Assembly: GCA_003045895.1 (NCBI GenBank)
Contig: PZPC01000020.1
Location: 1-64,000 of the forward strand
Direction: 5' to 3'
DNA from: Bacteroidota bacterium
Lineage (GTDB): Bacteria > Bacteroidota > Bacteroidia > Chitinophagales > Saprospiraceae
Length of the DNA: 64,000 bases
The first letter of the stretch is position 1; the number at the start of each line of letters is the position of its first letter. The notes under the pieces are model-generated. The model made no database searches and was not told the origin of the DNA. It saw nothing but the letters and a program-made list of their open reading frames with translations. Of this stretch, positions 1 to 64,000 are shown piece after piece. The translations under genes and the position numbers were made by a program.

Positions 1-2
1 CT

Positions 3-148
3 TTTACACCTGCCCAACTTTTACACTTTTACACTTCTCCCATTTACACCTGCCCAACTTTTACACTTTTACACTTCTCCCATTTACACCTGCCCAACTT
101 TTACACTTTTACACTTCTCCCATTTACACCTGCCCAACTTTTACACCT
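3..148. repeat. 40-bp tandem repeat, about 3.7 copies
   Basis: A unit beginning TTTACACCTGCCCAAC recurs at 3, 43, 83 and 123, so the period is exactly 40 bp; the copies are identical until the last one, which diverges at about 148. Each unit contains the hexamer TTACAC three times. The array runs off the left edge of the window, so its full length is unknown. It ends at the stop codon of the NTPase gene that follows, whose TAA lies in the degenerate end of the last copy. There are no unique spacers, so it is not a CRISPR array. Confidence 0.9.
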
Positions 149-1228
149 TTACACACGGCCATTCCCCTCCTCCGCAAACCGCCGCAGCAATTTAATCCGT
201 TCAAATTCCGACAGGCAAAATTCCAGGTCCTGGGTACTCAGCTGGCGGTTGCGGGGCAGGTCTTCAAGGATTTCGGCAGGTGCGCGGTTGCGTTTGGTGC
301 CGTCTTCGGTGACGAGGGTAAAGAGAACCTCCAGAGGCATCCCGGCGGCATTTTTTACCCCCCGGGCTTGTAAGCCCTGTTCGATCTCGGCCATCTGCTC
401 GTCCAGGAATTCGGATAAGACGTTTTGCATGGCCCCTACGGCTGTAACCAGGGCAGGATCGAAGGTGACCTGGACGGGGTTTTCGGTACCCTGGCGTTCC
501 AGGTCGCGGCGCCAGAGGCGATCCAGGTAGACCTGCAGGTTGGTCAGGTCGATCCCTTCGCGGGGATTGCGCAGGTTGTCGAGGAGCATACCGACGGTCT
601 TGCGGGGATTTTCCAACCGGATACCGCCGTACTTGCAGGTGCCCGCTACCACCAGGCTCAGGTTGCGGTCGTTCATTTTTTCGATGCGCAACCGGTTGTC
701 GAAGAGCGGGGGGACAATTTTCTCGAATTCCGACAAGTAGGCAATGTATTCCTCCCGGATGATCAGCAATATTTTGCACTGCAAACCCGCTTGCAGCAGG
801 GCGCTGATGCTGTGGTGGAATTTATCCTGCTCCGCCTTGCTGCCCATAATATAGAGCTCTTCAAACTGGTCGAAGATGAGGTAGATGGGGCGGTAGGTTT
901 CAAAATAGAGGTCTTTTACCCGGTGGCGAATGGGCGTGTCTTTTTCCCAGCGGGTCGCTGTCTGGCGGTCCAGTTCCCGCAGGAAGGAGCCGTTGAGGTC
1001 ATTGCCGCGGCGGATGAAGATGGGCAGCCAGTCGGTGATTTCGAAGCGGTTGGCCAGGCCGCAGTTGACGATGCTGGTCTTGCCCGTACCCGAGGCTCCG
1101 TAGAGCAATACCAAACTGGAAGCGTGCACGGCATTGAACAGTTGTGCCGTCTCCCTGGTGCGACCAAAGAAGCGATCCTTGTCTTCCTTGTCGTACGATT
1201 CCAGGAACTTGAAGGGGTTGGCTATCAT
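149..1228 (-). CDS. STAND-family NTPase (nSTAND1-like), lacks a C-terminal sensor
   Basis: A P-loop signalling ATPase of the STAND type, 359 aa. Walker A is GASGTGKTS at residues 44-52 and Walker B is LIFDQFEEL at 117-125; the opening region with FFGR at about 20-23 is typical of Bacteroidota nSTAND1 proteins. The last 70 residues look like the winged-helix that follows the NTPase core. The protein stops after LLRRFAEEGNGRV, where relatives continue into an ELSHDSIA-type segment, a membrane helix and WD40 repeats. That missing part matches the start of the WD40 protein at 8021-9649. The start codon overlaps the stop of the upstream CHAT gene as ATGA, so the two are translationally coupled. 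STAND proteins usually act as ligand-triggered oligomerising switches; that role here is inferred. Confidence 0.85.
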   Translation of the reverse strand: MIANPFKFLESYDKEDKDRFFGRTRETAQLFNAVHASSLVLLYGASGTGKTSIVNCGLANRFEITDWLPIFIRRGNDLNGSFLRELDRQTATRWEKDTPIRHRVKDLYFETYRPIYLIFDQFEELYIMGSKAEQDKFHHSISALLQAGLQCKILLIIREEYIAYLSEFEKIVPPLFDNRLRIEKMNDRNLSLVVAGTCKYGGIRLENPRKTVGMLLDNLRNPREGIDLTNLQVYLDRLWRRDLERQGTENPVQVTFDPALVTAVGAMQNVLSEFLDEQMAEIEQGLQARGVKNAAGMPLEVLFTLVTEDGTKRNRAPAEILEDLPRNRQLSTQDLEFCLSEFERIKLLRRFAEEGNGRV

Positions 1229-3108
1229 AAAATCAGGTCGTTTTTGCAGAGGACGTATTGATCGTACAATTGTTGAAAAACTTTGGGGCTGTCGTCGTTG
1301 ACCACATCGGCATCAAGCCCAAAATCGGCGCCAAAATCATCGGCCAGGTTACTGGTGATCCGGTCTTCGGCCAGGTTGCGGCCTTCGACAAAATCATCCT
1401 GGGTCATGGCGGTATTGACCTGGTCGTCGGGGTTGTTCAGGGCGTAGGTAAAGCTGTGGTCGATGGCCAGGTAGATCAGCTGATCGTCCTCTTCCCAGCC
1501 CATGAGAAAGATGTGGGCCAGGCGGTCCTGCTCAGTGGTTTCACTCTTTTTGACTTTAACGAACGTGTTTTTGTCCATCACGAAGGGCGACAGGTTCAGC
1601 GACTGGTCCAGGTGGTTCTCGTTGGACACCAGCACGATGGAGCAACTGTCCGAATAGTTCTCCTTGCGCCGGTACCGGGCATCCTGGTAAAGGTTAAGCC
1701 CCGTGCCCTGGGTGGCATTGAGGGGGCCCATGTCCAGTTCGTAGGCCAGGGGTTCGAAGCGGGGCTTCTCGATGGACACATTGCGCACCGTCAGCATCCG
1801 GTAGCGGGCCAGGAAGGCCGCAGCCCGCAGCACGATGGACACGGCCTGTTCGGTCTTCACGCACAACTTATCCAGATCGGCCGTGGGCGGGTCGGTGGCC
1901 AGTTGGCCCCGCAGGTCTTCCAGAAACACGTGGGCTTTGGTCAGGGGGCTATCGGCAGAAGCCAGGGCTTCCGTCAGGATCGCAAACTCCCCGATAAAAG
2001 GCACCCCCTTGGCCGCTACCAGCGGATACAGCCTGGGGATATGCCCCAGAAAATCAAAATTGGCGAAAGCCTGCTTATCCAGCTTAATGTCTTTCCAGAC
2101 GAAGTCGTCGGCATGCTGGCGGGCCTGCTCCCAGAGGTCCGACAAGAGGATGTAGTACAGCAGCTGGCTGGTGATAATGTAGGTACTCAGCAGGTGTTCC
2201 AGCCGTTCCAGGTTGGGTTTGTCGTAGAAACGCAGCAGGCGGATTTGGGAGCCAATGGGCCAGGGGAAATTTTCGATCACCAGCCAGGGGAAGTGCTTGG
2301 AGTCTTTCTTGACGGTCTCCTCCCCTTTCTGCTCCACCATTTGGGCGTAGATGTCGGGGTTGTACTTGCACATCTCGTCGAGCACCAGTACAATGTAGCG
2401 GTTGGCCGTGAAGCTCTTACCAATGTACTGGATCATATCCGGTGGCAAGCCGATGGGTCGAAAGAAAGGCAGCTTCCAGTTGAGGATGGCCTCGCTGCCC
2501 GTGTCCTGGGTGTAGAGGCCCCAGGGCATATCCATATTGTCGGCCGTTGCATCAGCACCCACCCAGCCCGCGTCGCGCATGACCACCTCTACGCTCTTGC
2601 TGTAGCGGGTATTCAGGTAGGCTTGCGCCATTTTGAAGGCCTGGCCGATGGTGCGGCGGTTGGCCAGCGCCTCGTAGAACTGTTGGGCAAACTCCGTCGC
2701 CTTGCGGTCTTCGATAGGTACCGAAGTAGCGATCACCGCGGGCACCCCTGCCGCCAGCAGCCCCTTCACCTGCCCTTTGGAAGAGCAGCCGTTGAGGAAG
2801 ACCAACTGCAGCCCCTGCTGTTGGCCCAGCAACTGGGCCAGGCCTTCGGCCTGGCCGCTGCCGCCCTCCAGGTTCAGGGCCGTACCGCCGGCGTGCCCGG
2901 CGTAGTGGAAGATGGCGATGCGGTCTTTGTTCCTGGTGAAGGCCGCAAAGATGTCCTCCACCTGGGCGCTTTCCTCGCGCAGCAGCTTGAGGTACTCCTT
3001 GCGGTCGAGCTCCTCCAGGGCCTCGTTCAGCCGTCGGCTCTCCTCCTTGAGGAGCGCCAGGTGGGCGTCGGGGTCGTTGGCGAAGGTGAGGTAGATGATG
3101 GGTGTCAT
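1225..3108 (-). CDS. CHAT-domain cysteine peptidase
   Basis: A 627-aa protein whose first 215 residues form a CHAT (caspase-HetF-associated) domain. The histidine motif is HYAGHA with the likely catalytic His72, and the cysteine motif is FLNGCSS with Cys108, in the caspase order His then Cys. There is no signal peptide, so it is probably cytoplasmic. The remaining 400 residues are mixed helical, with an aspartate-rich tail (about 585-610), and I do not recognise a family there. In known systems CHAT proteases are held inactive and released by a switch protein; the STAND NTPase overlapping its 3' end by 4 bp is the obvious partner. Substrate unknown. The domain call is firm, the role is inference. 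Confidence 0.85.
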   Translation of the reverse strand: MTPIIYLTFANDPDAHLALLKEESRRLNEALEELDRKEYLKLLREESAQVEDIFAAFTRNKDRIAIFHYAGHAGGTALNLEGGSGQAEGLAQLLGQQQGLQLVFLNGCSSKGQVKGLLAAGVPAVIATSVPIEDRKATEFAQQFYEALANRRTIGQAFKMAQAYLNTRYSKSVEVVMRDAGWVGADATADNMDMPWGLYTQDTGSEAILNWKLPFFRPIGLPPDMIQYIGKSFTANRYIVLVLDEMCKYNPDIYAQMVEQKGEETVKKDSKHFPWLVIENFPWPIGSQIRLLRFYDKPNLERLEHLLSTYIITSQLLYYILLSDLWEQARQHADDFVWKDIKLDKQAFANFDFLGHIPRLYPLVAAKGVPFIGEFAILTEALASADSPLTKAHVFLEDLRGQLATDPPTADLDKLCVKTEQAVSIVLRAAAFLARYRMLTVRNVSIEKPRFEPLAYELDMGPLNATQGTGLNLYQDARYRRKENYSDSCSIVLVSNENHLDQSLNLSPFVMDKNTFVKVKKSETTEQDRLAHIFLMGWEEDDQLIYLAIDHSFTYALNNPDDQVNTAMTQDDFVEGRNLAEDRITSNLADDFGADFGLDADVVNDDSPKVFQQLYDQYVLCKNDLIL

Positions 3109-3226
3109 GCATTTCGGTTTGAGCCGGTGGAGGTGCGCTTAAGTGCGGCTGTATTTTCGTTAATCGATGCCATATTGTTTGCGTGGTGTAATAGTTCGTA
3201 CCGAAATTAATGAATTTTTCATTTTT

Positions 3227-4720
3227 TCATTCCCTCGTCTGATGCGCTTCCTTTAGTCGGGCAAATTCCTTGGCAGTCGCAAGTACCTCAGCGTAGTAGT
3301 TTTGCGTCAGCTGGGTAAGGATGGTGACAGGCGCTGCTTTGCTCTCCATCGCCAGTTTTGTCGCCTGTTCGCTACTGATCCGCAACAATTCCCCAACCAC
3401 TACCAGTTGGGTATAATTCGTTTGGCTGTTGGGCAATGCTGCCACCTGGCGGGCATAAGTTACCGTCGCTTCCAATGGTCTGATTAACTGCTCCGCATGG
3501 CCTAGTACCCAACGAAAGAATTCTTTTTCCGCGGGTTTCAGTTGGTCCAAGATACTAAAATAATTGTTTTTGGCAGCCTCCTGTTTTTCCCGCAAGGGAC
3601 CAACTACTGCGGTAAGACTCCGGGCCAGAGAATCCAGGTAGCGCTGCTGGGGTAGCGGTAGCGGCGTCCGTTCCAAGGCAGGGATGACCAGGGCTATTTC
3701 TGCTTCGGTCAATCTCCGCGACGGTTTTACCTTGCGCCGGTCCGTTTGCAAGCGGTTGAATTTATCGCTCAGGCCCGGCAGCATCTCCACGTCGCGCGGG
3801 TAACGACGAATAGTCCGGGTCGCTCTTTGCTTAAAAAATTCAGGGTTATAAGAGGATTCCACCAGGGCAGACCATTCGTCCAGCAACCGACCAATGGTCA
3901 CTTCATCATGGGTCGGAATGACTCGTTCAAATCGACTCACCATCTGGCTAAACGCTTCATTTTGCTGCCTTTTTAATAACTCAAATTGCCTTTCCAATTC
4001 GTCATCAACGGGAGTCAGTACCCGCAGGTTGTATTTTTTCCAGGATCGATTCAAATCCGTTACGGCCTCCTCATAATAAAATTCCGGCTGCTCAGCAGGC
4101 GGACACTTTACTGCTACGGGGTCTATCAGGACAGCGTGGTACAGTTTGCTCAACTGCTGGTGTCTTTTAATCCTTTCTGCGTAAGCTACATCCAGCGGAA
4201 GGGTATTAGGTGATAGTTTCTGGTAATTGAAATTAGGAGCCAGGCCGTTCTCCACGTAACGATACTTGCGTACCAATGGGTAATCATTAATCTCGGCAAA
4301 CCTTCTCTGGGCCAGGGTAATGGGGCCAGTGCCCTGAATATCCGTAGGACTTCTTTCCGGAATTTGATAGGCACGGTGAAGGAAATAGGTCTCCAGGGCA
4401 GCCAGATCTTCGAGGTAGGTAAAAACGGTCAGTTCATTGTAAGGGATGGGGTCACCTGGTTCGGCAGCCAATTGCCCCGGCCACCTGCCCCGACAACCGA
4501 GGAGGGCGTAGTAAACGGGCGGACTAATCTGTAAAGAGTCAACCCGCTCCATGGACCGCCACCAAACCAGCGAAGCCATAAATTGGGAAACCGTGGAATC
4601 AGCGACAGCCGTAACGAGTGGATCTTCCCCTCCCAGGTTCAGGTCATCATCGGGTTGGGCTTGCACCAGCAGGGGGAACAATAGCAATAACAGCAGGGTT
4701 GAAATTGGATTTGGTTTCAT
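3227..4720 (-). CDS. Secreted paralog family, member 3
   Basis: A 497-aa exported protein with a signal peptide (residues 1-21, hydrophobic stretch STLLLLLLFPLLVQA, cleavage near AQ). Just after it comes the family signature LNLGGEDPLV, then the segments VFTYLEDLAALETYF, YPLVRKYRYVENGLAPN and QTNYTQLVVVGELLRIS near the C terminus, all shared with the genes at 4811-6244 and 6440-7897 and in weaker form with the lipoprotein at 9678-10961. The C-terminal 150 residues are predicted helical. Unlike its two neighbours it has no Pro/Thr-rich linker. It has no recognisable catalytic motif and belongs to no family I know. The setting, between a WD40 membrane protein and a CHAT protease, suggests an envelope partner of that system. 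Confidence 0.75.
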   Translation of the reverse strand: MKPNPISTLLLLLLFPLLVQAQPDDDLNLGGEDPLVTAVADSTVSQFMASLVWWRSMERVDSLQISPPVYYALLGCRGRWPGQLAAEPGDPIPYNELTVFTYLEDLAALETYFLHRAYQIPERSPTDIQGTGPITLAQRRFAEINDYPLVRKYRYVENGLAPNFNYQKLSPNTLPLDVAYAERIKRHQQLSKLYHAVLIDPVAVKCPPAEQPEFYYEEAVTDLNRSWKKYNLRVLTPVDDELERQFELLKRQQNEAFSQMVSRFERVIPTHDEVTIGRLLDEWSALVESSYNPEFFKQRATRTIRRYPRDVEMLPGLSDKFNRLQTDRRKVKPSRRLTEAEIALVIPALERTPLPLPQQRYLDSLARSLTAVVGPLREKQEAAKNNYFSILDQLKPAEKEFFRWVLGHAEQLIRPLEATVTYARQVAALPNSQTNYTQLVVVGELLRISSEQATKLAMESKAAPVTILTQLTQNYYAEVLATAKEFARLKEAHQTRE

Positions 4721-4810
4721 CGATTAAGTGTTTTAGGTAGCTCAATTTAATGGTTTTTTACCTTAACCACAATAGCCCCAAGGCCCATAATTGCGAACCC
4801 AAACACGCTA

Positions 4811-6244
4811 CTAATTCCTCCGATAAGCCGCCCCCAGCTGACCAAACAGCCGCATATGAGTCACCACCGCCTGGTGGTAGTGCTGGGTCACTTTGGCCAG
4901 CAATGCCTTGCCTGCGGTGTCCTCGGCGCCGTATATATTGTCGACCCGCTCGCGGCTGATGCGCAGCAACTCGCCCAGCAGCACCAGCTGGGTGTAGTTG
5001 GTTTCCTGGTTGGGTAAGCTGGCCACCTGTAGCGCATAGGTGCGCACCGCCTCTATCGGGACGATTATCCGTTCTGATTTGGTCATTACCCACTCAAAAA
5101 ACGGCGCCTCTTCCGGTTGCAGCAAGGACTGGCAAATGGCATACTGCGCTTGCAAGGCATCGTACTGCCGCCGCAGCGGAACCACCAGCGGGGTCAGTTC
5201 GCGGGCGAGCAGCGCCAGGTAGCGTTGGGTGGCGAGCGGAATGGGCGTCTGTTCCAGGGCAGGAATCACCATTTGTGCTTGCCGCTCGGGCGAAGTCCGG
5301 TAAGCCACCGGCCAGCTCGCTACCTGGCGATCCATCTCCTCTTTGATGGTGGTCAAAACGTCCAGGTGTTTGTTTTTCAGGAAGCCGCTGAGGGCCTTTT
5401 GGTCTTCGACGAAATAGAATTCCGGCGTAACCGCTGGCGAACATTCGTCGGCAGCAGGGTCGGCCAGGGCAGCCTGGTACAGGCTGGTGAGTTGGCGGTA
5501 ATTTTCCACCTTTTCGGCGTAAGTCATATCCAAAGGAAATGCATTAGGCGTCAATTCCTGGAATTGGGGATTGGCCGCCAGCCCATTTTCCAATACCAGG
5601 AATTTGCGCACCAGCGGATAACCCGAACCAAATGTTTCCCGCGCAAAGACGGCTGCCTTGCGGTCGGCTATTGGCGGTTGTGCCGCTGCTGGTGCATTCC
5701 TTATTTGGGGGGTCGTGGTGGTAGCGGGCACCGTTTTAGGGGGCACATTCATACGGGGTGCACTGGTTGCCGGGACTTTTGTCGGGGGTAGGTCCGGCCG
5801 TTGCATGGTGGTGCGGGGGGTATCCGTGCTGGGGCTAGGTGTACTTGCGGGGGGGCTGGGAACGTCCGAATTGTCCGGGGATAACTGATACATCCGGAAC
5901 ATCAAATAATTTTGAAAAGCCCCCAAATCCGCCAGGTAGGCAAACACATTCAGTTGGTCATAAGGCGTCATCTGGCCGGGGTTGGCAACAACTTCATTCG
6001 ACCAAAACACGTTGCACTTTTTTAAGGCGTAGACATAATTTCCAGCCAGTTTCAGGGAATCCACGTTGAGCGCTGCCTTCCACCACACAAAGGAAGCCAT
6101 AATTTGGGAGGTAGTGGAGTCGGCCACGGCACTTACCAGCGGGTCTTCACCACCCAAATCCAGGTCGCTAGCCGGCTGCGCCTGAATAAACAGTGGGGAC
6201 AGGAAAAACAGGATCAAGACGAACGAGGAAATAGCGAATTTCAT
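4811..6244 (-). CDS. Secreted paralog family, member 2, with Pro/Thr linker
   Basis: A 477-aa exported protein: signal peptide 1-22 (FVLILFFLSPLFIQA), then DLDLGGEDPLVSAVADST, an N-terminal region with VFAYLADLGAFQNYL, then a Pro/Thr/Ser-rich low-complexity linker at about residues 123-190, then YPLVRKFLVLENGLAANP and QTNYTQLVLLGELLRIS. The linker sits at the same place as the one in the 6440-7897 gene and is absent from the 3227-4720 gene. The near-C-terminal segment DTAGKALLAKVTQH recurs as a stray fragment in the gap upstream. Function unknown; no enzyme motif seen. The tandem arrangement and shared blocks show origin by duplication. Confidence 0.75.
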   Translation of the reverse strand: MKFAISSFVLILFFLSPLFIQAQPASDLDLGGEDPLVSAVADSTTSQIMASFVWWKAALNVDSLKLAGNYVYALKKCNVFWSNEVVANPGQMTPYDQLNVFAYLADLGAFQNYLMFRMYQLSPDNSDVPSPPASTPSPSTDTPRTTMQRPDLPPTKVPATSAPRMNVPPKTVPATTTTPQIRNAPAAAQPPIADRKAAVFARETFGSGYPLVRKFLVLENGLAANPQFQELTPNAFPLDMTYAEKVENYRQLTSLYQAALADPAADECSPAVTPEFYFVEDQKALSGFLKNKHLDVLTTIKEEMDRQVASWPVAYRTSPERQAQMVIPALEQTPIPLATQRYLALLARELTPLVVPLRRQYDALQAQYAICQSLLQPEEAPFFEWVMTKSERIIVPIEAVRTYALQVASLPNQETNYTQLVLLGELLRISRERVDNIYGAEDTAGKALLAKVTQHYHQAVVTHMRLFGQLGAAYRRN

Positions 6245-6340
6245 AGCGATCGGTTTTTAGATAGGTGAAGTTAACTCGTATTTATACCGGAAAACGGCCA
6301 TTCATTACCGAAAAAAACGGGGGTTATGCACTTTTACTGG

Positions 6341-6418
6341 CCATACCATCTTATCGAAGTGCTGGGTCACTTTAGCCAGTAAAGCCTCTCCTGCCGTGTC
6401 GTTGGCGTCGTATATTTG
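6341..6418 (-). pseudogene. Fragment of the secreted paralog family
   Basis: In the gap between two full-length paralogs the minus strand still encodes IYDANDTAGEALLAKVTQHF, which closely matches IYGAEDTAGKALLAKVTQHY near the C terminus of the 4811-6244 protein. Nothing else of the gene remains around it and no start or stop makes sense, so this is a leftover of a lost or recombined copy. It shows the family has been gained and lost within this array. Confidence 0.75.
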
Positions 6419-6439
6419 GAAAACAATCAACCTACATCA

Positions 6440-7897
6440 CTACTCTTTCGCTCGATAAGCAGCACCTAATTTGTAAAATTCCCGCGAATCGACTATAACA
6501 GCAGCGTGGTAATTTTGCGTCACCTGTTTCAAAGCGTCCAATGTTTCTTGGGAGCCACTCAAAAAAATACCAACCGTTCCTTCCTTACAAATTCGCAACA
6601 ATTCTCCCAGTATGGCCAATTGGGTATAGCTCGTTTGATGGTTTGGCATATTTGCTACCGCTTGTGCATAGCTGACTACTGCTGCTAAAGGAGGAATAAG
6701 TTGCTCAGATTTTGCAAGTACCAATTGGAAAAACAGTTCTTCACTTGGACTTAACAAGTTCCTACTGTTAGCGTATTCCAGCCTCAGTTCGTCATATTGT
6801 CTTTTCAAAGGAGTGACTATAACAGCAAGATTCCTGGCTATTGTGTTTAAGTAGCGCTGGGAACTAAGCGGTATGGGCATTTTTTCGAGATTAGGAACAA
6901 TCTGCTTCATCTTCACCGCCTGCATTCTAGGAGACAGTAGGGCTTTATTCCCCATTTGGCGATTTACTTCTTCTTCTACAATCGTCAGCACCCCTATTGA
7001 ATAATCTTTCAATTGTTTATCCAATTCTGCCTTGCTGTCTTCTAAATAAAACCCTGGCGTCGCCGCTGGAGTACATCCTGCTGCGGCAGGATCTGCCAAT
7101 GCCAAATTATAGAGCTTCGTAAGCTGCTGGAATTGCGCTACTTTCCCCGCAAAGCTTTCGTCTATGGGGAAAGCATTGGCTTGCAAGGCCAAATATTTGT
7201 CATTAAGCCCCAAACCATTTTCCAAAACTTTGAACTTGCGGATGATGGGGTAAGGTTCTACCACCGCAGAAGTATTGGTGCTAATTACATTGCTTTGATT
7301 GGCAATGGTTGGTCGAGTGCTAGTACTTGTACTCACACGGGGCTTGCCCGTTGAACGGGGAGGAGCCGTTGGTGTTCTTTGCTGTGGCGTAGCTGTAGAA
7401 CGAGGCGGCGTTGGTCTGCTCGGTGTTGGCCTTTGAGGTCTTGTAGCTGGCTGGCGAATGGTTGCCGTTGCAATAGGTGCAGGCTTAGCTGATTCCCTGG
7501 TAGGCGGGTTGTTTGATGTGCTTGGCGAACTAGTTTCGGGCAACTGATAGGCACGGTATAGAAAGTAGTTCTGCAAAGCACTCAAATCTTCTAAATAGAC
7601 AAAAACATTAAGTTTATTATAGGGTACAGTAGCAGCAGGTTGCGCAACTACTTCATTCGACCAAACTACTGAACAGTCGTGTTCGTAATTACTAAAGGTA
7701 GGCGCCATCTTCAACGAATCTACATTAAGCGCAGCATTCCACCACGTTAATGAAGCTAAAATTTGTGAAGAATTCCCATCCAATACACTTTTCACCAATG
7801 GGTCTTCGCCGCCCAGATTGATGTCTCCATCATCTTGCGAAAAGAGTAAAAATGGGGTGAGAAAAAAGAGCAGAAAAATAATGTTTTGGGGCTTCAT
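6440..7897 (-). CDS. Secreted paralog family, member 1, with Pro/Thr/Arg linker
   Basis: A 485-aa exported protein of the same family as the two genes downstream. The signal peptide covers residues 1-20 (IIFLLFFLTPFLLFS). The conserved blocks are INLGGEDPLVKSV, WWNAALNVDSLKM, VFVYLEDLSALQNYF, YPIIRKFKVLENGLG and HQTSYTQLAILGELLRI. A long linker (about 125-205) is rich in Pro, Thr, Ser and Arg and is likely extended in the periplasm or outside the cell. The DNA is visibly more AT-rich than the neighbouring members, so the three copies are not recent identical duplicates. No function can be assigned from sequence. Confidence 0.75.
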   Translation of the reverse strand: MKPQNIIFLLFFLTPFLLFSQDDGDINLGGEDPLVKSVLDGNSSQILASLTWWNAALNVDSLKMAPTFSNYEHDCSVVWSNEVVAQPAATVPYNKLNVFVYLEDLSALQNYFLYRAYQLPETSSPSTSNNPPTRESAKPAPIATATIRQPATRPQRPTPSRPTPPRSTATPQQRTPTAPPRSTGKPRVSTSTSTRPTIANQSNVISTNTSAVVEPYPIIRKFKVLENGLGLNDKYLALQANAFPIDESFAGKVAQFQQLTKLYNLALADPAAAGCTPAATPGFYLEDSKAELDKQLKDYSIGVLTIVEEEVNRQMGNKALLSPRMQAVKMKQIVPNLEKMPIPLSSQRYLNTIARNLAVIVTPLKRQYDELRLEYANSRNLLSPSEELFFQLVLAKSEQLIPPLAAVVSYAQAVANMPNHQTSYTQLAILGELLRICKEGTVGIFLSGSQETLDALKQVTQNYHAAVIVDSREFYKLGAAYRAKE

Positions 7898-8020
7898 AGG
7901 TGGTATATTTAATGACGAATAAAGAATGAATACAAAATACTCACAACCAGCAATTTACACGAATATCCTTTACTCGATTACTTTACGTGAGCTACGCTGG
8001 TTTTATTGTGTCACTCCTTA

Positions 8021-9649
8021 CTAATCCAGTAGGTAAAACTTCCGTTCATTGGCATTCAAAGGCCGGATTCTAGACTGATAATACTGCAACAACTGGTCTT
8101 GGGTGATGCCCATCTTATTGTTCACATAATCGGGATCGAGTTTCCACAGAAGAGCCTCGTTTCCACCTGCCGAAGACAGGAAGTGGGCCTGATTGGGAGC
8201 AAAAACGCCCCAAGCCGTCTGGTTACTGAAGCGAAAGAGATCCTGGTTCTGATCCGTAAAGGTAGCCTTGAGCAGGTGCAGGACGGTTTCGTTGTCGGTA
8301 CTGGCGGCTAGCAGGCGTTTGCCGTTGCTGCTGAGGGTGGCGTAGCGCACTTTCCCGCGGGGCGACCACTGTAGGTCGATGTCGCTTTGAGGGGAGCTGA
8401 GGTTCCAGACGTAGACCAGGTTGGAGTCGTTGCTGATGGAAACGATCCGTTCGGGATCGGTACTAAGGGCAAAGGCCGATTGACGGGGCTGAAAGGCGCG
8501 GAACAGCAAGGGAGTCTGGGTCATGAGGCTATCGCCATTGCCAGCCAGCATAAAATCACCGAGGGCCGTTTGGAAAATCACCTTATCCCCCTTAGGGCTG
8601 GTATGGATGCCCGTGACCGGCTGGTGCAATTGGTTGCCGTAGGCCAGCAGCTGCTCCCCGGCCGCGTTCCAGCGAAAAGCCGTGCCCGCAGCGGTAGCCG
8701 TGACGAGATCCCAACCCGTGGCGGCGGGAAGAAAATCAACGGCCGAAACCGGTGCGGTATGTGTTAAATTGAAGAGCGGCTTCGTCCCCTGATTCGGCTC
8801 CCAGACGTAGACCTCCTGGCTGGCCATGCCGGCGAGGCGGGTACCATCCTGGGCGAGGCGGGCGGTGGTTATTTTTAAGCCCCTGGCCAGCGGCGTCTTC
8901 TGCTGCGACTGGATGTCCCAGCGCCAGAGTGCCCCCTCCGTCGTCAGGCTGAGCAGGGCGGTTTCACCCGGCAACAAGGCGGCCCATACGACCCCACTTT
9001 CGTGGCGGAAGCGGTGCAAGGTATCGCCCGCCAAATCCGACAGGCGAACTTCCCCGTCCAGGGCGGCCGAAAGAAAGAAGGTGCCGTCGGCAGAGAATTG
9101 CAGCGCCGTAATCGAGTCGGTGTGGTTCACATCGCGAACCAGCGGATTGGCCTGGATCTCGCGGAGCACATCACTGGCGATAGACTGGGCGCTGGCATCG
9201 TTGTTCCACAGAAGGGTTTGTTCTGCCAGGCGGAACGCCAGGGCGGGATTGCCTTCGTACAAGGCGTAGCGGGCGGCCAGGCTCACGCGCATCGACCGGC
9301 TCTGCTGCTCGCGGGTTTCGGCCTGGTTGCGTTGTCCGATGGCCCAGAACGCCAGCAGCGCAAAAGCCAGGGTGGTAGCGGCCAACACCAGCATACGAAC
9401 GCGCCGACTGCGCAGCAGTTTGCGCTTGCCTTCCTGAATGAACGCCAGTTCTTCGGGCTTGCTGTTCACCACGTTCAGATAGGGCCAAACGTAATCGACA
9501 TCATCCTGGGTCAGGGGCGCCTGGCGTTCCTGATAAGCCTGAAAACGTTCGCTGATGAAGCGCTCGACCTTCCGCCGCGCACGTGCCTCGGTGCTCGCCT
9601 TCTGGTAGACCTGCCGGGCAATCGAGTCGTGACTAAGTTCGTAGTGCAT
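8021..9649 (-). CDS. Membrane-anchored WD40-repeat protein, C-terminal half of a STAND protein
   Basis: A 542-aa protein opening with HYELSHDSIARQVYQKAS and a charged helical stretch, which in STAND-WD40 proteins directly follows the winged helix. A single membrane helix lies at about 85-104 (MLVLAATTLAFALLAFWAIG), then an alanine/leucine-rich helical region, then WD40-type beta-propeller repeats from about 165 to 530. An in-frame TGA sits immediately upstream of the GTG-ATG start pair, so no NTPase part is fused here; the ATG is taken as the start. The missing N-terminal half corresponds to the NTPase at 149-1228. The start is 28 bp after the stop of the lipoprotein gene, suggesting cotranscription. 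WD40 domains bind partners or ligands; a sensing role is inferred. Confidence 0.8.
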   Translation of the reverse strand: MHYELSHDSIARQVYQKASTEARARRKVERFISERFQAYQERQAPLTQDDVDYVWPYLNVVNSKPEELAFIQEGKRKLLRSRRVRMLVLAATTLAFALLAFWAIGQRNQAETREQQSRSMRVSLAARYALYEGNPALAFRLAEQTLLWNNDASAQSIASDVLREIQANPLVRDVNHTDSITALQFSADGTFFLSAALDGEVRLSDLAGDTLHRFRHESGVVWAALLPGETALLSLTTEGALWRWDIQSQQKTPLARGLKITTARLAQDGTRLAGMASQEVYVWEPNQGTKPLFNLTHTAPVSAVDFLPAATGWDLVTATAAGTAFRWNAAGEQLLAYGNQLHQPVTGIHTSPKGDKVIFQTALGDFMLAGNGDSLMTQTPLLFRAFQPRQSAFALSTDPERIVSISNDSNLVYVWNLSSPQSDIDLQWSPRGKVRYATLSSNGKRLLAASTDNETVLHLLKATFTDQNQDLFRFSNQTAWGVFAPNQAHFLSSAGGNEALLWKLDPDYVNNKMGITQDQLLQYYQSRIRPLNANERKFYLLD

Positions 9650-9677
9650 CACTCAACAATTAATTTTTATAAAATAG

Positions 9678-10961
9678 TTAATCTTCCAACTGGCGTGCCT
9701 TGAAAGTCGCCTCCAGCGCCTTCACCTTCCTAAAATAATGGTTTTCAAGGATTTTTAAAAATCTTTCTACTTCCCAACGCAACTTTTGCTGTCGCTCCAG
9801 GGCCAGATTGGCGGTACGAAGGGCTTCCCTGGCTTGAACCAGGTGGTCGTAGGAAGTCTGGGTAATGGGCAGCGCAGCCAGTTCGCTCAACTGGTTGCGG
9901 AGGGCCTGGTTGTCTTTGATGAAAGCGGTCGTCCATTGCCCGACGGCTTGACACAATTGCTCCTCCTCGCTATCCAACAGTGGGGCTACCTGCGTATAGG
10001 CGCGTTCCAGCGTAGCCAAACGCTTACCCAGGGGAGTTAAAATACCATCCAGCTCCTGCACGATGATCCGAAACTGCCGCAGCGTAGCTGCGGGCAAGGC
10101 CTTGTGCTCCAGGGTACGGATAAAGACCTCCTTCTCCTCCGGCGTTAAGTTGATGGTGTAAGTCGCCACTTTGCCGCTGTCGCGAGCTATATTGATCTGG
10201 TTGTACACTTCGGCAAAAGCCTTGTTCAGCGTAGCATTCAGGGGTGCCAACCAGCCGCGCACTTTTTGCTGGCGGTAAAAATAGGCCGCATCGAAAAAGT
10301 ATTTTTCCGGATAAGGAGGCTGAAAATTGAATTTCGCGGGTTTTTTAATCAGCAGCGCCTGGTACAGGGCCAACTTGCGCGACCATCCTTCCACCAGTGA
10401 ATCGGTAGCGGGATCCCGCAGATTTGCAGCAGCAGGAAGCGGCACATAGTTGGGGTTAGGAAAAAGTGCCCCGGCGTCGCTCAGGTAATTTTCCCGCACC
10501 AGCGGATAGGCCAATTCGGTGTCTGACCAGTCGTCCGGTCGCTCGTAATAAACCGTCTCGCCGGAATCCTCGGTCACAAAGGCTCCGGCAGGGTACTGCA
10601 GGTAGCGCTGCAAAAGCACCAGGTCTTCCAGGTAGCAGGTAATGGGTAGTGCTGCGTACCTGATTCTGGCGCTCCCTGCCGAGTACAAAGCAATTTCTGG
10701 ATTGAGTCCGTACTCGGGAGGTAGGTTGTAGTCGGCGATGGCCTGCTCCCAGGCCGCCTGGTTGACGATATTGGACGTAGGCTCACTGGCGTTGACAGCG
10801 ACAGTATCCTCTCCACCGCCGAGGTTGGGCGCAAGATCGGCAAGCGAATCAGCAGCCGTGTGAGAAATAGGAGACGGACTTTCCCGGCACTGGCTAAGCA
10901 GGACCACCAAGGCCCCAAGTAACAGAAAAAACAAGGCTTGACGACAAGCGATAGGTTGCAT
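9678..10961 (-). CDS. Lipoprotein, divergent member of the secreted paralog family
   Basis: A 427-aa protein with a lipoprotein signal peptide: hydrophobic core ALFFLLLGALVVLL followed by the lipobox LLSQC, putting the lipidated residue at Cys25. After it comes NLGGGEDTVAV, a variant of the LNLGGEDPLV block of the three secreted proteins downstream, and further on CYLEDLVLLQRYLQYPAG and YPLVRENYLSDAGALFPNP parallel their conserved blocks. The C-terminal half is helical and rich in Gln, Leu and Arg. It is probably anchored in the outer membrane or periplasmic face of the inner membrane. It sits between the caspase gene and the WD40 gene with short gaps (71 and 28 bp), consistent with one transcript. 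Confidence 0.75.
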   Translation of the reverse strand: MQPIACRQALFFLLLGALVVLLSQCRESPSPISHTAADSLADLAPNLGGGEDTVAVNASEPTSNIVNQAAWEQAIADYNLPPEYGLNPEIALYSAGSARIRYAALPITCYLEDLVLLQRYLQYPAGAFVTEDSGETVYYERPDDWSDTELAYPLVRENYLSDAGALFPNPNYVPLPAAANLRDPATDSLVEGWSRKLALYQALLIKKPAKFNFQPPYPEKYFFDAAYFYRQQKVRGWLAPLNATLNKAFAEVYNQINIARDSGKVATYTINLTPEEKEVFIRTLEHKALPAATLRQFRIIVQELDGILTPLGKRLATLERAYTQVAPLLDSEEEQLCQAVGQWTTAFIKDNQALRNQLSELAALPITQTSYDHLVQAREALRTANLALERQQKLRWEVERFLKILENHYFRKVKALEATFKARQLED

Positions 10962-11032
10962 AGAAAGGGTGGATTAATATTTATTTATTTTTTGTAAAGA
11001 CGAACCCGTCGGATTCTTTTCCCCAAAGGTAC

Positions 11033-13441
11033 TCATGGGAGTTGACGCATCGTCTTCACGGCCACGGTTGTCGTCCACCAATCCGATATTTTTTTCGGGG
11101 GCGCAGCACTTGCGGTAGCCCAGCCTGCATCCCGCAACTGCACTTCCGACAACAAGCTGTCCAGGCGCGTATCGGCTGGCTTGCGGCCAGCCCGCGAAAC
11201 GTTGGCCCGCTCCAGGTTATTTTGGAACAGGTGCATGGCATCAAACTGCTCGGTGCTGACAATTAATTTAAAATAATCGACCACCTCATCGATCGGCAAT
11301 TCCCCGGTAGTAGGCGGCAAACTAAACTCCAGGTACAAGCCAGTGGGATCTAGTCTGCCGTTCATGGGTACGTGGGAGCCCGCGTAGATTTCCTTTTGCT
11401 CAAATTTGATCCGGGTGCCTCCATCAAGGTACTCGATTTTCCCCAACTGGGCATCAGCGGGTAGCAACCCGGGATTTACGGCAAAATCGGGTCGCAGGTG
11501 CACGATGGCACAGTGCAGTGGCATAGGCAACGGCTGGTGCAAGACGGCCTTGAATTTCAAGCGGGGATGAGGTTGCCCCGGAACTGCCGCCGGCAGCACG
11601 ATCTCCCCACCGTGATCGGTAATCATTTGCCCCTCTTTATCGATCACCTCCAGGCTGACCGTTCCGGGCTGAATGATCGTCGGGTTGGGATTTTGCAGGC
11701 TAAGGGTACGTTCCCATTTGGCGATGTGAGTCATTTCAGCTACCAGCGCCTGCATGGTTGGTCCGGCCCAGCCGCGGCGTGGTGCAATTAAAGCATTCAC
11801 GCTGTCTTTTTCGGTAATACGCAGTTTGTCCTCGCCCTGGTAGACGTAGATAAACAGGCGATACTGCCAGTTGGCCGCCGATTTTTCCACCAGTTCCAGG
11901 TAAGCGTGATCCTGCAGTATGCTGGTCAGTTTTTGTTGCGCGGCACGCAGGCGCTCCCGCAGCGCAGCATCTTGTACCTGGGTCAGGGACACCAGTTCTT
12001 CGGCTACCTCCAGTTCAATACACACCCGGGTTTTGGCCAGGGGGGAAGCGGCCACAATGGCCTTGAGCAACGTCTTAGCGGCCGGAAACCCCTGCCCGTC
12101 GGTAAAGGTGAGGATACTGTGATCGGGTTCCAGGCGCAACAATTTAGCCTGCCGGATTTTCGTGGGGTCGAGGTTTTCGAGTTTCTCATTGGCAGAAAAA
12201 ACGGTAAAGTAGGTCTCCCCTACCGCTGGCGACACGAGGCCGTGCAGGGAGCCAGCATCCAGGCTGGCTTCCTGCGGATTGCTGGTTGGCGTGAGGGTGT
12301 AGGCAGGCGTTGCGCTGGGCGACGTCCCACCCAGAAACAGGAGATCCCCATCAGCAGGCACCACGAAATGCCACTGCGGCGACTGTTTGGTTACCGCCAG
12401 GCTGGCCTTGGCCCGCACCAGTTTCAAAAGATCCCGGTAGCTGATATTCCCCCTGGTTGCCCGCAGAGTCTGGAGGAGGTAGTAGGTAAATACGCCGAAA
12501 CGGCCTTCGGGGAAAGTCGTCTCTTTGGCCAATTGGTAACTGTGACAGGCATAGAGGGCGACGTGGCGGCCTTCGGGTAGTTGAAAATCGGTAGGCTTTA
12601 CCGTTAACAATTTCCGGACGGCAGCATCCAGTTGGTAAAACACGTAGGTTTTGATGTTGTTTTTATCGGCAGTACCCTGGGGTTCCGTGAAGCGGGCCAG
12701 GGTACCTTCTTCTTTAAAGCGGGTATTTCCGGCCGAATTGCAGCAATCCATCAGCATGACCACGTGGGGGCCCTGGTCAGCGACTCTGGCCAGCAACCAC
12801 CGCAGTTCCTTGTCGCGCAGCGCTGGAATATAAGCACCCTTTTTAGTGGTAAAGCTGTCTTTGCAGACCAGGGTCTCGGCCCGGTGCTCGCTAGTCTCTT
12901 CGGCATCAAGGTGCCAAAGTTCGGGGGGACGGGTCTCAAACGAACCATGCCCACTGTAGTGCACCAAGACGGCATCGCCAGTGCGTGCCTGTCCCAGAAA
13001 ACCCATGAAGGCTTCGATAGTGGCCGTACGAGTGGGTACCCCCGACAGCCTGCTGGCTGGCTGAGGCGCCTCCAATTCCATCTGATCGGCCTGGCTGGCC
13101 AGGGGGCTGCGCAGGGTAAAAAGATGTAACCGCTCCCCTGCCTCCTCGATGTTATCCCGCAGGTATTGCTCCACGGCCAGGCTGTCTTTGACACAACCGC
13201 CCAGGTTGGCGCCGCGCAGGTCATAGTGGTCAATAGCGATTAGTAAGGCGAAGACTTTTGTCTTTTTCTCCACCAAGTCCTCCAAAGTGTCCTCCATGGA
13301 ACGTGGGTTTCCTTCTTGAGAAATCAGACGCTCTTCCTCCAGATCCGGTATTGCGTCTTCGAGTGTGCGACTGGTCACATCATCCGTCGCCTGACTCACG
13401 AACGAAGATCGTTCGGTTAAGGTGTTTTCTTCAATAAGCAT
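11033..13441 (-). CDS. Caspase-like C14 peptidase
   Basis: A caspase-family (peptidase C14) cysteine protease of 802 aa. The domain begins at about residue 62 with VFALLIAIDHYD. The catalytic His motif VHYSGHGS gives His165 and the Cys motif MLMDCCNSAG gives Cys234, numbered from the chosen start. The remaining 450 residues (from about 380) contain a beta-rich module common behind Bacteroidota caspase domains. I chose the ATG at 13441 (MLIEENTLTERSS) because the 36 residues upstream in the same frame look non-coding. There is no signal peptide, so it probably acts in the cytoplasm. It is the first gene of the array that ends with the CHAT and STAND genes, making it a likely effector or processing protease. 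Metacaspases of this type prefer basic P1 residues or others; specificity cannot be read here. Confidence 0.85.
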   Translation of the reverse strand: MLIEENTLTERSSFVSQATDDVTSRTLEDAIPDLEEERLISQEGNPRSMEDTLEDLVEKKTKVFALLIAIDHYDLRGANLGGCVKDSLAVEQYLRDNIEEAGERLHLFTLRSPLASQADQMELEAPQPASRLSGVPTRTATIEAFMGFLGQARTGDAVLVHYSGHGSFETRPPELWHLDAEETSEHRAETLVCKDSFTTKKGAYIPALRDKELRWLLARVADQGPHVVMLMDCCNSAGNTRFKEEGTLARFTEPQGTADKNNIKTYVFYQLDAAVRKLLTVKPTDFQLPEGRHVALYACHSYQLAKETTFPEGRFGVFTYYLLQTLRATRGNISYRDLLKLVRAKASLAVTKQSPQWHFVVPADGDLLFLGGTSPSATPAYTLTPTSNPQEASLDAGSLHGLVSPAVGETYFTVFSANEKLENLDPTKIRQAKLLRLEPDHSILTFTDGQGFPAAKTLLKAIVAASPLAKTRVCIELEVAEELVSLTQVQDAALRERLRAAQQKLTSILQDHAYLELVEKSAANWQYRLFIYVYQGEDKLRITEKDSVNALIAPRRGWAGPTMQALVAEMTHIAKWERTLSLQNPNPTIIQPGTVSLEVIDKEGQMITDHGGEIVLPAAVPGQPHPRLKFKAVLHQPLPMPLHCAIVHLRPDFAVNPGLLPADAQLGKIEYLDGGTRIKFEQKEIYAGSHVPMNGRLDPTGLYLEFSLPPTTGELPIDEVVDYFKLIVSTEQFDAMHLFQNNLERANVSRAGRKPADTRLDSLLSEVQLRDAGWATASAAPPKKISDWWTTTVAVKTMRQLP

Positions 13442-13592
13442 TGTTATGGGTTTAAGTTGTAGCGTTCGAGTGCTTTCAAAAAAATGTCCTTCCGCCGACG
13501 GGAAATGCTGATGGCTTTCCCTCCTTGCATAATATACATACCGTAGCAAGTAGTGGTATTAATTACAGATTAGCAAGAATAATCTTACTTCG

Positions 13593-13611
13593 CTAAAGTA
13601 GTTAACTTTAG
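13593..13611. promoter_or_regulatory. Inverted repeat upstream of the caspase gene
   Basis: A perfect inverted repeat CTAAAGT-AGTTA-ACTTTAG, 7-bp arms with a 5-bp spacer, about 150 bp upstream of the caspase start. This is the size and symmetry of a dimeric repressor operator. No regulator gene is adjacent, so its use is inference. Confidence 0.35.
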
Positions 13612-13704
13612 TCATCTTTTTCAAATTCCGCTTCTTTTACCCCATTTTGGCACGCCAGCTGAACCGATGGCACAAAAATGCAAAAACCCGTTGCATAGCG
13701 CACG

Positions 13705-13736
13705 AAAAAGTCCTGCCAGTTTGCACTGACAGGACT
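13705..13736 (-). terminator. Rho-independent terminator, minus strand
   Basis: Hairpin with 12-bp arms AGTCCTGCCAGT / ACTGACAGGACT (one mismatch) and a TTGC loop; read on the minus strand it is followed by TTTTTCG. There is no recognised minus-strand gene to the right for it to end, which hints at a small transcript from the gap. Confidence 0.6.
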
Positions 13737-14096
13737 CAAAAGTCATCCCTATGATTAATTCTTTTCTATGTAATTTTTTCCGTTTGCTGACGGTATCACA
13801 TGACTACCTGACAAACATACCATTATGAATCCTATCCACAAAAAATAAACGGGCTGGTTTACGCAACGTACCTGAAAGCAGATGGAACGGTGGGTTATGC
13901 CATTTTTTTCTGGAGCTAGCGGCCGGTATCCAGAGTTAAGTTAGTAAGCCTATAGAGAAACAAGAGAAAATAAAGAATTTCATCTTTTTATAAAAATACT
14001 TTTCGGTTCAGGCAGCATTTTTAAAACATAAGGTATCTAACCCATATACACGAGTTGATTTTCAGAGCGAACCTTTAACAGATTTTCCTTCAAATG

Positions 14097-14138
14097 AAGC
14101 ACCACCCGCCAGTTGGCCGATGGTGCTTTCTTTTTTTT
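14097..14138 (+). terminator. Rho-independent terminator, plus strand
   Basis: Hairpin arms AAGCACCA and TGGTGCTT around a 16-nt GC-rich loop, followed by TC and eight T. It lies 130 bp before the S46 peptidase gene with no plus-strand gene upstream, so it may end a small RNA made from about 13.8-14.1 kb. Confidence 0.65.
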
Positions 14139-14271
14139 ATGCGCCAGCCTCCCTGGGTTAAGCGATCTTGACCATTCTTTGTATATTTCCGCCATTGCTT
14201 GCCAGTAGCACCACCACGCTTAGTTTTGCTGGCACAGGCTATCCTAATTCTAACCAAATTATTTACTTCAG

Positions 14272-16440
14272 ATGAAATTTACTTTTCTTCCCATCCTATT
14301 TAGCCTATTCCTGAGTAGTTCCGTTTTTGCGGGCGAAGGCATGTGGCTTCCCTTGCTGTTGGAACAGTTGAACGAATCCGAAATGCAGGCCATGGGCATG
14401 AAAATGTCGGCCGAAGATATCTACAGTGTCAACCAGGGCAGCCTCAAGGATGCGATCGTTCATTTTGGCGGTTTTTGTACGGGTGAGGTCATCTCAGCCG
14501 AAGGGTTGTTGCTCACCAACCACCACTGTGGCTACGAACAGATTCAATACCATTCCAGCCTGGAACACAATTACCTGGAGGACGGTTTCTGGGCCGCTGA
14601 TCAGACCAAAGAATTGCCTAACCCCGGGTTGTTTGCCACCTTTATCGTACGTATTGAAGATGTGAGCCAATTGGTATTGGCCGGCATTTCCGATCAAATG
14701 AATGAAAAGGAACGGCAAGCAGCCATCGACAAAAACCTGGCAACCGCAAAAACCGCTACCGAAATTGAAGCCTTTCAGGATGTCCTCATTCGCCCATTTT
14801 ACGATGGCAACCAGTATTTCCTGTTCGTCACCGAAACCTACCGCGATATTCGGCTGGTAGGTGCGCCGCCATCGAGTATTGGCAAGTTTGGTGCCGACAC
14901 CGACAACTGGGAATGGCCGCGTCATACGGGTGATTTCTCACTCTTCCGCATCTATGCCGGCCCCGATGGCAAACCCGCCGAATACAGTGCCGATAATATC
15001 CCCTTCAAGCCCCGCCATTACCTGCCCGTCAGTATAGACGGTGTGGCTCCTGACGATTTCACCCTCGTCTTTGGCTTTCCAGGCAGTACCAATGAATACC
15101 TCCCCGCCGTGGCCATGGACCAACGAGTGAACGTGCTTAATCCGATCCGCATTGGTATTCGCGACAAATCGCTGAGCATCCTCAACAAGGCCATGCGGGC
15201 CGATCCGGCTGCTAAGATCCAGTACGCATCCAAGCAATCGCGCATTGCCAACGCCTGGAAAAAATGGATCGGCGAAAGCCAGGGGATTGCCGCCACCGAT
15301 GGCATTGGCCAACGCAAAGCCGTGGAGGCGGAATTTACCGAGGTATTGGCTAAAAATCCGGCCTTGCAAAAAGACTACGGTGGTCTTCTGCCTGGCTTCG
15401 ACAACCTCTACACCAAACTCCTTCCGTTTGCCACCAGCCGGGATTACGTCGGGGAAATCATTTACCGCAACGTGGAGCTTTTTCAAATGGCCAACGCCCT
15501 AAAAAGGTACCTCAATATTTATCAAAACAACGGCTTTGAGGCCGTAAAGGAACGCTTACCGCAACTGAAAGACTACCTGAATAGCTTTTACAAGGATTAC
15601 AACCCCGCCATCGACGAGGAAATAGCCAGCGCACTGCTCGGCGTCTACTTCGACCAGGTCAATCCCGAACACCAGGCACCTTACGCTACCGACCAACTGT
15701 CTTTCGCGGGCGGAAACTTGCCCGTGCTCACCCAGGTTCTTTTCGAAAAATCTTTCCTGACCAAAGGGGAGCTGGCCATTCAAATTCTACGGGACAACCC
15801 CGCAGGTTTTTTCCAGCAACTGGAAGGCGACTACGCCTACCAATTCGTGCAGGAAATTCTGGATTATACGGCAAAGATGGTCTTCAACCCCTACAACGAG
15901 GTCAATGAACTGATCGGGGTGCAGCAGCGCAAGTACATGGCTGCCCTGATGCAGGCATTCCCCGGGCGCCGTTTCTATCCCGATGCCAACAATACCTTGC
16001 GGTTTACCTACGGACAGGTGGCTGGCTACACCGTAGGGGATTCGCTGACCTACAACTTTTCAACTTACCTGGACGGCGTGGTCGAAAAATACGTCCCTGG
16101 CGACTACGAGTTTGACGTGCCCGCCCGCCTCCTGGAACTTTACGAAGAAGAAGACTACGGCCCCTACGCCGATGCCGAAGGGCGTATGCCGGTTTGTTTC
16201 CTGGGGTCCAACCACACGACGGGTGGCAATTCCGGCAGTCCGGTTATTGACGCCTACGGCAACCTCATTGGGCTCAACTTCGATCGCACCTGGCATGGCA
16301 CGATGAGTGATATCAACTACGATACCGGCATCTGCCGCAATATCATGGTCGATGTGCGGTACATCCTCTTTCTAATCGACAAGTTTGCTGGCGCCGGGCA
16401 CCTGGTGGAAGAAATGACGTTGGTACACCCTAAGGGATAG
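14272..16440 (+). CDS. S46 dipeptidyl-peptidase, DPP11-like
   Basis: A 722-aa serine peptidase of family S46, which removes dipeptides from the N terminus of oligopeptides in the periplasm and feeds peptide-using Bacteroidota. Signal peptide 1-20 (LPILFSLFLSSSVFA). The catalytic His85 lies in TNHHCGY, the Asp (221) in HTGDFSLFR and Ser654 in GGNSGSPV. The residue 18 positions after the catalytic Ser, which in the family separates DPP7 (Gly, hydrophobic P1) from DPP11 (Arg, Asp/Glu P1), is Arg672 in LNFDRTW, so an acidic P1 preference is predicted. Length matches the family. It stands alone; the next gene is convergent. Confidence 0.92.
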   Translation: MKFTFLPILFSLFLSSSVFAGEGMWLPLLLEQLNESEMQAMGMKMSAEDIYSVNQGSLKDAIVHFGGFCTGEVISAEGLLLTNHHCGYEQIQYHSSLEHNYLEDGFWAADQTKELPNPGLFATFIVRIEDVSQLVLAGISDQMNEKERQAAIDKNLATAKTATEIEAFQDVLIRPFYDGNQYFLFVTETYRDIRLVGAPPSSIGKFGADTDNWEWPRHTGDFSLFRIYAGPDGKPAEYSADNIPFKPRHYLPVSIDGVAPDDFTLVFGFPGSTNEYLPAVAMDQRVNVLNPIRIGIRDKSLSILNKAMRADPAAKIQYASKQSRIANAWKKWIGESQGIAATDGIGQRKAVEAEFTEVLAKNPALQKDYGGLLPGFDNLYTKLLPFATSRDYVGEIIYRNVELFQMANALKRYLNIYQNNGFEAVKERLPQLKDYLNSFYKDYNPAIDEEIASALLGVYFDQVNPEHQAPYATDQLSFAGGNLPVLTQVLFEKSFLTKGELAIQILRDNPAGFFQQLEGDYAYQFVQEILDYTAKMVFNPYNEVNELIGVQQRKYMAALMQAFPGRRFYPDANNTLRFTYGQVAGYTVGDSLTYNFSTYLDGVVEKYVPGDYEFDVPARLLELYEEEDYGPYADAEGRMPVCFLGSNHTTGGNSGSPVIDAYGNLIGLNFDRTWHGTMSDINYDTGICRNIMVDVRYILFLIDKFAGAGHLVEEMTLVHPKG

Positions 16441-16444
16441 CTTA

Positions 16445-16503
16445 AGCGTATGTTTTGGACTTGCCAGGGCTAAAAACCAAATCCCTCACCCAAAACATAC
16501 GCT
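16445..16503. terminator. Inverted repeat between convergent genes
   Basis: Perfect 14-bp arms AGCGTATGTTTTGG (16445-16458) and CCAAAACATACGCT (16490-16503), 31-nt loop, no T-run. It separates the S46 gene from the end of the trp operon and overlaps the stop codon of the DAHP synthase. Probably a two-way terminator or mRNA-protecting 3' stem. Confidence 0.5.
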
Positions 16504-17506
16504 AATCCTGCAACCACTCGATCCGTTTCAGTTGCTTGTACAAGCGGTTAGCTTCCGCAAAACTAAGGGTCTGCTGGCCGTCGCTGAATGCCTTTTCGGG
16601 CTGGTGGTGTACTTCCATGATGACACCATCTGCTCCGGCTACGGCTGCCGCCATGGCGATCTTGTCTACGAAGCGCCGAATACCGATGCCATGACTGGGG
16701 TCGGCAATGACCGGCAGGTGGGTTTTCTCTTTGAGCATCACCAGCGCGTTGATATCGAAGGTGTTGCGGTAAGCCGTCTCGTAGCTGCGAATGCCACGTT
16801 CGCAGAGCATGATGCGTTCGTTGCCATTGCTGAAAATGTATTCGGCCGAAGCCAGCAGTTCGTCAATGGTGCCGGAAATACCGCGCTTCAACAAAACCGG
16901 TTTATCTACTTCACCTAAAGCATCCAACAAGTTGAAATTCTGGCTGTTGCGAGCGCCTACCTGAAATACATCTACGTAGTCGTGCATGACCTCGATCTGG
17001 TCAACAGTCATTACTTCGGTAATGATTTTAATACCGGCAGCACGAGTTTGCTCGTGCCACATTTTCAGGCCATCAATACCCATCCCCCGGAAACTGTAAG
17101 GCGACGACCGGGGCTTGTATACCCCGCCCCGCATGATGCGGATGCCGTTGGCTTGCATGTGTGCAATCGTCAGTGCCACCTGCTCCTCCGATTCAATGCT
17201 ACACGGACCAACCATCAGCGACAAGCTCCCATCCCCGATGCGAATGTCGTCGCCCAGGTCAATGACCGTATCATCGACCCGCCACTTTTTGGAGACCAGT
17301 TTGTAGTCGTCACTCACGCGATGAATATCGCGAATACCGGGTAAACTGCCAATGGCGCGAATGTCGAATTCCTTTTTGCCCACCCCTACCAGGTAGTTGG
17401 CGTACTGGGTTGTAACCGGGTTGCCCTGGTATTTTACCTTTGCCAACTGTTCTTCCAGCACCCGTTGTTGTTCGGGCGTAATAGCAACATCTAGTTGAAT
17501 GATCAT
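16502..17506 (-). CDS. aroF: 3-deoxy-7-phosphoheptulonate (DAHP) synthase, type I beta
   Basis: The first enzyme of the shikimate pathway, condensing phosphoenolpyruvate and erythrose 4-phosphate. The 334 aa include an N-terminal ferredoxin-like domain (about 1-75), the regulatory module of the I-beta class, and a barrel with MVGPCSIES, KPRSSPYSFRG and ADPSHGIG metal- and substrate-binding motifs. It is the last gene of the trp operon, 18 bp after trpA, so Trp-responsive attenuation would also set entry of carbon into the aromatic pathway. The symbol follows common Bacteroidota usage; the enzyme could equally be labelled aroG or aroA(f). Confidence 0.92.
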   Translation of the reverse strand: MIIQLDVAITPEQQRVLEEQLAKVKYQGNPVTTQYANYLVGVGKKEFDIRAIGSLPGIRDIHRVSDDYKLVSKKWRVDDTVIDLGDDIRIGDGSLSLMVGPCSIESEEQVALTIAHMQANGIRIMRGGVYKPRSSPYSFRGMGIDGLKMWHEQTRAAGIKIITEVMTVDQIEVMHDYVDVFQVGARNSQNFNLLDALGEVDKPVLLKRGISGTIDELLASAEYIFSNGNERIMLCERGIRSYETAYRNTFDINALVMLKEKTHLPVIADPSHGIGIRRFVDKIAMAAAVAGADGVIMEVHHQPEKAFSDGQQTLSFAEANRLYKQLKRIEWLQD

Positions 17507-17524
17507 CAGGTGAATTTTAACAAT

Positions 17525-18307
17525 TTAAACAATGGTTCCTTTTACCTCCGCCACGAAGGTACGGGTGGTCTTTTCTACACTTTCCCCGGCAGTAAGGGCT
17601 TTGATGTAGGCGCTGCCGATAATGGCTCCACTGGCATAAGCACAGGCCTTGGTGAAGGTGGCGTGGTCCGAAATGCCAAAACCGATCAGGCGGGGGGTAC
17701 ACAAATCCATGGCGGCGATCCGCTCAAAATAAGCGACCTGTTCGTCGGAAATACCCTGTTTCGCCCCCGTTATGGCCGCACTGGATACCATATAGATAAA
17801 CCCTTTGCTCAGTTCATCCACCAGGTGGATACGCTCGGGGGTAGTTTGCGGGGTAATCAGGAAACTCATACACAAACCGGCGTCTTCCACTTGCTGGCGG
17901 TAAGTCGTCTGGTATTCGTACAGGGGAAGGTCAGGTAAGATCAGCCCATCAATACCCGTAGCCACACAATCGGCCAGGAAACGGTCGAAGCCATACTGCA
18001 GCACCTGGTTGAAATAGCCCATCATCACCAGCGGCACTTCGGTTTCGCGCCGTACGGCTTGCAACTGTTCAAAGAGCAGCGCCAGAGTAAGGCCATTTTT
18101 CAGGGCCTGGGTGCCACTTTCCTGAATGGTTGGCCCGTCGGCCAGGGGATCGCTGTAGGGCATTCCCACTTCAATGAGGTCCACTCCGGCAGCGACGAGC
18201 GACCGGATAACGGTTCCGGTGTCATCGCGCTGCGGATACCCGGCGGTGAAGTAGATATTCAGGATGTCGCGCTTTTTGTGGGCGAAAAGGGCTTGTATTC
18301 TGTTCAT
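17525..18307 (-). CDS. trpA: Tryptophan synthase alpha subunit
   Basis: Cleaves indole-3-glycerol phosphate to indole and glyceraldehyde 3-phosphate; works in an alpha2-beta2 complex with TrpB. The 260-aa length is normal. Catalytic Glu lies in DLIEVGMPYSDPLADGP and catalytic Asp in GLILPDLPLYE; the phosphate-binding end has GFGISDHA. It lies 25 bp after trpB in the operon. Confidence 0.96.
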   Translation of the reverse strand: MNRIQALFAHKKRDILNIYFTAGYPQRDDTGTVIRSLVAAGVDLIEVGMPYSDPLADGPTIQESGTQALKNGLTLALLFEQLQAVRRETEVPLVMMGYFNQVLQYGFDRFLADCVATGIDGLILPDLPLYEYQTTYRQQVEDAGLCMSFLITPQTTPERIHLVDELSKGFIYMVSSAAITGAKQGISDEQVAYFERIAAMDLCTPRLIGFGISDHATFTKACAYASGAIIGSAYIKALTAGESVEKTTRTFVAEVKGTIV

Positions 18308-18332
18308 GGTGGAGCTGGTTGCTAAGAGTGGT

Positions 18333-19547
18333 TTATTTTTCGCTGTGGATACCTAGTGGTTCTACCCGGTCCAGGTAAGTCATGAAGGCATCCAGATCCT
18401 TATCACCCCGCCCGGACAGACAGATCACCAACACGTCATCGGCGGCGTATTTCATCTGGTCGAGCGCCGCAAAAGCGTGGGCCGTTTCCAGGGCCGGAAT
18501 GATGCCTTCCATGCGGGTCACGTCGAGGGCGGCCTGGAGGGCGTCTTCGTCGGTCACACTGATGGCTTCGGCGCGGCCCGATTTAATGAGGTGGGCGTGT
18601 AGCGGCCCAATACCGGGGTAATCCAAACCCGCAGAAATACTGTAAGGTTCGACAATCTGGCCGTCGGACGTTTGCATGAGCAACGTACGGCTGCCGTGAA
18701 TAACGCCTTCGGTTCCCAGGACACTGGTAGCTGCCGACTCGCCGGAGTGTACCCCCAGGCCAGCAGCCTCCACGGCGATGAGGCGGACCCGCTCGTCGTT
18801 CAGAAAATGGTAAAAAGCGCCAGCGGCGTTGCTGCCCCCACCCACACAGGCAATGACGGCCGATGGATAGTCGCGCCCGGTGTGCGCTTCCAACTGCCAG
18901 CGTATTTCTTCCGAAATAACCGACTGGAAGCGCGCTACCATATCGGGATAGGGATGCGGACCGACAACCGAACCGATGATGTAGTGGGTATCCTCCGGGT
19001 TGTTGATCCAGTCGCGGATGGCTTCGTTGGTGGCATCTTTCAGCGTCTGGCTCCCGCTGGTTGCCGGGCGCACTTCGGCACCCAACATGCGCATGCGGGC
19101 TACATTTGGCGCTTGCCGCTTAATGTCCACCGATCCCATGTAAACGATACACTGCAACCCCATCAGGGCGCAGACCGTAGCCGTTGCCACACCGTGCTGG
19201 CCGGCGCCGGTCTCTGCAATAATGCGTTTTTTACCCAGGTGCTTAGCCAATAAGATCTGGCCAATGGTATTGTTGATCTTGTGGGCCCCCGTGTGGTTGA
19301 GGTCTTCTCGTTTCAGGTAGATCGTGACGCCATACCGTTCACTCAGGCGCTTGGCCAGGTACAACGGCGACGGGCGGCCTACGTAGTCGCGGAGCAACGA
19401 CTGAAATTCCCGCTGAAAACTTTCCAGCTCCATAAACTCCAGGTAGGTTTGGCGCAACTCCTCCACGTTGGGATACAACATTTCTGGAATGTAGGCGCCA
19501 CCAAACTGCCCGTAGTATCCTCTTTCGTCAACTGCTATCGTTTTCAT
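18333..19547 (-). CDS. trpB: Tryptophan synthase beta subunit
   Basis: PLP enzyme joining indole and serine to make tryptophan. 404 aa. The PLP lysine is in GAHKINNTIGQ, the indole-site Glu in AETGAGQHGVATA, the phosphate cup GGGSNAAGAFYHF and the C-terminal CLSGRGDKD. It is a TrpB1 type, the form that pairs with TrpA. The start lies 4 bp from the stop of trpF, so translation of the two is probably coupled. Confidence 0.97.
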   Translation of the reverse strand: MKTIAVDERGYYGQFGGAYIPEMLYPNVEELRQTYLEFMELESFQREFQSLLRDYVGRPSPLYLAKRLSERYGVTIYLKREDLNHTGAHKINNTIGQILLAKHLGKKRIIAETGAGQHGVATATVCALMGLQCIVYMGSVDIKRQAPNVARMRMLGAEVRPATSGSQTLKDATNEAIRDWINNPEDTHYIIGSVVGPHPYPDMVARFQSVISEEIRWQLEAHTGRDYPSAVIACVGGGSNAAGAFYHFLNDERVRLIAVEAAGLGVHSGESAATSVLGTEGVIHGSRTLLMQTSDGQIVEPYSISAGLDYPGIGPLHAHLIKSGRAEAISVTDEDALQAALDVTRMEGIIPALETAHAFAALDQMKYAADDVLVICLSGRGDKDLDAFMTYLDRVEPLGIHSEK

Positions 19548-19551
19548 TTTT

Positions 19552-20238
19552 TTAGTTTTTTAATTTGACCGACTCAATGAATTCGCGTAAGTCAGCAACA
19601 TGCTTTAAACCAGGTTCTAACTCAAACTTACTGTTCACATCAATCCCGGCAAAAGCCGGATGCTGAAAAGCCAATACCGCCGCCACATCTTGCGGACCAA
19701 TGCCCCCGCTGAGTATAAATGGTGTAGGATCGGTATAGTGGTTGAGCATCGACCAGTCGAACTGGTGACCAGTGCCACCGTAAGGTTCATCCTGGGCCGG
19801 GGCTACCGCTATTTGGGTATCAAACAAAAAATAAGCACAATAGGGTGCAAAATCTTTGGTAATGGCAAAGTCAAAAGAACGGCTTACCCGGAATGCGCGC
19901 ATGAGCTGGACGACTTTTGGGCGCGTGCGGCCGCGCAACAATTCCTGGAGGGTAACGCAGTAGACCGCACTTTCGCCGCCGTGGAGTTGCACGTAGTCCA
20001 ATTCATAATGGTGAACAGCGTCCAGCACGTTGTCAAATTCCGCGTTCACAAAGACCCCTACCCTTTTCTTACCGGCCAGGAGCGCTTCGTTGGCACGCAA
20101 AAAAGGCAGTAATTTGGCCTGCGTACCCACGTAGCGTGGCGATTTTTCGTAAAAAATAAAACCCAGCCAATCTACCGGCAAGGCAGCAATTTCGCTGATG
20201 TTTTCTGGTGATCGAAGTCCACAGGTCTTGATAATCAT
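19552..20238 (-). CDS. trpF: Phosphoribosylanthranilate isomerase
   Basis: Amadori rearrangement of phosphoribosylanthranilate to CdRP, the third step of Trp synthesis. 228 aa TIM barrel. The catalytic Cys is in IKTCGLRSPENI at the N terminus; VQLHGGES, FLFDTQ and the phosphate-binding LSGGIGPQDV are all present. A free-standing gene here, not fused to trpC. It lies 41 bp after trpC. Confidence 0.95.
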   Translation of the reverse strand: MIIKTCGLRSPENISEIAALPVDWLGFIFYEKSPRYVGTQAKLLPFLRANEALLAGKKRVGVFVNAEFDNVLDAVHHYELDYVQLHGGESAVYCVTLQELLRGRTRPKVVQLMRAFRVSRSFDFAITKDFAPYCAYFLFDTQIAVAPAQDEPYGGTGHQFDWSMLNHYTDPTPFILSGGIGPQDVAAVLAFQHPAFAGIDVNSKFELEPGLKHVADLREFIESVKLKN

Positions 20239-20279
20239 AGCAACGGGTTAATTGACAGACTCTTAATTCAAGTAACAAA

Positions 20280-21095
20280 TCAGGCAATAGCTCCGTCCAG
20301 GTTTTCGGCCAGTCGCTCGATCCGCTGGATGAATTCGCGGCATTGTCGTCCGGGCTGCTCGGTCTGCATAAAATATTCGCCGATGAGGAAGCCCTGGAAA
20401 CCCGCACGCCGCAATTCTACTACGGTATGGGGGTCATTGAGGCCGCTTTCGGAAATTTTCACCATCTCGGCAGGCAGCAGTGGGAATAGCTGGAGGGAAT
20501 GCGCGATGCTTACCTCAAAAGTTTTCAGGTTCCGGTTATTGACCCCAACGACCTGGGCCAGCGGACTGAGTTTGTCCAACTCCTCGGGGCCGTGCAGTTC
20601 CACCAGTACTTCCAGGTTCAGACTGCGGGCAAAACCCGCCAGGCGATGGAGTTCGGCTTTGGTGAGGCAGGCGGCAATCAGCAAAACGGCGTCGGCACCT
20701 ATACTGCGAGCCTCCAGAATCTGGTACTCGTCAATCACAAAATCCTTGCGCAGGATTGGGCAAAAGTTGAACTTCCGCGCCGTCGTTAAATCGGCATTTT
20801 GGCCGCCAAAAAAGTGCGTATCAGTCAGGATGGACAGAGCCGAAGCACCCGCTTGCATGTAACCGATACTCACTTCCTCCACACTGGCGTAAAGGTTGAT
20901 ATCCCCCTTGGACGGGCTACGCCTTTTGAATTCCGCAATGATGCCACTTTTGTCCGGGCGCCGCAAATAGGCACTCAAACTCACGGTGGGGGTATTAAAA
21001 TAGATGCTGTCTTCGAGCAACTTCACCGGAATGCGTTCCTTGCGTTCGGCCACTTCCTGGTATTTATGGGCAATGATTTTTGCTAGTATATCCAT
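20280..21095 (-). CDS. trpC: Indole-3-glycerol phosphate synthase
   Basis: Closes the indole ring from CdRP with loss of CO2. 271 aa from the ATG at 21095 (MDILAKIIAHK); a TTG five codons upstream opens the same frame but the ATG fits the family start. Catalytic motifs: IIAEFKRRSPSKG, PILRKDFVIDEYQI, VLVELHGPEEL and NNRNLKTFEV, with a C-terminal phosphate loop ISESGL and GFLIGEYFM. 21 bp after trpD in the operon. Confidence 0.95.
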   Translation of the reverse strand: MDILAKIIAHKYQEVAERKERIPVKLLEDSIYFNTPTVSLSAYLRRPDKSGIIAEFKRRSPSKGDINLYASVEEVSIGYMQAGASALSILTDTHFFGGQNADLTTARKFNFCPILRKDFVIDEYQILEARSIGADAVLLIAACLTKAELHRLAGFARSLNLEVLVELHGPEELDKLSPLAQVVGVNNRNLKTFEVSIAHSLQLFPLLPAEMVKISESGLNDPHTVVELRRAGFQGFLIGEYFMQTEQPGRQCREFIQRIERLAENLDGAIA

Positions 21096-21116
21096 AATTG
21101 TTTTTGTCAAAGAAGC

Positions 21117-22106
21117 TTAATTGTTAATCAACTGGTGTAATACATTCCTGGCCCGGCCACTTTCAATACTCGCCTTGGCTTCTGCTACGCAATCCAGGAG
21201 GCTTTTTTCCGGGCACAAGGTGTGAATGGCCAAACCCGCATTCGCGCAAACGACCGTTTGCTGGGCGGGAGTAGCTTCGTTATTTAACACATTCAGAAAG
21301 ATCTCCCTGGCGGCCTGGGCATCTTCCCCGCCGTACAGGCTGGTGGGTGCCAGTGGTTGAAAACCAAAACTATGGGGGTACAACATTTGTTCGCCCCTGG
21401 AATGATGAACTTTAGCAGGCCCCGTAAGGCTGATTTCATCGTAACCGTCGAGGGCAAAAACAATGGTATACTGCCGACCCGATTGCTGCATAATGTAGTG
21501 GTACAAGCGGGATAACTCCAGGGAAAAAGTACCAAAAAGTTGGTGCGTAGGTTGGATGGGATTGACCAGCGGCCCCAGCATATTGAAAAAAGTCTTCATA
21601 CCCAACTGCTTGCGGACGGGAACGACGGCCTTCAGCGCCGGATGAAAAAGTGGCGCGTGCAGGAAGCAAATATTGGCTTTGTCCAGCTGTCGGCGTAAAA
21701 TGTCGGCGTCATTGGTGAACTGATAACCCAGGGCAATCAGCACATCCGATGAACCTACCGCTGACGAAACACCGTAACTGCCGTGCTTACTCACTTTGTA
21801 GCCTGCGCCCGCCACCACCACGGCCGCAGTAGTGGAAATATTGAACGTGTTTTTACCATCTCCACCCGTACCGACAATGTCAATAGTGGTTTGACCATCG
21901 ATATCCAGGGGGACGGCGAGTTCCAGCAACGCATCACGGAAACCCTCGAGTTCTTCGATACTAATAGCCCGGAGCTGAAAGACCGTTACAAAACTGGCCA
22001 CCTCTACGTCATTGTAGGCTCCGGTAGCAATGCCTAAGAGCACCTGGCGTGCCATTTCCCGATCCAGGGTTTGGTGCTGGAAGAGTTGTTGCAGGATCGC
22101 TTTCAT
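21117..22106 (-). CDS. trpD: Anthranilate phosphoribosyltransferase
   Basis: Transfers phosphoribosyl from PRPP to anthranilate. 329 aa. The PRPP-binding glycine loop is VGTGGDGKNTFNIST and the anthranilate site has KHGSYGVSSAVGSSD; further on GPLVNPIQP. Its start codon overlaps the trpG stop by 4 bp (ATGA), so the two are translationally coupled. Not fused to trpG, unlike in enterobacteria. Confidence 0.96.
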   Translation of the reverse strand: MKAILQQLFQHQTLDREMARQVLLGIATGAYNDVEVASFVTVFQLRAISIEELEGFRDALLELAVPLDIDGQTTIDIVGTGGDGKNTFNISTTAAVVVAGAGYKVSKHGSYGVSSAVGSSDVLIALGYQFTNDADILRRQLDKANICFLHAPLFHPALKAVVPVRKQLGMKTFFNMLGPLVNPIQPTHQLFGTFSLELSRLYHYIMQQSGRQYTIVFALDGYDEISLTGPAKVHHSRGEQMLYPHSFGFQPLAPTSLYGGEDAQAAREIFLNVLNNEATPAQQTVVCANAGLAIHTLCPEKSLLDCVAEAKASIESGRARNVLHQLINN

Positions 22107-22699
22107 ATTTTTACGGCCATTTTATCTTCCACGTAAGTAAAAAAGTTGCGCAACATGCGGTAGCCTGCTGGTGTCATGATACTCTCCGGATGAAACTGCA
22201 CACCAAAAACGGAATAATGCTGGTGCTGGATAGCCATGATCTCGCCGTGGTCGTCGTGAGCAGTAACGATAAACGCCGCCGGTAGGGTATCTTTTTTGAT
22301 GACCCAACTGTGGTAGCGGCCTGCCTGGAAGGTGTCACCTATACCCTGGAACAACACCGAATCAGGATGACTGCATTGCATGGTGGTTTCAATGCCGTGG
22401 TAAACGGCCGTGAGGTTCTCCAGTTGCGCACCGAAAGCTTCGCCAATGGCCTGGTGCCCCAGGCAAACCCCCAGGATGAATTTATCAGCAGCGTATCGCT
22501 TGATCAGGGCCGGCATAATGCCCGCCTCCTCCGGCAGGCCGGGGCCGGGCGACAGGACGATTACGTCATAGTCGGCAACCGCCTCCAGGCTGATGGCATC
22601 GTTGCGAAAGACGCTTACATCCGAACCTAGAATCTCCTGAATGTATTGCACGAGGTTATAAGTAAAGGAATCGTAATTATCAAGAATCAGAACTTTCAT
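22103..22699 (-). CDS. trpG: Anthranilate synthase glutamine amidotransferase subunit
   Basis: Class I glutaminase that supplies ammonia to TrpE. 198 aa. Nucleophile Cys79 in GVCLGHQAIGE, His/Glu of the triad in VQFHPESIMTP, oxyanion motif LSPGPGLPEEAG. The same protein could serve PabB in folate synthesis, since no separate pabA is in view. Downstream of trpE by 125 bp and overlapping trpD. Confidence 0.95.
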   Translation of the reverse strand: MKVLILDNYDSFTYNLVQYIQEILGSDVSVFRNDAISLEAVADYDVIVLSPGPGLPEEAGIMPALIKRYAADKFILGVCLGHQAIGEAFGAQLENLTAVYHGIETTMQCSHPDSVLFQGIGDTFQAGRYHSWVIKKDTLPAAFIVTAHDDHGEIMAIQHQHYSVFGVQFHPESIMTPAGYRMLRNFFTYVEDKMAVKI

Positions 22700-22824
22700 G
22701 AGTGACTGTTTAGGACGGATTAGCAGCCGGTTTTTTAACGCGCTACCGTTCGATGGTTTAACTCGCTGCGGTCAATAATGTTCAAAAAAGGTTGCCCGGT
22801 TGAAGGGCTGGGCGCCAACGCCGC

Positions 22825-24240
22825 TTAGCCCAGCCGCTCTGCTTCCAGCAAGGCTTTTTTCAAGGCACCCAGTTTGTTGTTGACTTCCTGCAATTCTTTC
22901 TCCTCTTCACTGGTCACGACTACCCCGGCACCAGCCTGGTAGAAAAGCGTATTGTCCTGGCTGAGGAAAGACCGGATAACGATAGCCTGGTTCATCTCAC
23001 CATTAAAGTCGATGTAGCCCAGGGCACCACCGTAGAACGCCCGGTTTTGGTTTTCGTACTGGTTAATCAACTCAATGGCTTTGTACTTGGGCGCTCCCGA
23101 TAGGGTACCTGCCGGAAAAGTATCGCCAAAAATGCGAATCGGGTTGCTGTCGGCGTCCAAATCCCCGGTGACCCTCGATACCAGGTGGATAACGTGGCTG
23201 TAGTAGTGTATATCTTTCAGTTCCTTTACCTGCACGTTGCGGGCGTGGCGGCCCAGGTCATTGCGGGCCAGATCGACCAGCATAATGTGCTCGGCATTTT
23301 CCTTGGGGTCTACTTGCAAGGCTTCGGCAGCCAGGACATCTTCTTCCGTGTTTCCCGTGCGCCGATAAGTACCCGCAATGGGATTCAACGTAGCCACCCC
23401 TTTGCGAATGACCATCTGGGCTTCGGGCGAAGACCCAAAAATGCGGTAATCGCCATAGTCGAAATAGAAGAGGTACGGCGAAGGGTTAACCGATCGCAAT
23501 ACCCGGTACACCTGGAATTCATCGCCTTCGAAAGCCTGTTGGAACTGCCGGCTAAAAACGATCTGGAAAACATCGCCACGTTGACAATGCATTTTACCTA
23601 TGCGCACCAGGTTGCGGAATTCTTCGTCGGTCAGGTTGCTGGTTTCCTCGCCCCGCACCCGGAAAGGATGTACCCGGAAGTGGGGGTTCTCAATGCGGGT
23701 TTGTAGTTCCTCCAGGCGGCTTTCTTCCCCTGGCAGGAGGTTTTCCAGCAGGTAGAGTTCGTCCTTGTAATGGTTGATGGCAATGATGAAACGATACAGG
23801 TGGTAGCGCAGGTCAGGCAGATCGAAGCGGCGTTTGTCCTGGTCGAAATGCAGGGTATCAAAATATTGCACCCCATCGAAGCCCGTATGGCCAAACAAGC
23901 CGTTGAATTCCCGGAAAGGCGCGTCGCCCTGGGGTTCAAACCGCCGAAGGAAGGCGCGTAAGGCATCCGGAACCGTCTGGGTATCTACCAATCTCGTAAC
24001 TTCCGTATCCTCCCCCGGAACCTGGGTTCGCACCCGGCCATTCTTCACCTGGAAGCTGGCCAGGGTGTCGAGGCCCAGGAAACTGAAGCACTCTTCTTTG
24101 TTGCTGATGTCATTGCTTTCCAGCAACACCGGATCGGTATAATGGTCGCGCAGGCGCAGGTACAGCGAGACAGGGGTGTACGTATCAGCCAGCAGGCGAC
24201 GGACTTCTACCCGTAAGGGGATTTGAGTTGTTGTTGTCAT
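22825..24240 (-). CDS. trpE: Anthranilate synthase component I
   Basis: Makes anthranilate from chorismate and ammonia; first committed step of the pathway. 471 aa. The N-terminal feedback motif LLES is at residues 39-42, so inhibition by tryptophan is expected. The chorismate-binding domain carries GDVFQIVFSRQF, IAGTYRRTGNTEEDV, ELKDIHYYSHVIHLVSRV, and GTLSGAPKYKAIELI near the C terminus. First structural gene of the operon, 18 bp after an attenuator hairpin that follows a Trp-rich leader peptide. Confidence 0.96.
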   Translation of the reverse strand: MTTTTQIPLRVEVRRLLADTYTPVSLYLRLRDHYTDPVLLESNDISNKEECFSFLGLDTLASFQVKNGRVRTQVPGEDTEVTRLVDTQTVPDALRAFLRRFEPQGDAPFREFNGLFGHTGFDGVQYFDTLHFDQDKRRFDLPDLRYHLYRFIIAINHYKDELYLLENLLPGEESRLEELQTRIENPHFRVHPFRVRGEETSNLTDEEFRNLVRIGKMHCQRGDVFQIVFSRQFQQAFEGDEFQVYRVLRSVNPSPYLFYFDYGDYRIFGSSPEAQMVIRKGVATLNPIAGTYRRTGNTEEDVLAAEALQVDPKENAEHIMLVDLARNDLGRHARNVQVKELKDIHYYSHVIHLVSRVTGDLDADSNPIRIFGDTFPAGTLSGAPKYKAIELINQYENQNRAFYGGALGYIDFNGEMNQAIVIRSFLSQDNTLFYQAGAGVVVTSEEEKELQEVNNKLGALKKALLEAERLG

Positions 24241-24257
24241 AACAATGGTCTAAAACG

Positions 24258-24293
24258 AAAATCGGCTTGCCGAGTGAACGACAAGCCGATTTT
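24258..24293 (-). terminator. trp operon attenuator hairpin
   Basis: Perfect 12-bp arms AAAATCGGCTTG / CAAGCCGATTTT with a 12-nt loop; on the minus strand it is followed by CGTTTTAG, 18 bp before trpE. The loop contains TCACTC, which can pair with GAGTGA at the leader stop codon (GAG-TGA) to form a competing structure, and TACAAC just before the hairpin can pair with GTTGTA early in the leader. This supplies the mutually exclusive folds attenuation needs. The alternative pairings are by eye, not computed. Confidence 0.8.
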
Positions 24294-24322
24294 GTGTTGT
24301 ACTAAATACACGGGCAGTCACC

Positions 24323-24379
24323 TCACTCAGTTGTTGAATGATTAGCCCACCACCAGTTATTTGAAATACAACAATTCAT
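24323..24379 (-). CDS. trpL: trp operon leader peptide
   Basis: An 18-residue frame, MNCCISNNWWWANHSTTE then TGA, lying between a promoter and the attenuator hairpin ahead of trpE. Three consecutive Trp codons (TGG TGG TGG) at positions 9-11 are the signature of ribosome-mediated attenuation: a ribosome stalled there for lack of charged tRNA-Trp would free downstream RNA to form the antiterminator. Too short for ordinary gene finding. Position, codon content and the following hairpin all agree. Confidence 0.88.
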   Translation of the reverse strand: MNCCISNNWWWANHSTTE

Positions 24380-24399
24380 AATAATAATTATTCGATCGT

Positions 24400-24431
24400 C
24401 AAAGATAGGCCGCTATATTCGACATCTGCAA
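24400..24431 (-). promoter_or_regulatory. trp operon promoter
   Basis: On the minus strand a -33 TTG (24429-24431), 21 bp, then TATCTTTG (24400-24407), matching the Bacteroidota -7 consensus TAnnTTTG. Transcription would start about 15-20 bp before the leader ATG. Confidence 0.6.
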
Positions 24432-24523
24432 GGCAATGCGCCTTTTTTTTAAATATTCTTTCGCTCCGCACCTGACCACGACAACGTAGGCCCTACCTTT
24501 TCTAACGCTTAAATTTATGTTGA

Positions 24524-25117
24524 ATGAAACATTTGTTCCTTTTCTTAGGAGGATTTCTCCCTTTTTTGCTACTTGGACAACCGACTGTGGATGGTGATTT
24601 GTCGGATGGGCAGTACACCATTTTAGCCACCGCTAGTAGGGATGGCTTTGGCCTTGACAATGAATTGGGCGTAATCAAGTACTACGCCAATGGCAGTGAC
24701 ATTTACCTGGGAATCAGTGGAAAATTGAATGACAATAATAATATCGTCTTATTTTTCAATTTTTCCGACTATAACGGCAGGCCTGCCGGAACAGCATTGG
24801 ATCCCTTAGGAAATTATGAAGGATTCCAAGGGGTATTCAACAAAGTAGGAGGCAGTGGTTTAGATTTGGCCAAAATGGACATGGAGGTCGATTTTGCGCT
24901 GGCATTTAACGAAGGAGGTGGCAGTAGCGACTTTTATGTGGATGCGGCCCGCTACGGCACCAATGACATCCTCAACACCCAATATGTTGGAACAACAGGT
25001 AATCAAACGGGGATTTCCACTACTCTACCCCCGACTGGAGGCCGGTATCTACTGGCTACAAATCGCTACCGACAGTGGGCTATTGGATCAGCAGCAGCTG
25101 TTTTTGCACTAGGCTGA
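24524..25117 (+). pseudogene. Decayed secreted protein with shifted T9SS tail
   Basis: Begins as a normal exported protein: signal peptide MKHLFLFLGGFLPFLLLG, then a beta-rich domain opening TVDGDLSDGQYTILA. In frame it ends ATNRYRQWAIGSAAAVFALG, which resembles nothing. The +1 frame over the same bases reads LEAGIYWLQIATDSGLLDQQ and stops at 25112, a convincing end of a type IX sorting domain. The break is around 25028-25036. So the gene carries a frameshift, and since the N-terminal domain runs straight into the last 25 residues of a sorting domain, an internal deletion is likely. A bare frameshift is the simpler alternative. Confidence 0.7.
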
Positions 25118-25249
25118 CCAACAACTGATATCGGTCAAAGTTTGTTGTTACTACTGAGATAACAGTATTTCTGGCAGTCTCTTTTAGTAACCAATACCTC
25201 TAAAAAGCCCCTACCTGTAATTTTCTTACATCGTTCGCTCAATTCTTCG

Positions 25250-25257
25250 TATTTTTG
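25250..25257 (+). promoter_or_regulatory. -7 promoter element of the ABC-F gene
   Basis: TATTTTTG matches TAnnTTTG and lies 20 bp before the ATG of the ABC-F gene; upstream at the -33 position there is only a partial match (TTTC). Confidence 0.45.
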
Positions 25258-25277
25258 CACCCGCAAAATCGGCTCTA

Positions 25278-27200
25278 ATGATCACGCTCAGCGATATTTA
25301 TATTCAATACGGCAACCGCATCCTTCTGGATCACATCACTTTCGTCATTGGCGACAAGGATAAGGTGGGCCTTGTAGGCCGCAACGGTGCGGGAAAATCC
25401 ACCCTCCTCAAAATCATTTCGGGCAACCAACGCGCCGACGAAGGCAATATCAGCATGCCTTCGGGCAGCACCATTGGCTTTTTGCACCAGGAAATGAACA
25501 TTCCCAAGGGAAAGACCGTCATGGAAGAAACCCTGACGGCATTTTCCGAAGTGCGCGATATTGAGCAGCGCCTGGCTCAAATCCACGTCGACATGGAAAC
25601 GCGCACCGACTACGAAAGTGACTCCTACCACAAGCTGATCGAAGATTTTTCCCACTACAATGATCGTTTCCTCCTCCTGGGTGGCGATCGCATGGAGGCC
25701 GAAGCCGAGACCGTTCTTAAGGGTCTGGGCTTTGCACAAGGCGACTTTTCGCGGCTCACCGATGAATTTAGCGGAGGCTGGCAAATGCGGATCGAACTGG
25801 CCAAGATGCTGCTGGCCAAACCCGATTACCTGCTCCTGGACGAACCGACCAACCACCTGGACATCGAGTCCATCATCTGGTTAGAGAACTTCCTGGCACC
25901 GTATCCGGGCGCCGTCGTGCTGATTTCGCACGATAAGCAGTTTCTCGACAATGTGACCAACCGCACGGTTGAGGTGGAGTTGGGCAAGGTTTTTGACTAC
26001 AAAGCGCCCTATTCCAAATACCTGGAACTGCGGTCCGAACGCCGCGAAAAACTGGAGTCTTCTTTTGTCAACCAGCAAAAAGTCATCGCCCAGCGCGAAA
26101 AGACCATCAACCGGTTTATGGCGAAAGCCACCAAAACCAAGCTGGCCCAGTCGATGCAAAAGCAGCTCAACAAGATGGATCGCATCGAGCTGGACGAAGC
26201 CGACACCAAGGCCATGCGCATTCAATTTCCACCGGCACCCCGTTCGGGAGAAATTATCGTCGACGCCAAAGGAGTCAGCAAAATTTACGGCAAACTAGGT
26301 GTCCTCAAAGATATCGAGCTTAAACTCGACCGCGGTGACCGGGTTGCTTTTGTAGGCCAAAACGGACAGGGAAAAACAACGCTGGCCAAAATCCTGATCA
26401 ACCAGATTACCGCTACCGGCGGCGAGGTGAAGCTGGGCCACAATGCTAAAATCGGCTACTACGCCCAGAACCAGGCGGAAGTACTGACCTCGGACATGAC
26501 CTTGCTGGAAACCCTGGAAGATGGCTGCCCTGCCGAAATGCGCCCTCGGCTGCGCAATATCCTGGGGGCTTTTTTATTCAGTGGGGAAGATGCCGACAAG
26601 AAAGTATCCGTGCTTTCGGGTGGCGAACGGGCACGTCTGGCTATGGCCGCCCTGTTGTTGCACCCCTTCAACCTGCTCGTGCTGGACGAACCGACCAACC
26701 ACCTGGACATCATCTCCAAAGACGTGTTGAAACAAGCCCTCCTGGAATACGATGGCACCCTTATTGTGGTCAGTCACGACCGGGAATTTTTGACCGGTCT
26801 CACCGATCGCACCATTGAATTCCGCGATCAAAAACTCTACGACCACCTGGGGGATGTCAACTTCTTCCTGGAAAAACGGCAGATGGACAATATGCGGGAG
26901 GTAGAATTGAGTAAATCCAATAACTTTCAGCAACAGCAAGCCGTAGCCGTTGCCCCGAAGGTGGAATTGTCCTACGAAGAACGCAAGAACCTTACCCGCG
27001 CCATATCCAATGCCGAAAAAAAGGTGGAACGCCTGGAGGAAGACATCGCCAAATTGGAAACCATCATGGCCGATCCGGCGTTTTATATGAGTCCTACGGC
27101 CGAAAAAACCATGAGCCAGCACCGCGATAAACAAGCGGCGTTGGAAATCGCCATGGAGGAATGGGAGGCTGCCCAAATGACGTTGGAGGAAGCGGAATAA
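25278..27200 (+). CDS. ABC-F family ATPase
   Basis: A soluble duplicated ABC ATPase (640 aa) without membrane segments, the ABC-F class that acts on ribosomes during translation. First domain: Walker A GRNGAGKSTLLK at about 37, signature FSGGWQMRIELAK, Walker B LLLDEPTNHLD. Linker (about 230-320) is charged and helical (P-site tRNA interaction motif region). Second domain: GQNGQGKTTLAK, LSGGERARLAMAA, LVLDEPTNHLD. A C-terminal coiled coil (about 575-635) resembles Uup/YdiF members. It could be a housekeeping factor (EttA/Uup-like) or, less likely, a resistance-type ABC-F. Confidence 0.92.
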   Translation: MITLSDIYIQYGNRILLDHITFVIGDKDKVGLVGRNGAGKSTLLKIISGNQRADEGNISMPSGSTIGFLHQEMNIPKGKTVMEETLTAFSEVRDIEQRLAQIHVDMETRTDYESDSYHKLIEDFSHYNDRFLLLGGDRMEAEAETVLKGLGFAQGDFSRLTDEFSGGWQMRIELAKMLLAKPDYLLLDEPTNHLDIESIIWLENFLAPYPGAVVLISHDKQFLDNVTNRTVEVELGKVFDYKAPYSKYLELRSERREKLESSFVNQQKVIAQREKTINRFMAKATKTKLAQSMQKQLNKMDRIELDEADTKAMRIQFPPAPRSGEIIVDAKGVSKIYGKLGVLKDIELKLDRGDRVAFVGQNGQGKTTLAKILINQITATGGEVKLGHNAKIGYYAQNQAEVLTSDMTLLETLEDGCPAEMRPRLRNILGAFLFSGEDADKKVSVLSGGERARLAMAALLLHPFNLLVLDEPTNHLDIISKDVLKQALLEYDGTLIVVSHDREFLTGLTDRTIEFRDQKLYDHLGDVNFFLEKRQMDNMREVELSKSNNFQQQQAVAVAPKVELSYEERKNLTRAISNAEKKVERLEEDIAKLETIMADPAFYMSPTAEKTMSQHRDKQAALEIAMEEWEAAQMTLEEAE

Positions 27201-27289
27201 GGCGCTGTTTCACCCAGGTGATGAATAGCAGAAGCAACAGCCGCTCCGCTTAAAACCAGCATTTAAACCGGCATTACCCCGCACGAATT

Positions 27290-27955
27290 ATGCAAAGCTA
27301 CCTGGCTGCTACCTACTTCTTCGACTTCGAACACGCTCCCATTCAGGCGATCATCGCCGAATTTCAAACCAGCCAGCTGACGGAACAGGAAAAGGCCGTG
27401 CAACTTTACACTAAGATTCGCGACGGCTGGCGCTACGACCCCTATACTTTAAGTACGCATCCGGAGCCCTACCGGGCCAGCAACATTGCCCAGCGTACCA
27501 GCGCCCATTGTATCTACAAAGCGATATTGCTGATTGCCGGGCTGCGGGCGCTCGGCATTCCGGCCCGGTTGCACCTGGCCAAAGTCAAGAACCACCTGGC
27601 GGTTGAGCAGCTGACGGAAAAGCTGGGCACCAATGAACTGAGCCCCCACGCCATGGTCGACATCTTGCTCAATGGCAAATGGTTAAAAGTCTCTCCGGCC
27701 TTCAATAGCGAGCTCTGCCAATACTGTGGGGTAGCCCCCCTGGATTTCGACGGGGAGCACGATTCCATCTTTCAGCAGTTCACGACCGATGGCCTGGCCT
27801 TTATGGAATACCTGGAAGATTACGGCCATTTTGCCGATGTCCCGCTCGATTTCATCACCAAAAACTGGGAAGACAACTACGGCGACATGGGGAGCCGCAT
27901 ACCGGTAGGCGAACAGGAGTTTCGCTTAGTTTCACCCCCACCTTCCCATCTCTAG
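27290..27955 (+). CDS. Transglutaminase-like cysteine protein
   Basis: A 221-aa protein with the transglutaminase/papain-like core. The likely nucleophile is Cys74 in SAHCIYKAILLIAGLRALGI and the His is His120 in LSPHAMVDILLNGKW; the third position (usually Asp in WxxxDP) reads KVSPAFN, so the classical Asp is absent. There is no signal peptide. Proteins of this kind act as peptidases or remain without known substrate. Its stop shares the tetramer CTAG with the stop of the convergent thiolase-crotonase gene. Confidence 0.75.
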   Translation: MQSYLAATYFFDFEHAPIQAIIAEFQTSQLTEQEKAVQLYTKIRDGWRYDPYTLSTHPEPYRASNIAQRTSAHCIYKAILLIAGLRALGIPARLHLAKVKNHLAVEQLTEKLGTNELSPHAMVDILLNGKWLKVSPAFNSELCQYCGVAPLDFDGEHDSIFQQFTTDGLAFMEYLEDYGHFADVPLDFITKNWEDNYGDMGSRIPVGEQEFRLVSPPPSHL

Positions 27956-30324
27956 TCCTGCTGTCGCGTCCATTTGGGTGGACGTTTCTCCGCAAAGGCG
28001 CGGGCTCCTTCAAAGAAGTCATCACTGTTCAGTAAGTTGTCGAAAATAGTATGAGACAAGGTTACCGCTTCGTCGGTACTGGCCAGATGGCTCGTAGCAT
28101 TCAACAGTTCCAGCGTACTCCTGATCGCTACCGGCGAAGCCTGGGCAATTAGCTGTGCCAGTGCGTCGGCTTTGTCCAGGAGTTGGTCGGCAGGCACCGC
28201 GTAGTTGATCAGCCCCCGTGCCAGTGCTTGCTCGCAGGTAATGGGCTGCCCGGTGAGCAACATTTCCATGGCCGCCTTACGGCCGATCTGCCGGGTTAGT
28301 CGCTGCACTCCTCCTGCACCGGCAAAGAGGCCTATTTTTACTTCGGGTAAACCGAAAACGGCGTGGTCTGCCGCCACGATAATATCCGTTGCCATGGCAA
28401 TTTCCAAACCACCACCCAGCGCCGATCCATTGACCGCAGCAATAATGGGCTTGACTCTATTGACCCTGCTGGTAATACCCGCAAACCCCGTTTGGGGCAC
28501 CCAAATCGGATTGCCCGCAGCCATGTACTTGAGGTCGTTGCCCGCCGAAAAGGAGTCGCTGCCCGCACCCGTAAGAATAGCTACCCGCAGGGAATCGTCT
28601 GCTTCGTAGGCATTAAATACGCCTTCCAGTTCTTCGTTAGCCGGCGGGCTCAGCGCATTGCGCACCTCGGGGCGGTTGATCGTGACGGTCAGGATCCAGC
28701 CACTCCGTTGAACGGTGCAAAAATTGTATTTTTCTTTAAACGTACGGACAGGAACGGGGCGGTAACGCGCCAGGTGATCCGGCGAAAAGGCGAATCGATT
28801 GCCTTTGGGATCGGCTTCCACGTAGATCGTTGCCCCCAGTTGGTCGCCTTGCGCTACGGCTTGCGCGGTTTCGGTATCGCTCATCGGCGTCGTCGCGTAA
28901 AAACGCTGGTTGTTGTGGGTCAACCGACCGGCGATGATGACCTTCACCGGAAAGCCCTGAAAATAATGGGCCGTGTAGGTTTCTAGAATGGCCTCCCCCT
29001 GCGGTTGTGGATCGATCCCGAATGGGCTGTCGCGGTCAACGATGGCCTGCCAGGGTTGGCTGTCTTGTGGTTGCCATTCCTGCGGTGGCGGCGTTGTCGA
29101 ATAGATTCCCGCTGCGTGTTTGGACATCCATCCCCCATTGGCGTAAACCAAGCCAAAGCTGCCGCGATCCAGGCGCAACGTTTCCACCAGGGCAGCAATG
29201 CCGTGCATGGTGTAGTTATTACCTGGTCCGCCAAAGAAAGGCAGTCCCCCGGTTTGGGTTAGCGGCCGTGGATCATCTTCCGGAATGTCCAGAATCGTCC
29301 GGGCTTCGCTCACGACAATGGGAAAGCAGCTGTAAATATCGAAGTGGCGAATGTCCTTTGCCGTCTTTTCGGCGTTGGCCAAAGCGCCCAACAACGACTG
29401 TTGCATAGCCGTGGAATGCCCCAACTGTGGGCGTTCGAGCAGCACGCGGTCGCTGACGTTGGCGTAGCCGTGCAGGTACACCCAGTTGCCGGGAGGAATA
29501 CCCCATTCTGTCGCTTTGCCCACCGTCGTCATTAAAACCGCCGCTCCCTGGTTGACCCGGTCTTTGGCCATGAGCAGTTTGGTGTAGGGTGCCACGATTA
29601 AGGGGTTCTTCGCCGCAGGTGTAGCCAGCGTTTCGGCCGTATAAACCTGTTGATCAACAGCGTAAGGATTACCAGCAGCTACTTCACTGAAAGGACTCAG
29701 ACAGCGTCCCATGGCAGCCGTATAAGTAGCCAGATCCTGTTGTAAGTCTGCCCGCCGGGCATTTTCCATCAACCCGTAATACTGCATGGGCAAGACCAAT
29801 TGGTGGATAAATTCGGTTTGGGTGATCAGCCGGCCAGCGCTGATTCCGCGGTCTTCCAATTGGCCAGCTACCGTTTCGCTCCAATTGAGCGTGACCCCGG
29901 CCTTGGTCGCGGCTTTGGTGTTGGCAATAGCCTCCCCACCGGTTAATAAAACCAGCTCACAGGTTCCCTGGGCTAGCTTTTCAGCAAATTCAGCAACCAG
30001 CTTTTGGGGGGAGTCGCCACCCACACAATCGTAGATGGCGCGTTCCGGCTGGGCACCAATCCGCAGGCCAACCGAACGGGGGAAATTATTGGTACTTCCG
30101 AATGGAGATTGCCAGGTCGGCGACGAATCGGCAAAAGTGCGGACGGCCGCGATGGTATCGATCTGGCTGGCCAGGTGCATACCGCCGGCGTCTTCCAACG
30201 CCCGCCGGGCTGCTGCTGCTGCCAAATCTACTGCCGAGGGGGCAGCTTCCAGATCGTCAGGAACCCCAGCAGACGCCTGACCGACGCCTATAATTATGGG
30301 GGTATGGGGTGCTATTGCTGGCAT
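27952..30324 (-). CDS. Thiolase-like protein fused to enoyl-CoA hydratase
   Basis: A 790-aa two-part protein. Residues 1-430 resemble the thiolase-like (TLP1, SCP2-type) group: YDCVGGDSPQKLV at the nucleophile region and GGLPFFGGPGNNYTMHGIA where classical thiolases have GHP, so the usual His is lost. Residues 430-525 are the extra C-terminal domain of that group. From about 530 a crotonase follows with oxyanion motif FSAGNDLKYM and both catalytic Glu positions, in GGGLEIAMATD and FGLPEVKIG. Probably acts on acyl-CoAs in fatty-acid or side-chain degradation; whether the thiolase half is catalytic is doubtful. 31 bp after the TesB gene, so likely one transcript. Confidence 0.85.
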   Translation of the reverse strand: MPAIAPHTPIIIGVGQASAGVPDDLEAAPSAVDLAAAAARRALEDAGGMHLASQIDTIAAVRTFADSSPTWQSPFGSTNNFPRSVGLRIGAQPERAIYDCVGGDSPQKLVAEFAEKLAQGTCELVLLTGGEAIANTKAATKAGVTLNWSETVAGQLEDRGISAGRLITQTEFIHQLVLPMQYYGLMENARRADLQQDLATYTAAMGRCLSPFSEVAAGNPYAVDQQVYTAETLATPAAKNPLIVAPYTKLLMAKDRVNQGAAVLMTTVGKATEWGIPPGNWVYLHGYANVSDRVLLERPQLGHSTAMQQSLLGALANAEKTAKDIRHFDIYSCFPIVVSEARTILDIPEDDPRPLTQTGGLPFFGGPGNNYTMHGIAALVETLRLDRGSFGLVYANGGWMSKHAAGIYSTTPPPQEWQPQDSQPWQAIVDRDSPFGIDPQPQGEAILETYTAHYFQGFPVKVIIAGRLTHNNQRFYATTPMSDTETAQAVAQGDQLGATIYVEADPKGNRFAFSPDHLARYRPVPVRTFKEKYNFCTVQRSGWILTVTINRPEVRNALSPPANEELEGVFNAYEADDSLRVAILTGAGSDSFSAGNDLKYMAAGNPIWVPQTGFAGITSRVNRVKPIIAAVNGSALGGGLEIAMATDIIVAADHAVFGLPEVKIGLFAGAGGVQRLTRQIGRKAAMEMLLTGQPITCEQALARGLINYAVPADQLLDKADALAQLIAQASPVAIRSTLELLNATSHLASTDEAVTLSHTIFDNLLNSDDFFEGARAFAEKRPPKWTRQQD

Positions 30325-30355
30325 CTCTTTCGGAATTACTTTTTACAAAATACGT

Positions 30356-31225
30356 CTACCCTTTCTTACGGACCTCACGGATCAACCCTTCCTGAACGAC
30401 AGATGCGACCAATTTGCCTTCCTGGTTGAAAATATTACCCCGGGTGAAGCCCCGGGAATTGGAAGCACTCGGGCTATCCAGCGCGTACAACAACCAGTCG
30501 TCAATGCGGAAATCGCGGTGAAACCACATGGCGTGGTCCAGGCTGGCCAGAAACAAGGTAGAATAATCAGCAGTTTGCAAGTGAGGCAGCACGGCGGTTC
30601 CCAACAGGTTGTAATCGGAGGCGTAAGCCAGAATCTGTTGCTGCATAGGCAAATCCAGGGTAACTTCCTCCTTGGCTTTTATCCACACGTGCCGGTAAGG
30701 TTGGGTGACATTGGGATTGGCAGGGTCGAACTTTTCCACGGGCCGAAACTCCAGCGCATTGGGGTGAATGATCGTCAGCCGTCGGTACAGATCGGGATGA
30801 TCGGCCTCCAAACTCTTCGCTTGTTCATAGTCGGGCAGCAACACCTCGGGTGGCAGCACATTGGGCATGGTAATCTGGTGATCGAAGCCATCCTGCCGAA
30901 CCTGAAAAGAAGCCGCCAGGATAAAGATTACCTGGTCGTTTTGCCGGGCGACCACGCGCCGGGTGGTAAAACTTCCGCCATCGCGGATGATATCGACATC
31001 GTAAATCACCGGAAGGTCAATATCTCCGGTAAGGATGAAGTACCCATGTAGCGAATGGGCAAAGCGGTCGGCCGGAACGGTTTGATAGGCAGCGTGCAGC
31101 GCCTGTCCGAGCGCCTGCCCCCCAAAGACCCGGCGCCACGGCGTTTGGTAATTCATGCCCTGGTAGCGGCCTTCGCCAATCTGTTCCAAGGTCAGCAACT
31201 CGATTAATTCCTTGACTGTTTTCAT
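30356..31225 (-). CDS. tesB: Acyl-CoA thioesterase II
   Basis: Hydrolyses acyl-CoA to free acid and CoA. 289 aa with the two hot-dog domains of TesB: the N-terminal one with RVFGGQALGQALHAAYQTV and SLHGYFILTGD, the C-terminal one with YASDYNLLGTAVLP and SLDHAMWFHRDFRIDDWLLY, which holds the catalytic Asp/Thr/Gln region. Upstream of the thiolase-crotonase gene in the same direction, suggesting joint use in acyl-CoA turnover. Confidence 0.93.
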   Translation of the reverse strand: MKTVKELIELLTLEQIGEGRYQGMNYQTPWRRVFGGQALGQALHAAYQTVPADRFAHSLHGYFILTGDIDLPVIYDVDIIRDGGSFTTRRVVARQNDQVIFILAASFQVRQDGFDHQITMPNVLPPEVLLPDYEQAKSLEADHPDLYRRLTIIHPNALEFRPVEKFDPANPNVTQPYRHVWIKAKEEVTLDLPMQQQILAYASDYNLLGTAVLPHLQTADYSTLFLASLDHAMWFHRDFRIDDWLLYALDSPSASNSRGFTRGNIFNQEGKLVASVVQEGLIREVRKKG

Positions 31226-31317
31226 GGTGGCTCCGTTCTTTTCTACTATCCCGGCAAGCGGGAATCCCGAAATAACAAAAATCCTGGCTCAATGGGTTAC
31301 TAATTTGCTTTTTTCCT

Positions 31318-31470
31318 ACCTCCCACCTCCGATTTCCCACCTCCCTCCTCCGATTTCCGACTTCACACCTCCGACTTCCCACTTCGAGCACCTCCGACTT
31401 CCCACCTCCAACTTCCCACTTCGAGCACCTCCGACTTCCCACCTCCGACTTCCCACTTCGAGCACCTCCC
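31318..31470. repeat. Pyrimidine-rich tract with 37-bp repeats
   Basis: Nearly pure C/T on the plus strand with only scattered A and G. Within it CTTCGAGCACCTCC begins at 31382, 31419 and 31456, a 37-bp period; smaller CGACTTCCCACCTC-like units are nested inside. It fills most of the 323-bp gap between tesB and the first phasin-like gene and stops 2 bp before the regulatory direct repeat. No unique spacers, so not CRISPR. Such tracts can form triplexes or vary in length. Confidence 0.85.
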
Positions 31471-31472
31471 CC

Positions 31473-31507
31473 TGTAACTCATTTGTAACTACCCGTTCCT
31501 AAATTTG
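31473..31507 (+). promoter_or_regulatory. Direct-repeat operator plus -7 element (SARP-type site)
   Basis: TGTAACT at 31473-31479 and again at 31484-31490 (11-bp period, 4-bp spacer CATT), then 9 bp, then TAAATTTG at 31500-31507. The same layout occurs at 33540-33574. Heptamers repeated at one helical turn just upstream of the promoter core are what SARP activators bind, and a SARP/BTAD gene lies between the two sites. Confidence 0.75.
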
Positions 31508-31548
31508 TCCTATCAACATTAAATAATTTATCTCAAAAATATTTTACC

Positions 31549-32010
31549 ATGGCTAACAAGACTGCAAAGCAAACGACTGAGAAAGCAGAACTGAACCAAA
31601 AACTGGAACAGCTCAAGACCACCGCCAAGACCCTGAACAGCCAACTTCGCGAAGTTGCTACGGAAGTAGTAGACACCGTTGTGGAAAACAGCAAGCAGAT
31701 GGCAGAAGAAACAACTACCCGGGTAAAGACATTGGTAGAGAAAGCATCTGTTGAAAACAGCATCAAGACCGTCAAGACTACTGCGAAAAGCATCAATGAC
31801 TACACGTTGGAAGTAGCAGAAGATATCGTAGCCGGTACCCTGGAAGCTGGAAAAAGCTGGCAAGGTGTGGGTGAAAAAGCCCTCAAAGGCACCCTGAAGC
31901 TGGCCAACAAGCAGCAGGAAATCCTGTTCACGGCACTGGAAGAAGTAAAAGGTCAGGTGGTAGACGGCGCCAAGCGCGTACGCACGCTGGTGACCGGCAA
32001 CAACAACTAA
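31549..32010 (+). CDS. Phasin-like helical protein
   Basis: A 153-aa protein with no signal peptide, membrane segment or cysteine, almost entirely amphipathic helix rich in Lys, Thr, Glu and Val with repeated patterns such as TTAKTLNSQLREVATEVV and VKTTAKSINDYTLEVAEDI. Composition and length resemble phasins, which coat polyhydroxyalkanoate granules, but no diagnostic motif settles it; a stress or apolipoprotein-like coat protein is an alternative. Promoter with a SARP-type direct repeat upstream, strong terminator downstream, so it is transcribed alone. Confidence 0.55.
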   Translation: MANKTAKQTTEKAELNQKLEQLKTTAKTLNSQLREVATEVVDTVVENSKQMAEETTTRVKTLVEKASVENSIKTVKTTAKSINDYTLEVAEDIVAGTLEAGKSWQGVGEKALKGTLKLANKQQEILFTALEEVKGQVVDGAKRVRTLVTGNNN

Positions 32011-32057
32011 GCAGCGTGGCCTGCTGGTCATTTTTTTGACCCACCATATACCAAGAG

Positions 32058-32086
32058 AGGCATTTCCGCAAGGAGATGCCTTTTTT
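32058..32086 (+). terminator. Rho-independent terminator
   Basis: Arms AGGCATTTCC and GGAGATGCCT around a GCAA tetraloop, followed by six T. Ends the first phasin-like gene. Confidence 0.85.
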
Positions 32087-32101
32087 GGTAATACTTAGTA
32101 A

Positions 32102-32132
32102 TTTGACGAAAATAACTAATCCCCTATTTTTG
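32102..32132 (+). promoter_or_regulatory. Consensus Bacteroidota promoter
   Basis: TTTG at 32102-32105, exactly 19 bp, TATTTTTG at 32125-32132: a perfect match to the Bacteroidota primary sigma consensus (TTTG-N19-TAnnTTTG). It lacks the TGTAACT repeats of its neighbours, so this operon, which carries the regulator, looks constitutive. Confidence 0.8.
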
Positions 32133-32172
32133 TCCCGTCTCTTATTATCTTTAGGGATATAAAAACAGATGC

Positions 32173-32697
32173 ATGGCACACCACAAAACCGAAACGGCTT
32201 CTTTTCTCTTGCGCTTCACCCAGAAGGTTTTCCAGGACGATGAAGGTGAACACGAGGTACAATGGCGCGGTAGCGTAAGTCACGTGCAGGGAGGAGATGA
32301 ACAACGCTTTTCCAACTTCGACGAAGCCACCCTGTTCATTCAGAATAAGCTAACAGAACTGACCCTTCAGGCCATCGAAGACAAGTCGCCCGAAGAGCAA
32401 AAAGGCATCCTCGCCAAAAGCTTTAACCTTTGGAAGAAGGTGGCTTTAGATGGCCCCAAACTGGTGCGGGAGACCATCAAGGATCCCATGAAGCAGGTCG
32501 CACAAATCCAACACCAAATTTCCCAGGTCGGCGATTCCATCGGCAAGCGAATCGAAGACAAAATAGGCCAGGTCGTGGAAATCGACGACTGGCGCGGCGC
32601 CTCCAAAACGGATCTTAAGCACCTGATGGATGCCATAGAAAAAATGTCGGATCAAATAGCGACCTTGAACAACAAGGTAGATAAGCTTAAAAAATAA
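32173..32697 (+). CDS. Phasin-related protein, cotranscribed with the SARP regulator
   Basis: 174 aa, no signal peptide. The N-terminal 55 residues are beta-like (FLLRFTQKVFQDDEGEHEVQ, WRGSVSHVQGGDEQRF); the rest is amphipathic helix ending in a heptad-rich stretch MSDQIATLNNKVDKLKK. The helical part recalls phasins and granule-associated proteins, the N-terminal part does not. It has its own consensus promoter and is followed after 13 bp by the SARP-type regulator gene, so the two are very likely one operon. Function is inferred only from composition and neighbours. Confidence 0.5.
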   Translation: MAHHKTETASFLLRFTQKVFQDDEGEHEVQWRGSVSHVQGGDEQRFSNFDEATLFIQNKLTELTLQAIEDKSPEEQKGILAKSFNLWKKVALDGPKLVRETIKDPMKQVAQIQHQISQVGDSIGKRIEDKIGQVVEIDDWRGASKTDLKHLMDAIEKMSDQIATLNNKVDKLKK

Positions 32698-32710
32698 CCG
32701 GATCACGAAC

Positions 32711-33526
32711 ATGACCGTATCCGCCAACCACCTTGCCGACCTCTTGGCACAACGTGAACACCGGGCGCTCCAGGTACAAACCCTGGGCGGGTTTCGCGTA
32801 TGGTGCGACGGCGTAGAATTATCGGATAAAGACTGGGGGCGGGACAAGACCATCCAATTGTTACAGTTTCTGGTAACCGCCAGCGACCGCCGGGCCCTCC
32901 ACAAAGAGCAGATTATCGACCGCCTTTGGGGCGAAGAAGGCGATAGCAAAGCTGGTGATCAAAATTTCAAAGTTGCGCTCCACGGCATCAACAAAGCCCT
33001 GGAACCTAACCGCAAAAACCGGGCAGAATCGCGTTTCATCCACCGGCAGGGGCTCAGCTACCAGTTGAACCTCGATGAGACCTGGATCGATGCCCGCGAA
33101 CTGGAACAGTTGGTGGCCCTCGGCAACCAGGCACTCTCTACGAATCCCGACCTGGCGCAGCAAGCCTACCAGGCAGCGATTGCCCTATACGGTGGTACTT
33201 ATCTCCCTAATCGCCTGTTCGAGGACTGGTCTTCCACCGAACGGGAACGCCTGCAGGTACTGGCCCTGGGCGTGATGATCAATCTGGGCGAGATGTTGCT
33301 GGAAACCAATCCGCTCGAAAGTATCCGCCTGGCCCAGCAAGCCCTCCTCATCGATCACACCTGGGAAGATGCCTACCGCATCCAAATGAAAGCCTATCTC
33401 CAAAAAGGCAACCGCCCCATGGCCATCAAAACCTTTCAGACCTGTGAACAGGTCCTCGACGAAGAATTCGGCATCCCACCCCTCCCGGAAACCCGCAACC
33501 TCTGGAAAGCCATCATGAATGTATGA
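32711..33526 (+). CDS. SARP-like transcriptional regulator (OmpR-type HTH plus BTAD)
   Basis: A 271-aa DNA-binding protein. Residues 20-120 form an OmpR-type winged helix in the variant seen in SARPs and BTAD proteins (QTLGGFRVWCDGVELSD, KEQIIDRLWGEEGD, FKVALHGINKALEP); residues 124-265 form the helical bacterial transcriptional activation domain with TPR-like repeats (AQQAYQAAIALYGGTYLP, AYRIQMKAYLQKGNRPMAI). It lacks the ATPase and sensor domains of larger family members. It lies between two promoters that share TGTAACT repeats with 11-bp period, the expected kind of target, so it probably activates the phasin-like genes on both sides. Confidence 0.85.
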   Translation: MTVSANHLADLLAQREHRALQVQTLGGFRVWCDGVELSDKDWGRDKTIQLLQFLVTASDRRALHKEQIIDRLWGEEGDSKAGDQNFKVALHGINKALEPNRKNRAESRFIHRQGLSYQLNLDETWIDARELEQLVALGNQALSTNPDLAQQAYQAAIALYGGTYLPNRLFEDWSSTERERLQVLALGVMINLGEMLLETNPLESIRLAQQALLIDHTWEDAYRIQMKAYLQKGNRPMAIKTFQTCEQVLDEEFGIPPLPETRNLWKAIMNV

Positions 33527-33539
33527 TTACCGACCTACC

Positions 33540-33574
33540 TGTAACTCAGTTGTAACTGTCCCCGCTTATCTTTG
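33540..33574 (+). promoter_or_regulatory. Direct-repeat operator plus -7 element (SARP-type site)
   Basis: TGTAACT at 33540-33546 and 33551-33557 (11-bp period, spacer CAGT), 9 bp, then TATCTTTG at 33567-33574. Spacing to the promoter core is identical to that at 31473-31507. It starts 13 bp after the regulator gene and drives the HhH phasin-like gene. Confidence 0.75.
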
Positions 33575-33599
33575 TTACATCAACTAAAAAAAACCAATC

Positions 33600-34328
33600 A
33601 TGGTCAAGAAAATAGATTCCACAGACAAGGTTCAAACGATCATCAAAACCGTCGCAACTCAATCAAAAAAAGTCAATAAAGTAGCCGTCGATAAGTCTTA
33701 CGACTTGTTGGATCGCTTTTTTAGTACCGCCGAAAAAGCACAGGGTGTTTTTGCTAAAACCTTGAAAAAAGGTGTACAGCTATTAGGCGTGGGCCAGGAT
33801 CGCCTGCTGAATAAACTGGAATTCCTGAAAGACCAGTACGAGAAGGAAGAATTGACCCTCACTGATTTCCTACCCTTCAAGGCCCCCGAAGTGGCAAAGG
33901 AGTCGCCTGCCGAAGCGTTAGATCAAACCATTGCTAAAGCTAAAAAAGCAGCAACAGCAGCGGCCAAACAAGTTGCCACCAAGAAAAAAGCAACCCCCAA
34001 AAAATCAAAAACAAGCGGTACAACAGCTGCACCTAAGGCTGCTGCGCCTGAGGCTACTGCCCCTAAGGCTACTGCGCCTAAAAAAGTGGCCGCCAAAGCA
34101 ACCACCACGAAGAAGGTCAAAGACAACCTGAAAACAATCAACGGGATCGGCCCCAAGATGGAATCCTTGCTGAACGCAGCAGGTATCACCACCTTTGTCG
34201 AATTGGCCAATGCCAGTCAGGAAAGCCTGGCTGCCATACTGGAAGCCGCCAGCCCCCGCTACAATTTATTCGACACATCTACCTGGAATGCACAGGCGCT
34301 GGAAGCAATAGCAAAGGCCAGCAAATAG
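33600..34328 (+). CDS. Phasin-like protein with Lys/Ala/Pro tail and helix-hairpin-helix
   Basis: 242 aa in three parts: an amphipathic helical part (1-95, phasin-like), a low-complexity Lys/Ala/Pro/Thr stretch (about 112-175) like histone H1 or the tail of PhaF, and a helix-hairpin-helix unit (about 177-215) with INGIGPKMESLL, a motif that binds DNA backbone without sequence specificity. The design suggests a tether between a granule surface and the nucleoid, as PhaF does in pseudomonads; that is inference. A SARP-type operator and -7 element sit just upstream and a strong terminator follows. Confidence 0.6.
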   Translation: MVKKIDSTDKVQTIIKTVATQSKKVNKVAVDKSYDLLDRFFSTAEKAQGVFAKTLKKGVQLLGVGQDRLLNKLEFLKDQYEKEELTLTDFLPFKAPEVAKESPAEALDQTIAKAKKAATAAAKQVATKKKATPKKSKTSGTTAAPKAAAPEATAPKATAPKKVAAKATTTKKVKDNLKTINGIGPKMESLLNAAGITTFVELANASQESLAAILEAASPRYNLFDTSTWNAQALEAIAKASK

Positions 34329-34375
34329 ACGTATTCCGTTCGCTGGATGCGCCATACGCCCCAAAAAAACAATCG

Positions 34376-34416
34376 TCCCGAATTTTGGAACCATCCAAAG
34401 TTCGGGATTTTTTTTT
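34376..34416 (+). terminator. Strong rho-independent terminator
   Basis: 14-bp stem TCCCGAATTTTGGA / TCCAAAGTTCGGGA (one G-T pair), ACCA loop, nine T. Ends the HhH phasin-like gene. Confidence 0.92.
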
Positions 34417-34618
34417 GGGGGGCCGTGCCCCCGCCTCTGGCGGGGTCACCGGGCTATCCGCTCCTAGCCCTCCTGCGTCGGTCTACCGCTCCTATCCCTC
34501 GTCCGAATGTACGCGGTTTCGCATTGTTCCTGGTCTTACCCCAGCGGGCAGGGTACGCTATGTGGGTAGCCCTGACGGTTAACAACCAGAAAAGGTGTAA
34601 TTTACCCTGTAAAAGTCT

Positions 34619-34626
34619 TATTTTTG
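34619..34626 (+). promoter_or_regulatory. -7 promoter element of icmF
   Basis: TATTTTTG, a TAnnTTTG match, 29 bp before the icmF ATG; the -33 position is poor. Two TGTAA motifs upstream (34596 and 34608) are 12 bp apart and do not share the SARP-site geometry. Confidence 0.5.
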
Positions 34627-34655
34627 TGACCCTAACCAGACCAAGCCAAAACAAC

Positions 34656-37600
34656 ATGGAACCAATTGCCCCTTACCAGGTCAAAAACAAAATACGCATT
34701 CTCACGGCAGGATCGCTCTTCGATGGGCATGACGCCGCTATCAATATCATGCGCCGCATTATCCAGAAATCGGGCGCCGAAGTCATTCACCTGGGCCACA
34801 ATCGCCCCGTCCACGAGATCGTAGCTGCTGCTATTCAGGAAGATGTGCAAGGTATTGCCATCACTTCTTACCAGGGTGGCCACAACGAATTTTTCAAATA
34901 CATCTACGACCTGCTTAAAGAGAAAGGTGCGGGTCACATCAAAATATTCGGTGGCGGCGGTGGCACCATCCTACCCAGTGAAATCGCCGATCTGCATGCT
35001 TACGGCATCACCCGCATCTATTCCCCCGACGACGGCAGGGCAATGGGCCTCCAGGGGATGATCAACCACTTGCTGGAAATCTGCGACTTCCCCCTCGGCG
35101 GACACCTGAATGGTGTGCTCAAGGAAGTCCCCCAAAAGAACCCCGTAGCCATCGCCCGCAGCATTACCGCCGCAGAAAACTTTCCCGAAGCCAACGCCAG
35201 TTGGCTCCCCGACCTAAAAGCGCAAGCCAAAGCCAGTAAAACCCCCGTGCTGGGCATTACGGGTACTGGCGGCGCCGGCAAATCGAGTCTGGTAGACGAA
35301 CTCGTCCTGCGTTTCCTCGCCAAATACCCAACCAAAACCCTGGGGATCATTTCCGTAGACCCCTCCAAAAGAAAAACGGGCGGTGCCCTGCTCGGCGATC
35401 GCATCCGCATGAATGCCATTGCCAATGACCGGGTATTCATGCGTTCGCTCGCTACCCGCCAGTACAACCTGGCCCTGTCCAAAGATATTGACAGTGCCAT
35501 TTCTATCTTAAAATACGCGGGGTTCGATCTGATTATCCTGGAGACCTCGGGCATCGGCCAGTCTGACAGCGAGATCGTGGACCACGCCGACCTTTCGGTG
35601 TACGTCATGACGCCCGAATTCGGGGCCGCCTCCCAGCTGGAGAAGATCGACATGCTGGATTTTGCAGACATGGTCGTGCTGAACAAATTCGACAAGCGGG
35701 GCGCCCTCGATGCCCTCCGTTCGGTGCAGAAACAATACCAGCGCAACAAAGACTTGTGGGACCAGCCCGTTGAAGAAATGCCCGTCTACGGTTCGATTGC
35801 TTCCCAGTTCAATGATCCTGGGGTCAACACCTTTTTCAATGCCCTGACCAGGCGCCTGTTTCCCGACGAAACCAGCGCCGACCTGGACGAAGGTGAAAGC
35901 GAAAAACAGTACATTATTCCTCCGGCACGGGTGCGCTATCTTTCGGAGATCACGGAAACCATCCACCGCTACGACCGGGATGTCGCAGCACAAAGTGAGA
36001 TTGCCCGCAAGCTCTTTGGTTTACACAAAACCATCGGCCACCTGCAAGCAGCGCCACAAGACCAAAAACTGGCCGACACACTGGCCGTACTCGAGCAAAC
36101 CAAAGTTGACCTAGAGCAGAAACTGAGCGGAGAGAACAAACAAATTCTCGACACCTGGGCAGCCAAAAAAGCGGCTTACCAGGGCGAGCACTTCGTCTAC
36201 CAAGTTCGCGACCGGGAATTCAAGGTGGAAAACTACACCACCTCTTTGTCGCAGAACAAAATCCCCAAGGTGGCCCTGCCCCGCTTCCAGGACTGGGGCG
36301 AGATCCTGCAGTGGAACAAGCAGGAAAACGTTCCCGGAGCGTTCCCTTTTACGGCCGGCGTCTTCCCGTTCAAGCGCAAAGGGGAAGATCCTACCCGCAT
36401 GTTTGCTGGCGAAGGTGGCCCCGAGCGCACCAACAAGCGCTTCCACTACCTGTCGAAAAGCATGCCCGCCAAGCGGCTTTCGACGGCTTTCGATTCCGTC
36501 ACCCTGTATGGCAACGACCCCGACCTTCGGCCCGATATTTACGGGAAGGTTGGCAATTCCGGGGTGAATGTCAGTTCCCTGAACGATGCCAAAAAACTGT
36601 ATTCCGGCTTCGACCTTTGTGACCCCCTGACCTCCGTTTCCATGACCATTAACGGGCCAGCGGCAACGATCTGTGCTTTCTTTATGAATGCGGCTATCGA
36701 CCAGCAGTGCGAGAAATATATCCGGGAACACCAGTTGGAACATCTCGTCGAAGCGCAACTTAAAACCCGTTATGACGACCGCAACCTGCCACGCCCCACC
36801 TACCACGGCGAACTACCCGAAGGCAACGATGGGCTGGGGCTCCTCCTGCTGGGATTAACGGGTGATCAGGTACTGGACGAAACAACCTATAATCAACTAA
36901 AAAGCAAAGCTTTACACGCGGTAAGAGGAACCGTCCAGGCCGACATCCTCAAAGAAGACCAGGCCCAGAATACCTGCATCTTCTCCACCGAGTTTTCGCT
37001 GCGCCTGATGGGTGACCTGCAGCAATACTTTATTGACCACGCCGTGCAGAATTTCTATTCCGTGTCCATCTCAGGTTACCACATTGCGGAGGCCGGAGCC
37101 AACCCCATTTCGCAGCTGGCCTTCACGCTGTCCAATGGATTTACCTTTGTGGAATACTACCTGTCGCGCGGCATGACCATTGACGATTTTGCGCCCAATC
37201 TGTCGTTTTTCTTTTCCAATGGTTTGGATCCGGAATACGCCGTCATTGGCCGGGTGGCCCGTCGGATTTGGGCGAAAGCCATGAAATACAAGTACGAGGC
37301 CAACGAGCGGGCACAAAAGCTCAAGTACCACATCCAAACGTCGGGGCGTTCGCTTCACGCCCAGGAAGTGGATTTCAACGACATCCGTACCACCCTGCAA
37401 GCACTGTACGCTATCTACGACAATTGCAATTCCCTGCACACCAACGCTTATGACGAGGCCATTACGACCCCTACGGAGGAAAGTGTGCGCCGGGCCGTAG
37501 CTATCCAAATGATTATCAACCATGAACTGGGGCTGGCCAAGAACGAAAACCCCCTCCAGGGCGCATTTATTATTGAAGAATTAACAGATTTGGTGGAAGA

Positions 37601-38024
37601 AGCGGTGCTCCTGGAATTTGACCGGATCACCGAACGGGGTGGCGTACTCGGCGCTATGGAGACCATGTACCAACGGGGAAAAATCCAAGAGGAAAGCCTT
37701 TATTACGAAACCCTCAAGCATACCGGCGAATTCCCGATCATTGGTGTCAACACCTTTTTGTCGGCCGAGGGTTCGCCGACCATTATCCCGAAGGAAGTAA
37801 TACGTGCCACGGAAGAAGAAAAACAATTACAGATCAAAAATCTGACGCTCCTACATCAGGTTCACCAGGGGGCTATAGCCGAGCAATTGGTTCGTTTGCA
37901 AGAAAGCGCGTTGCAAAACCAAAATGTCTTTGCGCAACTGATGGAATGTACCAAGTTCTGCTCGCTCGGGCAAATCACCGACGCCTTGTTTCAGGTCGGA
38001 GGACAATACCGGCGAAGTATGTAA
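34656..38024 (+). CDS. icmF: Fused isobutyryl-CoA mutase with GTPase chaperone (IcmF)
   Basis: An adenosylcobalamin enzyme interconverting isobutyryl-CoA and n-butyryl-CoA, fused to its G-protein chaperone, 1122 aa. Order: B12-binding domain (1-140) with [20 protein letters not shown] containing the cobalt-ligating His, GTPase domain (about 195-420) with P-loop GTGGAGKSS at 203-211 and NKFDKRG, linker, and the acyl-CoA-binding mutase barrel (about 560 on). The ATG at 34656 begins the typical N terminus; the 103 in-frame codons upstream run through a terminator and are non-coding. The family is known to link branched-chain and straight-chain acyl-CoA pools, which fits the acyl-CoA genes nearby. 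Confidence 0.93.
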
Positions 38025-38044
38025 CGTGGATGATGTCCCCCCTC

Positions 38045-38079
38045 AAAGGGCAAGTGGGATCACTTCCCACTTGCCCTTT
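38045..38079. terminator. Bidirectional terminator between convergent genes
   Basis: Perfect 15-bp arms AAAGGGCAAGTGGGA / TCCCACTTGCCCTTT with a 5-nt loop, between icmF and the MarR gene. Ends with TTT on the plus strand and AAA flanking on the other, and its right arm touches the MarR stop codon. Confidence 0.8.
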
Positions 38080-38539
38080 ATTCTTCGTTCGCACGTAATT
38101 TGTCCAATAACCTGTTGAGTTCTGCTGCTTCATCCAGCGTCAGGTTATAATTGTCAGCGTCCATCTCTGCTTCCAATTCGACACTGGCTTTTTCCAGGAG
38201 AGCTAATCCTGGTTGGGTAATTAAAACATCTACTCTCCGGCGATCATCACTACAGATGGTCCGTTCAACCAATCCTTTTTTCAACAGCTTATCGACCAGG
38301 CGACTGGCATTTGACATTTTGTCCAGCATCCGCTCCGTAAGCAACTTCACCGTTGCGGGTTCGGGATGGCGGCCACGCAGAATGCGCAGGATATTGAATT
38401 GCTGCGTCGTGAGATCGTAAGGCTTTAGAATCGCGGCGGTCCGCTGACTTAACCAGGAACCAGTATGGAGTATATTGAGGTGTGCCTTCTGGTATTCGCT
38501 AATAAAATGCTGCTGCTGGATGGCTTCTTCTATCTTCAT
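38078..38539 (-). CDS. MarR family transcriptional regulator
   Basis: 153 aa with the MarR winged helix: LTTQQFNILRILRG in the helix before the HTH, TVKLLTERMLDKMSNASRLVDKL as recognition region, and the wing KKGLVERTICSDDRRRVDVLIT with the conserved DxRR. Dimerisation helices lie at both ends. The ligand and targets cannot be read from the sequence; a likely autoregulated site would lie in the 300-bp gap before proC. Confidence 0.92.
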   Translation of the reverse strand: MKIEEAIQQQHFISEYQKAHLNILHTGSWLSQRTAAILKPYDLTTQQFNILRILRGRHPEPATVKLLTERMLDKMSNASRLVDKLLKKGLVERTICSDDRRRVDVLITQPGLALLEKASVELEAEMDADNYNLTLDEAAELNRLLDKLRANEE

Positions 38540-38619
38540 GTTTAAATGAACTACATTTTTTTAAAATTGTTCCGGCTCAAATTTACGGAATCTTTGAAAG
38601 TTATACCTTTGGCAGCTAT

Positions 38620-38783
38620 TTATAGTCCTCCAAGGCAGGATTTGTGAAAAATTGACGACGCTATTTTTTCGACTCGCAAGGCGAAAAACGCAGGAAACGC
38701 AGCGCATTGGCGAGGCTTTTCAACGTAGCGAGGCGGGGAAAGAGCGAGTCAAAATTCATTAATTTCGCCTTGGAGGACTATAA
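38620..38783. mobile_element. MITE-like palindromic element, 164 bp
   Basis: Perfect 17-bp terminal inverted repeats: TTATAGTCCTCCAAGGC (38620-38636) and its complement at 38767-38783. Nested inside are GACTCGC near the left and GCGAGTC near the right, so the whole unit can fold into one long cruciform. It encodes nothing. It fills the gap between the MarR gene and proC and may carry in or disturb regulatory signals. No clear target duplication. Confidence 0.7.
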
Positions 38784-38837
38784 CCACGCCCTGGCCCAGC
38801 TAATTTAGAAAAAACGATTTAAAAAAGATTTTTTGCG

Positions 38838-39641
38838 ATGAAAATACTCATTATCGGTGGTGGCAATATGGGGCTAACCTATGCGAAAAGCTTTTTGCGG
38901 TCGCACATTACCAGCGAGCAGGATATGATGATCCTGGAAAAATCGCCAGAAAAAGCGGAGCAGTTGGCCCAACTCAATATCGGTACCGTCTACGGAGACC
39001 CCGCGGAATGCCTCACCCAGGCCGACCTGATCATTTTGGCCGTAAAACCCCAGGATGCGCCCGATCTCTTTCGGTTGTTAAAGCCCCTGGTCGAAGAACA
39101 ACAGGTTTACCTGTCCATTATGGCGGGCGTGACAATGGCCACCATCAGCGCTGGCCTGGGCGCCCAAAAGATTATCCGCTCCATGCCCAATTTACCGGCT
39201 CAAATCGGGATGGGCATGACGGCATACACCGCTAGTGAGGCGGTTACACGGATCGAACTGGTGATGGTACAAAACCTCCTCAATACCACGGGAAAAACCA
39301 TTTATGTGGAAGACGAGCAGGCCATCGACGCGACGACCGCTATTAGTGGCAGCGGTCCGGCCTACGTTTTTTACTTCATGGACGCCCTCATGCAGGCAGC
39401 CCGCGGGATGGGTTTCAACGAATCAGCCGCCGAACTCCTCGTCAGCCAAACTTTTCGCGGCGCAGTAGAACTCTACAGCAAGAGCGACTTTTCTTGTCAG
39501 GAATGGATCGCCAAGGTGAGCTCGCGGGGTGGAACAACCGAAGCAGCCATGCATACCTACGAGGAAAAACTCGTTCATGAAGATATCATTGCTGGCGCCC
39601 AGGCGGCCCTCCGGCGGGCAGTGGAACTGGGTAAAGGATAG
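38838..39641 (+). CDS. proC: Pyrroline-5-carboxylate reductase
   Basis: Last step of proline synthesis, NAD(P)H-dependent. 267 aa. N-terminal Rossmann motif IIGGGNMGLTYAKSFL, then ILAVKPQD and RSMPNLPAQIGMG, and the C-terminal dimer domain with ISGSGPAYVFYFMDAL and VSSRGGTTEAAM, the family signature. Monocistronic, with the MITE-like element upstream and a convergent kdsB downstream. Confidence 0.95.
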   Translation: MKILIIGGGNMGLTYAKSFLRSHITSEQDMMILEKSPEKAEQLAQLNIGTVYGDPAECLTQADLIILAVKPQDAPDLFRLLKPLVEEQQVYLSIMAGVTMATISAGLGAQKIIRSMPNLPAQIGMGMTAYTASEAVTRIELVMVQNLLNTTGKTIYVEDEQAIDATTAISGSGPAYVFYFMDALMQAARGMGFNESAAELLVSQTFRGAVELYSKSDFSCQEWIAKVSSRGGTTEAAMHTYEEKLVHEDIIAGAQAALRRAVELGKG

Positions 39642-39694
39642 CCCGGAGACAACTTAACTACCACGATAGCTTGCTGGTTGCTGTGACCAGGGTA

Positions 39695-40447
39695 TTAGAT
39701 TGCTTGCTGCGCATTCCACCAGGCTTCTGCTTGCTGTAAATCTTCAGGGGTATCAATCCCCAGGGATTTCGTTGGGGTAACCCCTATATAAATGGGATAG
39801 CCAGCCTCCAACCAGCGCAGTTGTTCCAGTGATTCTGCCCGTTCCAGTGGACTGGGCGGCAACTGGGTAATGGCCAGCAACACATCCCGGCGGTACGCAT
39901 AAAGCCCCAGGTGTTGAAAATGCTGCTCCTGACCGGCCCACTCCGCCACGGGAACACCACGCAGGTAGGGCACGGGGGAGCGGCTAAAATACAAGGCGCG
40001 GCCGGTACCCGAAAACACGGCTTTTACAATATTGGGGTCGGCAATTGATGCTGCCGTAACCAAGGGGTGTGCCAAGGTCGCGATGGCCACCGAAGGGTCG
40101 GCGAAAAAAGCACACAATTGATCCAACTGGTCGACCTGCACAAAGGGTTCATCGCCTTGGATGTTTACCACAATATCGACCTCCGGAAACTGGGCTGCTA
40201 CCTCGGCGATACGGTCGGTACCGCTGGGATGATCGTCCCGGGTCATGACCACCTCACCGCCAAAAGCCAACACAGCCTGCCGAATGCGTTCATCATCAGT
40301 AGCGACCACCACGGCGGTCAGTTGCCGGCATTGCAGCGCCTGCTCGTAGACCCGCTGTACCATGGGTTTACCCCCAATAATGGCCAGCGGCTTACCTGGA
40401 AAACGGGTGGACGCATAACGAGCCGGAATGATTGCCATAATTTTCAT
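39695..40447 (-). CDS. kdsB: CMP-KDO synthetase
   Basis: 3-deoxy-manno-octulosonate cytidylyltransferase, activating KDO for lipopolysaccharide inner core. 250 aa. The N-terminal nucleotide site IIPARYASTRFPGKPLA, then ATDDERI, VVMTRDDHPSGTDRI, IVNIQGDEPFV and the C-terminal PTKSLGIDTPEDL are all family hallmarks. Confirms a Gram-negative envelope. Confidence 0.96.
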   Translation of the reverse strand: MKIMAIIPARYASTRFPGKPLAIIGGKPMVQRVYEQALQCRQLTAVVVATDDERIRQAVLAFGGEVVMTRDDHPSGTDRIAEVAAQFPEVDIVVNIQGDEPFVQVDQLDQLCAFFADPSVAIATLAHPLVTAASIADPNIVKAVFSGTGRALYFSRSPVPYLRGVPVAEWAGQEQHFQHLGLYAYRRDVLLAITQLPPSPLERAESLEQLRWLEAGYPIYIGVTPTKSLGIDTPEDLQQAEAWWNAQQAI

Positions 40448-40552
40448 GCGGCTAAGATAAGCTACCGCGAGGAAATCTGCGAGGAACTGGATTTTAATCC
40501 TTGCTGCGGCAGTACGGGCACCTAATAAAGGTTAAACGATTTAAAACAAATA

Positions 40553-40584
40553 TTGGCAAGTATAGGCAAGGACGCTTATCTTTG
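40553..40584 (+). promoter_or_regulatory. Promoter of the LysM-RlpA gene
   Basis: TTG at 40553-40555, 21 bp, TATCTTTG at 40577-40584 (TAnnTTTG), 33 bp before the ATG. Confidence 0.5.
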
Positions 40585-40617
40585 TGTTTTAATACGGAGA
40601 AAACAAAACAACCAGGT

Positions 40618-41466
40618 ATGCGCGTAGCTATTCTTCTGCTTACTCTTCTGACCAGTTTTCAAATCGCTTACACACAACCACCACCAGTGGTTATTTACCT
40701 TGCGCCAACCGATTCCCTCATCACGTTTCAGCATCCGATGGGGGAAGTCATGTTCACCCATACCGTCACCCTCGGGCAGACCCTCTTTTCACTGGCTAAA
40801 TTCTACGGCCTCACCCTTCAGGAGCTCTACGCTTACAATCCCCGAGCCAGTGAGCACTATGAGTTGGGCGACAAACTGGTTATTCCCATTCCCTTAAAGG
40901 CCATCATCCGGCAGGTGCCTCCACCGGCCATGCTCCCCAATCTGGCTCCCGTCTTTTATCAGGTTAAACCCGGAGACACGGTGTTCGGTCTCTGCAATCG
41001 CGTTTTTGAAGTACCCAACGAATGGCTGCAGACCCAAAACCCGGCACTTGCCAGTGGACTCAAACCCGGACAGCTGCTACGGATTGGTTGGATCTCTACC
41101 GCCGGAATTCCAGCGGAGTGGCGGGAAATTCGCGGCGGTCCCTACGCGCGCATCAACTATCCTTACAAATTGGCTTTTTTTCAACGGTCGGCCGAAAAGA
41201 AAATTTCGGAAGAACGCGGTGCCGCTACCTGGCCCAAAGACATGGACCAAAACACGGGCTTTTTCTGCCTGCACCGGAGTGCACCCATTAACAGCCTGGT
41301 TGAAGTTTACAACCCGCTTACCCACCAAACCATGTACCTGAAAGTGAGCGAACGGCTCCCCGAACGGGTTTATGACCGCAACACGTTGGTGGTCGTATCC
41401 CCGCTGGCAGCCAAAGCGCTCGGTGCCCGGGACAACCGGTTTTATGTGCATTTGAAGCATTACTAG
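40618..41466 (+). CDS. Secreted LysM protein with RlpA-like domain
   Basis: 282 aa from the ATG at 40618, which gives a clean signal peptide (VAILLLTLLTSFQIAYTQ); 39 in-frame codons upstream precede the promoter and are discarded. Two LysM peptidoglycan-binding repeats (about 45-92 with HTVTLGQTLFSLAKFYGLT, and 112-155 with YQVKPGDTVFGLCNRVF) are followed by a double-psi beta-barrel resembling RlpA (about 190-282), with FCLHRSAPINSLVEVYNPL and VVSPLAAKALGA. RlpA relatives cleave or bind denuded glycan strands; the catalytic Asp of true RlpA is not obvious here. Probably a cell-wall binding periplasmic protein. Confidence 0.8.
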   Translation: MRVAILLLTLLTSFQIAYTQPPPVVIYLAPTDSLITFQHPMGEVMFTHTVTLGQTLFSLAKFYGLTLQELYAYNPRASEHYELGDKLVIPIPLKAIIRQVPPPAMLPNLAPVFYQVKPGDTVFGLCNRVFEVPNEWLQTQNPALASGLKPGQLLRIGWISTAGIPAEWREIRGGPYARINYPYKLAFFQRSAEKKISEERGAATWPKDMDQNTGFFCLHRSAPINSLVEVYNPLTHQTMYLKVSERLPERVYDRNTLVVVSPLAAKALGARDNRFYVHLKHY

Positions 41467-41469
41467 CTT

Positions 41470-41516
41470 ACCACCAGCTTACCTTTGTGATCTGCTTTCG
41501 ATGTTTGTCTGGTGGT
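41470..41516. terminator. Inverted repeat between convergent genes
   Basis: Perfect 8-bp arms ACCACCAG and CTGGTGGT with a 31-nt loop fill the 49-bp gap between the LysM gene and the photolyase gene. No T-run; a weak terminator at best. Confidence 0.35.
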
Positions 41517-43045
41517 CAGCCGCCTGACCATGCCGCTTCCCCAGCAGAGCGACCTTCCTCCCGTTGGTATTTTTTCACGTCGCCAGGCATACAAAACTGC
41601 CGCCAGAGTTCGGGTAGTGCTGCCCGGACCTCCGGACTTTGTCGGATCGCCCAATAACGATCTTTATGCCGGCGTGTTTCCTGCTCAAAATCCACGATCG
41701 GATGCGGATAATCCTGGCCGATGGCACATTGGTAAAATACCTCGTCAATAGCCGTCATCTGCCAGGGCCGGTGGCACCAGGGTGCCGGAACAGTGCGCAA
41801 CTCGGGCAGCCAGCGGTGGATAAATTCACCCATTGGATCGTGTTTTTCGGCCTGGGTATTGGGGTTGTACACCCGGAGGGTATTGTAACCCGTCAGGCCG
41901 GCCTGCATCTGGATTTGGGCATAATGGATACCGGGTTCGAAATCGAGAAACAACCCCGCCAGGTGTTGCGCCACCGGCTTCCAATCGAGCCACAAGGTGA
42001 AGGTGGCAAAACTGACCAACATGGCGCGCATGCGAAAATTCACCCACCCGGTAGCAGCCAGGCAACGCAGACTGGCATCGATCATGGGGTAACCCGTGCG
42101 GGCCTGCACAAAGGCCTGCCAGCGGATTTCATCCTGGGTACGGCCCAGATTCTCGAGGCCTGGATTGATGGCGCGGTGCTCGAGATAATGCCCCGATTCC
42201 AGCTTTTGCAAAAAATGGCTGCGCCAATAAAGGCGTGACTTGAAATTTTTGAGGTTAAAACCATCGCCACCAGCCTGCAACTGGGCCAGCGTAGCCTGGT
42301 AAACCTGCCGCACGCTCAGGTTGCCGTAGGCTAAGTACGGCGACAAGCGGCTACAGCTGTGCCGGCTCAGCGCTGGCTTCGACAACTGCTTGCTGTACTG
42401 GCGGGAACGCTCCTGAAAGAAAGACTGCAGGTAGCGCCAGGCGTAGGACTCCCCCCCCGGCTGGAAGTTAGCAGCTGGTGTGCGCCAGACCGCAGGCAGG
42501 GCCGAGTCGTCCGCAACGGAGCGCAACCCCGCCGGAATAGCCGGAGCCTGCAACCGCTTCGGATCGTAGTGAATAAGGGGACCCTGCAAATGGTTTTCCA
42601 GGCCCGCCTGCCAGCCCCGACGGTGCTTCTGCCCTCGAATAACGCCGTCCTGACCAAACTCCTGCCAGGCTACGGCATTGGCCCGACACCATTGCTTAAC
42701 GGCCTTGTCGCGCTTGAAAGTCAGCTCCAGGCCCACTTCCAGGTGAGAAAAAATATTTTTCAGCTGGAAATGCTGCTGCAGGGTATTTAGAACGGGAACG
42801 ACTTCCTCCTGAAAAACCAATAACTCCGCACCGTGTTGCTGCAAGGTTACCCGCAATTCACGCAGGCTCTCATAGACAAACCGCCAGTGCCGGGTGGTGT
42901 AATCGGGATGCTGCAACAACGCAGGTTCAAAACAATAGACGACCAAAACAGGCAACCCGGCAGCAGCAGCAGCGGCTAATGGCGCATGGTCGCGCCAGCG
43001 CAGATCGCGTTTAAGCCACACCACATTGATCGCTGTTTGCTGCAT
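41516..43045 (-). CDS. phr: Cryptochrome/photolyase family protein
   Basis: A flavin-dependent blue-light DNA repair enzyme or cryptochrome, 509 aa from the ATG at 43045 (MQQTAINVVWLKRDLRW); a TTG 12 codons earlier is possible. The N-terminal alpha/beta antenna domain (1-135) has VVWLKRDLRWRDHAPL; the C-terminal helical FAD domain has SRHSCSRLSPYLAYGNLSVR, KLESGHYL, MIDASLRCLAATGWVNFRMR and DFEPGIHYAQIQMQAG, where the family binds FAD. The DPDG-type sequence is replaced by LDWKPVAQHL...DFEPG. Could be a CPD photolyase or a non-repairing cryptochrome; sequence alone does not decide. Confidence 0.88.
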   Translation of the reverse strand: MQQTAINVVWLKRDLRWRDHAPLAAAAAAGLPVLVVYCFEPALLQHPDYTTRHWRFVYESLRELRVTLQQHGAELLVFQEEVVPVLNTLQQHFQLKNIFSHLEVGLELTFKRDKAVKQWCRANAVAWQEFGQDGVIRGQKHRRGWQAGLENHLQGPLIHYDPKRLQAPAIPAGLRSVADDSALPAVWRTPAANFQPGGESYAWRYLQSFFQERSRQYSKQLSKPALSRHSCSRLSPYLAYGNLSVRQVYQATLAQLQAGGDGFNLKNFKSRLYWRSHFLQKLESGHYLEHRAINPGLENLGRTQDEIRWQAFVQARTGYPMIDASLRCLAATGWVNFRMRAMLVSFATFTLWLDWKPVAQHLAGLFLDFEPGIHYAQIQMQAGLTGYNTLRVYNPNTQAEKHDPMGEFIHRWLPELRTVPAPWCHRPWQMTAIDEVFYQCAIGQDYPHPIVDFEQETRRHKDRYWAIRQSPEVRAALPELWRQFCMPGDVKKYQREEGRSAGEAAWSGG

Positions 43046-43136
43046 GTGGGAGAAACAATCTTCATTGGGAAAGGTTGACAAAAATTAAATCGATTATCAC
43101 GTGAAAAGCGAATAGCTCCTACCCCGGCTTACTTTG

Positions 43137-44537
43137 CTACTCTTCCAGCTTTGCCTTCACCCATTCGTGTTCCAGCATCATAGCTGCTGCTGGCAGTTGT
43201 GCAGCGAGGGCAGCTTTTCCTGCGCGATCCGCGGGTGGAAGTCGGGCCATTTTACGCACGAATTCGATAAAATTGCGGACTTGCTCCTTCAGCCTGGCTT
43301 TAGCTGCTACCTGGCGATAGATATAAATCCGGTAAGCTTCCAAAAAGGTGAGCAGCAATTCGATCTGGTCAGTTTCATAATAAATTTTAGCCAGCAGGTT
43401 CTTAGCGGCTACGGCCAACAAGTGATCGCGCAGATCCAACTGGTTAAGGATTAGCTGAGCCGTATCGTAATCCTGTTGGTAATAACGCAGATGGGCCAAA
43501 TTATACTGGTAGATGTTTTCCCTGAAATCCGGGGGCAAGGCACTCCGGTAGGTTTCCAGAAAATCCTGGGCCCAGGCCAGGCGCCCCGTACGCAACCCCA
43601 CCGTGATGAGGTTGTTGTAACGCCAGGGCACGAGGAAGCCGCCCTCCAGCAGTTCCCCGCGGGCGATCAGGTATTCGTTGAGTTCCAAAAAATGAGCGTA
43701 ATAGGCGGTATCATGAAATTGGGTAATCCGTTTGGTGCAATGGTTGAGCAGGCAAGCATAGATGTCCTGTCGCAGGCCTTCGGCGAGTTCGGTTTCGTGT
43801 GCCTGGAGCAGCTCCCGCAAGATCAGAAAAGTCGCCGGGTTTTCGGGATGTTCCAATAGGGTCAAGGTTTGCTCGTAAATACGAATTACCGGGTAGGCCT
43901 GAAAGTCGGCTTGTTTTGCCCATTGCTTGACTTCGGTAGCGAAAGCCAATTGATAGGGGATATTAAGCACCTGACGGGCATTGGTCATTTCCACCAGATA
44001 ATGCAACTTTTCGGCCAGGTAAGCCACGTCCAAGGCATCGGCCGCCGCCTGTAATTCCGGGCGGTGACCGCGGGTATAGGCCGCGCTGTGTCTTTCCTCC
44101 AGTTCGTAGTAGCTGTATTCCTGGCGGAGCAGCGACCAGTCGCAGGAAGGTGAATCCGTCAGTATGCTGCGGGCCTTGCGGGCCGCGGCAGCGAAGTGCT
44201 TGGGCAAATCCAGGTTGTGCCAGAGCTGCATCAGCCCCAGTTGTTGTTCGAGCGGATCGGCCAGCAGGGCATCCACCAGTAAACACTGTGCCAGAGCCTG
44301 TTGCAATTCGCTGCTGCGGTAGGCCAGCGCTTTTGTACTTATCCCCATTTTTTTGGCCACTTGTTTTTTGGCCAGGTCGGCGGAAGTAAACTCGGGTGCA
44401 TACGACACCAGGCATTGATAGAGTGGTATTAATTCCTTATTTTTAGCAGTAGCCAGGCACGGCAAAAGCTGCCCACAGCGGCTCAATTGCCGGGCATTGA
44501 GTTGCCGGAGCAGGGTCAATAGTTTGCTTTGCACCAT
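43137..44537 (-). CDS. Helical repeat protein, unknown function
   Basis: 466 aa from the ATG at 44537 (MVQSKLLTLLRQLNARQ); an earlier ATG would overlap the start of the divergent gene. Leucine/alanine/tyrosine-rich helical pairs throughout, with TPR-like stretches (YNLAHLRYYQQDYDTAQLIL, AKNLLAKIYYETDQIELLL). No signal peptide or membrane segment. I recall similar uncharacterised proteins from Saprospiraceae but cannot name a family. Shares an intergenic region with the dockerin-like secreted protein, transcribed divergently. Confidence 0.6.
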   Translation of the reverse strand: MVQSKLLTLLRQLNARQLSRCGQLLPCLATAKNKELIPLYQCLVSYAPEFTSADLAKKQVAKKMGISTKALAYRSSELQQALAQCLLVDALLADPLEQQLGLMQLWHNLDLPKHFAAAARKARSILTDSPSCDWSLLRQEYSYYELEERHSAAYTRGHRPELQAAADALDVAYLAEKLHYLVEMTNARQVLNIPYQLAFATEVKQWAKQADFQAYPVIRIYEQTLTLLEHPENPATFLILRELLQAHETELAEGLRQDIYACLLNHCTKRITQFHDTAYYAHFLELNEYLIARGELLEGGFLVPWRYNNLITVGLRTGRLAWAQDFLETYRSALPPDFRENIYQYNLAHLRYYQQDYDTAQLILNQLDLRDHLLAVAAKNLLAKIYYETDQIELLLTFLEAYRIYIYRQVAAKARLKEQVRNFIEFVRKMARLPPADRAGKAALAAQLPAAAMMLEHEWVKAKLEE

Positions 44538-44564
44538 TGGATACTTTTCTAATACCCTACAAAA

Positions 44565-45668
44565 ATGCAATATAAAATCCTATTTTTCTTAACCCTGCTG
44601 GGGATAAGCTTACTGCCAGCACAGGTCATGTTTCCCGGCGACCTCAACAACGATGGCCAGGCCAACTACATCGACTTGCTGCCCTTGGGGGTCGCTTACG
44701 GGCAGCTGGGACCACTGCGGCCAGCAGCCAACACAGCGTGGACCGAACAGGAAACCGAACTTTGGGGACTATCCTTACCGGTCAGTGGAGTCGACCTGGC
44801 CTTCGTGGATGCCGATGGCAATGGCCGCATCGACTCCCTGGATCTGGATGCTATCGCCCTGAATTATGACAGCCTGCAAGCCACCGCTTTCCCACCGCCC
44901 CTACCCTACCTGCTGACGGATACTTTCCGGGTTGAAAATCGCCCCACGTTGGTACTCACCTTCAACCGGACCACGGCGTTGCCTGGTGACACCGTGATTG
45001 GAACCATTGACCTGGTTATTCCAGATCCTACGGCCTTTCCGCCAACCAATCCGCCGCTGGCCATTGCCCTGACCTTGCGTTATGACCCCAGTCTTTTCAA
45101 CAATGATCATATCCGCATCGAACCTGATGTCACTGCCGGCGACCTGATGTACGTTGTCGCTACCGCAAATTCGGTGGACTTTGGTCGCTCACCGCCGGTG
45201 GGTAGTATCCAGTTGGCGGTCGCCGGAAGAGGCCAGGGTGCGCTGGCAGCCTCCCGAACCTTGGCAAAATTTACGATTATCATCGAAGATATGATCCTGC
45301 TGACGGCCTACCCGGAATTCACGATCGAGGAGACTTTGTTTATTACCCTTAACGAGCAAGTGATCGACTTGACCAGCTCCCTGGATTCTTTTTTGATTAC
45401 CAGCAACCAACCGGTAGCTGCGCCAGCAAATGATTGGCAAATCTACCCCAATCCTTGTCAAAGCTGGCTCCGGGGGGCGGGCCCCACTACTGGCCCGGCC
45501 GACCTACAGTTGATCAATGCCACCGGGCAATGCCTCGCTAAATACCATTTCCCCCGTGGCCGGGATTGGCAAATCGATTTGTCAGCCTGGCCTCCCGGAC
45601 TGTATTTCCTCCTTGCCGAACAACCAAATGGGCAGTGGATGCAACCCTTGAAATTGCTAAAAAATTAG
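44565..45668 (+). CDS. Secreted dockerin-like protein with T9SS sorting domain
   Basis: 367 aa. Signal peptide 1-19 (ILFFLTLLGISLLPAQ), then two calcium-binding dockerin-type loops, GDLNNDGQANYIDLLPLG (25-42) and FVDADGNGRIDSLDLDAIAL, a cohesin-like beta-sandwich region (about 125-280), and a C-terminal type IX sorting domain with WQIYPNPCQSWL, LINATGQCLAKY and WPPGLYFLL. It would be exported through the outer membrane and attached or released. The dockerin/cohesin-like pair within one chain suggests self-association on the surface; partner unknown. Confidence 0.78.
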   Translation: MQYKILFFLTLLGISLLPAQVMFPGDLNNDGQANYIDLLPLGVAYGQLGPLRPAANTAWTEQETELWGLSLPVSGVDLAFVDADGNGRIDSLDLDAIALNYDSLQATAFPPPLPYLLTDTFRVENRPTLVLTFNRTTALPGDTVIGTIDLVIPDPTAFPPTNPPLAIALTLRYDPSLFNNDHIRIEPDVTAGDLMYVVATANSVDFGRSPPVGSIQLAVAGRGQGALAASRTLAKFTIIIEDMILLTAYPEFTIEETLFITLNEQVIDLTSSLDSFLITSNQPVAAPANDWQIYPNPCQSWLRGAGPTTGPADLQLINATGQCLAKYHFPRGRDWQIDLSAWPPGLYFLLAEQPNGQWMQPLKLLKN

Positions 45669-45702
45669 TGGGTACCAAATCTCGGTAAGATTGGGCACCC
45701 AC
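45668..45702. terminator. Hairpin between convergent genes
   Basis: 13 of 15 bp paired: arms starting GTGGGTACC and ending GGGCACCCAC, inner AATCT/AGATT, loop CGGTA. It starts at the stop codon of the dockerin-like gene. Lacks a T-run. Confidence 0.5.
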
Positions 45703-45769
45703 AAAGCAGCTTTGATTCGTTGACAAATCCGGTGATCAGGGAAGGATCGCTTTTTTAACCAACACCTGT

Positions 45770-47308
45770 CTAATTCCCCAGCAGGTAGCCCAAACTCAGG
45801 CTGCCTCCGTAACGTTGGTGGTCGCCTTCGAGCCCCCACTGTGCGTTCAGGCCGCTGTAGATCCGACGGGGCAATGGCAACCGCAGTCCAGCCTGTAGGC
45901 CAATAGCTAAAGAAGTATTGTTGTTTTCTGCTACCTGCCAGCCGACCGTATTGATGCTGGCGGTCGTTTCCTGGTGGTAGCTTTGTACGCCTACCCAGGG
46001 ACCAACCAACCCCTGGAGCAGGCCATTGACAAAGCCGTACTGCACCCCGGCTTGCACCCCGTACAGGCGTTGCTCCAGCTGGTAATTCCCACTCATGGCT
46101 TTGCTTTCAGGTGAAGTAAAACGCACCAGGGTTACCGGAAAGATGGCCGTAGCCCGAGACTGCCCGGATTGTACCTGAAGGGTGACCTCCCAGCGGGGCG
46201 ACCAGGCGAATTGCGCTGCGAGTCCGTAGCGTTTCTCTATTCGGTAGTCGACGTTGGTAAAACCCGTAGGCGTCGAAAAGGGTCCAATCAAAATATCGCC
46301 GCCGTCAGCCAACTCCCGGAAGGCTTCCTGCAGCCCTGGATTCTTTTCCATGGATTGCAGGAGCCGTTCCAAGTCGGCAGCGGTAGCAAAAGCCGCCGCT
46401 TTTACGGGTGTATTAAAGCCGCCCACAAAACCACCCAGGTAGTAGTTCCGACTATCCTGACGGCGGGGAACCGCCCCTTCTTCGCGCTTTTCTTTTTCGC
46501 GGGCTTCACTGTCAGCCAGGGCCTTCTCCTTGAGGGCCTCCAGCTTTTCCTTCAACTTTTCCCAAAAAGGCTTCTTCCACAATTTTGAGTTGCGACCCCG
46601 CCAGCGCTCTTGCCGCCGTTTGAAATCATCGGCTGATTCGCCTTCCTCCCCCGTTTTACCGGGCTGCACCCAGGGCATTCTCCTGGCGCCATTCCGGATT
46701 CGGCGGCGGTATTCGCGTTCCGATTCACCATCCTTCTTTGCCGTATCAAGGCCACTTCTGCTGGCTTCTTCTTCGGCCATCTGATTCACAAAGCCTTCGG
46801 CTTCGTCCTCCCAATGTTTTGGCGCATCTCCGTAATCGTCCAAATCCTGATCCAGGTCTTCTTGCTCGGCAGCGCCCAAGTTTTTGGCACAGTCTTTTTG
46901 GTAGGTTTTTAGAAGCTCCAGCAACTCTTCCGAAAGTTTTTTCAGTGCCAGCAACTGGTCATAATAAGCGCTCTTGGCGTCATCCATAGCCTGTACCCTG
47001 CGATTGGTCTCTTCCACGACGTCGGTTCCATGTCCGGAACCCGTCACATAATCCTGATAGGCCTTTTCCGTGGCCGCAATGGCATCGTGCAGTTCGTCCA
47101 ACTTGCTCTTCGCTGCTCCTTCCGGTTTGTCGGTAATGGCCTTGATGGCAGCCTTCTTTGCCGCAATATCTGTCTTGAGCTTGGCGCAACTGACGTCTTC
47201 TTCCAGCGAAAATGACGTATTGTTGGTGGCAACTGCCGCGAAGGAAGGGGTAGTGAAACCCGACAAGACAACTACCAGTAGGGTGAATATTAATCCTGAC
47301 TTTTTCAT
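45770..47308 (-). CDS. Outer membrane beta-barrel protein with charged helical N-terminal half
   Basis: 512 aa. Signal peptide 1-24 (LIFTLLVVVLSGFTTPSFA). Residues 35-140 are a Lys/Ala/Glu coiled coil, residues 150-290 very charged and Trp/Arg-rich (EREYRRRIRNGARRMPW, KPFWEKLKEKLEALKEKAL). From about 300 the pattern alternates hydrophobic and polar with many aromatic and glycine residues (YYLGGFVGGFNTP, AGVQYGFVNGLLQGLVGPWV) and ends in SLSLGYLLGN, typical of an eight-stranded or similar outer-membrane barrel. The long helical part would sit in the periplasm. Function unknown. Confidence 0.7.
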   Translation of the reverse strand: MKKSGLIFTLLVVVLSGFTTPSFAAVATNNTSFSLEEDVSCAKLKTDIAAKKAAIKAITDKPEGAAKSKLDELHDAIAATEKAYQDYVTGSGHGTDVVEETNRRVQAMDDAKSAYYDQLLALKKLSEELLELLKTYQKDCAKNLGAAEQEDLDQDLDDYGDAPKHWEDEAEGFVNQMAEEEASRSGLDTAKKDGESEREYRRRIRNGARRMPWVQPGKTGEEGESADDFKRRQERWRGRNSKLWKKPFWEKLKEKLEALKEKALADSEAREKEKREEGAVPRRQDSRNYYLGGFVGGFNTPVKAAAFATAADLERLLQSMEKNPGLQEAFRELADGGDILIGPFSTPTGFTNVDYRIEKRYGLAAQFAWSPRWEVTLQVQSGQSRATAIFPVTLVRFTSPESKAMSGNYQLEQRLYGVQAGVQYGFVNGLLQGLVGPWVGVQSYHQETTASINTVGWQVAENNNTSLAIGLQAGLRLPLPRRIYSGLNAQWGLEGDHQRYGGSLSLGYLLGN

Positions 47309-47632
47309 AACCGTATTTTTTGTGATGAATAAATGTTCAGGACAAAATTCAGGACAAGTGCAGGGGCGCGCGCGTGCAAATGATCGAATTTTTCGGGCTA
47401 AAAATCAAGGTTAAAAAGATAAATACCAGGAAAATACAAACATAAACATCTGATTATTAGAAATTTAAACTCGTACACAAAAATATAATTTTCAGAAAAG
47501 CCAAGCAGCCAGGTACCCCAAAAACAGCTTTACCTACCTGCCCTAAACTTTTGATCGCGGAAGACTGAATCGTTTTTTCCTTATCCTTACCTTTACCGAC
47601 AAGTAATTCGACCATTTCAAATTAACTAATTT
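47309..47632. other. Non-coding gap, AT-rich
   Basis: 324 bp between two divergent genes. I see no gene or strong hairpin. A pure GC alternation GCGCGCGCG lies at about 47368. Candidate -7 elements on either strand are only partial matches (for example TATCTTTT on the minus strand). Confidence 0.6.
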
Positions 47633-48241
47633 ATGACTGGCCCTGATCCCAACACGACCTTCCCCTTGCCCCATTACAACCGGCTTTGTTTTCTCAAGAA
47701 TATTATTAAAAATCCCAATATTATTGTAGGTGATTATACTTATTACGATGATTTTGAGGATGTCCAACATTTTGAAAAAAACGTCAAATACCACTTCGAC
47801 TTCGTGGGCGACCAGCTAATAATTGGCAAGTTTTGCATGATTGCATCCGACGTTACCTTTATTATGAACGGTGCCAACCACCTGACCGATGCTGTCTCTA
47901 CCTATCCTTTCGCTATTTTCGGCAACGGGTGGGAAGATGCCATGGCGGGCAAAACCTATCCGACCAAAGGGAATACGCGGATTGGCAACGATGTCTGGAT
48001 CGGACACCAGGCCATGATTATGCCCGGTGTCACCATTGGGGATGGCGCCATTATTGCGACCAGCGCCGTGGTTACCAAAGATGTGTTGCCTTACAGCATT
48101 GTGGGTGGCAATCCGGCTCAACTGCTCAGGATGCGCTTTCCAGCGGCCAAAATTGAGCACCTCTTAAAACTACAATGGTGGGACTGGGAGCTGGAAAAAA
48201 TCACCGAAAACCTCCCCTATCTGACGGGGAATACCCTTTAA
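47633..48241 (+). CDS. Vat/CatB-like O-acetyltransferase (xenobiotic acetyltransferase)
   Basis: 202-aa left-handed beta-helix acetyltransferase of the hexapeptide family, group XAT, close in layout to streptogramin A acetyltransferases (Vat) and CatB. Likely catalytic His83 in FIMNGANHL, followed by the diagnostic [14 protein letters not shown] loop, hexapeptide turns ([31 protein letters not shown]) and C-terminal [11 protein letters not shown]. Uses acetyl-CoA to acetylate a hydroxyl. Whether it acts on an antibiotic cannot be told from sequence; chromosomal relatives often do. Its stop overlaps that of a broken AraC regulator. Confidence 0.87.
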
Positions 48242-48932
48242 ACACCTACTGCGCCTCCCCGATAAGCCTGAGGGCTTTTGCCGGTCCAGCGTTTGAACGA
48301 CCGGGTAAACACACTGTTGTCGGCATACCCCAGTAAGTACGAAATTTCGCCAATAGTCAGGTCGGGACGTCTCAGGTAGCAGAGGGCAAAATCTTTGCGA
48401 AGGTCATCCAATAATTGTTTGTAGGTAGAATCGGCTGTTTTGAGTCGGCGTTGCAGGGTACGCAAACTCATGTTCAGGTGGGCAGCCACTTGTTCAATGG
48501 TGGGGAATGCGGGATCGACTAAGCTGACCACAACTTGCTTAACCATGATTGGGGATGTAGCCGCAGGGTGTAACATACCGCTTCTTCTTTCAATTCCAAG
48601 GGAAGTGTGCTACAGCCTAAATTGGCAAACTGACAACAGTATTCCAAGGCTTGCCGCACCGTTTGACTATTCTGTACGATCTGCACGATCAAGCCTGCAG
48701 CTGAAAGATTCAGGCTCTCGCCCATGTGTAACCCCAGGTATTCGTCTCCCGTGGTCAGAACGGCATGTTCCAACACCGTATTATAGGCCGTGTCAGTAAC
48801 CTGGCAAGCTTCCTCCTCCAATTCAATCACGGAATGACCACTTAATTGTATAAGAGTCTGGTAGTTGACGCCAAGCTTGGCCGCAAAATCAGCGATATTC
48901 AGTACAAATCGTCCATTAAATGCCATACTCAA
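48238..48932 (-). pseudogene. AraC family regulator with internal deletion and frameshift
   Basis: The N-terminal part (48519-48932) reads as the ligand domain of an OruR/ArgR-type AraC regulator: ADFAAKLGVNYQTLIQLSG, GLHMGESLNLSAAGLIVQIV, QALEYCCQFANLG; it ends in a nonsense tail LRLHPQSWLSKLWSA. The C-terminal part (from about 48545 down to 48238) is in another frame and gives the intact DNA-binding domain FPTIEQVAAHLNMSLRTLQR and IGEISYLLGYADNSVFTRSF. Together they give about 230 codons against about 330 in the family, so some 100 residues of the ligand domain are missing at the junction near 48540. The DNA-binding part alone might still be made from an internal start. Confidence 0.8.
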
Positions 48933-48950
48933 AGGTAAGTGTTTTTAAGA

Positions 48951-49017
48951 TTGGCAGCAAATGTCAATTACTTGGCATGGGCTGCCAAGCACCAAAGCTA
49001 GCCCACGTCTAAATTTG
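48951..49017 (+). promoter_or_regulatory. Operator-like repeats and -7 element before the SRPBCC gene
   Basis: TTGGCA at 48951 and 48972 are 21 bp apart, the half-site spacing of AraC-type proteins; CTTGGCA-TGGGC-TGCCAAG at 48971-48989 is also a perfect inverted repeat. TAAATTTG (TAnnTTTG) follows at 49010-49017, 27 bp before the ATG. It lies between the broken AraC gene and the SRPBCC gene, so these may be the regulator's old sites. Confidence 0.5.
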
Positions 49018-49043
49018 TAGCATCAATCAAACCTATAACAACG

Positions 49044-49484
49044 ATGAAAACTTTAAGCACTGAAATCGTAATTCCCGCCACCCCCGCAGCAGTATGGCAA
49101 ATCTTGATGGACCATGCTGCCTACCCGGAATGGAACCCATTTGTCAAAAAAATTACAGGGCAGCCACAAGTTGGACAAACCATCCAAATTTGTGTACAAC
49201 CCGCCGGGCAAAAACCTATGGAATTCCAACCCAAAGTATTGGTTAATCTTCCAGAGAAAGAATTTCGTTGGTTGGGTCATTTGTGGGTTAAGGGCCTTTT
49301 CGATGGGGAGCACTTTTTCCAACTAGAACCAGTAGGCGAAGGGCATACCCATCTCGTACACGGAGAAAAATTCACCGGTTTGTTCAGTAGTCTTATTGTG
49401 AAAATGATCGGCGCGGATACTTTAAAAAGTTTCCAGGCCATGAACCAGGCTCTGAACGACCGGGTAAAAAGCCAGGTCGGTTGA
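49044..49484 (+). CDS. SRPBCC (START-like) family protein
   Basis: 146 aa with the helix-grip fold of the SRPBCC superfamily: opening TEIVIPATPAAVWQILMDHA, AYPEWNPFVKKITGQPQVG, the conserved GEHFFQLEPVGEGHTHLVHG and a long C-terminal helix FQAMNQALNDRVKS. Such proteins bind hydrophobic ligands in a central cavity; no ligand can be named. Divergent from the broken AraC regulator, which probably once controlled it. Confidence 0.85.
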   Translation: MKTLSTEIVIPATPAAVWQILMDHAAYPEWNPFVKKITGQPQVGQTIQICVQPAGQKPMEFQPKVLVNLPEKEFRWLGHLWVKGLFDGEHFFQLEPVGEGHTHLVHGEKFTGLFSSLIVKMIGADTLKSFQAMNQALNDRVKSQVG

Positions 49485-49544
49485 TAAAGCCACCGGTTAT
49501 TTCCATTAGGTGCGCGCTGACGCCCAGCGTTGTGCCTGCTTCCG

Positions 49545-51434
49545 CTACTGCTTCATCAATGGCAGCCTGACCTGCGAGGGATAAGTCGCCGAATGATGTA
49601 CTTTGTTATGGGCTACCACGGGTTTGGATTCGCTAAAATTGGGACCACCCGTGTTGAGGTTGCGATCAAACCGCGGAAAGTTACTGCTGGAAATTTCCAC
49701 CCGAATCTGGTGGCCGGGGGCAAAGTAATTGCTGGTAGAAAGCGGTGTCAGCTCTACCTTGTACACTTTACCTTGCTCCATAAACACTTCCTTGTCATAG
49801 CCCTCGCGGTAACGCACGCGCTGGATGGTTTCGTCCAGGTTGTAAGCCCGCCCATCGGGATAAACATCAATGAGTTTGAGGGTGAAGTCGGTGTCCTTGG
49901 CGTCGGAACTTACGTAGAGGGTACATTCGATGGAACCGGTCATTTCTACCCCTTCCGTCAACGGTGGGGTGCTGTAGACCAGGATATCGTTGCGTGCTTC
50001 CATCTCCCGCTGATCGCGGGCGCCGCCCTGGATGGCATTGCCAATACAGCAAACATTGCCGCCATAGGAGGTCACCGGATTGAGGGGGTCATAGGTAAAC
50101 CCATCGGGGTTATCGGCTGCGCCGGGCTTGGTTGTCGTCAGCATGCCATCACCGTAGAGGCTATTGGCCCGGCCACTGCTATTGAGGAAGAAAGTCGTCA
50201 GTTGGGCCGCGGCGGGTGGCCATTGCCCGGCGGTCTGCCACTTGTTGCTACCCATGGTATAATACTGTACCCTGGGCGTTTTTTCCTTGATCCCGTTATC
50301 TTCCCCCTTGAGCCAGAAGTCGAACCAGCCATAGATCAGGGCATCGTAATCGTAGCGGGCATCTCCTACGGAGCGTTCGCCGACGATGGTGTTCTCGGTA
50401 GCGCGGGTGTAGGCGCAGTGCAGGGTTGGGGCAATGAACAGGTACTGGTTATCGGCCACCTCCGGGCTGGGGGCATTGTTGCGCACGTGGTTGAAGAGTG
50501 CCAGATTGGGGCTGATCGACACATCGTACCAACTGCAAAACCAGATGCTCGGGATGCTGAGCGTCATATCATCGTGGTACAATCCGCCCTGGAACCAGGC
50601 CGGATCGTTGGGTTGGCGCTGGATCATGTTTTCGTAGATCCCCTGGGGCCCATGGGCATTTTTGATGATGTCTGCTACGGGCAGGGTGCGCAGCCCTTCT
50701 GACCAGTCTACGCTGGGGTATTCCGGCTGCATGTCGTAAAACCGCTGGAGGCGAAGCAAGTCTTCCGTTTTAATTCCTTTGGGCAGGCGGGGGGCCATAG
50801 GGTCGTGTTGCACACTGTACAACCAGGAGGTAAAGAGCATCTGTTGCGCACCGCCGCGGTACCAGTTGCCCTGTTCGTAAAAGTTACCTACGCGACCAAC
50901 ACCGGCACCGTAGCCCATGGGAATCATTGCCGCGTGAGCCGGATGATCAAGCGCTGCGACGGCCATTTGCCATTCGGCGGTGGAGGAGCACCCGTAGGTA
51001 CCAATTTTTCCATTGCTCCAGGACTGGTCTTTCATCCAGCTAAAGGCATCGTAGCCATCGGTGAGCGGAACGCCCAGAATATCCCATTCGCCTTCGGAGA
51101 AATAACGGCCACGTTCATTTTGAACCACGTAGGCATAGCCGCGCTTAACGGCTTCGTAGGCCTGGTCGTAGCCGCGGGTACGCTCCTCCCCGTCTCCCCA
51201 ACCATTAAAATTATAAGGCGTACGGGAAAAGATGATCGGCACCGGCGCATCCGTTTTGGGGCGGTAAATATCCGTGGCCAAACGGACGCCATCGCGCATC
51301 GGCATCATGACCTTTTGTTCGATGTGGGCGATTTCGGCTAACCGTAGATAACTAGCTGATTCTTGTGCAATTAAAAAACTGGTCAGCACCAGAGCAACCA
51401 TTAGTAATACGTGGCGAAGATGGGTAGGGAACAT
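49545..51434 (-). CDS. S15/CocE family hydrolase, secreted
   Basis: A 629-aa serine hydrolase of the X-Pro dipeptidyl-peptidase/CocE-NonD group. Signal peptide 1-24 ([17 protein letters not shown]). The alpha/beta hydrolase part (about 35-390) has [30 protein letters not shown] and the nucleophile Ser150 in [12 protein letters not shown]; the C-terminal jelly-roll domain (about 400-629) has [19 protein letters not shown] and [18 protein letters not shown]. Usual substrates are N-terminal Xaa-Pro peptides, esters or beta-lactam amides. The SYxG that often follows the nucleophile is replaced by SSTA. Periplasmic, alone on its strand. Confidence 0.9.
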
Positions 51435-51533
51435 GCGTTTTGTTTTTTTTCAAATCCAAGTTACGGATTGATTCCTAATTCCCACCAGTTGGCCACAAAA
51501 AAACCAGCGAGAGGCCCCGATGATCTTCCCCTT

Positions 51534-53789
51534 TTATTCGATCACCACCTTCCGAACCGCCGCGGCGCTGTTTTGAGTAAGCCTTAAATAATATAGCCCG
51601 GCAGGAAGATCGCTTACGTCTAAAACCGTCAGGAGTTGCTGGGTTGTCCACTGCCGGACCGGGCGGCCCAGTTGGTCGGACAACATGATCGTTGCTGGTG
51701 AGCTGTTGGCAAGTGCCACCTGCAACTGGTCATTTACCGGGTTGGGGTACAATCGGAACAGCGTAGGTTCCGGCAATTCAGCGGTAGGTACCGTACCATC
51801 CAGCAGGATATTGGTCGCAAAAAAGCCAAGTCCGCCTCTTTCATTGCCAATCACCATATCCAGAAAACCGTTGTTGTTCCAGTCGTAGAGGACGGTATGT
51901 AAGTAAGCGCCTTCGGCCAGGCCGGGGATGGTCTCAGCAACCAGGGTGAAAGCCGACCCATCGAGATGGCCTTCAATGTCGGTATATACTTCCACTGTAC
52001 CGAATTCGGTGCCCACAAAGAGGCGGTAGGCACCTGCCAGGTCCACAAAATAGGGGGAAGCGTAGCCCGTGGAGTAGCCGGGAATACGGGTATCCACCTG
52101 ACCGAGATTCTTGACGTTAGGCAGTAGTTCTTCGTTATTGCCAAAAACGGCATTGCCTACACTACCCACATTCTGAAAATAGTTGACGTTGCCGTTTTTT
52201 TCGCCGATCACAATGTCACCCAGGCCGTCGCGATTCAGGTCGATAATTTGCGGTGTACTGGCCTGACCAATATCAATATCCTGGAACCCAAATACTGCTG
52301 GCGCGAAGTTGACCGGTTGGTTGGCACCGGCCAGGTTTTCGGCGTAAAACAAGCGCCCGCCGATCTCGCCAATCAGGGCATCCACATCGCCGTCACCGTC
52401 CAGGTCACCGAAAGTCGGAGCCAGGTCAAAAGTGCCAGCTCCCGTTTGGTCAGAGCTGTACTGGTTCAACCCCAAAAAGTCTTCGTCCACCAGCGTGAAG
52501 ACCGGACTAGTTGCCGTACCGGTGTTTTCGTACAGCAACAAGCGGGTATTCTTGATCCCAAAAAGTTCAAAATAAGAGAAGTTGGCCACCACCAGATCCA
52601 TGCGGCCATCGGCGTTGTAGTCGAGGCGGGCTGGCTTACTGCGGGTACCTACGTCGATCATATCCTTAACCAGGAAATCATTCTTCTGGAAATTTAATTC
52701 CGGGCTGGCATCCGTGCCAGCGTTGCGGTAGTACCATACATTCTCATGATCAACACCATTGGAATTCGGGTTGGGTGCTGCGATAAAATCCCGCACACCA
52801 TCACCATCAATATCCAGGTAGTAGGCCGCCGGAAAGATGGGCAGGTCTACCGGGACGTCGTAGGCAGGAAAGTGCGCATCCTGCTCGTTCATCCAGGCCA
52901 GGCTACAACCGTTGGCGTTGGTCGACCGGTTGAGGTTGGGAAACGACAAGTCGCCCAGGATAAGGTCCTGATCGCCATCGCCATCTTCGTCCAAAGACAA
53001 GAGCGTGGAGCCTACGTGGCGGGGCTCCACGCCGCCGGCTACAATCCCGTTCGCACATTCTCCGGGGGCACTGGCCAGGTCCAGGGTTGTAGAAATACCG
53101 CTTTCGTAGACGCCGCCATAACAGTTGTCCGCCAGGATGAACTGAAGACTATCCCGACTGTGTCCGTTCTCCACTGAGCGGTTTTGGTAAAATTCTATAA
53201 ATCCGCCGCCGATATTAAACGTCAGTACATCGAGGTCGCCATCACAATCGACATCGGAAATGGAGGGATAGTCAATATCACTTACGTACAATTGGGTTGG
53301 CTGGCCATTCTGCGTAGGAAAAAAGATGATGTCCAGCTCATTGCCAAAAGTGAACCGGGTAAAATCCAATAAGCCGGTATTGGTATAAAACCCCTGGTAG
53401 ACCTTAATCCCGGAGGCCACATTGCGGTTGTAGGTGAAAATATCAACGGCGCCGTCGTTGTTGAAGTCGCGCAGCAATACCCAGGCCTCCAGGGGAGGAA
53501 AGTTGACCAGCAGGTCTTGCGCCAGTTGATAAGTGCCATTGGGTAGGCGTACAAAAGCCAGGGAGACATTACCTACCCGATCGAAAACAAACAGGTCACT
53601 GGCGCCATCCTGGTTCAGGTCGGCCGACGAAAACTGGGGGCTATTCAATCCGCCCGCAAAACCCAATTGGGAAGTGCTGCCGAATTGGTGTACGGTTGGC
53701 ATCAGCCGCGTCAGTTGAATATTTTGCGCCGAAAGCACACCGAAAGAAAAAGCGATACCGTAACAAATCAAGCGGAAAGGGCGGATCAT
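51534..53789 (-). CDS. FG-GAP/VCBS repeat protein with T9SS sorting domain
   Basis: 751 aa from the ATG at 53789 (MIRPFRLICYGIAFSFGVLSA), which gives the signal peptide; 29 in-frame codons upstream are rejected. Multiple FG-GAP/VCBS repeats with Asp-rich calcium loops (SSADLNQDGASDLFVFDRVG, VDCDGDLDVLTFN, LDEDGDGDQDLILGDL, LDYNADGRMDLVVANFS, DLDGDGDVDALIGEIGG) likely fold as a seven-bladed propeller. The last 80 residues are a type IX sorting domain (FRLYPNPVNDQLQVAL, LPAGLYYLRL). A surface or released protein, adhesive or binding role inferred. Confidence 0.88.
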   Translation of the reverse strand: MIRPFRLICYGIAFSFGVLSAQNIQLTRLMPTVHQFGSTSQLGFAGGLNSPQFSSADLNQDGASDLFVFDRVGNVSLAFVRLPNGTYQLAQDLLVNFPPLEAWVLLRDFNNDGAVDIFTYNRNVASGIKVYQGFYTNTGLLDFTRFTFGNELDIIFFPTQNGQPTQLYVSDIDYPSISDVDCDGDLDVLTFNIGGGFIEFYQNRSVENGHSRDSLQFILADNCYGGVYESGISTTLDLASAPGECANGIVAGGVEPRHVGSTLLSLDEDGDGDQDLILGDLSFPNLNRSTNANGCSLAWMNEQDAHFPAYDVPVDLPIFPAAYYLDIDGDGVRDFIAAPNPNSNGVDHENVWYYRNAGTDASPELNFQKNDFLVKDMIDVGTRSKPARLDYNADGRMDLVVANFSYFELFGIKNTRLLLYENTGTATSPVFTLVDEDFLGLNQYSSDQTGAGTFDLAPTFGDLDGDGDVDALIGEIGGRLFYAENLAGANQPVNFAPAVFGFQDIDIGQASTPQIIDLNRDGLGDIVIGEKNGNVNYFQNVGSVGNAVFGNNEELLPNVKNLGQVDTRIPGYSTGYASPYFVDLAGAYRLFVGTEFGTVEVYTDIEGHLDGSAFTLVAETIPGLAEGAYLHTVLYDWNNNGFLDMVIGNERGGLGFFATNILLDGTVPTAELPEPTLFRLYPNPVNDQLQVALANSSPATIMLSDQLGRPVRQWTTQQLLTVLDVSDLPAGLYYLRLTQNSAAAVRKVVIE

Positions 53790-53882
53790 GGTTGCATTTT
53801 TGATGACAAGAGCAGGGAGGGCAAAAATACAATGGTTACCATTGCTTTGCTTGTCAAACCACCATTTTGTTAGCAATATCCC

Positions 53883-54722
53883 CTACAATTCTGCCTGGAA
53901 AAGGCGCGCCAGTTTGCGCAGCAACCAAATGAGCTTGGTATTGAGCGAAGGTGTAGCGTTGAAGAAGAGATCATTGATCAGGAGCCATTCTTTTTCTTTC
54001 TGCAAACTGACCAGTTTGTGGTAGAAGACGCGTTGTGCCCCTTGCAGGCCCGACTTCCAGTACAGGGCCTTTTCGGTCATGGCAAAACCTTCCTTCGCAT
54101 TGCCCAACAGGCTTTGGTCACAGATGAACCAAATTTTCTCCTGGCGATCGGGGAAAAGGAAGTACTTCCCGGCATTGCGAATTTTATTGACGGGCATGGT
54201 GATGAAATCCGTGTAGATTCGTTCCTCTTCTTGTTCAAAGGCCAGGTAGTGAAAAGCCAGCTCTGCCAGATCGATCTGAGGCGTACGCACGTGCTGGTAG
54301 CGCAGAATCGATTCGGGCAGTACCACTACATTGAGGTCGGCTGCGTGCATAATAAAGAAAAAATCAAGCAGATCATCGAGTAGAATTTTCAGTTCGTGCA
54401 GCACCGCCAGCGGCTGTTCGGGTGCCGTACGGGTATCGTGCGCATCGGTCCACTGCTGCAGGCGCCGCATTACGGTCTCCCGGTAGTCGGTTGTACGAAT
54501 TCGCTCCTGGTATCCGGGCAACTTTGCGCCCTCCTGCTCCGCCTGTACCCGTTCTTCGAGCCGTTGCAGAAACCGTTTATAAGCCTGGGCCACCCAGTCG
54601 GCGTGCCAGTCGAAACCTTCCCGGGTGCTGGTCGTAAGCACCGGCAACTGGAGCGTGCCGCACTGGAAGCAAAAGCGGGCTTCCAAGGGCAGAAGCGTCT
54701 GGCATTGTGGACATTTCTTCAT
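53883..54722 (-). CDS. Zinc-ribbon protein, unknown function
   Basis: 279 aa from the ATG at 54722 (MKKCPQCQTLLPL). A zinc ribbon opens the protein: Cys4, Cys7, Cys18, Cys21 in CPQC and CFQC. The middle is helical; the end (about 215-265) with GFAMTEKALYWKSGLQG and FYHKLVSLQKEKEWLLIN resembles a bacterial PH-like fold. No signal peptide or membrane helix. No family recognised; zinc-ribbon plus PH-like proteins often act at membranes or in protein complexes. Confidence 0.6.
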   Translation of the reverse strand: MKKCPQCQTLLPLEARFCFQCGTLQLPVLTTSTREGFDWHADWVAQAYKRFLQRLEERVQAEQEGAKLPGYQERIRTTDYRETVMRRLQQWTDAHDTRTAPEQPLAVLHELKILLDDLLDFFFIMHAADLNVVVLPESILRYQHVRTPQIDLAELAFHYLAFEQEEERIYTDFITMPVNKIRNAGKYFLFPDRQEKIWFICDQSLLGNAKEGFAMTEKALYWKSGLQGAQRVFYHKLVSLQKEKEWLLINDLFFNATPSLNTKLIWLLRKLARLFQAEL

Positions 54723-54829
54723 AGCCGCCAAGATAAGGGACAAATACTGTTTCCCCAAAAAAGAAAAATTGGCACAATAATTGATTAATTACAAGTATAG
54801 ATTACAATTTGTTAAGGTTATGAATAGAG

Positions 54830-54855
54830 GCCCGTTCTTTTGACGGGCTTTTTTT
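54830..54855 (+). terminator. Rho-independent terminator without an upstream gene
   Basis: GCCCGT-TCTTTTG-ACGGGC followed by seven T. All genes to the left run the other way for more than 5 kb, and the ald promoter lies downstream, so it may end a short transcript of the 54.73-54.83 kb gap. Confidence 0.7.
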
Positions 54856-54907
54856 ATGCCTGGTTTTTCTTTTTGGAGCTTTGCTATTCCAACCAAGGGT
54901 TATCCAT

Positions 54908-54915
54908 TATCTTTG
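54908..54915 (+). promoter_or_regulatory. -7 promoter element of ald
   Basis: TATCTTTG, exact TAnnTTTG, 40 bp before the alanine dehydrogenase ATG. No good -33 TTG at the usual spacing. Confidence 0.55.
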
Positions 54916-54955
54916 CGCCTGCAAATTAGTGCCTAACCAATAAAAAAAAATACTT

Positions 54956-56068
54956 ATGGTCATTGGTGTACCCAAGGAGATTAAGAACAACGAAGACCGG
55001 GTAGCGGTAACGCCTGCCGGAGTCAACGAATTGACCAAGCGGGGTCATACCGTTTATGTACAAGCCTCAGCGGGCGGTGGCAGCGGCTTCGAGGACGAAG
55101 AGTACATCCAGGCGGGTGCTGCGATCCTCCCCACTATTGAGGAAGTTTACGGCGTAGCCGAAATGATCATTAAGGTAAAAGAACCAATTGAATCTGAATA
55201 CAAACTCATCCGTAAAGGTCAGTTGTTGTTCACCTATTTCCACTTTGCCAGCTACGAACCGCTGACCAAAGCCATGATCGCCAGTGGTGCCACTTGTCTG
55301 GCTTACGAAACCGTAGAATTACCGGATCGCAGTTTGCCGTTGCTGGTTCCCATGAGCGAAGTAGCTGGCCGCATGAGTATTCAGGAAGGGGCCAAATACC
55401 TGGAAAAACCCATGGGTGGTCGCGGGGTGTTGCTCGGCGGCGTTGCCGGAGTAGCCCCTGGCAAAGTCATCATTCTCGGTGGTGGCATTGTCGGAACCGA
55501 GGCCGCTAAAATGGCAGCTGGCCTGGGCGCCAACGTTACCCTGCTCGACGTTAACCTCCCTCGCCTGCGCTACCTGAACGACAACATGCCCGCCAATGTG
55601 ACGACCTTGTATTCCAACGAATACAACATCCGAAAACTCATCAAGGACGCAGACCTCATCGTTGGTGCCGTGTTGATTCCTGGTGCGAAAGCGCCTAAGC
55701 TCATCACGCGGGATATGCTCAAAGAAATGAAGCCCGGCACCGTACTGGTGGACGTAGCCGTTGACCAGGGCGGATGTATTGAAACCTGTTCCCCGACCAC
55801 GCACGCCGATCCGACTTTCGTCATCGACGGTATTATTCACTATTGCGTGGCCAATATGCCCGGCGCGGTGCCTTATACCTCCACGCTGGCCCTGACCAAC
55901 GCAACCCTGCCCTTTGCGCTGCAACTGGCTGATAAAGGTTGGAAAAAAGCCTGCCAGGACAATGCCCCTCTCGGTTTGGGACTCAACATCGTAGCGGGAA
56001 AGGTGGTCTACAAGGCAGTAGCCGAAACGTTTAGCCTGCCGTACACGCCTTTGAGCGAAGTGCTTTAA
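54956..56068 (+). CDS. ald: Alanine dehydrogenase
   Basis: NAD-dependent reversible deamination of alanine to pyruvate. 370 aa. N-terminal MVIGVPKEIKNNEDRVAVTP and VKVKEPI-type motif (IIKVKEPIESEY), catalytic His in FTYFHFASYEPL, NAD-binding loop ILGGGIVGTEAAKMAAGLGA, and DVAVDQGGCIETCSPTTHAD near the C terminus match the family throughout. Length is standard. A single gene with its own promoter and a hairpin after it. Confidence 0.96.
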   Translation: MVIGVPKEIKNNEDRVAVTPAGVNELTKRGHTVYVQASAGGGSGFEDEEYIQAGAAILPTIEEVYGVAEMIIKVKEPIESEYKLIRKGQLLFTYFHFASYEPLTKAMIASGATCLAYETVELPDRSLPLLVPMSEVAGRMSIQEGAKYLEKPMGGRGVLLGGVAGVAPGKVIILGGGIVGTEAAKMAAGLGANVTLLDVNLPRLRYLNDNMPANVTTLYSNEYNIRKLIKDADLIVGAVLIPGAKAPKLITRDMLKEMKPGTVLVDVAVDQGGCIETCSPTTHADPTFVIDGIIHYCVANMPGAVPYTSTLALTNATLPFALQLADKGWKKACQDNAPLGLGLNIVAGKVVYKAVAETFSLPYTPLSEVL

Positions 56069-56122
56069 ATGACTGGGACAAACCATTTCCAGCAAGGCCA
56101 ATAGCTTTTGTATAAAATGAAT

Positions 56123-56160
56123 AAACAGCAGGTTGGGCGTTTTGTCTCAACCTGCTGTTT
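56123..56160 (+). terminator. Hairpin after ald
   Basis: Perfect 13-bp arms AAACAGCAGGTTG / CAACCTGCTGTTT, 12-nt loop, followed by CACTTT. Likely terminator of ald, though the T-run is poor. Confidence 0.65.
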
Positions 56161-56187
56161 CACTTTAAGAACCTAAAAAAACCAGCT

Positions 56188-56469
56188 ATGCGCATCATTG
56201 GTTACCTGGACCATCCACAGCTAAAGATCACGGTTTTCAAAACCGATACCCGCTTGTCGATCAAACTGGAGAATGGCAATTTGGAGCAAACCTACAAATT
56301 CCGGCCAACGGAGCATATGAGCAGTCTTGCCGCCATCCGGGAATTGGTCGACGAGCCTTTCCTGCTTACCGTCATGGAACGTTTCCGCACCATGGATACG
56401 GACTTTCGCAGCAGCCTGGAGCGGCATGCTCCACCGGCAGCGGAAGAGGAATTTGATGAAATCATTTGA
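56188..56469 (+). CDS. Small conserved-looking protein, unknown
   Basis: 93 aa, soluble, starting MRIIGYLDHPQLKITVFKTD, a beta-rich first half and a helical second half (SSLAAIRELVDEPFLLTVME) with an acidic tail AAEEEFDEII. I recall proteins of this size and opening in Bacteroidota but cannot name a family. Preceded by a purine-rich stretch (AAGAACCTAAAAAAACC) and follows the ald terminator. Confidence 0.6.
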   Translation: MRIIGYLDHPQLKITVFKTDTRLSIKLENGNLEQTYKFRPTEHMSSLAAIRELVDEPFLLTVMERFRTMDTDFRSSLERHAPPAAEEEFDEII

Positions 56470-56589
56470 AAATTAACCGCCGGGGATTTTCCAGCTGGTG
56501 ACAACCATTTCGCCTGGCGGATAAATAAAACCAGGCTGGCAACAAAATCAAGCAGGTGCTGTTAATAGGATACACCAATAAGAAATAAA

Positions 56590-56760
56590 ATGTTTGGACT
56601 TTTCAATACTAATCCTATCCAGAAACTGGAAAAAGCTTACAAAAAATTAATGGAAGAAGCCATGCACATCCAACGCTCCGGCGACTTGAAAGCTTATGCC
56701 CGGAAGATTGAAGCGGCTGAAAAAGTGCTCACTCAAATCCAGGAACTCAAGGACAAATAA
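56590..56760 (+). CDS. Lacal_2735/DUF6435 family small protein
   Basis: 56 aa, MFGLFNTNPIQKLEKAYKKL at the start and EKVLTQIQELKDK at the end; one helical hairpin of charged amphipathic helices. The start MFGLF followed by a Lys-rich helix and a second helix about the middle matches the small Lacal_2735 proteins found across Bacteroidota, function unknown. It ends 1 bp before the ATG of the CoA-binding protein, so the two are cotranscribed. Too short for the usual length cut-off. Confidence 0.8.
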   Translation: MFGLFNTNPIQKLEKAYKKLMEEAMHIQRSGDLKAYARKIEAAEKVLTQIQELKDK

Positions 56761-56761
56761 C

Positions 56762-57127
56762 ATGCATACACTCGTTTTGGGTGCCAGCACCAATCCCTCG
56801 CGGGTATCGTATCAGGCTATACAACGGTTGGTTCACAACGGTTTCCAGGTGAGTGCCGTAGGACTGCGAACAGGAACCGTAGCCGGTGTTGCCATCCAGC
56901 AAGGCCTACCCGTCCTGGATCAGGTGCATACCATCACGTTGTACCTGAACCCACAACGACAAAATCCGCTCTACGAATACGTGCTGGGCTTACAGCCCAA
57001 ACGCATCATTTTTAACCCGGGAACGGAAAATGCTGAATTGGCACATTTAGCAAAGGCGGCAGAAATTGAAGTCGTATATACCTGCACCCTGGTCATGTTG
57101 GCAACCGGGGACTACGCGGAAGTTTAG
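56762..57127 (+). CDS. CoA-binding domain protein (YccU-like)
   Basis: 121 aa, a single Rossmann-fold CoA_binding_2 domain: VLGASTNPSRVSYQAIQRL at the N terminus, AVGLRTGTVAG, ITLYLNP, and IIFNPGTENAEL near the C terminus, parallel to the CoA-binding part of succinyl-CoA synthetase. The ATG at 56762 is chosen because upstream in-frame codons overlap the DUF6435 gene in another frame and do not fit the family. Role not known in detail. Confidence 0.88.
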   Translation: MHTLVLGASTNPSRVSYQAIQRLVHNGFQVSAVGLRTGTVAGVAIQQGLPVLDQVHTITLYLNPQRQNPLYEYVLGLQPKRIIFNPGTENAELAHLAKAAEIEVVYTCTLVMLATGDYAEV

Positions 57128-57137
57128 AGCTGCTACA

Positions 57138-57974
57138 TTAACTGCGCTGATTCACCAGGGTGGTGATGGTTGCGTTGAGGTTTTCGATCAGCCGTGACTG
57201 CTGTTGCATGGTCTTGCGGAGTTCATAGACTTCTTCGCGCACGAGGTGCTTGACATTTCTTGGCGAAGGTAAAAAAGGGCTGATGCGTGCGCGCACGTAC
57301 CAGATTTCCCGAATATCGGCTAGCCGGATCGTGTGCTTTTCGTAAAAATTATTGTCGGATACCAATTCCAGTTTACGCGATTCTTTGATCAGGTTATTCA
57401 CCCGCTTGACCATTATATCGGCGCGGGTAACAATAACGTAAACGTAGCTATCTTTAATGCCTGACTCCCACAAGGTGGGTTCCAGGTAACTGCAAACCAC
57501 TTTGTCTCCCTCAAAGAGCGTGGGTTCCATACTATCCCCCCCCATGTCAAATGAACGGTGGGTACCCACTTTGTATTTGTAATCGGGCAGGACGTAGCTC
57601 GGCAATTCCTGGATAAACGAAGGATCCGTATGTTCGGAAGCGTAACCGGCCTGGGCAGGAATAGGAACGTGAACGATTCGCTCTTCTTCGTTGGGGGTTG
57701 TCACTATTGTAAGGGTACGAAAGTCCTGGTTTTCTTCTTCCGTCATGAACATAGGACCTTCACCGGTAAACAGGTACACCGGGTTGACCTTGTACTTATC
57801 GATTGATTTTCGAATGAGGTCAATGGTTGCATCCCGGCGGCCTTTCAAAATTTCACTCAGACTTTGCGGCAAATAGTCTACCGACAAAGCGAACTGACGA
57901 CTAGAACGGATGATTCCGTCCGCCTTCAGTTTATCATGACATTTGATGAAGCGTTGTGTTACGATGTTACTCAT
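57138..57974 (-). CDS. S24 peptidase-type transcriptional regulator (LexA/CI-like)
   Basis: 278 aa. The N-terminal helix-turn-helix (about 1-70, RQFALSVDYLPQSLSEILKG) resembles phage repressors; a linker with the likely self-cleavage site Ala109-Gly110 in PAQAGYA leads to the S24 peptidase fold with Ser148 in GGDSMEPTLFEGD and Lys190 in ADIMVKRV, the LexA-type Ser-Lys dyad. A coiled coil (about 248-278) adds oligomerisation. It probably represses genes until RecA-type or other stimulus triggers cleavage. No phage genes are around it, so a chromosomal stress regulator is likelier than a prophage repressor. Confidence 0.88.
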   Translation of the reverse strand: MSNIVTQRFIKCHDKLKADGIIRSSRQFALSVDYLPQSLSEILKGRRDATIDLIRKSIDKYKVNPVYLFTGEGPMFMTEEENQDFRTLTIVTTPNEEERIVHVPIPAQAGYASEHTDPSFIQELPSYVLPDYKYKVGTHRSFDMGGDSMEPTLFEGDKVVCSYLEPTLWESGIKDSYVYVIVTRADIMVKRVNNLIKESRKLELVSDNNFYEKHTIRLADIREIWYVRARISPFLPSPRNVKHLVREEVYELRKTMQQQSRLIENLNATITTLVNQRS

Positions 57975-58128
57975 TCAACCTGTTGTAGCCCTTCTGTTTC
58001 GAAACCTGAGGCAGAGGGATAAACAAATATAATAAGTTCCGTTAAGCAACTGTAACAAAAAAGGTAAAAAATGAAATTATACCATTCTTTTGGTGACACC
58101 GTATCATTCACTGGCGGTCCGCCCGGGC

Positions 58129-58887
58129 TTAGAAGCTGTTGGCAATGGCAATGAAGTCATTGGCTTTCAGGGATGCCCCGCCAATTAACCCGCCATCAAC
58201 ATCGGTTTTGGAGAATATTTCCTGGGCATTATCGGGCTTAACACTACCGCCGTAGAGGATGGAAGTAGCCTGGGCGGCTTCGTCGCCGTACTGGGCGGCC
58301 AGCAGCCCGCGAATGAAAGCATGCATTTCTTGTGCCTGGTCAGGCGAAGCGGTCTTGCCCGTACCAATAGCCCAAACCGGCTCGTAAGCAATGACAACCT
58401 GAGAGAACTCCTCCGGCGTTAAATTGAAAAGACCTTTTTTTACCTGTTCGCCCACCACCGCTTCCTGCGCACCAGCTTCGCGGGTTTGCAGCAATTCGCC
58501 GCAACAGAAGATCGGTTTTAAACCATGGCGGATGGCCTGGCTCACCTTGGCGGCAATTAGTTCATCACTTTCCTGAAAATACTCCCGCCGTTCACTGTGG
58601 CCTAAAATGACGTAAGTACAACCGACAGAACGGAGCATGTCCGTAGAAATCTCTCCGGTGTAAGCACCGCTATCTTCCTGGTGACAATTCTGGGCTGCCA
58701 GGTACAAATTGTTAATGTCGCTGATGATATGGGCAACCCCTTTCAGGTGGATATAAGGCGTGCCCAGAACCATGATCGTCTCTGATGGCTGCAGTTTTTC
58801 AACGATTTCGAGTGCCAGGGCGCGGCCCTCTTCGTAATCCTTGTTCATTTTCCAGTTTCCTGCTACGATGTGCTGACGCTTGCTCAT
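58129..58887 (-). CDS. tpiA: Triosephosphate isomerase
   Basis: Interconverts dihydroxyacetone phosphate and glyceraldehyde 3-phosphate. 252 aa from the ATG at 58887 (MSKRQHIVAGNWKMN). Catalytic Lys13 in GNWKMN, His in ILGHSERRE, Glu in VIAYEPVWAIGTG, phosphate loop YGGSVKPDN. The frame is open for 110 codons upstream, but these overlap the neighbouring gene region and lack similarity to TIM. Confidence 0.96.
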   Translation of the reverse strand: MSKRQHIVAGNWKMNKDYEEGRALALEIVEKLQPSETIMVLGTPYIHLKGVAHIISDINNLYLAAQNCHQEDSGAYTGEISTDMLRSVGCTYVILGHSERREYFQESDELIAAKVSQAIRHGLKPIFCCGELLQTREAGAQEAVVGEQVKKGLFNLTPEEFSQVVIAYEPVWAIGTGKTASPDQAQEMHAFIRGLLAAQYGDEAAQATSILYGGSVKPDNAQEIFSKTDVDGGLIGGASLKANDFIAIANSF

Positions 58888-58967
58888 TGGTCTTGAATTT
58901 GCTGACGCGGTTAGTGACAAAAATACACTAAGGGGTAAAAAAACAAAAATAACACCTCTTCGGCAGA

Positions 58968-59561
58968 TTATAGCTCTTCTTTGCCGCTTATTTGCTGTTC
59001 GCGGTTGGCCCGGGATTCGATGTAGAAGGCAAACCCCAGTCCGCCCAAGACCATCAGTAAATTCCAGTACCAGGCTAATGGCTGGCGGCCTACCTCGATA
59101 TACTCCACGTTGTCGGGCAACTGGTACTTGAGTACGGGCAATAAATGGGCTTGGTTTTTCTGTTGTCGCATCTCCCGAATAACCCCCTGTACGGCAACGG
59201 GCATTAAAGGCACACAATTTTTTTCATCATCGCAGGCCATCGAAAAATTCTTGGTCCAGGCAATGATCCGCGGCTTAACCTGTTTACCCGCTTTCAGGGC
59301 TTCAATCTGGCTTTCAGCAAGCAGCGGGTAGATCAGGATCGCTTTGTCCGCATCGGTACGGGGGGGAACCACAATGTAATCACCACTTTGCCAGGCACCA
59401 ATGAGCTCTACGAAATCGGAGTCTCCGACGCCCGTAGTGATAGTTTCCTCCATTGTAAAAACGCGCAATTTGTGCGTTCCAAAAAATTGGGAAATTAAAC
59501 TATTGCATCCCGTAATAAAAAAAACGATGCACAATAACATTGCAGTTAGACGAACCCACAT
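58968..59561 (-). CDS. Lipoprotein with C-terminal membrane helix, unknown
   Basis: 197 aa from the ATG at 59561. Signal peptide with lipobox FFITGC, placing lipidation near residue 19. The middle (DYIVVPPRTDADKAILIYPL and AWTKNFSMACDDEKNCVPL with two Cys that could pair) is unknown; a membrane helix PLAWYWNLLMVLGGLGFAFY lies at about 163-182 followed by a basic end. So it may be tethered at both ends to the inner membrane. No family recognised. Between ftsE-like and tpiA genes, all on the minus strand. Confidence 0.6.
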   Translation of the reverse strand: MWVRLTAMLLCIVFFITGCNSLISQFFGTHKLRVFTMEETITTGVGDSDFVELIGAWQSGDYIVVPPRTDADKAILIYPLLAESQIEALKAGKQVKPRIIAWTKNFSMACDDEKNCVPLMPVAVQGVIREMRQQKNQAHLLPVLKYQLPDNVEYIEVGRQPLAWYWNLLMVLGGLGFAFYIESRANREQQISGKEEL

Positions 59562-59651
59562 AGCTAAAATGGCTTTTGCGTATACAATCGTGATTCTTTG
59601 ACAAACTGGTGACGGCACAGGCGGCATCCAGTGGCCCTAGAAGGACAAACA

Positions 59652-60338
59652 TTAAACAATAATATCCTCGTCGTTGACTACCCGTTGGTCAAAGCACCTA
59701 ACAATTCGGGCGGGAAAATTTTCCAGGATTCGGTAATCATGCGTAGCAAATAGAACTGCGGTATTGCGCTGTCTGGCCAGTTGGCGCAGCAGCAGCAAAA
59801 TATCATCACTGGTTTCAGGATCCAGGTTACCCGTTGGTTCATCTGCCAGCACCAACTCTGGCTCATTGAGCAAAGCGCGGGCTATCGCTACCCGTTGTTG
59901 CTCTCCGCCAGATAAGGCAAAGGGCATTTTATGGCGGGCAGCTCCCAGTCCTACTTGCTCCAGGAGGCTGACTATTCTTTCGTTGCGCCTGGCAGCTTCC
60001 TTCCACCCCGTGGCTTGCAGTACGAATTCCAGGTTTTCTCCTACGGAACGGTCGGTCAGGAGGTTAAAATCCTGAAAAACAATACCCAGGCGCCGGCGCA
60101 TAATGGGAATTTGGTGCCGGTTCAGCTGGAGCAAATCATGGTCTACTACTTTTGCCTGGCCCTGGTGGAGGGGCAAAGCGCCGTACAAGGTTTTGAGTAG
60201 GCTGGATTTTCCACTCCCCGTTTTACCGATCAGGTAAACAAACTCCCCCTGGGATATCCGCAAATTGACATCCTCCAGAACGGTCTGGCCGGCCTGAAGA
60301 ATATGAACTTGTCTGAGATCAACTACCAAGTGAGACAT
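59652..60338 (-). CDS. ftsE: FtsE-like ABC transporter ATP-binding protein
   Basis: 228-aa ATPase of the FtsE/LolD group. Walker A GKTGSGKSSLLK, Q-loop IVFQDFNLL, signature LSGGEQQRVAIARALL, Walker B LVLADEPTGNLDPE, H-loop ATHDYRIL. In Bacteroidota the FtsE homolog works with FtsX at the division site and regulates cell-wall hydrolases. No FtsX lies next to it here, so the partner must be elsewhere; LolD or a MacB-type ATPase remain alternatives. Confidence 0.82.
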   Translation of the reverse strand: MSHLVVDLRQVHILQAGQTVLEDVNLRISQGEFVYLIGKTGSGKSSLLKTLYGALPLHQGQAKVVDHDLLQLNRHQIPIMRRRLGIVFQDFNLLTDRSVGENLEFVLQATGWKEAARRNERIVSLLEQVGLGAARHKMPFALSGGEQQRVAIARALLNEPELVLADEPTGNLDPETSDDILLLLRQLARQRNTAVLFATHDYRILENFPARIVRCFDQRVVNDEDIIV

Positions 60339-60391
60339 GTACCAAAATTATTAAAGAAAATCGAAATTAGGCAATTTCCGTATAATGGTAT

Positions 60392-60435
60392 AAAAAAAAT
60401 CGGGAACAGTAAGCACGATGCCTTACTGTTCCCGA
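60392..60435 (-). terminator. Rho-independent terminator of ilvE
   Basis: Perfect 14-bp stem TCGGGAACAGTAAG / CTTACTGTTCCCGA, 8-nt loop; on the minus strand it is followed by eight T. A second perfect hairpin, TTCAGCTG / CAGCTGAA at 60438-60460, lies just before it, next to the ilvE stop. Confidence 0.92.
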
Positions 60436-60467
60436 ACTTCAGCTGCCGCTCACAGCTGAAACAACAC

Positions 60468-61544
60468 CTAAACCAGTGCTTCCTGGTTTACCGGAATGAT
60501 CCAGTTGTGGGTATCAGCCACCCGGCCGGAGCGCAGACCGTCAATATAATCCTTGAGCATCGCACCGATTTTGCGATCAGCTACGGGAGGTAATTTAATC
60601 ATCAAATCGCCATAGGCAATTTCGGCAACGTGGGAAACTACCGCTGCTGTTCCTGCGCCGAAAACTTCCTGCAAGGTGCCAGCCTGGTAAGCTGCCACGA
60701 CCTCATCAATGGTAATCTTGCGCTCTTCTACCGGAATGCCTTTCTCCGGGAGGATTTTCAGGAAACTATCCCGGGTAATACCTCGCAAAATGGCACCGTC
60801 GGTGATGGGGGTAATTACTTTTCCGTCGATCACGAAAAAGATATTCATGGTTCCCACTTCCTGAATCTCCTTCATGTCAGGACCGCCCATCCAAACAACC
60901 TGGTCAAAACCTTCTTGCTGTGCTTTATAGGCAGGCAGCAAACTGCCCGCATAATTACCCGCAGCTTTGGCTTCTCCCGTCCCTCCGGGTACTGCCCGAA
61001 CGTAATGTTGTTCGACCTTCAGGCGAACAGGCTTGGCATAATAAGGGCCTACGGGTCCGGTGAAAATGATAAACTTATAACTTTCGGAGGGACGCACCCC
61101 AATAAACTCATCAGTGGCAAACATATAAGGGCGCAAGTAAAGGGCACTGCCTTCCTGCGGAGGAATCCAGGCGGCATCCAAATCAATGAGTGCATGTAAA
61201 GCCTCTACAAACATATCTTCCGGGAAAGCTGGCATCATCAGCCGCTCTGCCGAACGGTTAATGCGCTGCGCGTGCATTTCGGGGCGGAACAACAGGGGTT
61301 GTCCATCCGCTCCTTTTGATGCCTTCATGCCTTCAAAAATAGCCTGACCATAATGCAGGGCCATTGAAGCCGGATGCATAGTGAAATGCCCAAAAGGTAC
61401 AATGCGGAAATTTTCCCAAGCCCCGTTTTGGTATTCAGCAACAAACATGTGATCAGAAAAAACCCGGCCGAAAGGAATGTTGGCAAAATCCACCTCTCCT
61501 ATTCTGCTTTCCTGTACCTTAGTGATTTCAACTTTTCTACTCAT
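60468..61544 (-). CDS. ilvE: Branched-chain amino acid aminotransferase
   Basis: PLP enzyme for the last step of Val, Leu and Ile synthesis and first of their breakdown. 358 aa, the longer type II BCAT. Motifs: GQAIFEGMKASKGADG, RPEMHAQRINRSAERLMMP, LYLRPYMFATDEFIGV, the PLP-lysine region GNYAGSLLPAYKAQ, and EVGTMNIFFVIDGKVITP. A single gene with its own terminator. Breakdown products of its substrates feed isobutyryl-CoA, the IcmF substrate. Confidence 0.95.
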   Translation of the reverse strand: MSRKVEITKVQESRIGEVDFANIPFGRVFSDHMFVAEYQNGAWENFRIVPFGHFTMHPASMALHYGQAIFEGMKASKGADGQPLLFRPEMHAQRINRSAERLMMPAFPEDMFVEALHALIDLDAAWIPPQEGSALYLRPYMFATDEFIGVRPSESYKFIIFTGPVGPYYAKPVRLKVEQHYVRAVPGGTGEAKAAGNYAGSLLPAYKAQQEGFDQVVWMGGPDMKEIQEVGTMNIFFVIDGKVITPITDGAILRGITRDSFLKILPEKGIPVEERKITIDEVVAAYQAGTLQEVFGAGTAAVVSHVAEIAYGDLMIKLPPVADRKIGAMLKDYIDGLRSGRVADTHNWIIPVNQEALV

Positions 61545-61582
61545 TGTTTGGTATTTTGCACAAACTTACAGGAAAATTCCGA

Positions 61583-61613
61583 ATACCACAAACACCAAAC
61601 GGTGTTTTGGTAT
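61583..61613. promoter_or_regulatory. Palindromic site in the ilvE divergent region
   Basis: ATACCACAAACACC and GGTGTTTTGGTAT are near-complementary arms (one extra base) around AAAC. It lies between ilvE and the divergent gene, a place for a shared operator or overlapping promoters. Only the symmetry supports it. Confidence 0.3.
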
Positions 61614-61650
61614 AAAATTTTGATAATAAACCAAAAAATTAATTTATATT

Positions 61651-62106
61651 TTGCCAGAAAGCTATCTATCCTTTGATCTAATTGGTTTTCCTGCAAGCGC
61701 ATTGAGCCCCGAAAAAAGGTCGGGCAAAGCAACAGCAGGCGTGCTGGTAATCGTGACCACGGTGAATTGGCAACCGGCTGACCAGGCGTTTCTGGAAAGC
61801 ATCCTGGCGGCGGCCCAACTTACGCCGCTGGCCGACAAAACGTTACTACTCCTCGTTCAACCCGACGACCGCCTCGACCTCACCTCCTTCTGCCGCCACG
61901 AGGCCATCCACACGGTACTCCTGTTTGGCCATCCGCTCCCCCTGTTGGGTATCCGGGCAGAATTACCCTGGTATGCTTTTACTCGTCTCGGTGACTTATC
62001 TTTGCTGCGGGTTCACGCGCTAAGCACCATTCGGGAGGAAAGAGAGAAAAACCAGAACGAAAAAGCCGGCGCACTTTGGAAAGCCCTCAAGGCCAAATTT
62101 TTGTAA
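61651..62106 (+). CDS. Conserved-looking protein, unknown
   Basis: 151 aa starting at a TTG; no ATG is available in this frame before 61651 back to the stop at 61627, and a later start is possible. The middle is alternating alpha/beta (GVLVIVTTVNW, KTLLLLVQPDD, TVLLFGHPLPLLGI), and the C terminus is a charged helix (STIREEREKNQNEKAGALWK, then LKAKFL). The ending resembles short Bacteroidota proteins of unknown function. No signal peptide. Followed at once by a palindromic element. Confidence 0.55.
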   Translation: MPESYLSFDLIGFPASALSPEKRSGKATAGVLVIVTTVNWQPADQAFLESILAAAQLTPLADKTLLLLVQPDDRLDLTSFCRHEAIHTVLLFGHPLPLLGIRAELPWYAFTRLGDLSLLRVHALSTIREEREKNQNEKAGALWKALKAKFL

Positions 62107-62107
62107 G

Positions 62108-62254
62108 TGACGGGATAAAAATAGCGCCTGCCGCGCCACGCGGTAACTGATCCCATTTTTGATTCGCTAAAATTTTCTAAGCGATTGACTAAAAGGAGCT
62201 TGCGTGAAAATATTCGCGAATCGTTGCAAAAAATGGGATCCGTTATTTCCGTCA
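62108..62254. repeat. Palindromic MITE-like element, 147 bp
   Basis: Ends TGACGGGATAA (62108-62118) and TTATTTCCGTCA (62243-62254) are imperfect complements; inside, GATCCCATTTTT (62149-62160) pairs perfectly with AAAAATGGGATC (62229-62240), and GATTCGC (62161) with GCGAATC (62216). Nested inverted repeats over the whole gap between two genes suggest a mobile non-coding palindrome or a bulky RNA structure. Confidence 0.6.
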
Positions 62255-62267
62255 AACTACTAAGCGC

Positions 62268-62849
62268 ATGAAGACCATCGTTTTTGCTACCAATAATGCC
62301 CACAAGATCAGCGAAGTTCAGCAGCTGTTAGGGGCCAGTTACCATTTCCTAAGCCTCACGGATATTGGTTGTTTCGAAGAACTCCCGGAAACCAGCTCGA
62401 CGTTGGAAGGCAACGCCCTCCAAAAAGCCCGTTATGTACGCGACCATTTCGGCTACGATTGCTTTTCGGAAGATACCGGACTCGAAGTAGCTGCCCTGAA
62501 TGGAGCCCCCGGCGTAATCACCGCACGGTACGCCGGCGAACAGCGCAACCCGGAAGACAATATGGCCAAACTGCTGGCAGAACTTGCCGGCAACAACAAC
62601 CGCCAGGCTCGCTTCCGTACGGTTATCGCACTATTAATCGCCGACGAAGAACACCTCTTCGAAGGTATCGTCAACGGAACCATCAGCGAGCACCAAAGCG
62701 GCGCGGCTGGTTTTGGTTACGATCCTGTTTTCGTGCCAGCAGGCTACCAGGTCACGTTTGCAGAAATGCCGCCTACTGCCAAAAATGCCATCAGCCACCG
62801 GGGACGGGCCGTGGCCAAACTACAAGCATTTTTAGCCCAACAAGCCTAA
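62268..62849 (+). CDS. rdgB: XTP/dITP diphosphatase (RdgB/HAM1)
   Basis: House-cleaning pyrophosphatase removing ITP, dITP and XTP from nucleotide pools. 193 aa, standard length. N-terminal FATNNAHKISEVQQLL, the signature SEDTGLEVAALNGAPG, ARYAG, and the C-terminal GFGYDPVFVPAGY and ISHRGRAVAKL are all present. Overlap-free with the DUF4340 gene 6 bp later, so likely cotranscribed. Confidence 0.95.
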   Translation: MKTIVFATNNAHKISEVQQLLGASYHFLSLTDIGCFEELPETSSTLEGNALQKARYVRDHFGYDCFSEDTGLEVAALNGAPGVITARYAGEQRNPEDNMAKLLAELAGNNNRQARFRTVIALLIADEEHLFEGIVNGTISEHQSGAAGFGYDPVFVPAGYQVTFAEMPPTAKNAISHRGRAVAKLQAFLAQQA

Positions 62850-62855
62850 AGCCAG

Positions 62856-63782
62856 ATGCGCAATAAAAGACTCATTCTTCTCTTTGGACTGGCCGTACTT
62901 TTATATGGAATTGCCCAATATTGGAACAACCAACGCAGTTCCGAATTCAAGGCCACCCTCCTGAATTTTCTCCCGCAAGAGGTGACCCGGATATCCCTGG
63001 CAAAAGCGGACCAGCAGCCTTTTACCCTCCTGCGTTACGGCCAACGCTGGTTGTTGAGCAGCAACAACATCAACGAACCAGCCAATACCGACCTAGTGGA
63101 AGACTTACTGCTTCGCTTGCGCAATATTCGCACGGAAGAGATTGTTACCCAACGTCCGGAAGATTGGAAAAAATACGGCGTTGGACCCTCCGAGGGTTTG
63201 GAAATTTGTCTCTATTTTGATGAAAAAAAAAACAATTGCTTACGCATCGGGCAATACACTTTCCAACCTGACCGTCAAAAAGTAGCGGCTTTTGCCCGGC
63301 TTGGACAACAAACAGAGGTCTATGCTTTCAATGGATTGGCAACGGGGATTTTGGCCGGCGACCGCAACAGTTTTCGAAACCAGGACCTCGTCCGGCTGGA
63401 ACAACCCGTAACCCGCCTGGTCATGCAGTATGGGGAGCAGGTTTTTACGGCCAGCAACCGGAATAACCAATGGTTGCTCAATGATTCCCTGCTACTCGAC
63501 AGCCTGGTGTGGTTTGCTTACACCAGTGCTTTGCAAAAAATAAGTAGCACCCAATTCGCCGATGACATTGATGAGTTGGCACTGAATTCGCTCCGTATTT
63601 GGCAATTGACCCTCTTTGCTGGTTCCGATTCAGTTTTGCTACATTGCTACCGCGATACCACCCTGCAACATCCGTTTATTCTGCACTCGGATCAGCACCC
63701 CCGCACCTGGTTAACGAGTGATTCGAGTGGCATTTTTAGTATTTTATCCCGACCTTGGGAAAAATTATTCAACGATGAATGA
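62856..63782 (+). CDS. DUF4340 domain protein
   Basis: 308 aa with one N-terminal membrane helix (LILLFGLAVLLYGIAQYW) and the rest outside the cytoplasm. Layout matches DUF4340: FLPQEVTRISLAKADQQPF then WLLSSNNINEPANTDLVEDL, a conserved W-L--P----A---V--LL pattern. Members are often linked to gliding-type ABC transporters (GldG-like) but function is unsettled. Its last codons overlap the start of the next gene by 8 bp. Confidence 0.75.
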   Translation: MRNKRLILLFGLAVLLYGIAQYWNNQRSSEFKATLLNFLPQEVTRISLAKADQQPFTLLRYGQRWLLSSNNINEPANTDLVEDLLLRLRNIRTEEIVTQRPEDWKKYGVGPSEGLEICLYFDEKKNNCLRIGQYTFQPDRQKVAAFARLGQQTEVYAFNGLATGILAGDRNSFRNQDLVRLEQPVTRLVMQYGEQVFTASNRNNQWLLNDSLLLDSLVWFAYTSALQKISSTQFADDIDELALNSLRIWQLTLFAGSDSVLLHCYRDTTLQHPFILHSDQHPRTWLTSDSSGIFSILSRPWEKLFNDE

Positions 63783-64000
63783 CATACTCTACAGTTACCT
63801 GTCAACTTCAGATGACCGCCTCTACCTCTGGCTCGGCCTGGTCATTGCCAGCGCCACTTTTGGGCTGAGTTTCTGGATCCTGAAGAAACCTGCTAAAGGC
63901 CGTGCCCATACCAGCAATGCACTCGTAGCGATGCTCTTGTTTTTTGTCGGGCTACTCGCGGCATCCAGCGCTTTTTTCAGTGGCTGGAGCTGGTACAAAC
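63775..64000 (+). CDS. Membrane protein, 3' end outside the window
   Basis: Starts at the ATG at 63775, overlapping the previous gene by 8 bp in another frame: MNDILYSYLSTSDDRLYL, then a membrane helix (WLGLVIASATFGLSFWIL), a basic loop, and a second helix (ALVAMLLFFVGLLAASSAFF). At least 75 residues. The overlap implies translational coupling with the DUF4340 gene. Family not recognised from this part. Confidence 0.7.
   Translation, partial: MNDILYSYLSTSDDRLYLWLGLVIASATFGLSFWILKKPAKGRAHTSNALVAMLLFFVGLLAASSAFFSGWSWYK

Follow-up and report, generated by a model that had tools for sequence, protein, structure and literature searches.

The stretch of DNA analyzed here (the window, 64,000 nucleotides of contig PZPC01000020.1 from a Saprospiraceae genome) raises the question of whether a SARP-type regulator with operators of its own works in a Bacteroidota bacterium, and which genes it would control. 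SARP activators are known from actinomycetes, where they mostly serve antibiotic control. The reading favored here, to which a probability of roughly three in four is given, is that the regulator and the paired repeats flanking its operon form a dedicated regulon that would switch on T1 and T2, candidate coat proteins of neutral-lipid droplets. It builds on the anatomy of the locus, the predicted fold of the regulator, the specificity of the motif, the joint inheritance of the regulator with its operator and targets, and the association with WS/DGAT (wax-ester synthase/DGAT) genes.

Results

Paired Repeats and -7 Boxes in the Window and Source Genome

Operator 1 (31473–31490) is a direct repeat of 11-bp period, TGTAACT-CATT-TGTAACT, followed after 9 bp by the -7 box TAAATTTG (31500–31507). 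Operator 2 (33540–33557) reads TGTAACT-CAGT-TGTAACT and has the -7 box TATCTTTG (33567–33574) at the same distance. The full elements (repeat pair-N9-TAnnTTTG) span 31473–31507 and 33540–33574, both on the forward strand, as the earlier note had described them. Both operators were read from the sequence and recovered in window and genome motif scans, and the boxes in the full-element scan. A window scan for the heptamer pair at up to three mismatches gives four matches where chance predicts 2.8, which leaves the two exact pairs as the only ones that stand out. Across the source genome (5,573,894 bases in 161 contigs) operators 1 and 2 are the only heptamer pairs at 0–1 mismatch; at two mismatches eight matches compare with 16 for the backwards control, and the others at this level therefore look like noise. 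The whole-genome scan for the full element, proposed in the same note, returns exactly these two promoters at up to three mismatches and 0 matches for the control.

Element Geometry among Relatives

Named loci were taken for the best 80 of 101 relatives of the regulator, with titles including Saprospiraceae, Flavobacteriaceae and Cytophagia. At one mismatch or less these best 80 of 101 hold 101 sites of period 11 and 10 of period 22, with 0–2 at every other period from 7 to 23, and a -7 box (one mismatch or less) lies 9 bp downstream of 87 of the 101 sites, with none at 7, 8 or 10 bp and 0–2 at the other gaps from 3 to 19 bp. The reversed-sequence control in the same loci gives three sites, none with a -7 box. 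A site with its -7 box is present in 57 of the 80 loci (best 80 of 101); among the 23 others, 21 lack T1/T2 in the available DNA, one (L094) ends at a contig end, and one (L139) has the repeats without the -7 box. A chance origin of the paired repeats was put aside on the genome scans with backwards controls and these period and spacing counts.

Because heptamers and -7 box were the criteria for choosing the sites in the conservation table, independent evidence comes from its spacer and flank columns only. The first spacer base is C in 85% and the second A in 91% of 99 sites; the heptamers first proposed hold, but the free N4 spacer between them does not. Shared information in the upstream flank and N9 is 0.02–0.52 bits per position, and some positions 3' of the -7 box likewise carry shared bases, reaching 0.89 bits. 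Comparison of ortholog promoters, which had been suggested as a check, finds the element and its spacing kept.

Two papers place the Bacteroidota -7 box at -12 to -5 (PMC6847099, PMC9723704), and a third the AfsR box at -40 to -19 (PMC10936776). With the -7 box set at -12 to -5 the 11-bp units fall at -39 to -18, which agrees to within 1 bp with the AfsR position in that third paper. This register bears on whether the same regulator and operator might instead repress, a dimer over the polymerase site blocking T1/T2 until a signal, perhaps via the partner gene CC (below), releases it. Repression keeps some probability because the repeats, which cover the -33 region, overlap the polymerase site, and the Rhodococcus droplet-gene regulator MLDSR may act both ways (PMC5504291). 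It is nevertheless judged improbable, as the repeats sit where SARP activators sit (register within 1 bp of AfsR; PMC10936776), the near-fixed 9-bp spacing would be needless for a repressor, and no TTTG shows among the conserved letters when it is sought 16 to 21 bp before the -7 box, a point weakened by the generally weak -33 motif of Flavobacterium (PMC6847099).

The Regulator, Its Operon and Its Partner Gene

The gene between the two promoters (32711–33526, forward strand) encodes a protein of 271 amino acids with a winged HTH and a BTAD domain, as indicated by Pfam, phmmer and the predicted fold. The BTAD match (E 7e-19, 69.1 bits) is above its cut-off of 22.1, and the Trans_reg_C match is weak (20.5 bits, below the cut-off of 26.2). 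The protein aligns with AfsR in phmmer at E 1e-5 over residues 14–269, and AfsR is the only match in a single-sequence PDB search; profile PDB searches (profiles A1/A5) rank designed TPR proteins first. The predicted fold has a pLDDT of 93.5, and in fold comparison AfsR and EmbR occupy the top four rows (Z 18.5–19.0), the next row having a Z of 12.9. The HMMER alignment of the regulator with AfsR has a gap right at the AfsR base-contact residues Thr-88 and Arg-92. Sequence and predicted fold alike assign the protein to the SARP type, in keeping with the OmpR-HTH plus BTAD arrangement assigned to it earlier, the HTH family score being the one below cut-off.

The regulator operon (32173–33526) has a plain Bacteroidota-type promoter on the forward strand (32102–32132), read directly and covered by an upstream scan, in which TTTG (32102–32105) is separated by N19 from TATTTTTG (32125–32132). 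The 300 bp upstream of the operon contain no heptamer pair better than five mismatches. The claim that this operon has a consensus promoter without the repeats is thus borne out in the window; in 7 of the 80 named loci (best 80 of 101 relatives) repeats do lie upstream of the regulator operon itself. The first gene, CC (32173–32697, forward strand), encodes 174 amino acids and lies directly upstream of the regulator in all 80 named loci (best 80 of 101). Its structure, a β N-terminal part followed by helices, comes from a poor, low-confidence model (mean pLDDT 65; best PDB row Z 5.0).

Co-inheritance of Regulator and Repeats

A sample of 396 genomes of the order was searched with a regulator threshold of E 1e-20 and up to six candidates scored per genome. 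A close ortholog is present in 20 of the 396, each at E below 1e-107 (genomes G017, G020 and G022 are ortholog carriers outside these 20). The earlier note had held that a motif occurring at random, or before genes never linked to the regulator, would count against the system. The repeat (0–1 mismatch) lies directly upstream of the T1 ORF in all 20 regulator genomes, and the exact heptamer pair occurs in 16 of the 20 and in 13 of the 376 others (Fisher p 2e-17), a symmetric comparison with the exact pair sought in both groups; the backwards control pattern occurs in 2 of 20 and 30 of 376. The -7 box stands 8 or 9 bp from the repeat before T1 in 19 of the 20 (8 perfect, 11 with one mismatch), G076 having repeats before T1 without the box; the distance is 8 bp in G019, and also in G366, a genome outside the 20. 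Among the 13 non-regulator genomes with an exact pair, 11 lack both a -7 box 8 or 9 bp away and any target-like ORF at the places examined, which included one of two in G209. The resulting 19/20 versus 2/376 (p 3e-29) is asymmetric, one mismatch being allowed near T1 in regulator genomes and the exact pair only elsewhere.

Summed across the 396 genomes, the heptamer pair by itself and its backwards control each occur at 36 places, so only the distribution of the pair among genomes is informative. With one mismatch allowed, a scan of 60 genomes gives more matches for the backwards control than for the pattern, and 1-mismatch matches away from T1/T2 therefore carry no meaning. As the genome set overlaps with the named loci, the two sets of counts are not independent.

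In the first nine ortholog genomes the target promoter adjoins the regulator in four, is about 5, 17 and 48 kb off in three, and lies on another contig in two. Synteny hitch-hiking was rejected because the sites accompany targets unlinked to the regulator and the upstream flank and N9 share little information. The same distribution bears on whether another, unlinked factor binds the repeats, the regulator gene being only a neighbor. Two genomes would suit such a factor (G366 and G154, 96% and 75% complete), in which the motif, T1 and WS/DGAT are found with no regulator at E 1e-20, as would a TetR-like gene near the system in 24 of the 80 named loci (best 80 of 101; the tested example is TetR_C_23). 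Such a factor appears very unlikely, since the exact pair co-occurs with the regulator even when unlinked, the TetR-like gene is found in only those 24 loci, and the same fold binds 11-bp direct repeats in the AfsR complex, as reported in PMC10936776.

Candidate Target Genes and Their Company

T2 (31549–32010, forward strand) encodes a phasin-like helical protein of 153 amino acids, assigned from family searches and promoters of relatives; its relatives lie behind repeat promoters or second in a target operon. A hairpin terminator on the same strand (32050–32089; -28.8 kcal/mol, z -9.7, 0 of 200 shuffles folding as well) separates it from the regulator operon. T1 (33600–34328, forward strand; 242 amino acids) was assigned from family searches and comparison of relatives, and has a phasin-like module, a Lys/Ala-rich linker and a helix-hairpin-helix (HHH) C terminus. 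Its hairpin terminator (34375–34416, forward strand) is a stem-loop of 15 pairs (34375–34408) and a T run.

The targets might be phasins of polyhydroxyalkanoate (PHA) granules, given that T1 proteins match Pfam Phasin (6/25 at E ≤0.01, best 1.7e-6), NCBIfam PhasinPhaH (20/25) and PHA_granule_1 (2/25). In the window T1 (P0004) the PhasinPhaH match spans the linker/HHH part. Unrelated models with a similar tail match there too. Neither window protein reaches the Pfam or NCBIfam phasin cut-offs, and T2 (P0002) has mixed weak family matches, the best being WXG100, below cut-off. PHA synthase is absent above cut-off from 23 regulator genomes (TIGR01836, which matched three positive genomes), eight of them giving weak, partial matches that stay under it (E 1.5e-6 to 9e-4); PF07167 has no match in nine regulator genomes tested, and the source genome matches neither model. 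A PHA role is thus highly improbable, and as judged from these family searches the targets can probably not be counted as PHA phasins.

WS/DGAT (PF03007) is found in all 20 regulator genomes, the source genome included (on another contig, G000:C22), compared with 29 of the 376 others (p 1e-20). A WS/DGAT-like ORF is present in 58 of the 80 named loci (best 80 of 101), counted by the HHxxxDG motif and an N-terminal pattern, which we take as the WS/DGAT signature; one example was confirmed by Pfam. An initial neighbor cluster of 60 loci had merged an alpha/beta hydrolase via a fused ORF (L152), and only WS/DGAT was recounted. HAD/acyltransferase-type genes occur in 27 and GpsA-type genes in 26 of the 80 loci (best 80 of 101), and the window neighbors are acyl-CoA type genes, assigned by eye. 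The AarF neighbor cluster included a uridine-kinase-like ORF. Because the targets accompany wax-ester/TAG synthase genes, "phasin-like", the term used at the outset, should not be taken to mean PHA granules; the helical likeness stands. Pfam Apolipoprotein matches in 10/25 T1 and 3/29 T2 proteins (best 3e-9) give only a hint of lipid-binding helices.

A regulon as proposed could also serve something other than droplets, such as the nucleoid or polyphosphate granules. The Lys/Ala-rich linker of T1, its usual HHH domain (HHH_5 in 18/25) and the histone H1-like HC2 model (2/25) point that way; the WS/DGAT, HAD/acyltransferase- and GpsA-type neighbors speak against it and make it the less likely role, with perhaps a minor share of the probability.

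Discussion

The SARP activator-operator reading is supported by predicted fold, co-occurrence, kept spacing and the AfsR register, as the earlier note had anticipated from sequence. In the mechanism proposed, the gene at 32711–33526 would encode a small Bacteroidota activator of SARP type, and two of its protomers would lie side by side on the direct repeats TGYAACTCANY-TGYAACT. The repeats would take the place of the -33 element, and the bound regulator would recruit RNA polymerase to the -7 box TAnnTTTG 9 bp downstream, turning on rather than repressing T1 and T2. From their gene company we infer that these may be structural coat proteins of triacylglycerol/wax ester droplets, and the Lys/Ala-rich, HHH-tipped tail of T1 might tether a droplet to DNA. 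The co-transcribed CC may modulate the regulator, in the simplest form coupling its activity to lipid storage. A more specific scheme is offered tentatively, as doubtful in its details: CC would sense or coat the growing droplet and hold or free the regulator to make more coat, with T1 tying droplets to the nucleoid, a control peculiar to Bacteroidota and independent of MLDS/MLDSR. If droplet control is true, a SARP would act as the gauge of a storage organelle.

The regulon in the source genome comprises two promoters whose positions are fixed to the single base. Its recurrence in Saprospiraceae, Flavobacteriaceae and Cytophagia loci makes it testable in cultured strains, e.g. of Polaribacter and Croceivirga; the system is present in the loci of Polaribacter filamentus (L122) and Croceivirga thetidis (L100). 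It names candidate droplet coat proteins for a large phylum in which such storage is hardly studied. PMC10351704 calls wax-ester/TAG accumulation in Bacteroidota unexplored. Searches of the open-access literature, judged mostly by title, gave no fitting title on SARP/BTAD in Bacteroidetes/Bacteroidota, and nothing on wax ester synthase and lipid droplet together in Bacteroidetes.

Comparison with Known Systems

The system resembles the small Streptomyces SARPs and the AfsR SARP domain in having a winged HTH and BTAD across nearly the whole protein, and the afs box in having two or more direct repeats of 11-bp period that cover the -35 region, in a register within 1 bp. SARP repeats have a period of 11 or 22 bp, and the 3' copy stands some 8 bp away from the -10 element; here both periods occur, 11 predominating, and the gap is 9 bp in most sites (87/101, best 80 of 101 loci). 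SARP fold, repeat period and promoter register are combined here with a Bacteroidota -7 box, and the heptamer TGYAACT, the conserved CANY spacer and the constant partner CC set it apart from the Streptomyces systems. The typical antibiotic cluster is replaced by phasin-like, lipid-storage-associated targets, the relatives' neighbors being WS/DGAT, acyltransferase and GpsA genes. EmbR of Mycobacterium is a SARP fold with an FHA domain; the 271-residue regulator shares its HTH and BTAD fold (Z 18.9), lacks the FHA domain and has other targets.

The targets share a helical module with PHA phasins of the PhaF/PhaP type, and T1 adds a Lys/Ala-rich tail, which we take to resemble that of PhaF; they differ in the absence of PHA synthase above cut-off from the tested genomes and in the below-cut-off family scores of the window proteins. 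MLDS of Rhodococcus jostii is a droplet protein that binds DNA via a histone-H1-like (PAKKA) part, and MLDSR has a predicted XRE-type HTH, a palindromic site and an operon shared with its target (PMC5504291). Likened by that description only, the two systems would work alike in joining a DNA-binding droplet protein to a dedicated neighboring regulator, whereas the one described here has a regulator of SARP type, direct repeats in place of a palindrome and separate promoters in place of a shared operon.

Twin repeat promoters and transcription units

The promoters at 31473-31507 and 33540-33574 share one architecture, TGTAACT-N4-TGTAACT-N9-TAnnTTTG, in which a heptamer pair with an 11-bp period (the operator) precedes a -7 box. 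Both elements of the twin repeat promoters described in an earlier note are confirmed, and a scan of the whole genome finds no match elsewhere to the heptamer pair at 0-1 mismatch and no further full element even when 3 mismatches are allowed (control 0). The genes concerned are the phasin-like gene T2 (31549-32010, + strand), the operon of the partner gene CC and the regulator P0001 (32173-33526, + strand) and the phasin-like gene T1 (33600-34328, + strand). A strong hairpin closes T2 and a terminator-like hairpin lies 3' of T1, which makes T2, CC-regulator and T1 likely to be three transcription units. The CC-regulator unit has a plain promoter, TTTG-N19-TATTTTTG, and no repeat site is present upstream of CC in the window, bearing out the repeat-free promoter previously proposed for this operon. 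Directly 5' of the first operator (31320-31470) a degenerate tandem array with many near-identical short runs of CCTCCGACTTCCCAC type is visible by eye. The flanking genes (27952-31225 and 34656-38024) have by eye the look of acyl-CoA metabolism and presumably include a thiolase/enoyl-CoA hydratase fusion, a thioesterase and an IcmF-kind mutase.

Predicted fold of the regulator

In P0001 the BTAD scores 69.1 bits and the HTH match is weak, and a PDB search with the single sequence gives AfsR as the sole match (residues 14-269 aligned, E 1e-5). The AlphaFold model (49 sequences used, pLDDT 93.5) matches AfsR and EmbR with Z of 18.5-19.0 across 239-246 residues, the following row being at 12.9. 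By its predicted architecture P0001 is a small SARP. A second, distant SARP-like protein is encoded in the same genome (L023, G000:C89:5575-6240; 27% identity, 421-aa frame).

Distribution of the operator across genomes

Close orthologs (48-61% identity to P0001) occur in 9 genomes of a first set of 60, comprising the window's and 59 relatives, and the exact heptamer pair is present in 7/9 of these versus 0/51 others. In a 396-genome sample of the order, an ortholog at E below 1e-107 is present in 20, and 3 more reach 1e-20 solely via a distant protein with a 431-444-aa frame. Here the exact pair occurs in 29 genomes and tracks the regulator (16/20 with it, 13/376 without; Fisher p 2e-17). The reversed motif has as many places over all 396 genomes as the motif itself (36 each, hand count), but is found in 2/20 genomes with the regulator and 30/376 without; raw motif frequency is uninformative, and the distribution over genomes is the evidence. 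In 11 of the 13 exact-pair genomes lacking the regulator, the places examined have neither a -7 box 8 or 9 bp away nor an ORF that resembles a target. The other two (G366 and G154) have a -7 box, a target-like ORF and a WS/DGAT (wax-ester synthase/DGAT) gene, and their regulator may be lost or unassembled.

The four regulator genomes without an exact pair (G037, G207, G329 and G265) carry a 1-mismatch pair before T1, so that the comparison of ortholog promoters suggested by the earlier note, like its genome scan, comes out in favor of the operator, with the repeat before T1 in 20/20 regulator genomes and the -7 box in 19 (8 perfect, 11 with one mismatch; absent in G076). In G019 (L056) and G366 (L198), of one genus, the gap from repeat to -7 box is 8 bp, not 9. 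The regulator copy in G265 (C97:5304-6095) has two internal stop codons as reported, with T1 and the 1-mismatch operator still there.

Close reading of the nine ortholog genomes shows that the repeat precedes T1, often as a T1-T2 operon, and that the T1 promoter adjoins the regulator in G000, G020, G022 and G035, lies ~5, 17 and 48 kb from it in G018, G017 and G019, respectively, and is on a separate contig in G033 and G037. Shared ancestry of a single stretch was put aside because the repeat precedes T1 also when unlinked; the pattern over linked and unlinked sites is, at the sequence level, that of a real regulon. The pair has one mismatch in G037 and, where it adjoins the -7 box, two in G022; three or four heptamers in tandem are seen in G017, G033 and G022.

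A GTDB genome scan provided a wider set, the best 80 of 101 relatives, whose titles are Bacteroidota (Saprospiraceae, Flavobacteriaceae, Cytophagia/Spirosomataceae, Lacihabitans and others). This set overlaps with the genomes above, since at least seven contigs are common to both, judged by equal length (L081, L083, L090, L092, L128, L135 and L153), and further loci have identical sites. CC is directly upstream of the regulator in 80/80 loci. Sites at up to 1 mismatch number 101 at a period of 11, 10 at 22 and 0-2 at others, and the -7 box stands at 9 bp in 87/101 period-11 sites and at 7, 8 or 10 bp in none. Each of the 97 sites followed by a -7 box is on the regulator's strand, ahead of T1 (54), T2 (26), CC (5) or ORFs unlabelled by the queries (12); inspected by eye, no fewer than 8 of the latter sites stand before small ORFs of phasin-like or T1-like type, and 2 stand before none. 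A site lies within 250 bp of 50/53 T1 ORFs. The consensus is TGYAACTCANYTGYAACT-N9-TAnnTTTG.

Promoter register

With the -7 box set at -12 to -5, following PMC6847099 and PMC9723704, the 11-bp units occupy -39 to -29 and -28 to -18. For AfsR, PMC10936776 describes a complex with the units at -40 to -30 and -29 to -19, in which the SARP dimer contacts the box at the -35 element and sigma region 4 simultaneously. On that description the two registers differ by no more than 1 bp. At none of the spacings from 16 to 21 bp ahead of the -7 box do the conserved letters of the site consensus spell TTTG. Given this and the register match, activation of the T1 and T2 promoters by the regulator would be the natural reading. 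The SARP activator-operator system postulated in the earlier note is supported in architecture, predicted fold, repeat geometry and the motif following the regulator; on co-occurrence and register, the regulator would probably bind the repeats and activate.

Probable targets and proposed role in lipid storage

T1 and T2 have in common a helical module of ~90 residues (hhalign probability 99.5); in addition, T1 carries a linker rich in Lys/Ala and, in most cases (18/25), an HHH domain. T1 proteins match Apolipoprotein in 10/25 and Phasin PF05597 in 6/25 cases. For the note's "phasin-like" label a PHA-granule sense is improbable: PF07167 matches 0/9 regulator genomes of the 60-genome set (4 other genomes matched), and none of 23 regulator genomes has a TIGR01836 match above cut-off (weak partial matches in 8; three positive genomes matched), so T1 and T2 are probably not PHA phasins.

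The commonest neighbors in the 80 loci are WS/DGAT-like genes (58/80, by motif), followed by a HAD/acyltransferase fusion (27), GpsA (26), AarF-type (24), TetR-like (24) and alpha/beta hydrolase genes. Pfam matches for one example per type were, respectively, WS_DGAT_cat + WS_DGAT_C + SCP2, GPAT_C + HAD + acyltransferase, glycerol-3-phosphate dehydrogenase, ABC1, TetR_C_23 and weak hydrolase hits. WS/DGAT is present in 49/396 genomes of the order, including 20/20 with the regulator (p 1e-20). The WS/DGAT gene of the window's genome lies on a different contig, C22, and the genome-wide scan places no full operator element near it. Repeats also lie upstream of CC in 7/80 loci (L079, L083, L084, L086, L088, L090 and L151), a possible case of autoregulation, all with imperfect -7 boxes; because at all of these except L151 the opposite side has a divergently transcribed WS/DGAT, these sites could act on WS/DGAT too.

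SCP-2-bearing WS/DGAT genes of this sort, in whose context an acyltransferase gene is found, are described in PMC10351704 for Polaribacter, Muricauda, Ulvibacter and others; accumulation in Bacteroidota is there termed unexplored, and its main text contains neither "SARP" nor "transcriptional regulator." The best reading of the T1/T2 regulon is a putative coat-protein regulon for neutral-lipid droplets. The T1 tail recalls the Rhodococcus protein MLDS, which links droplets to DNA and for which there is a dedicated regulator (PMC5504291), a resemblance in proposed role and not in ancestry.

Overall, the SARP interpretation is supported by strong comparative evidence from sequence. The Bacteroidota system has architecture and geometry in common with known SARPs and differs from them in phylum, operator, class of promoter, partner and, probably, the process that its targets serve.
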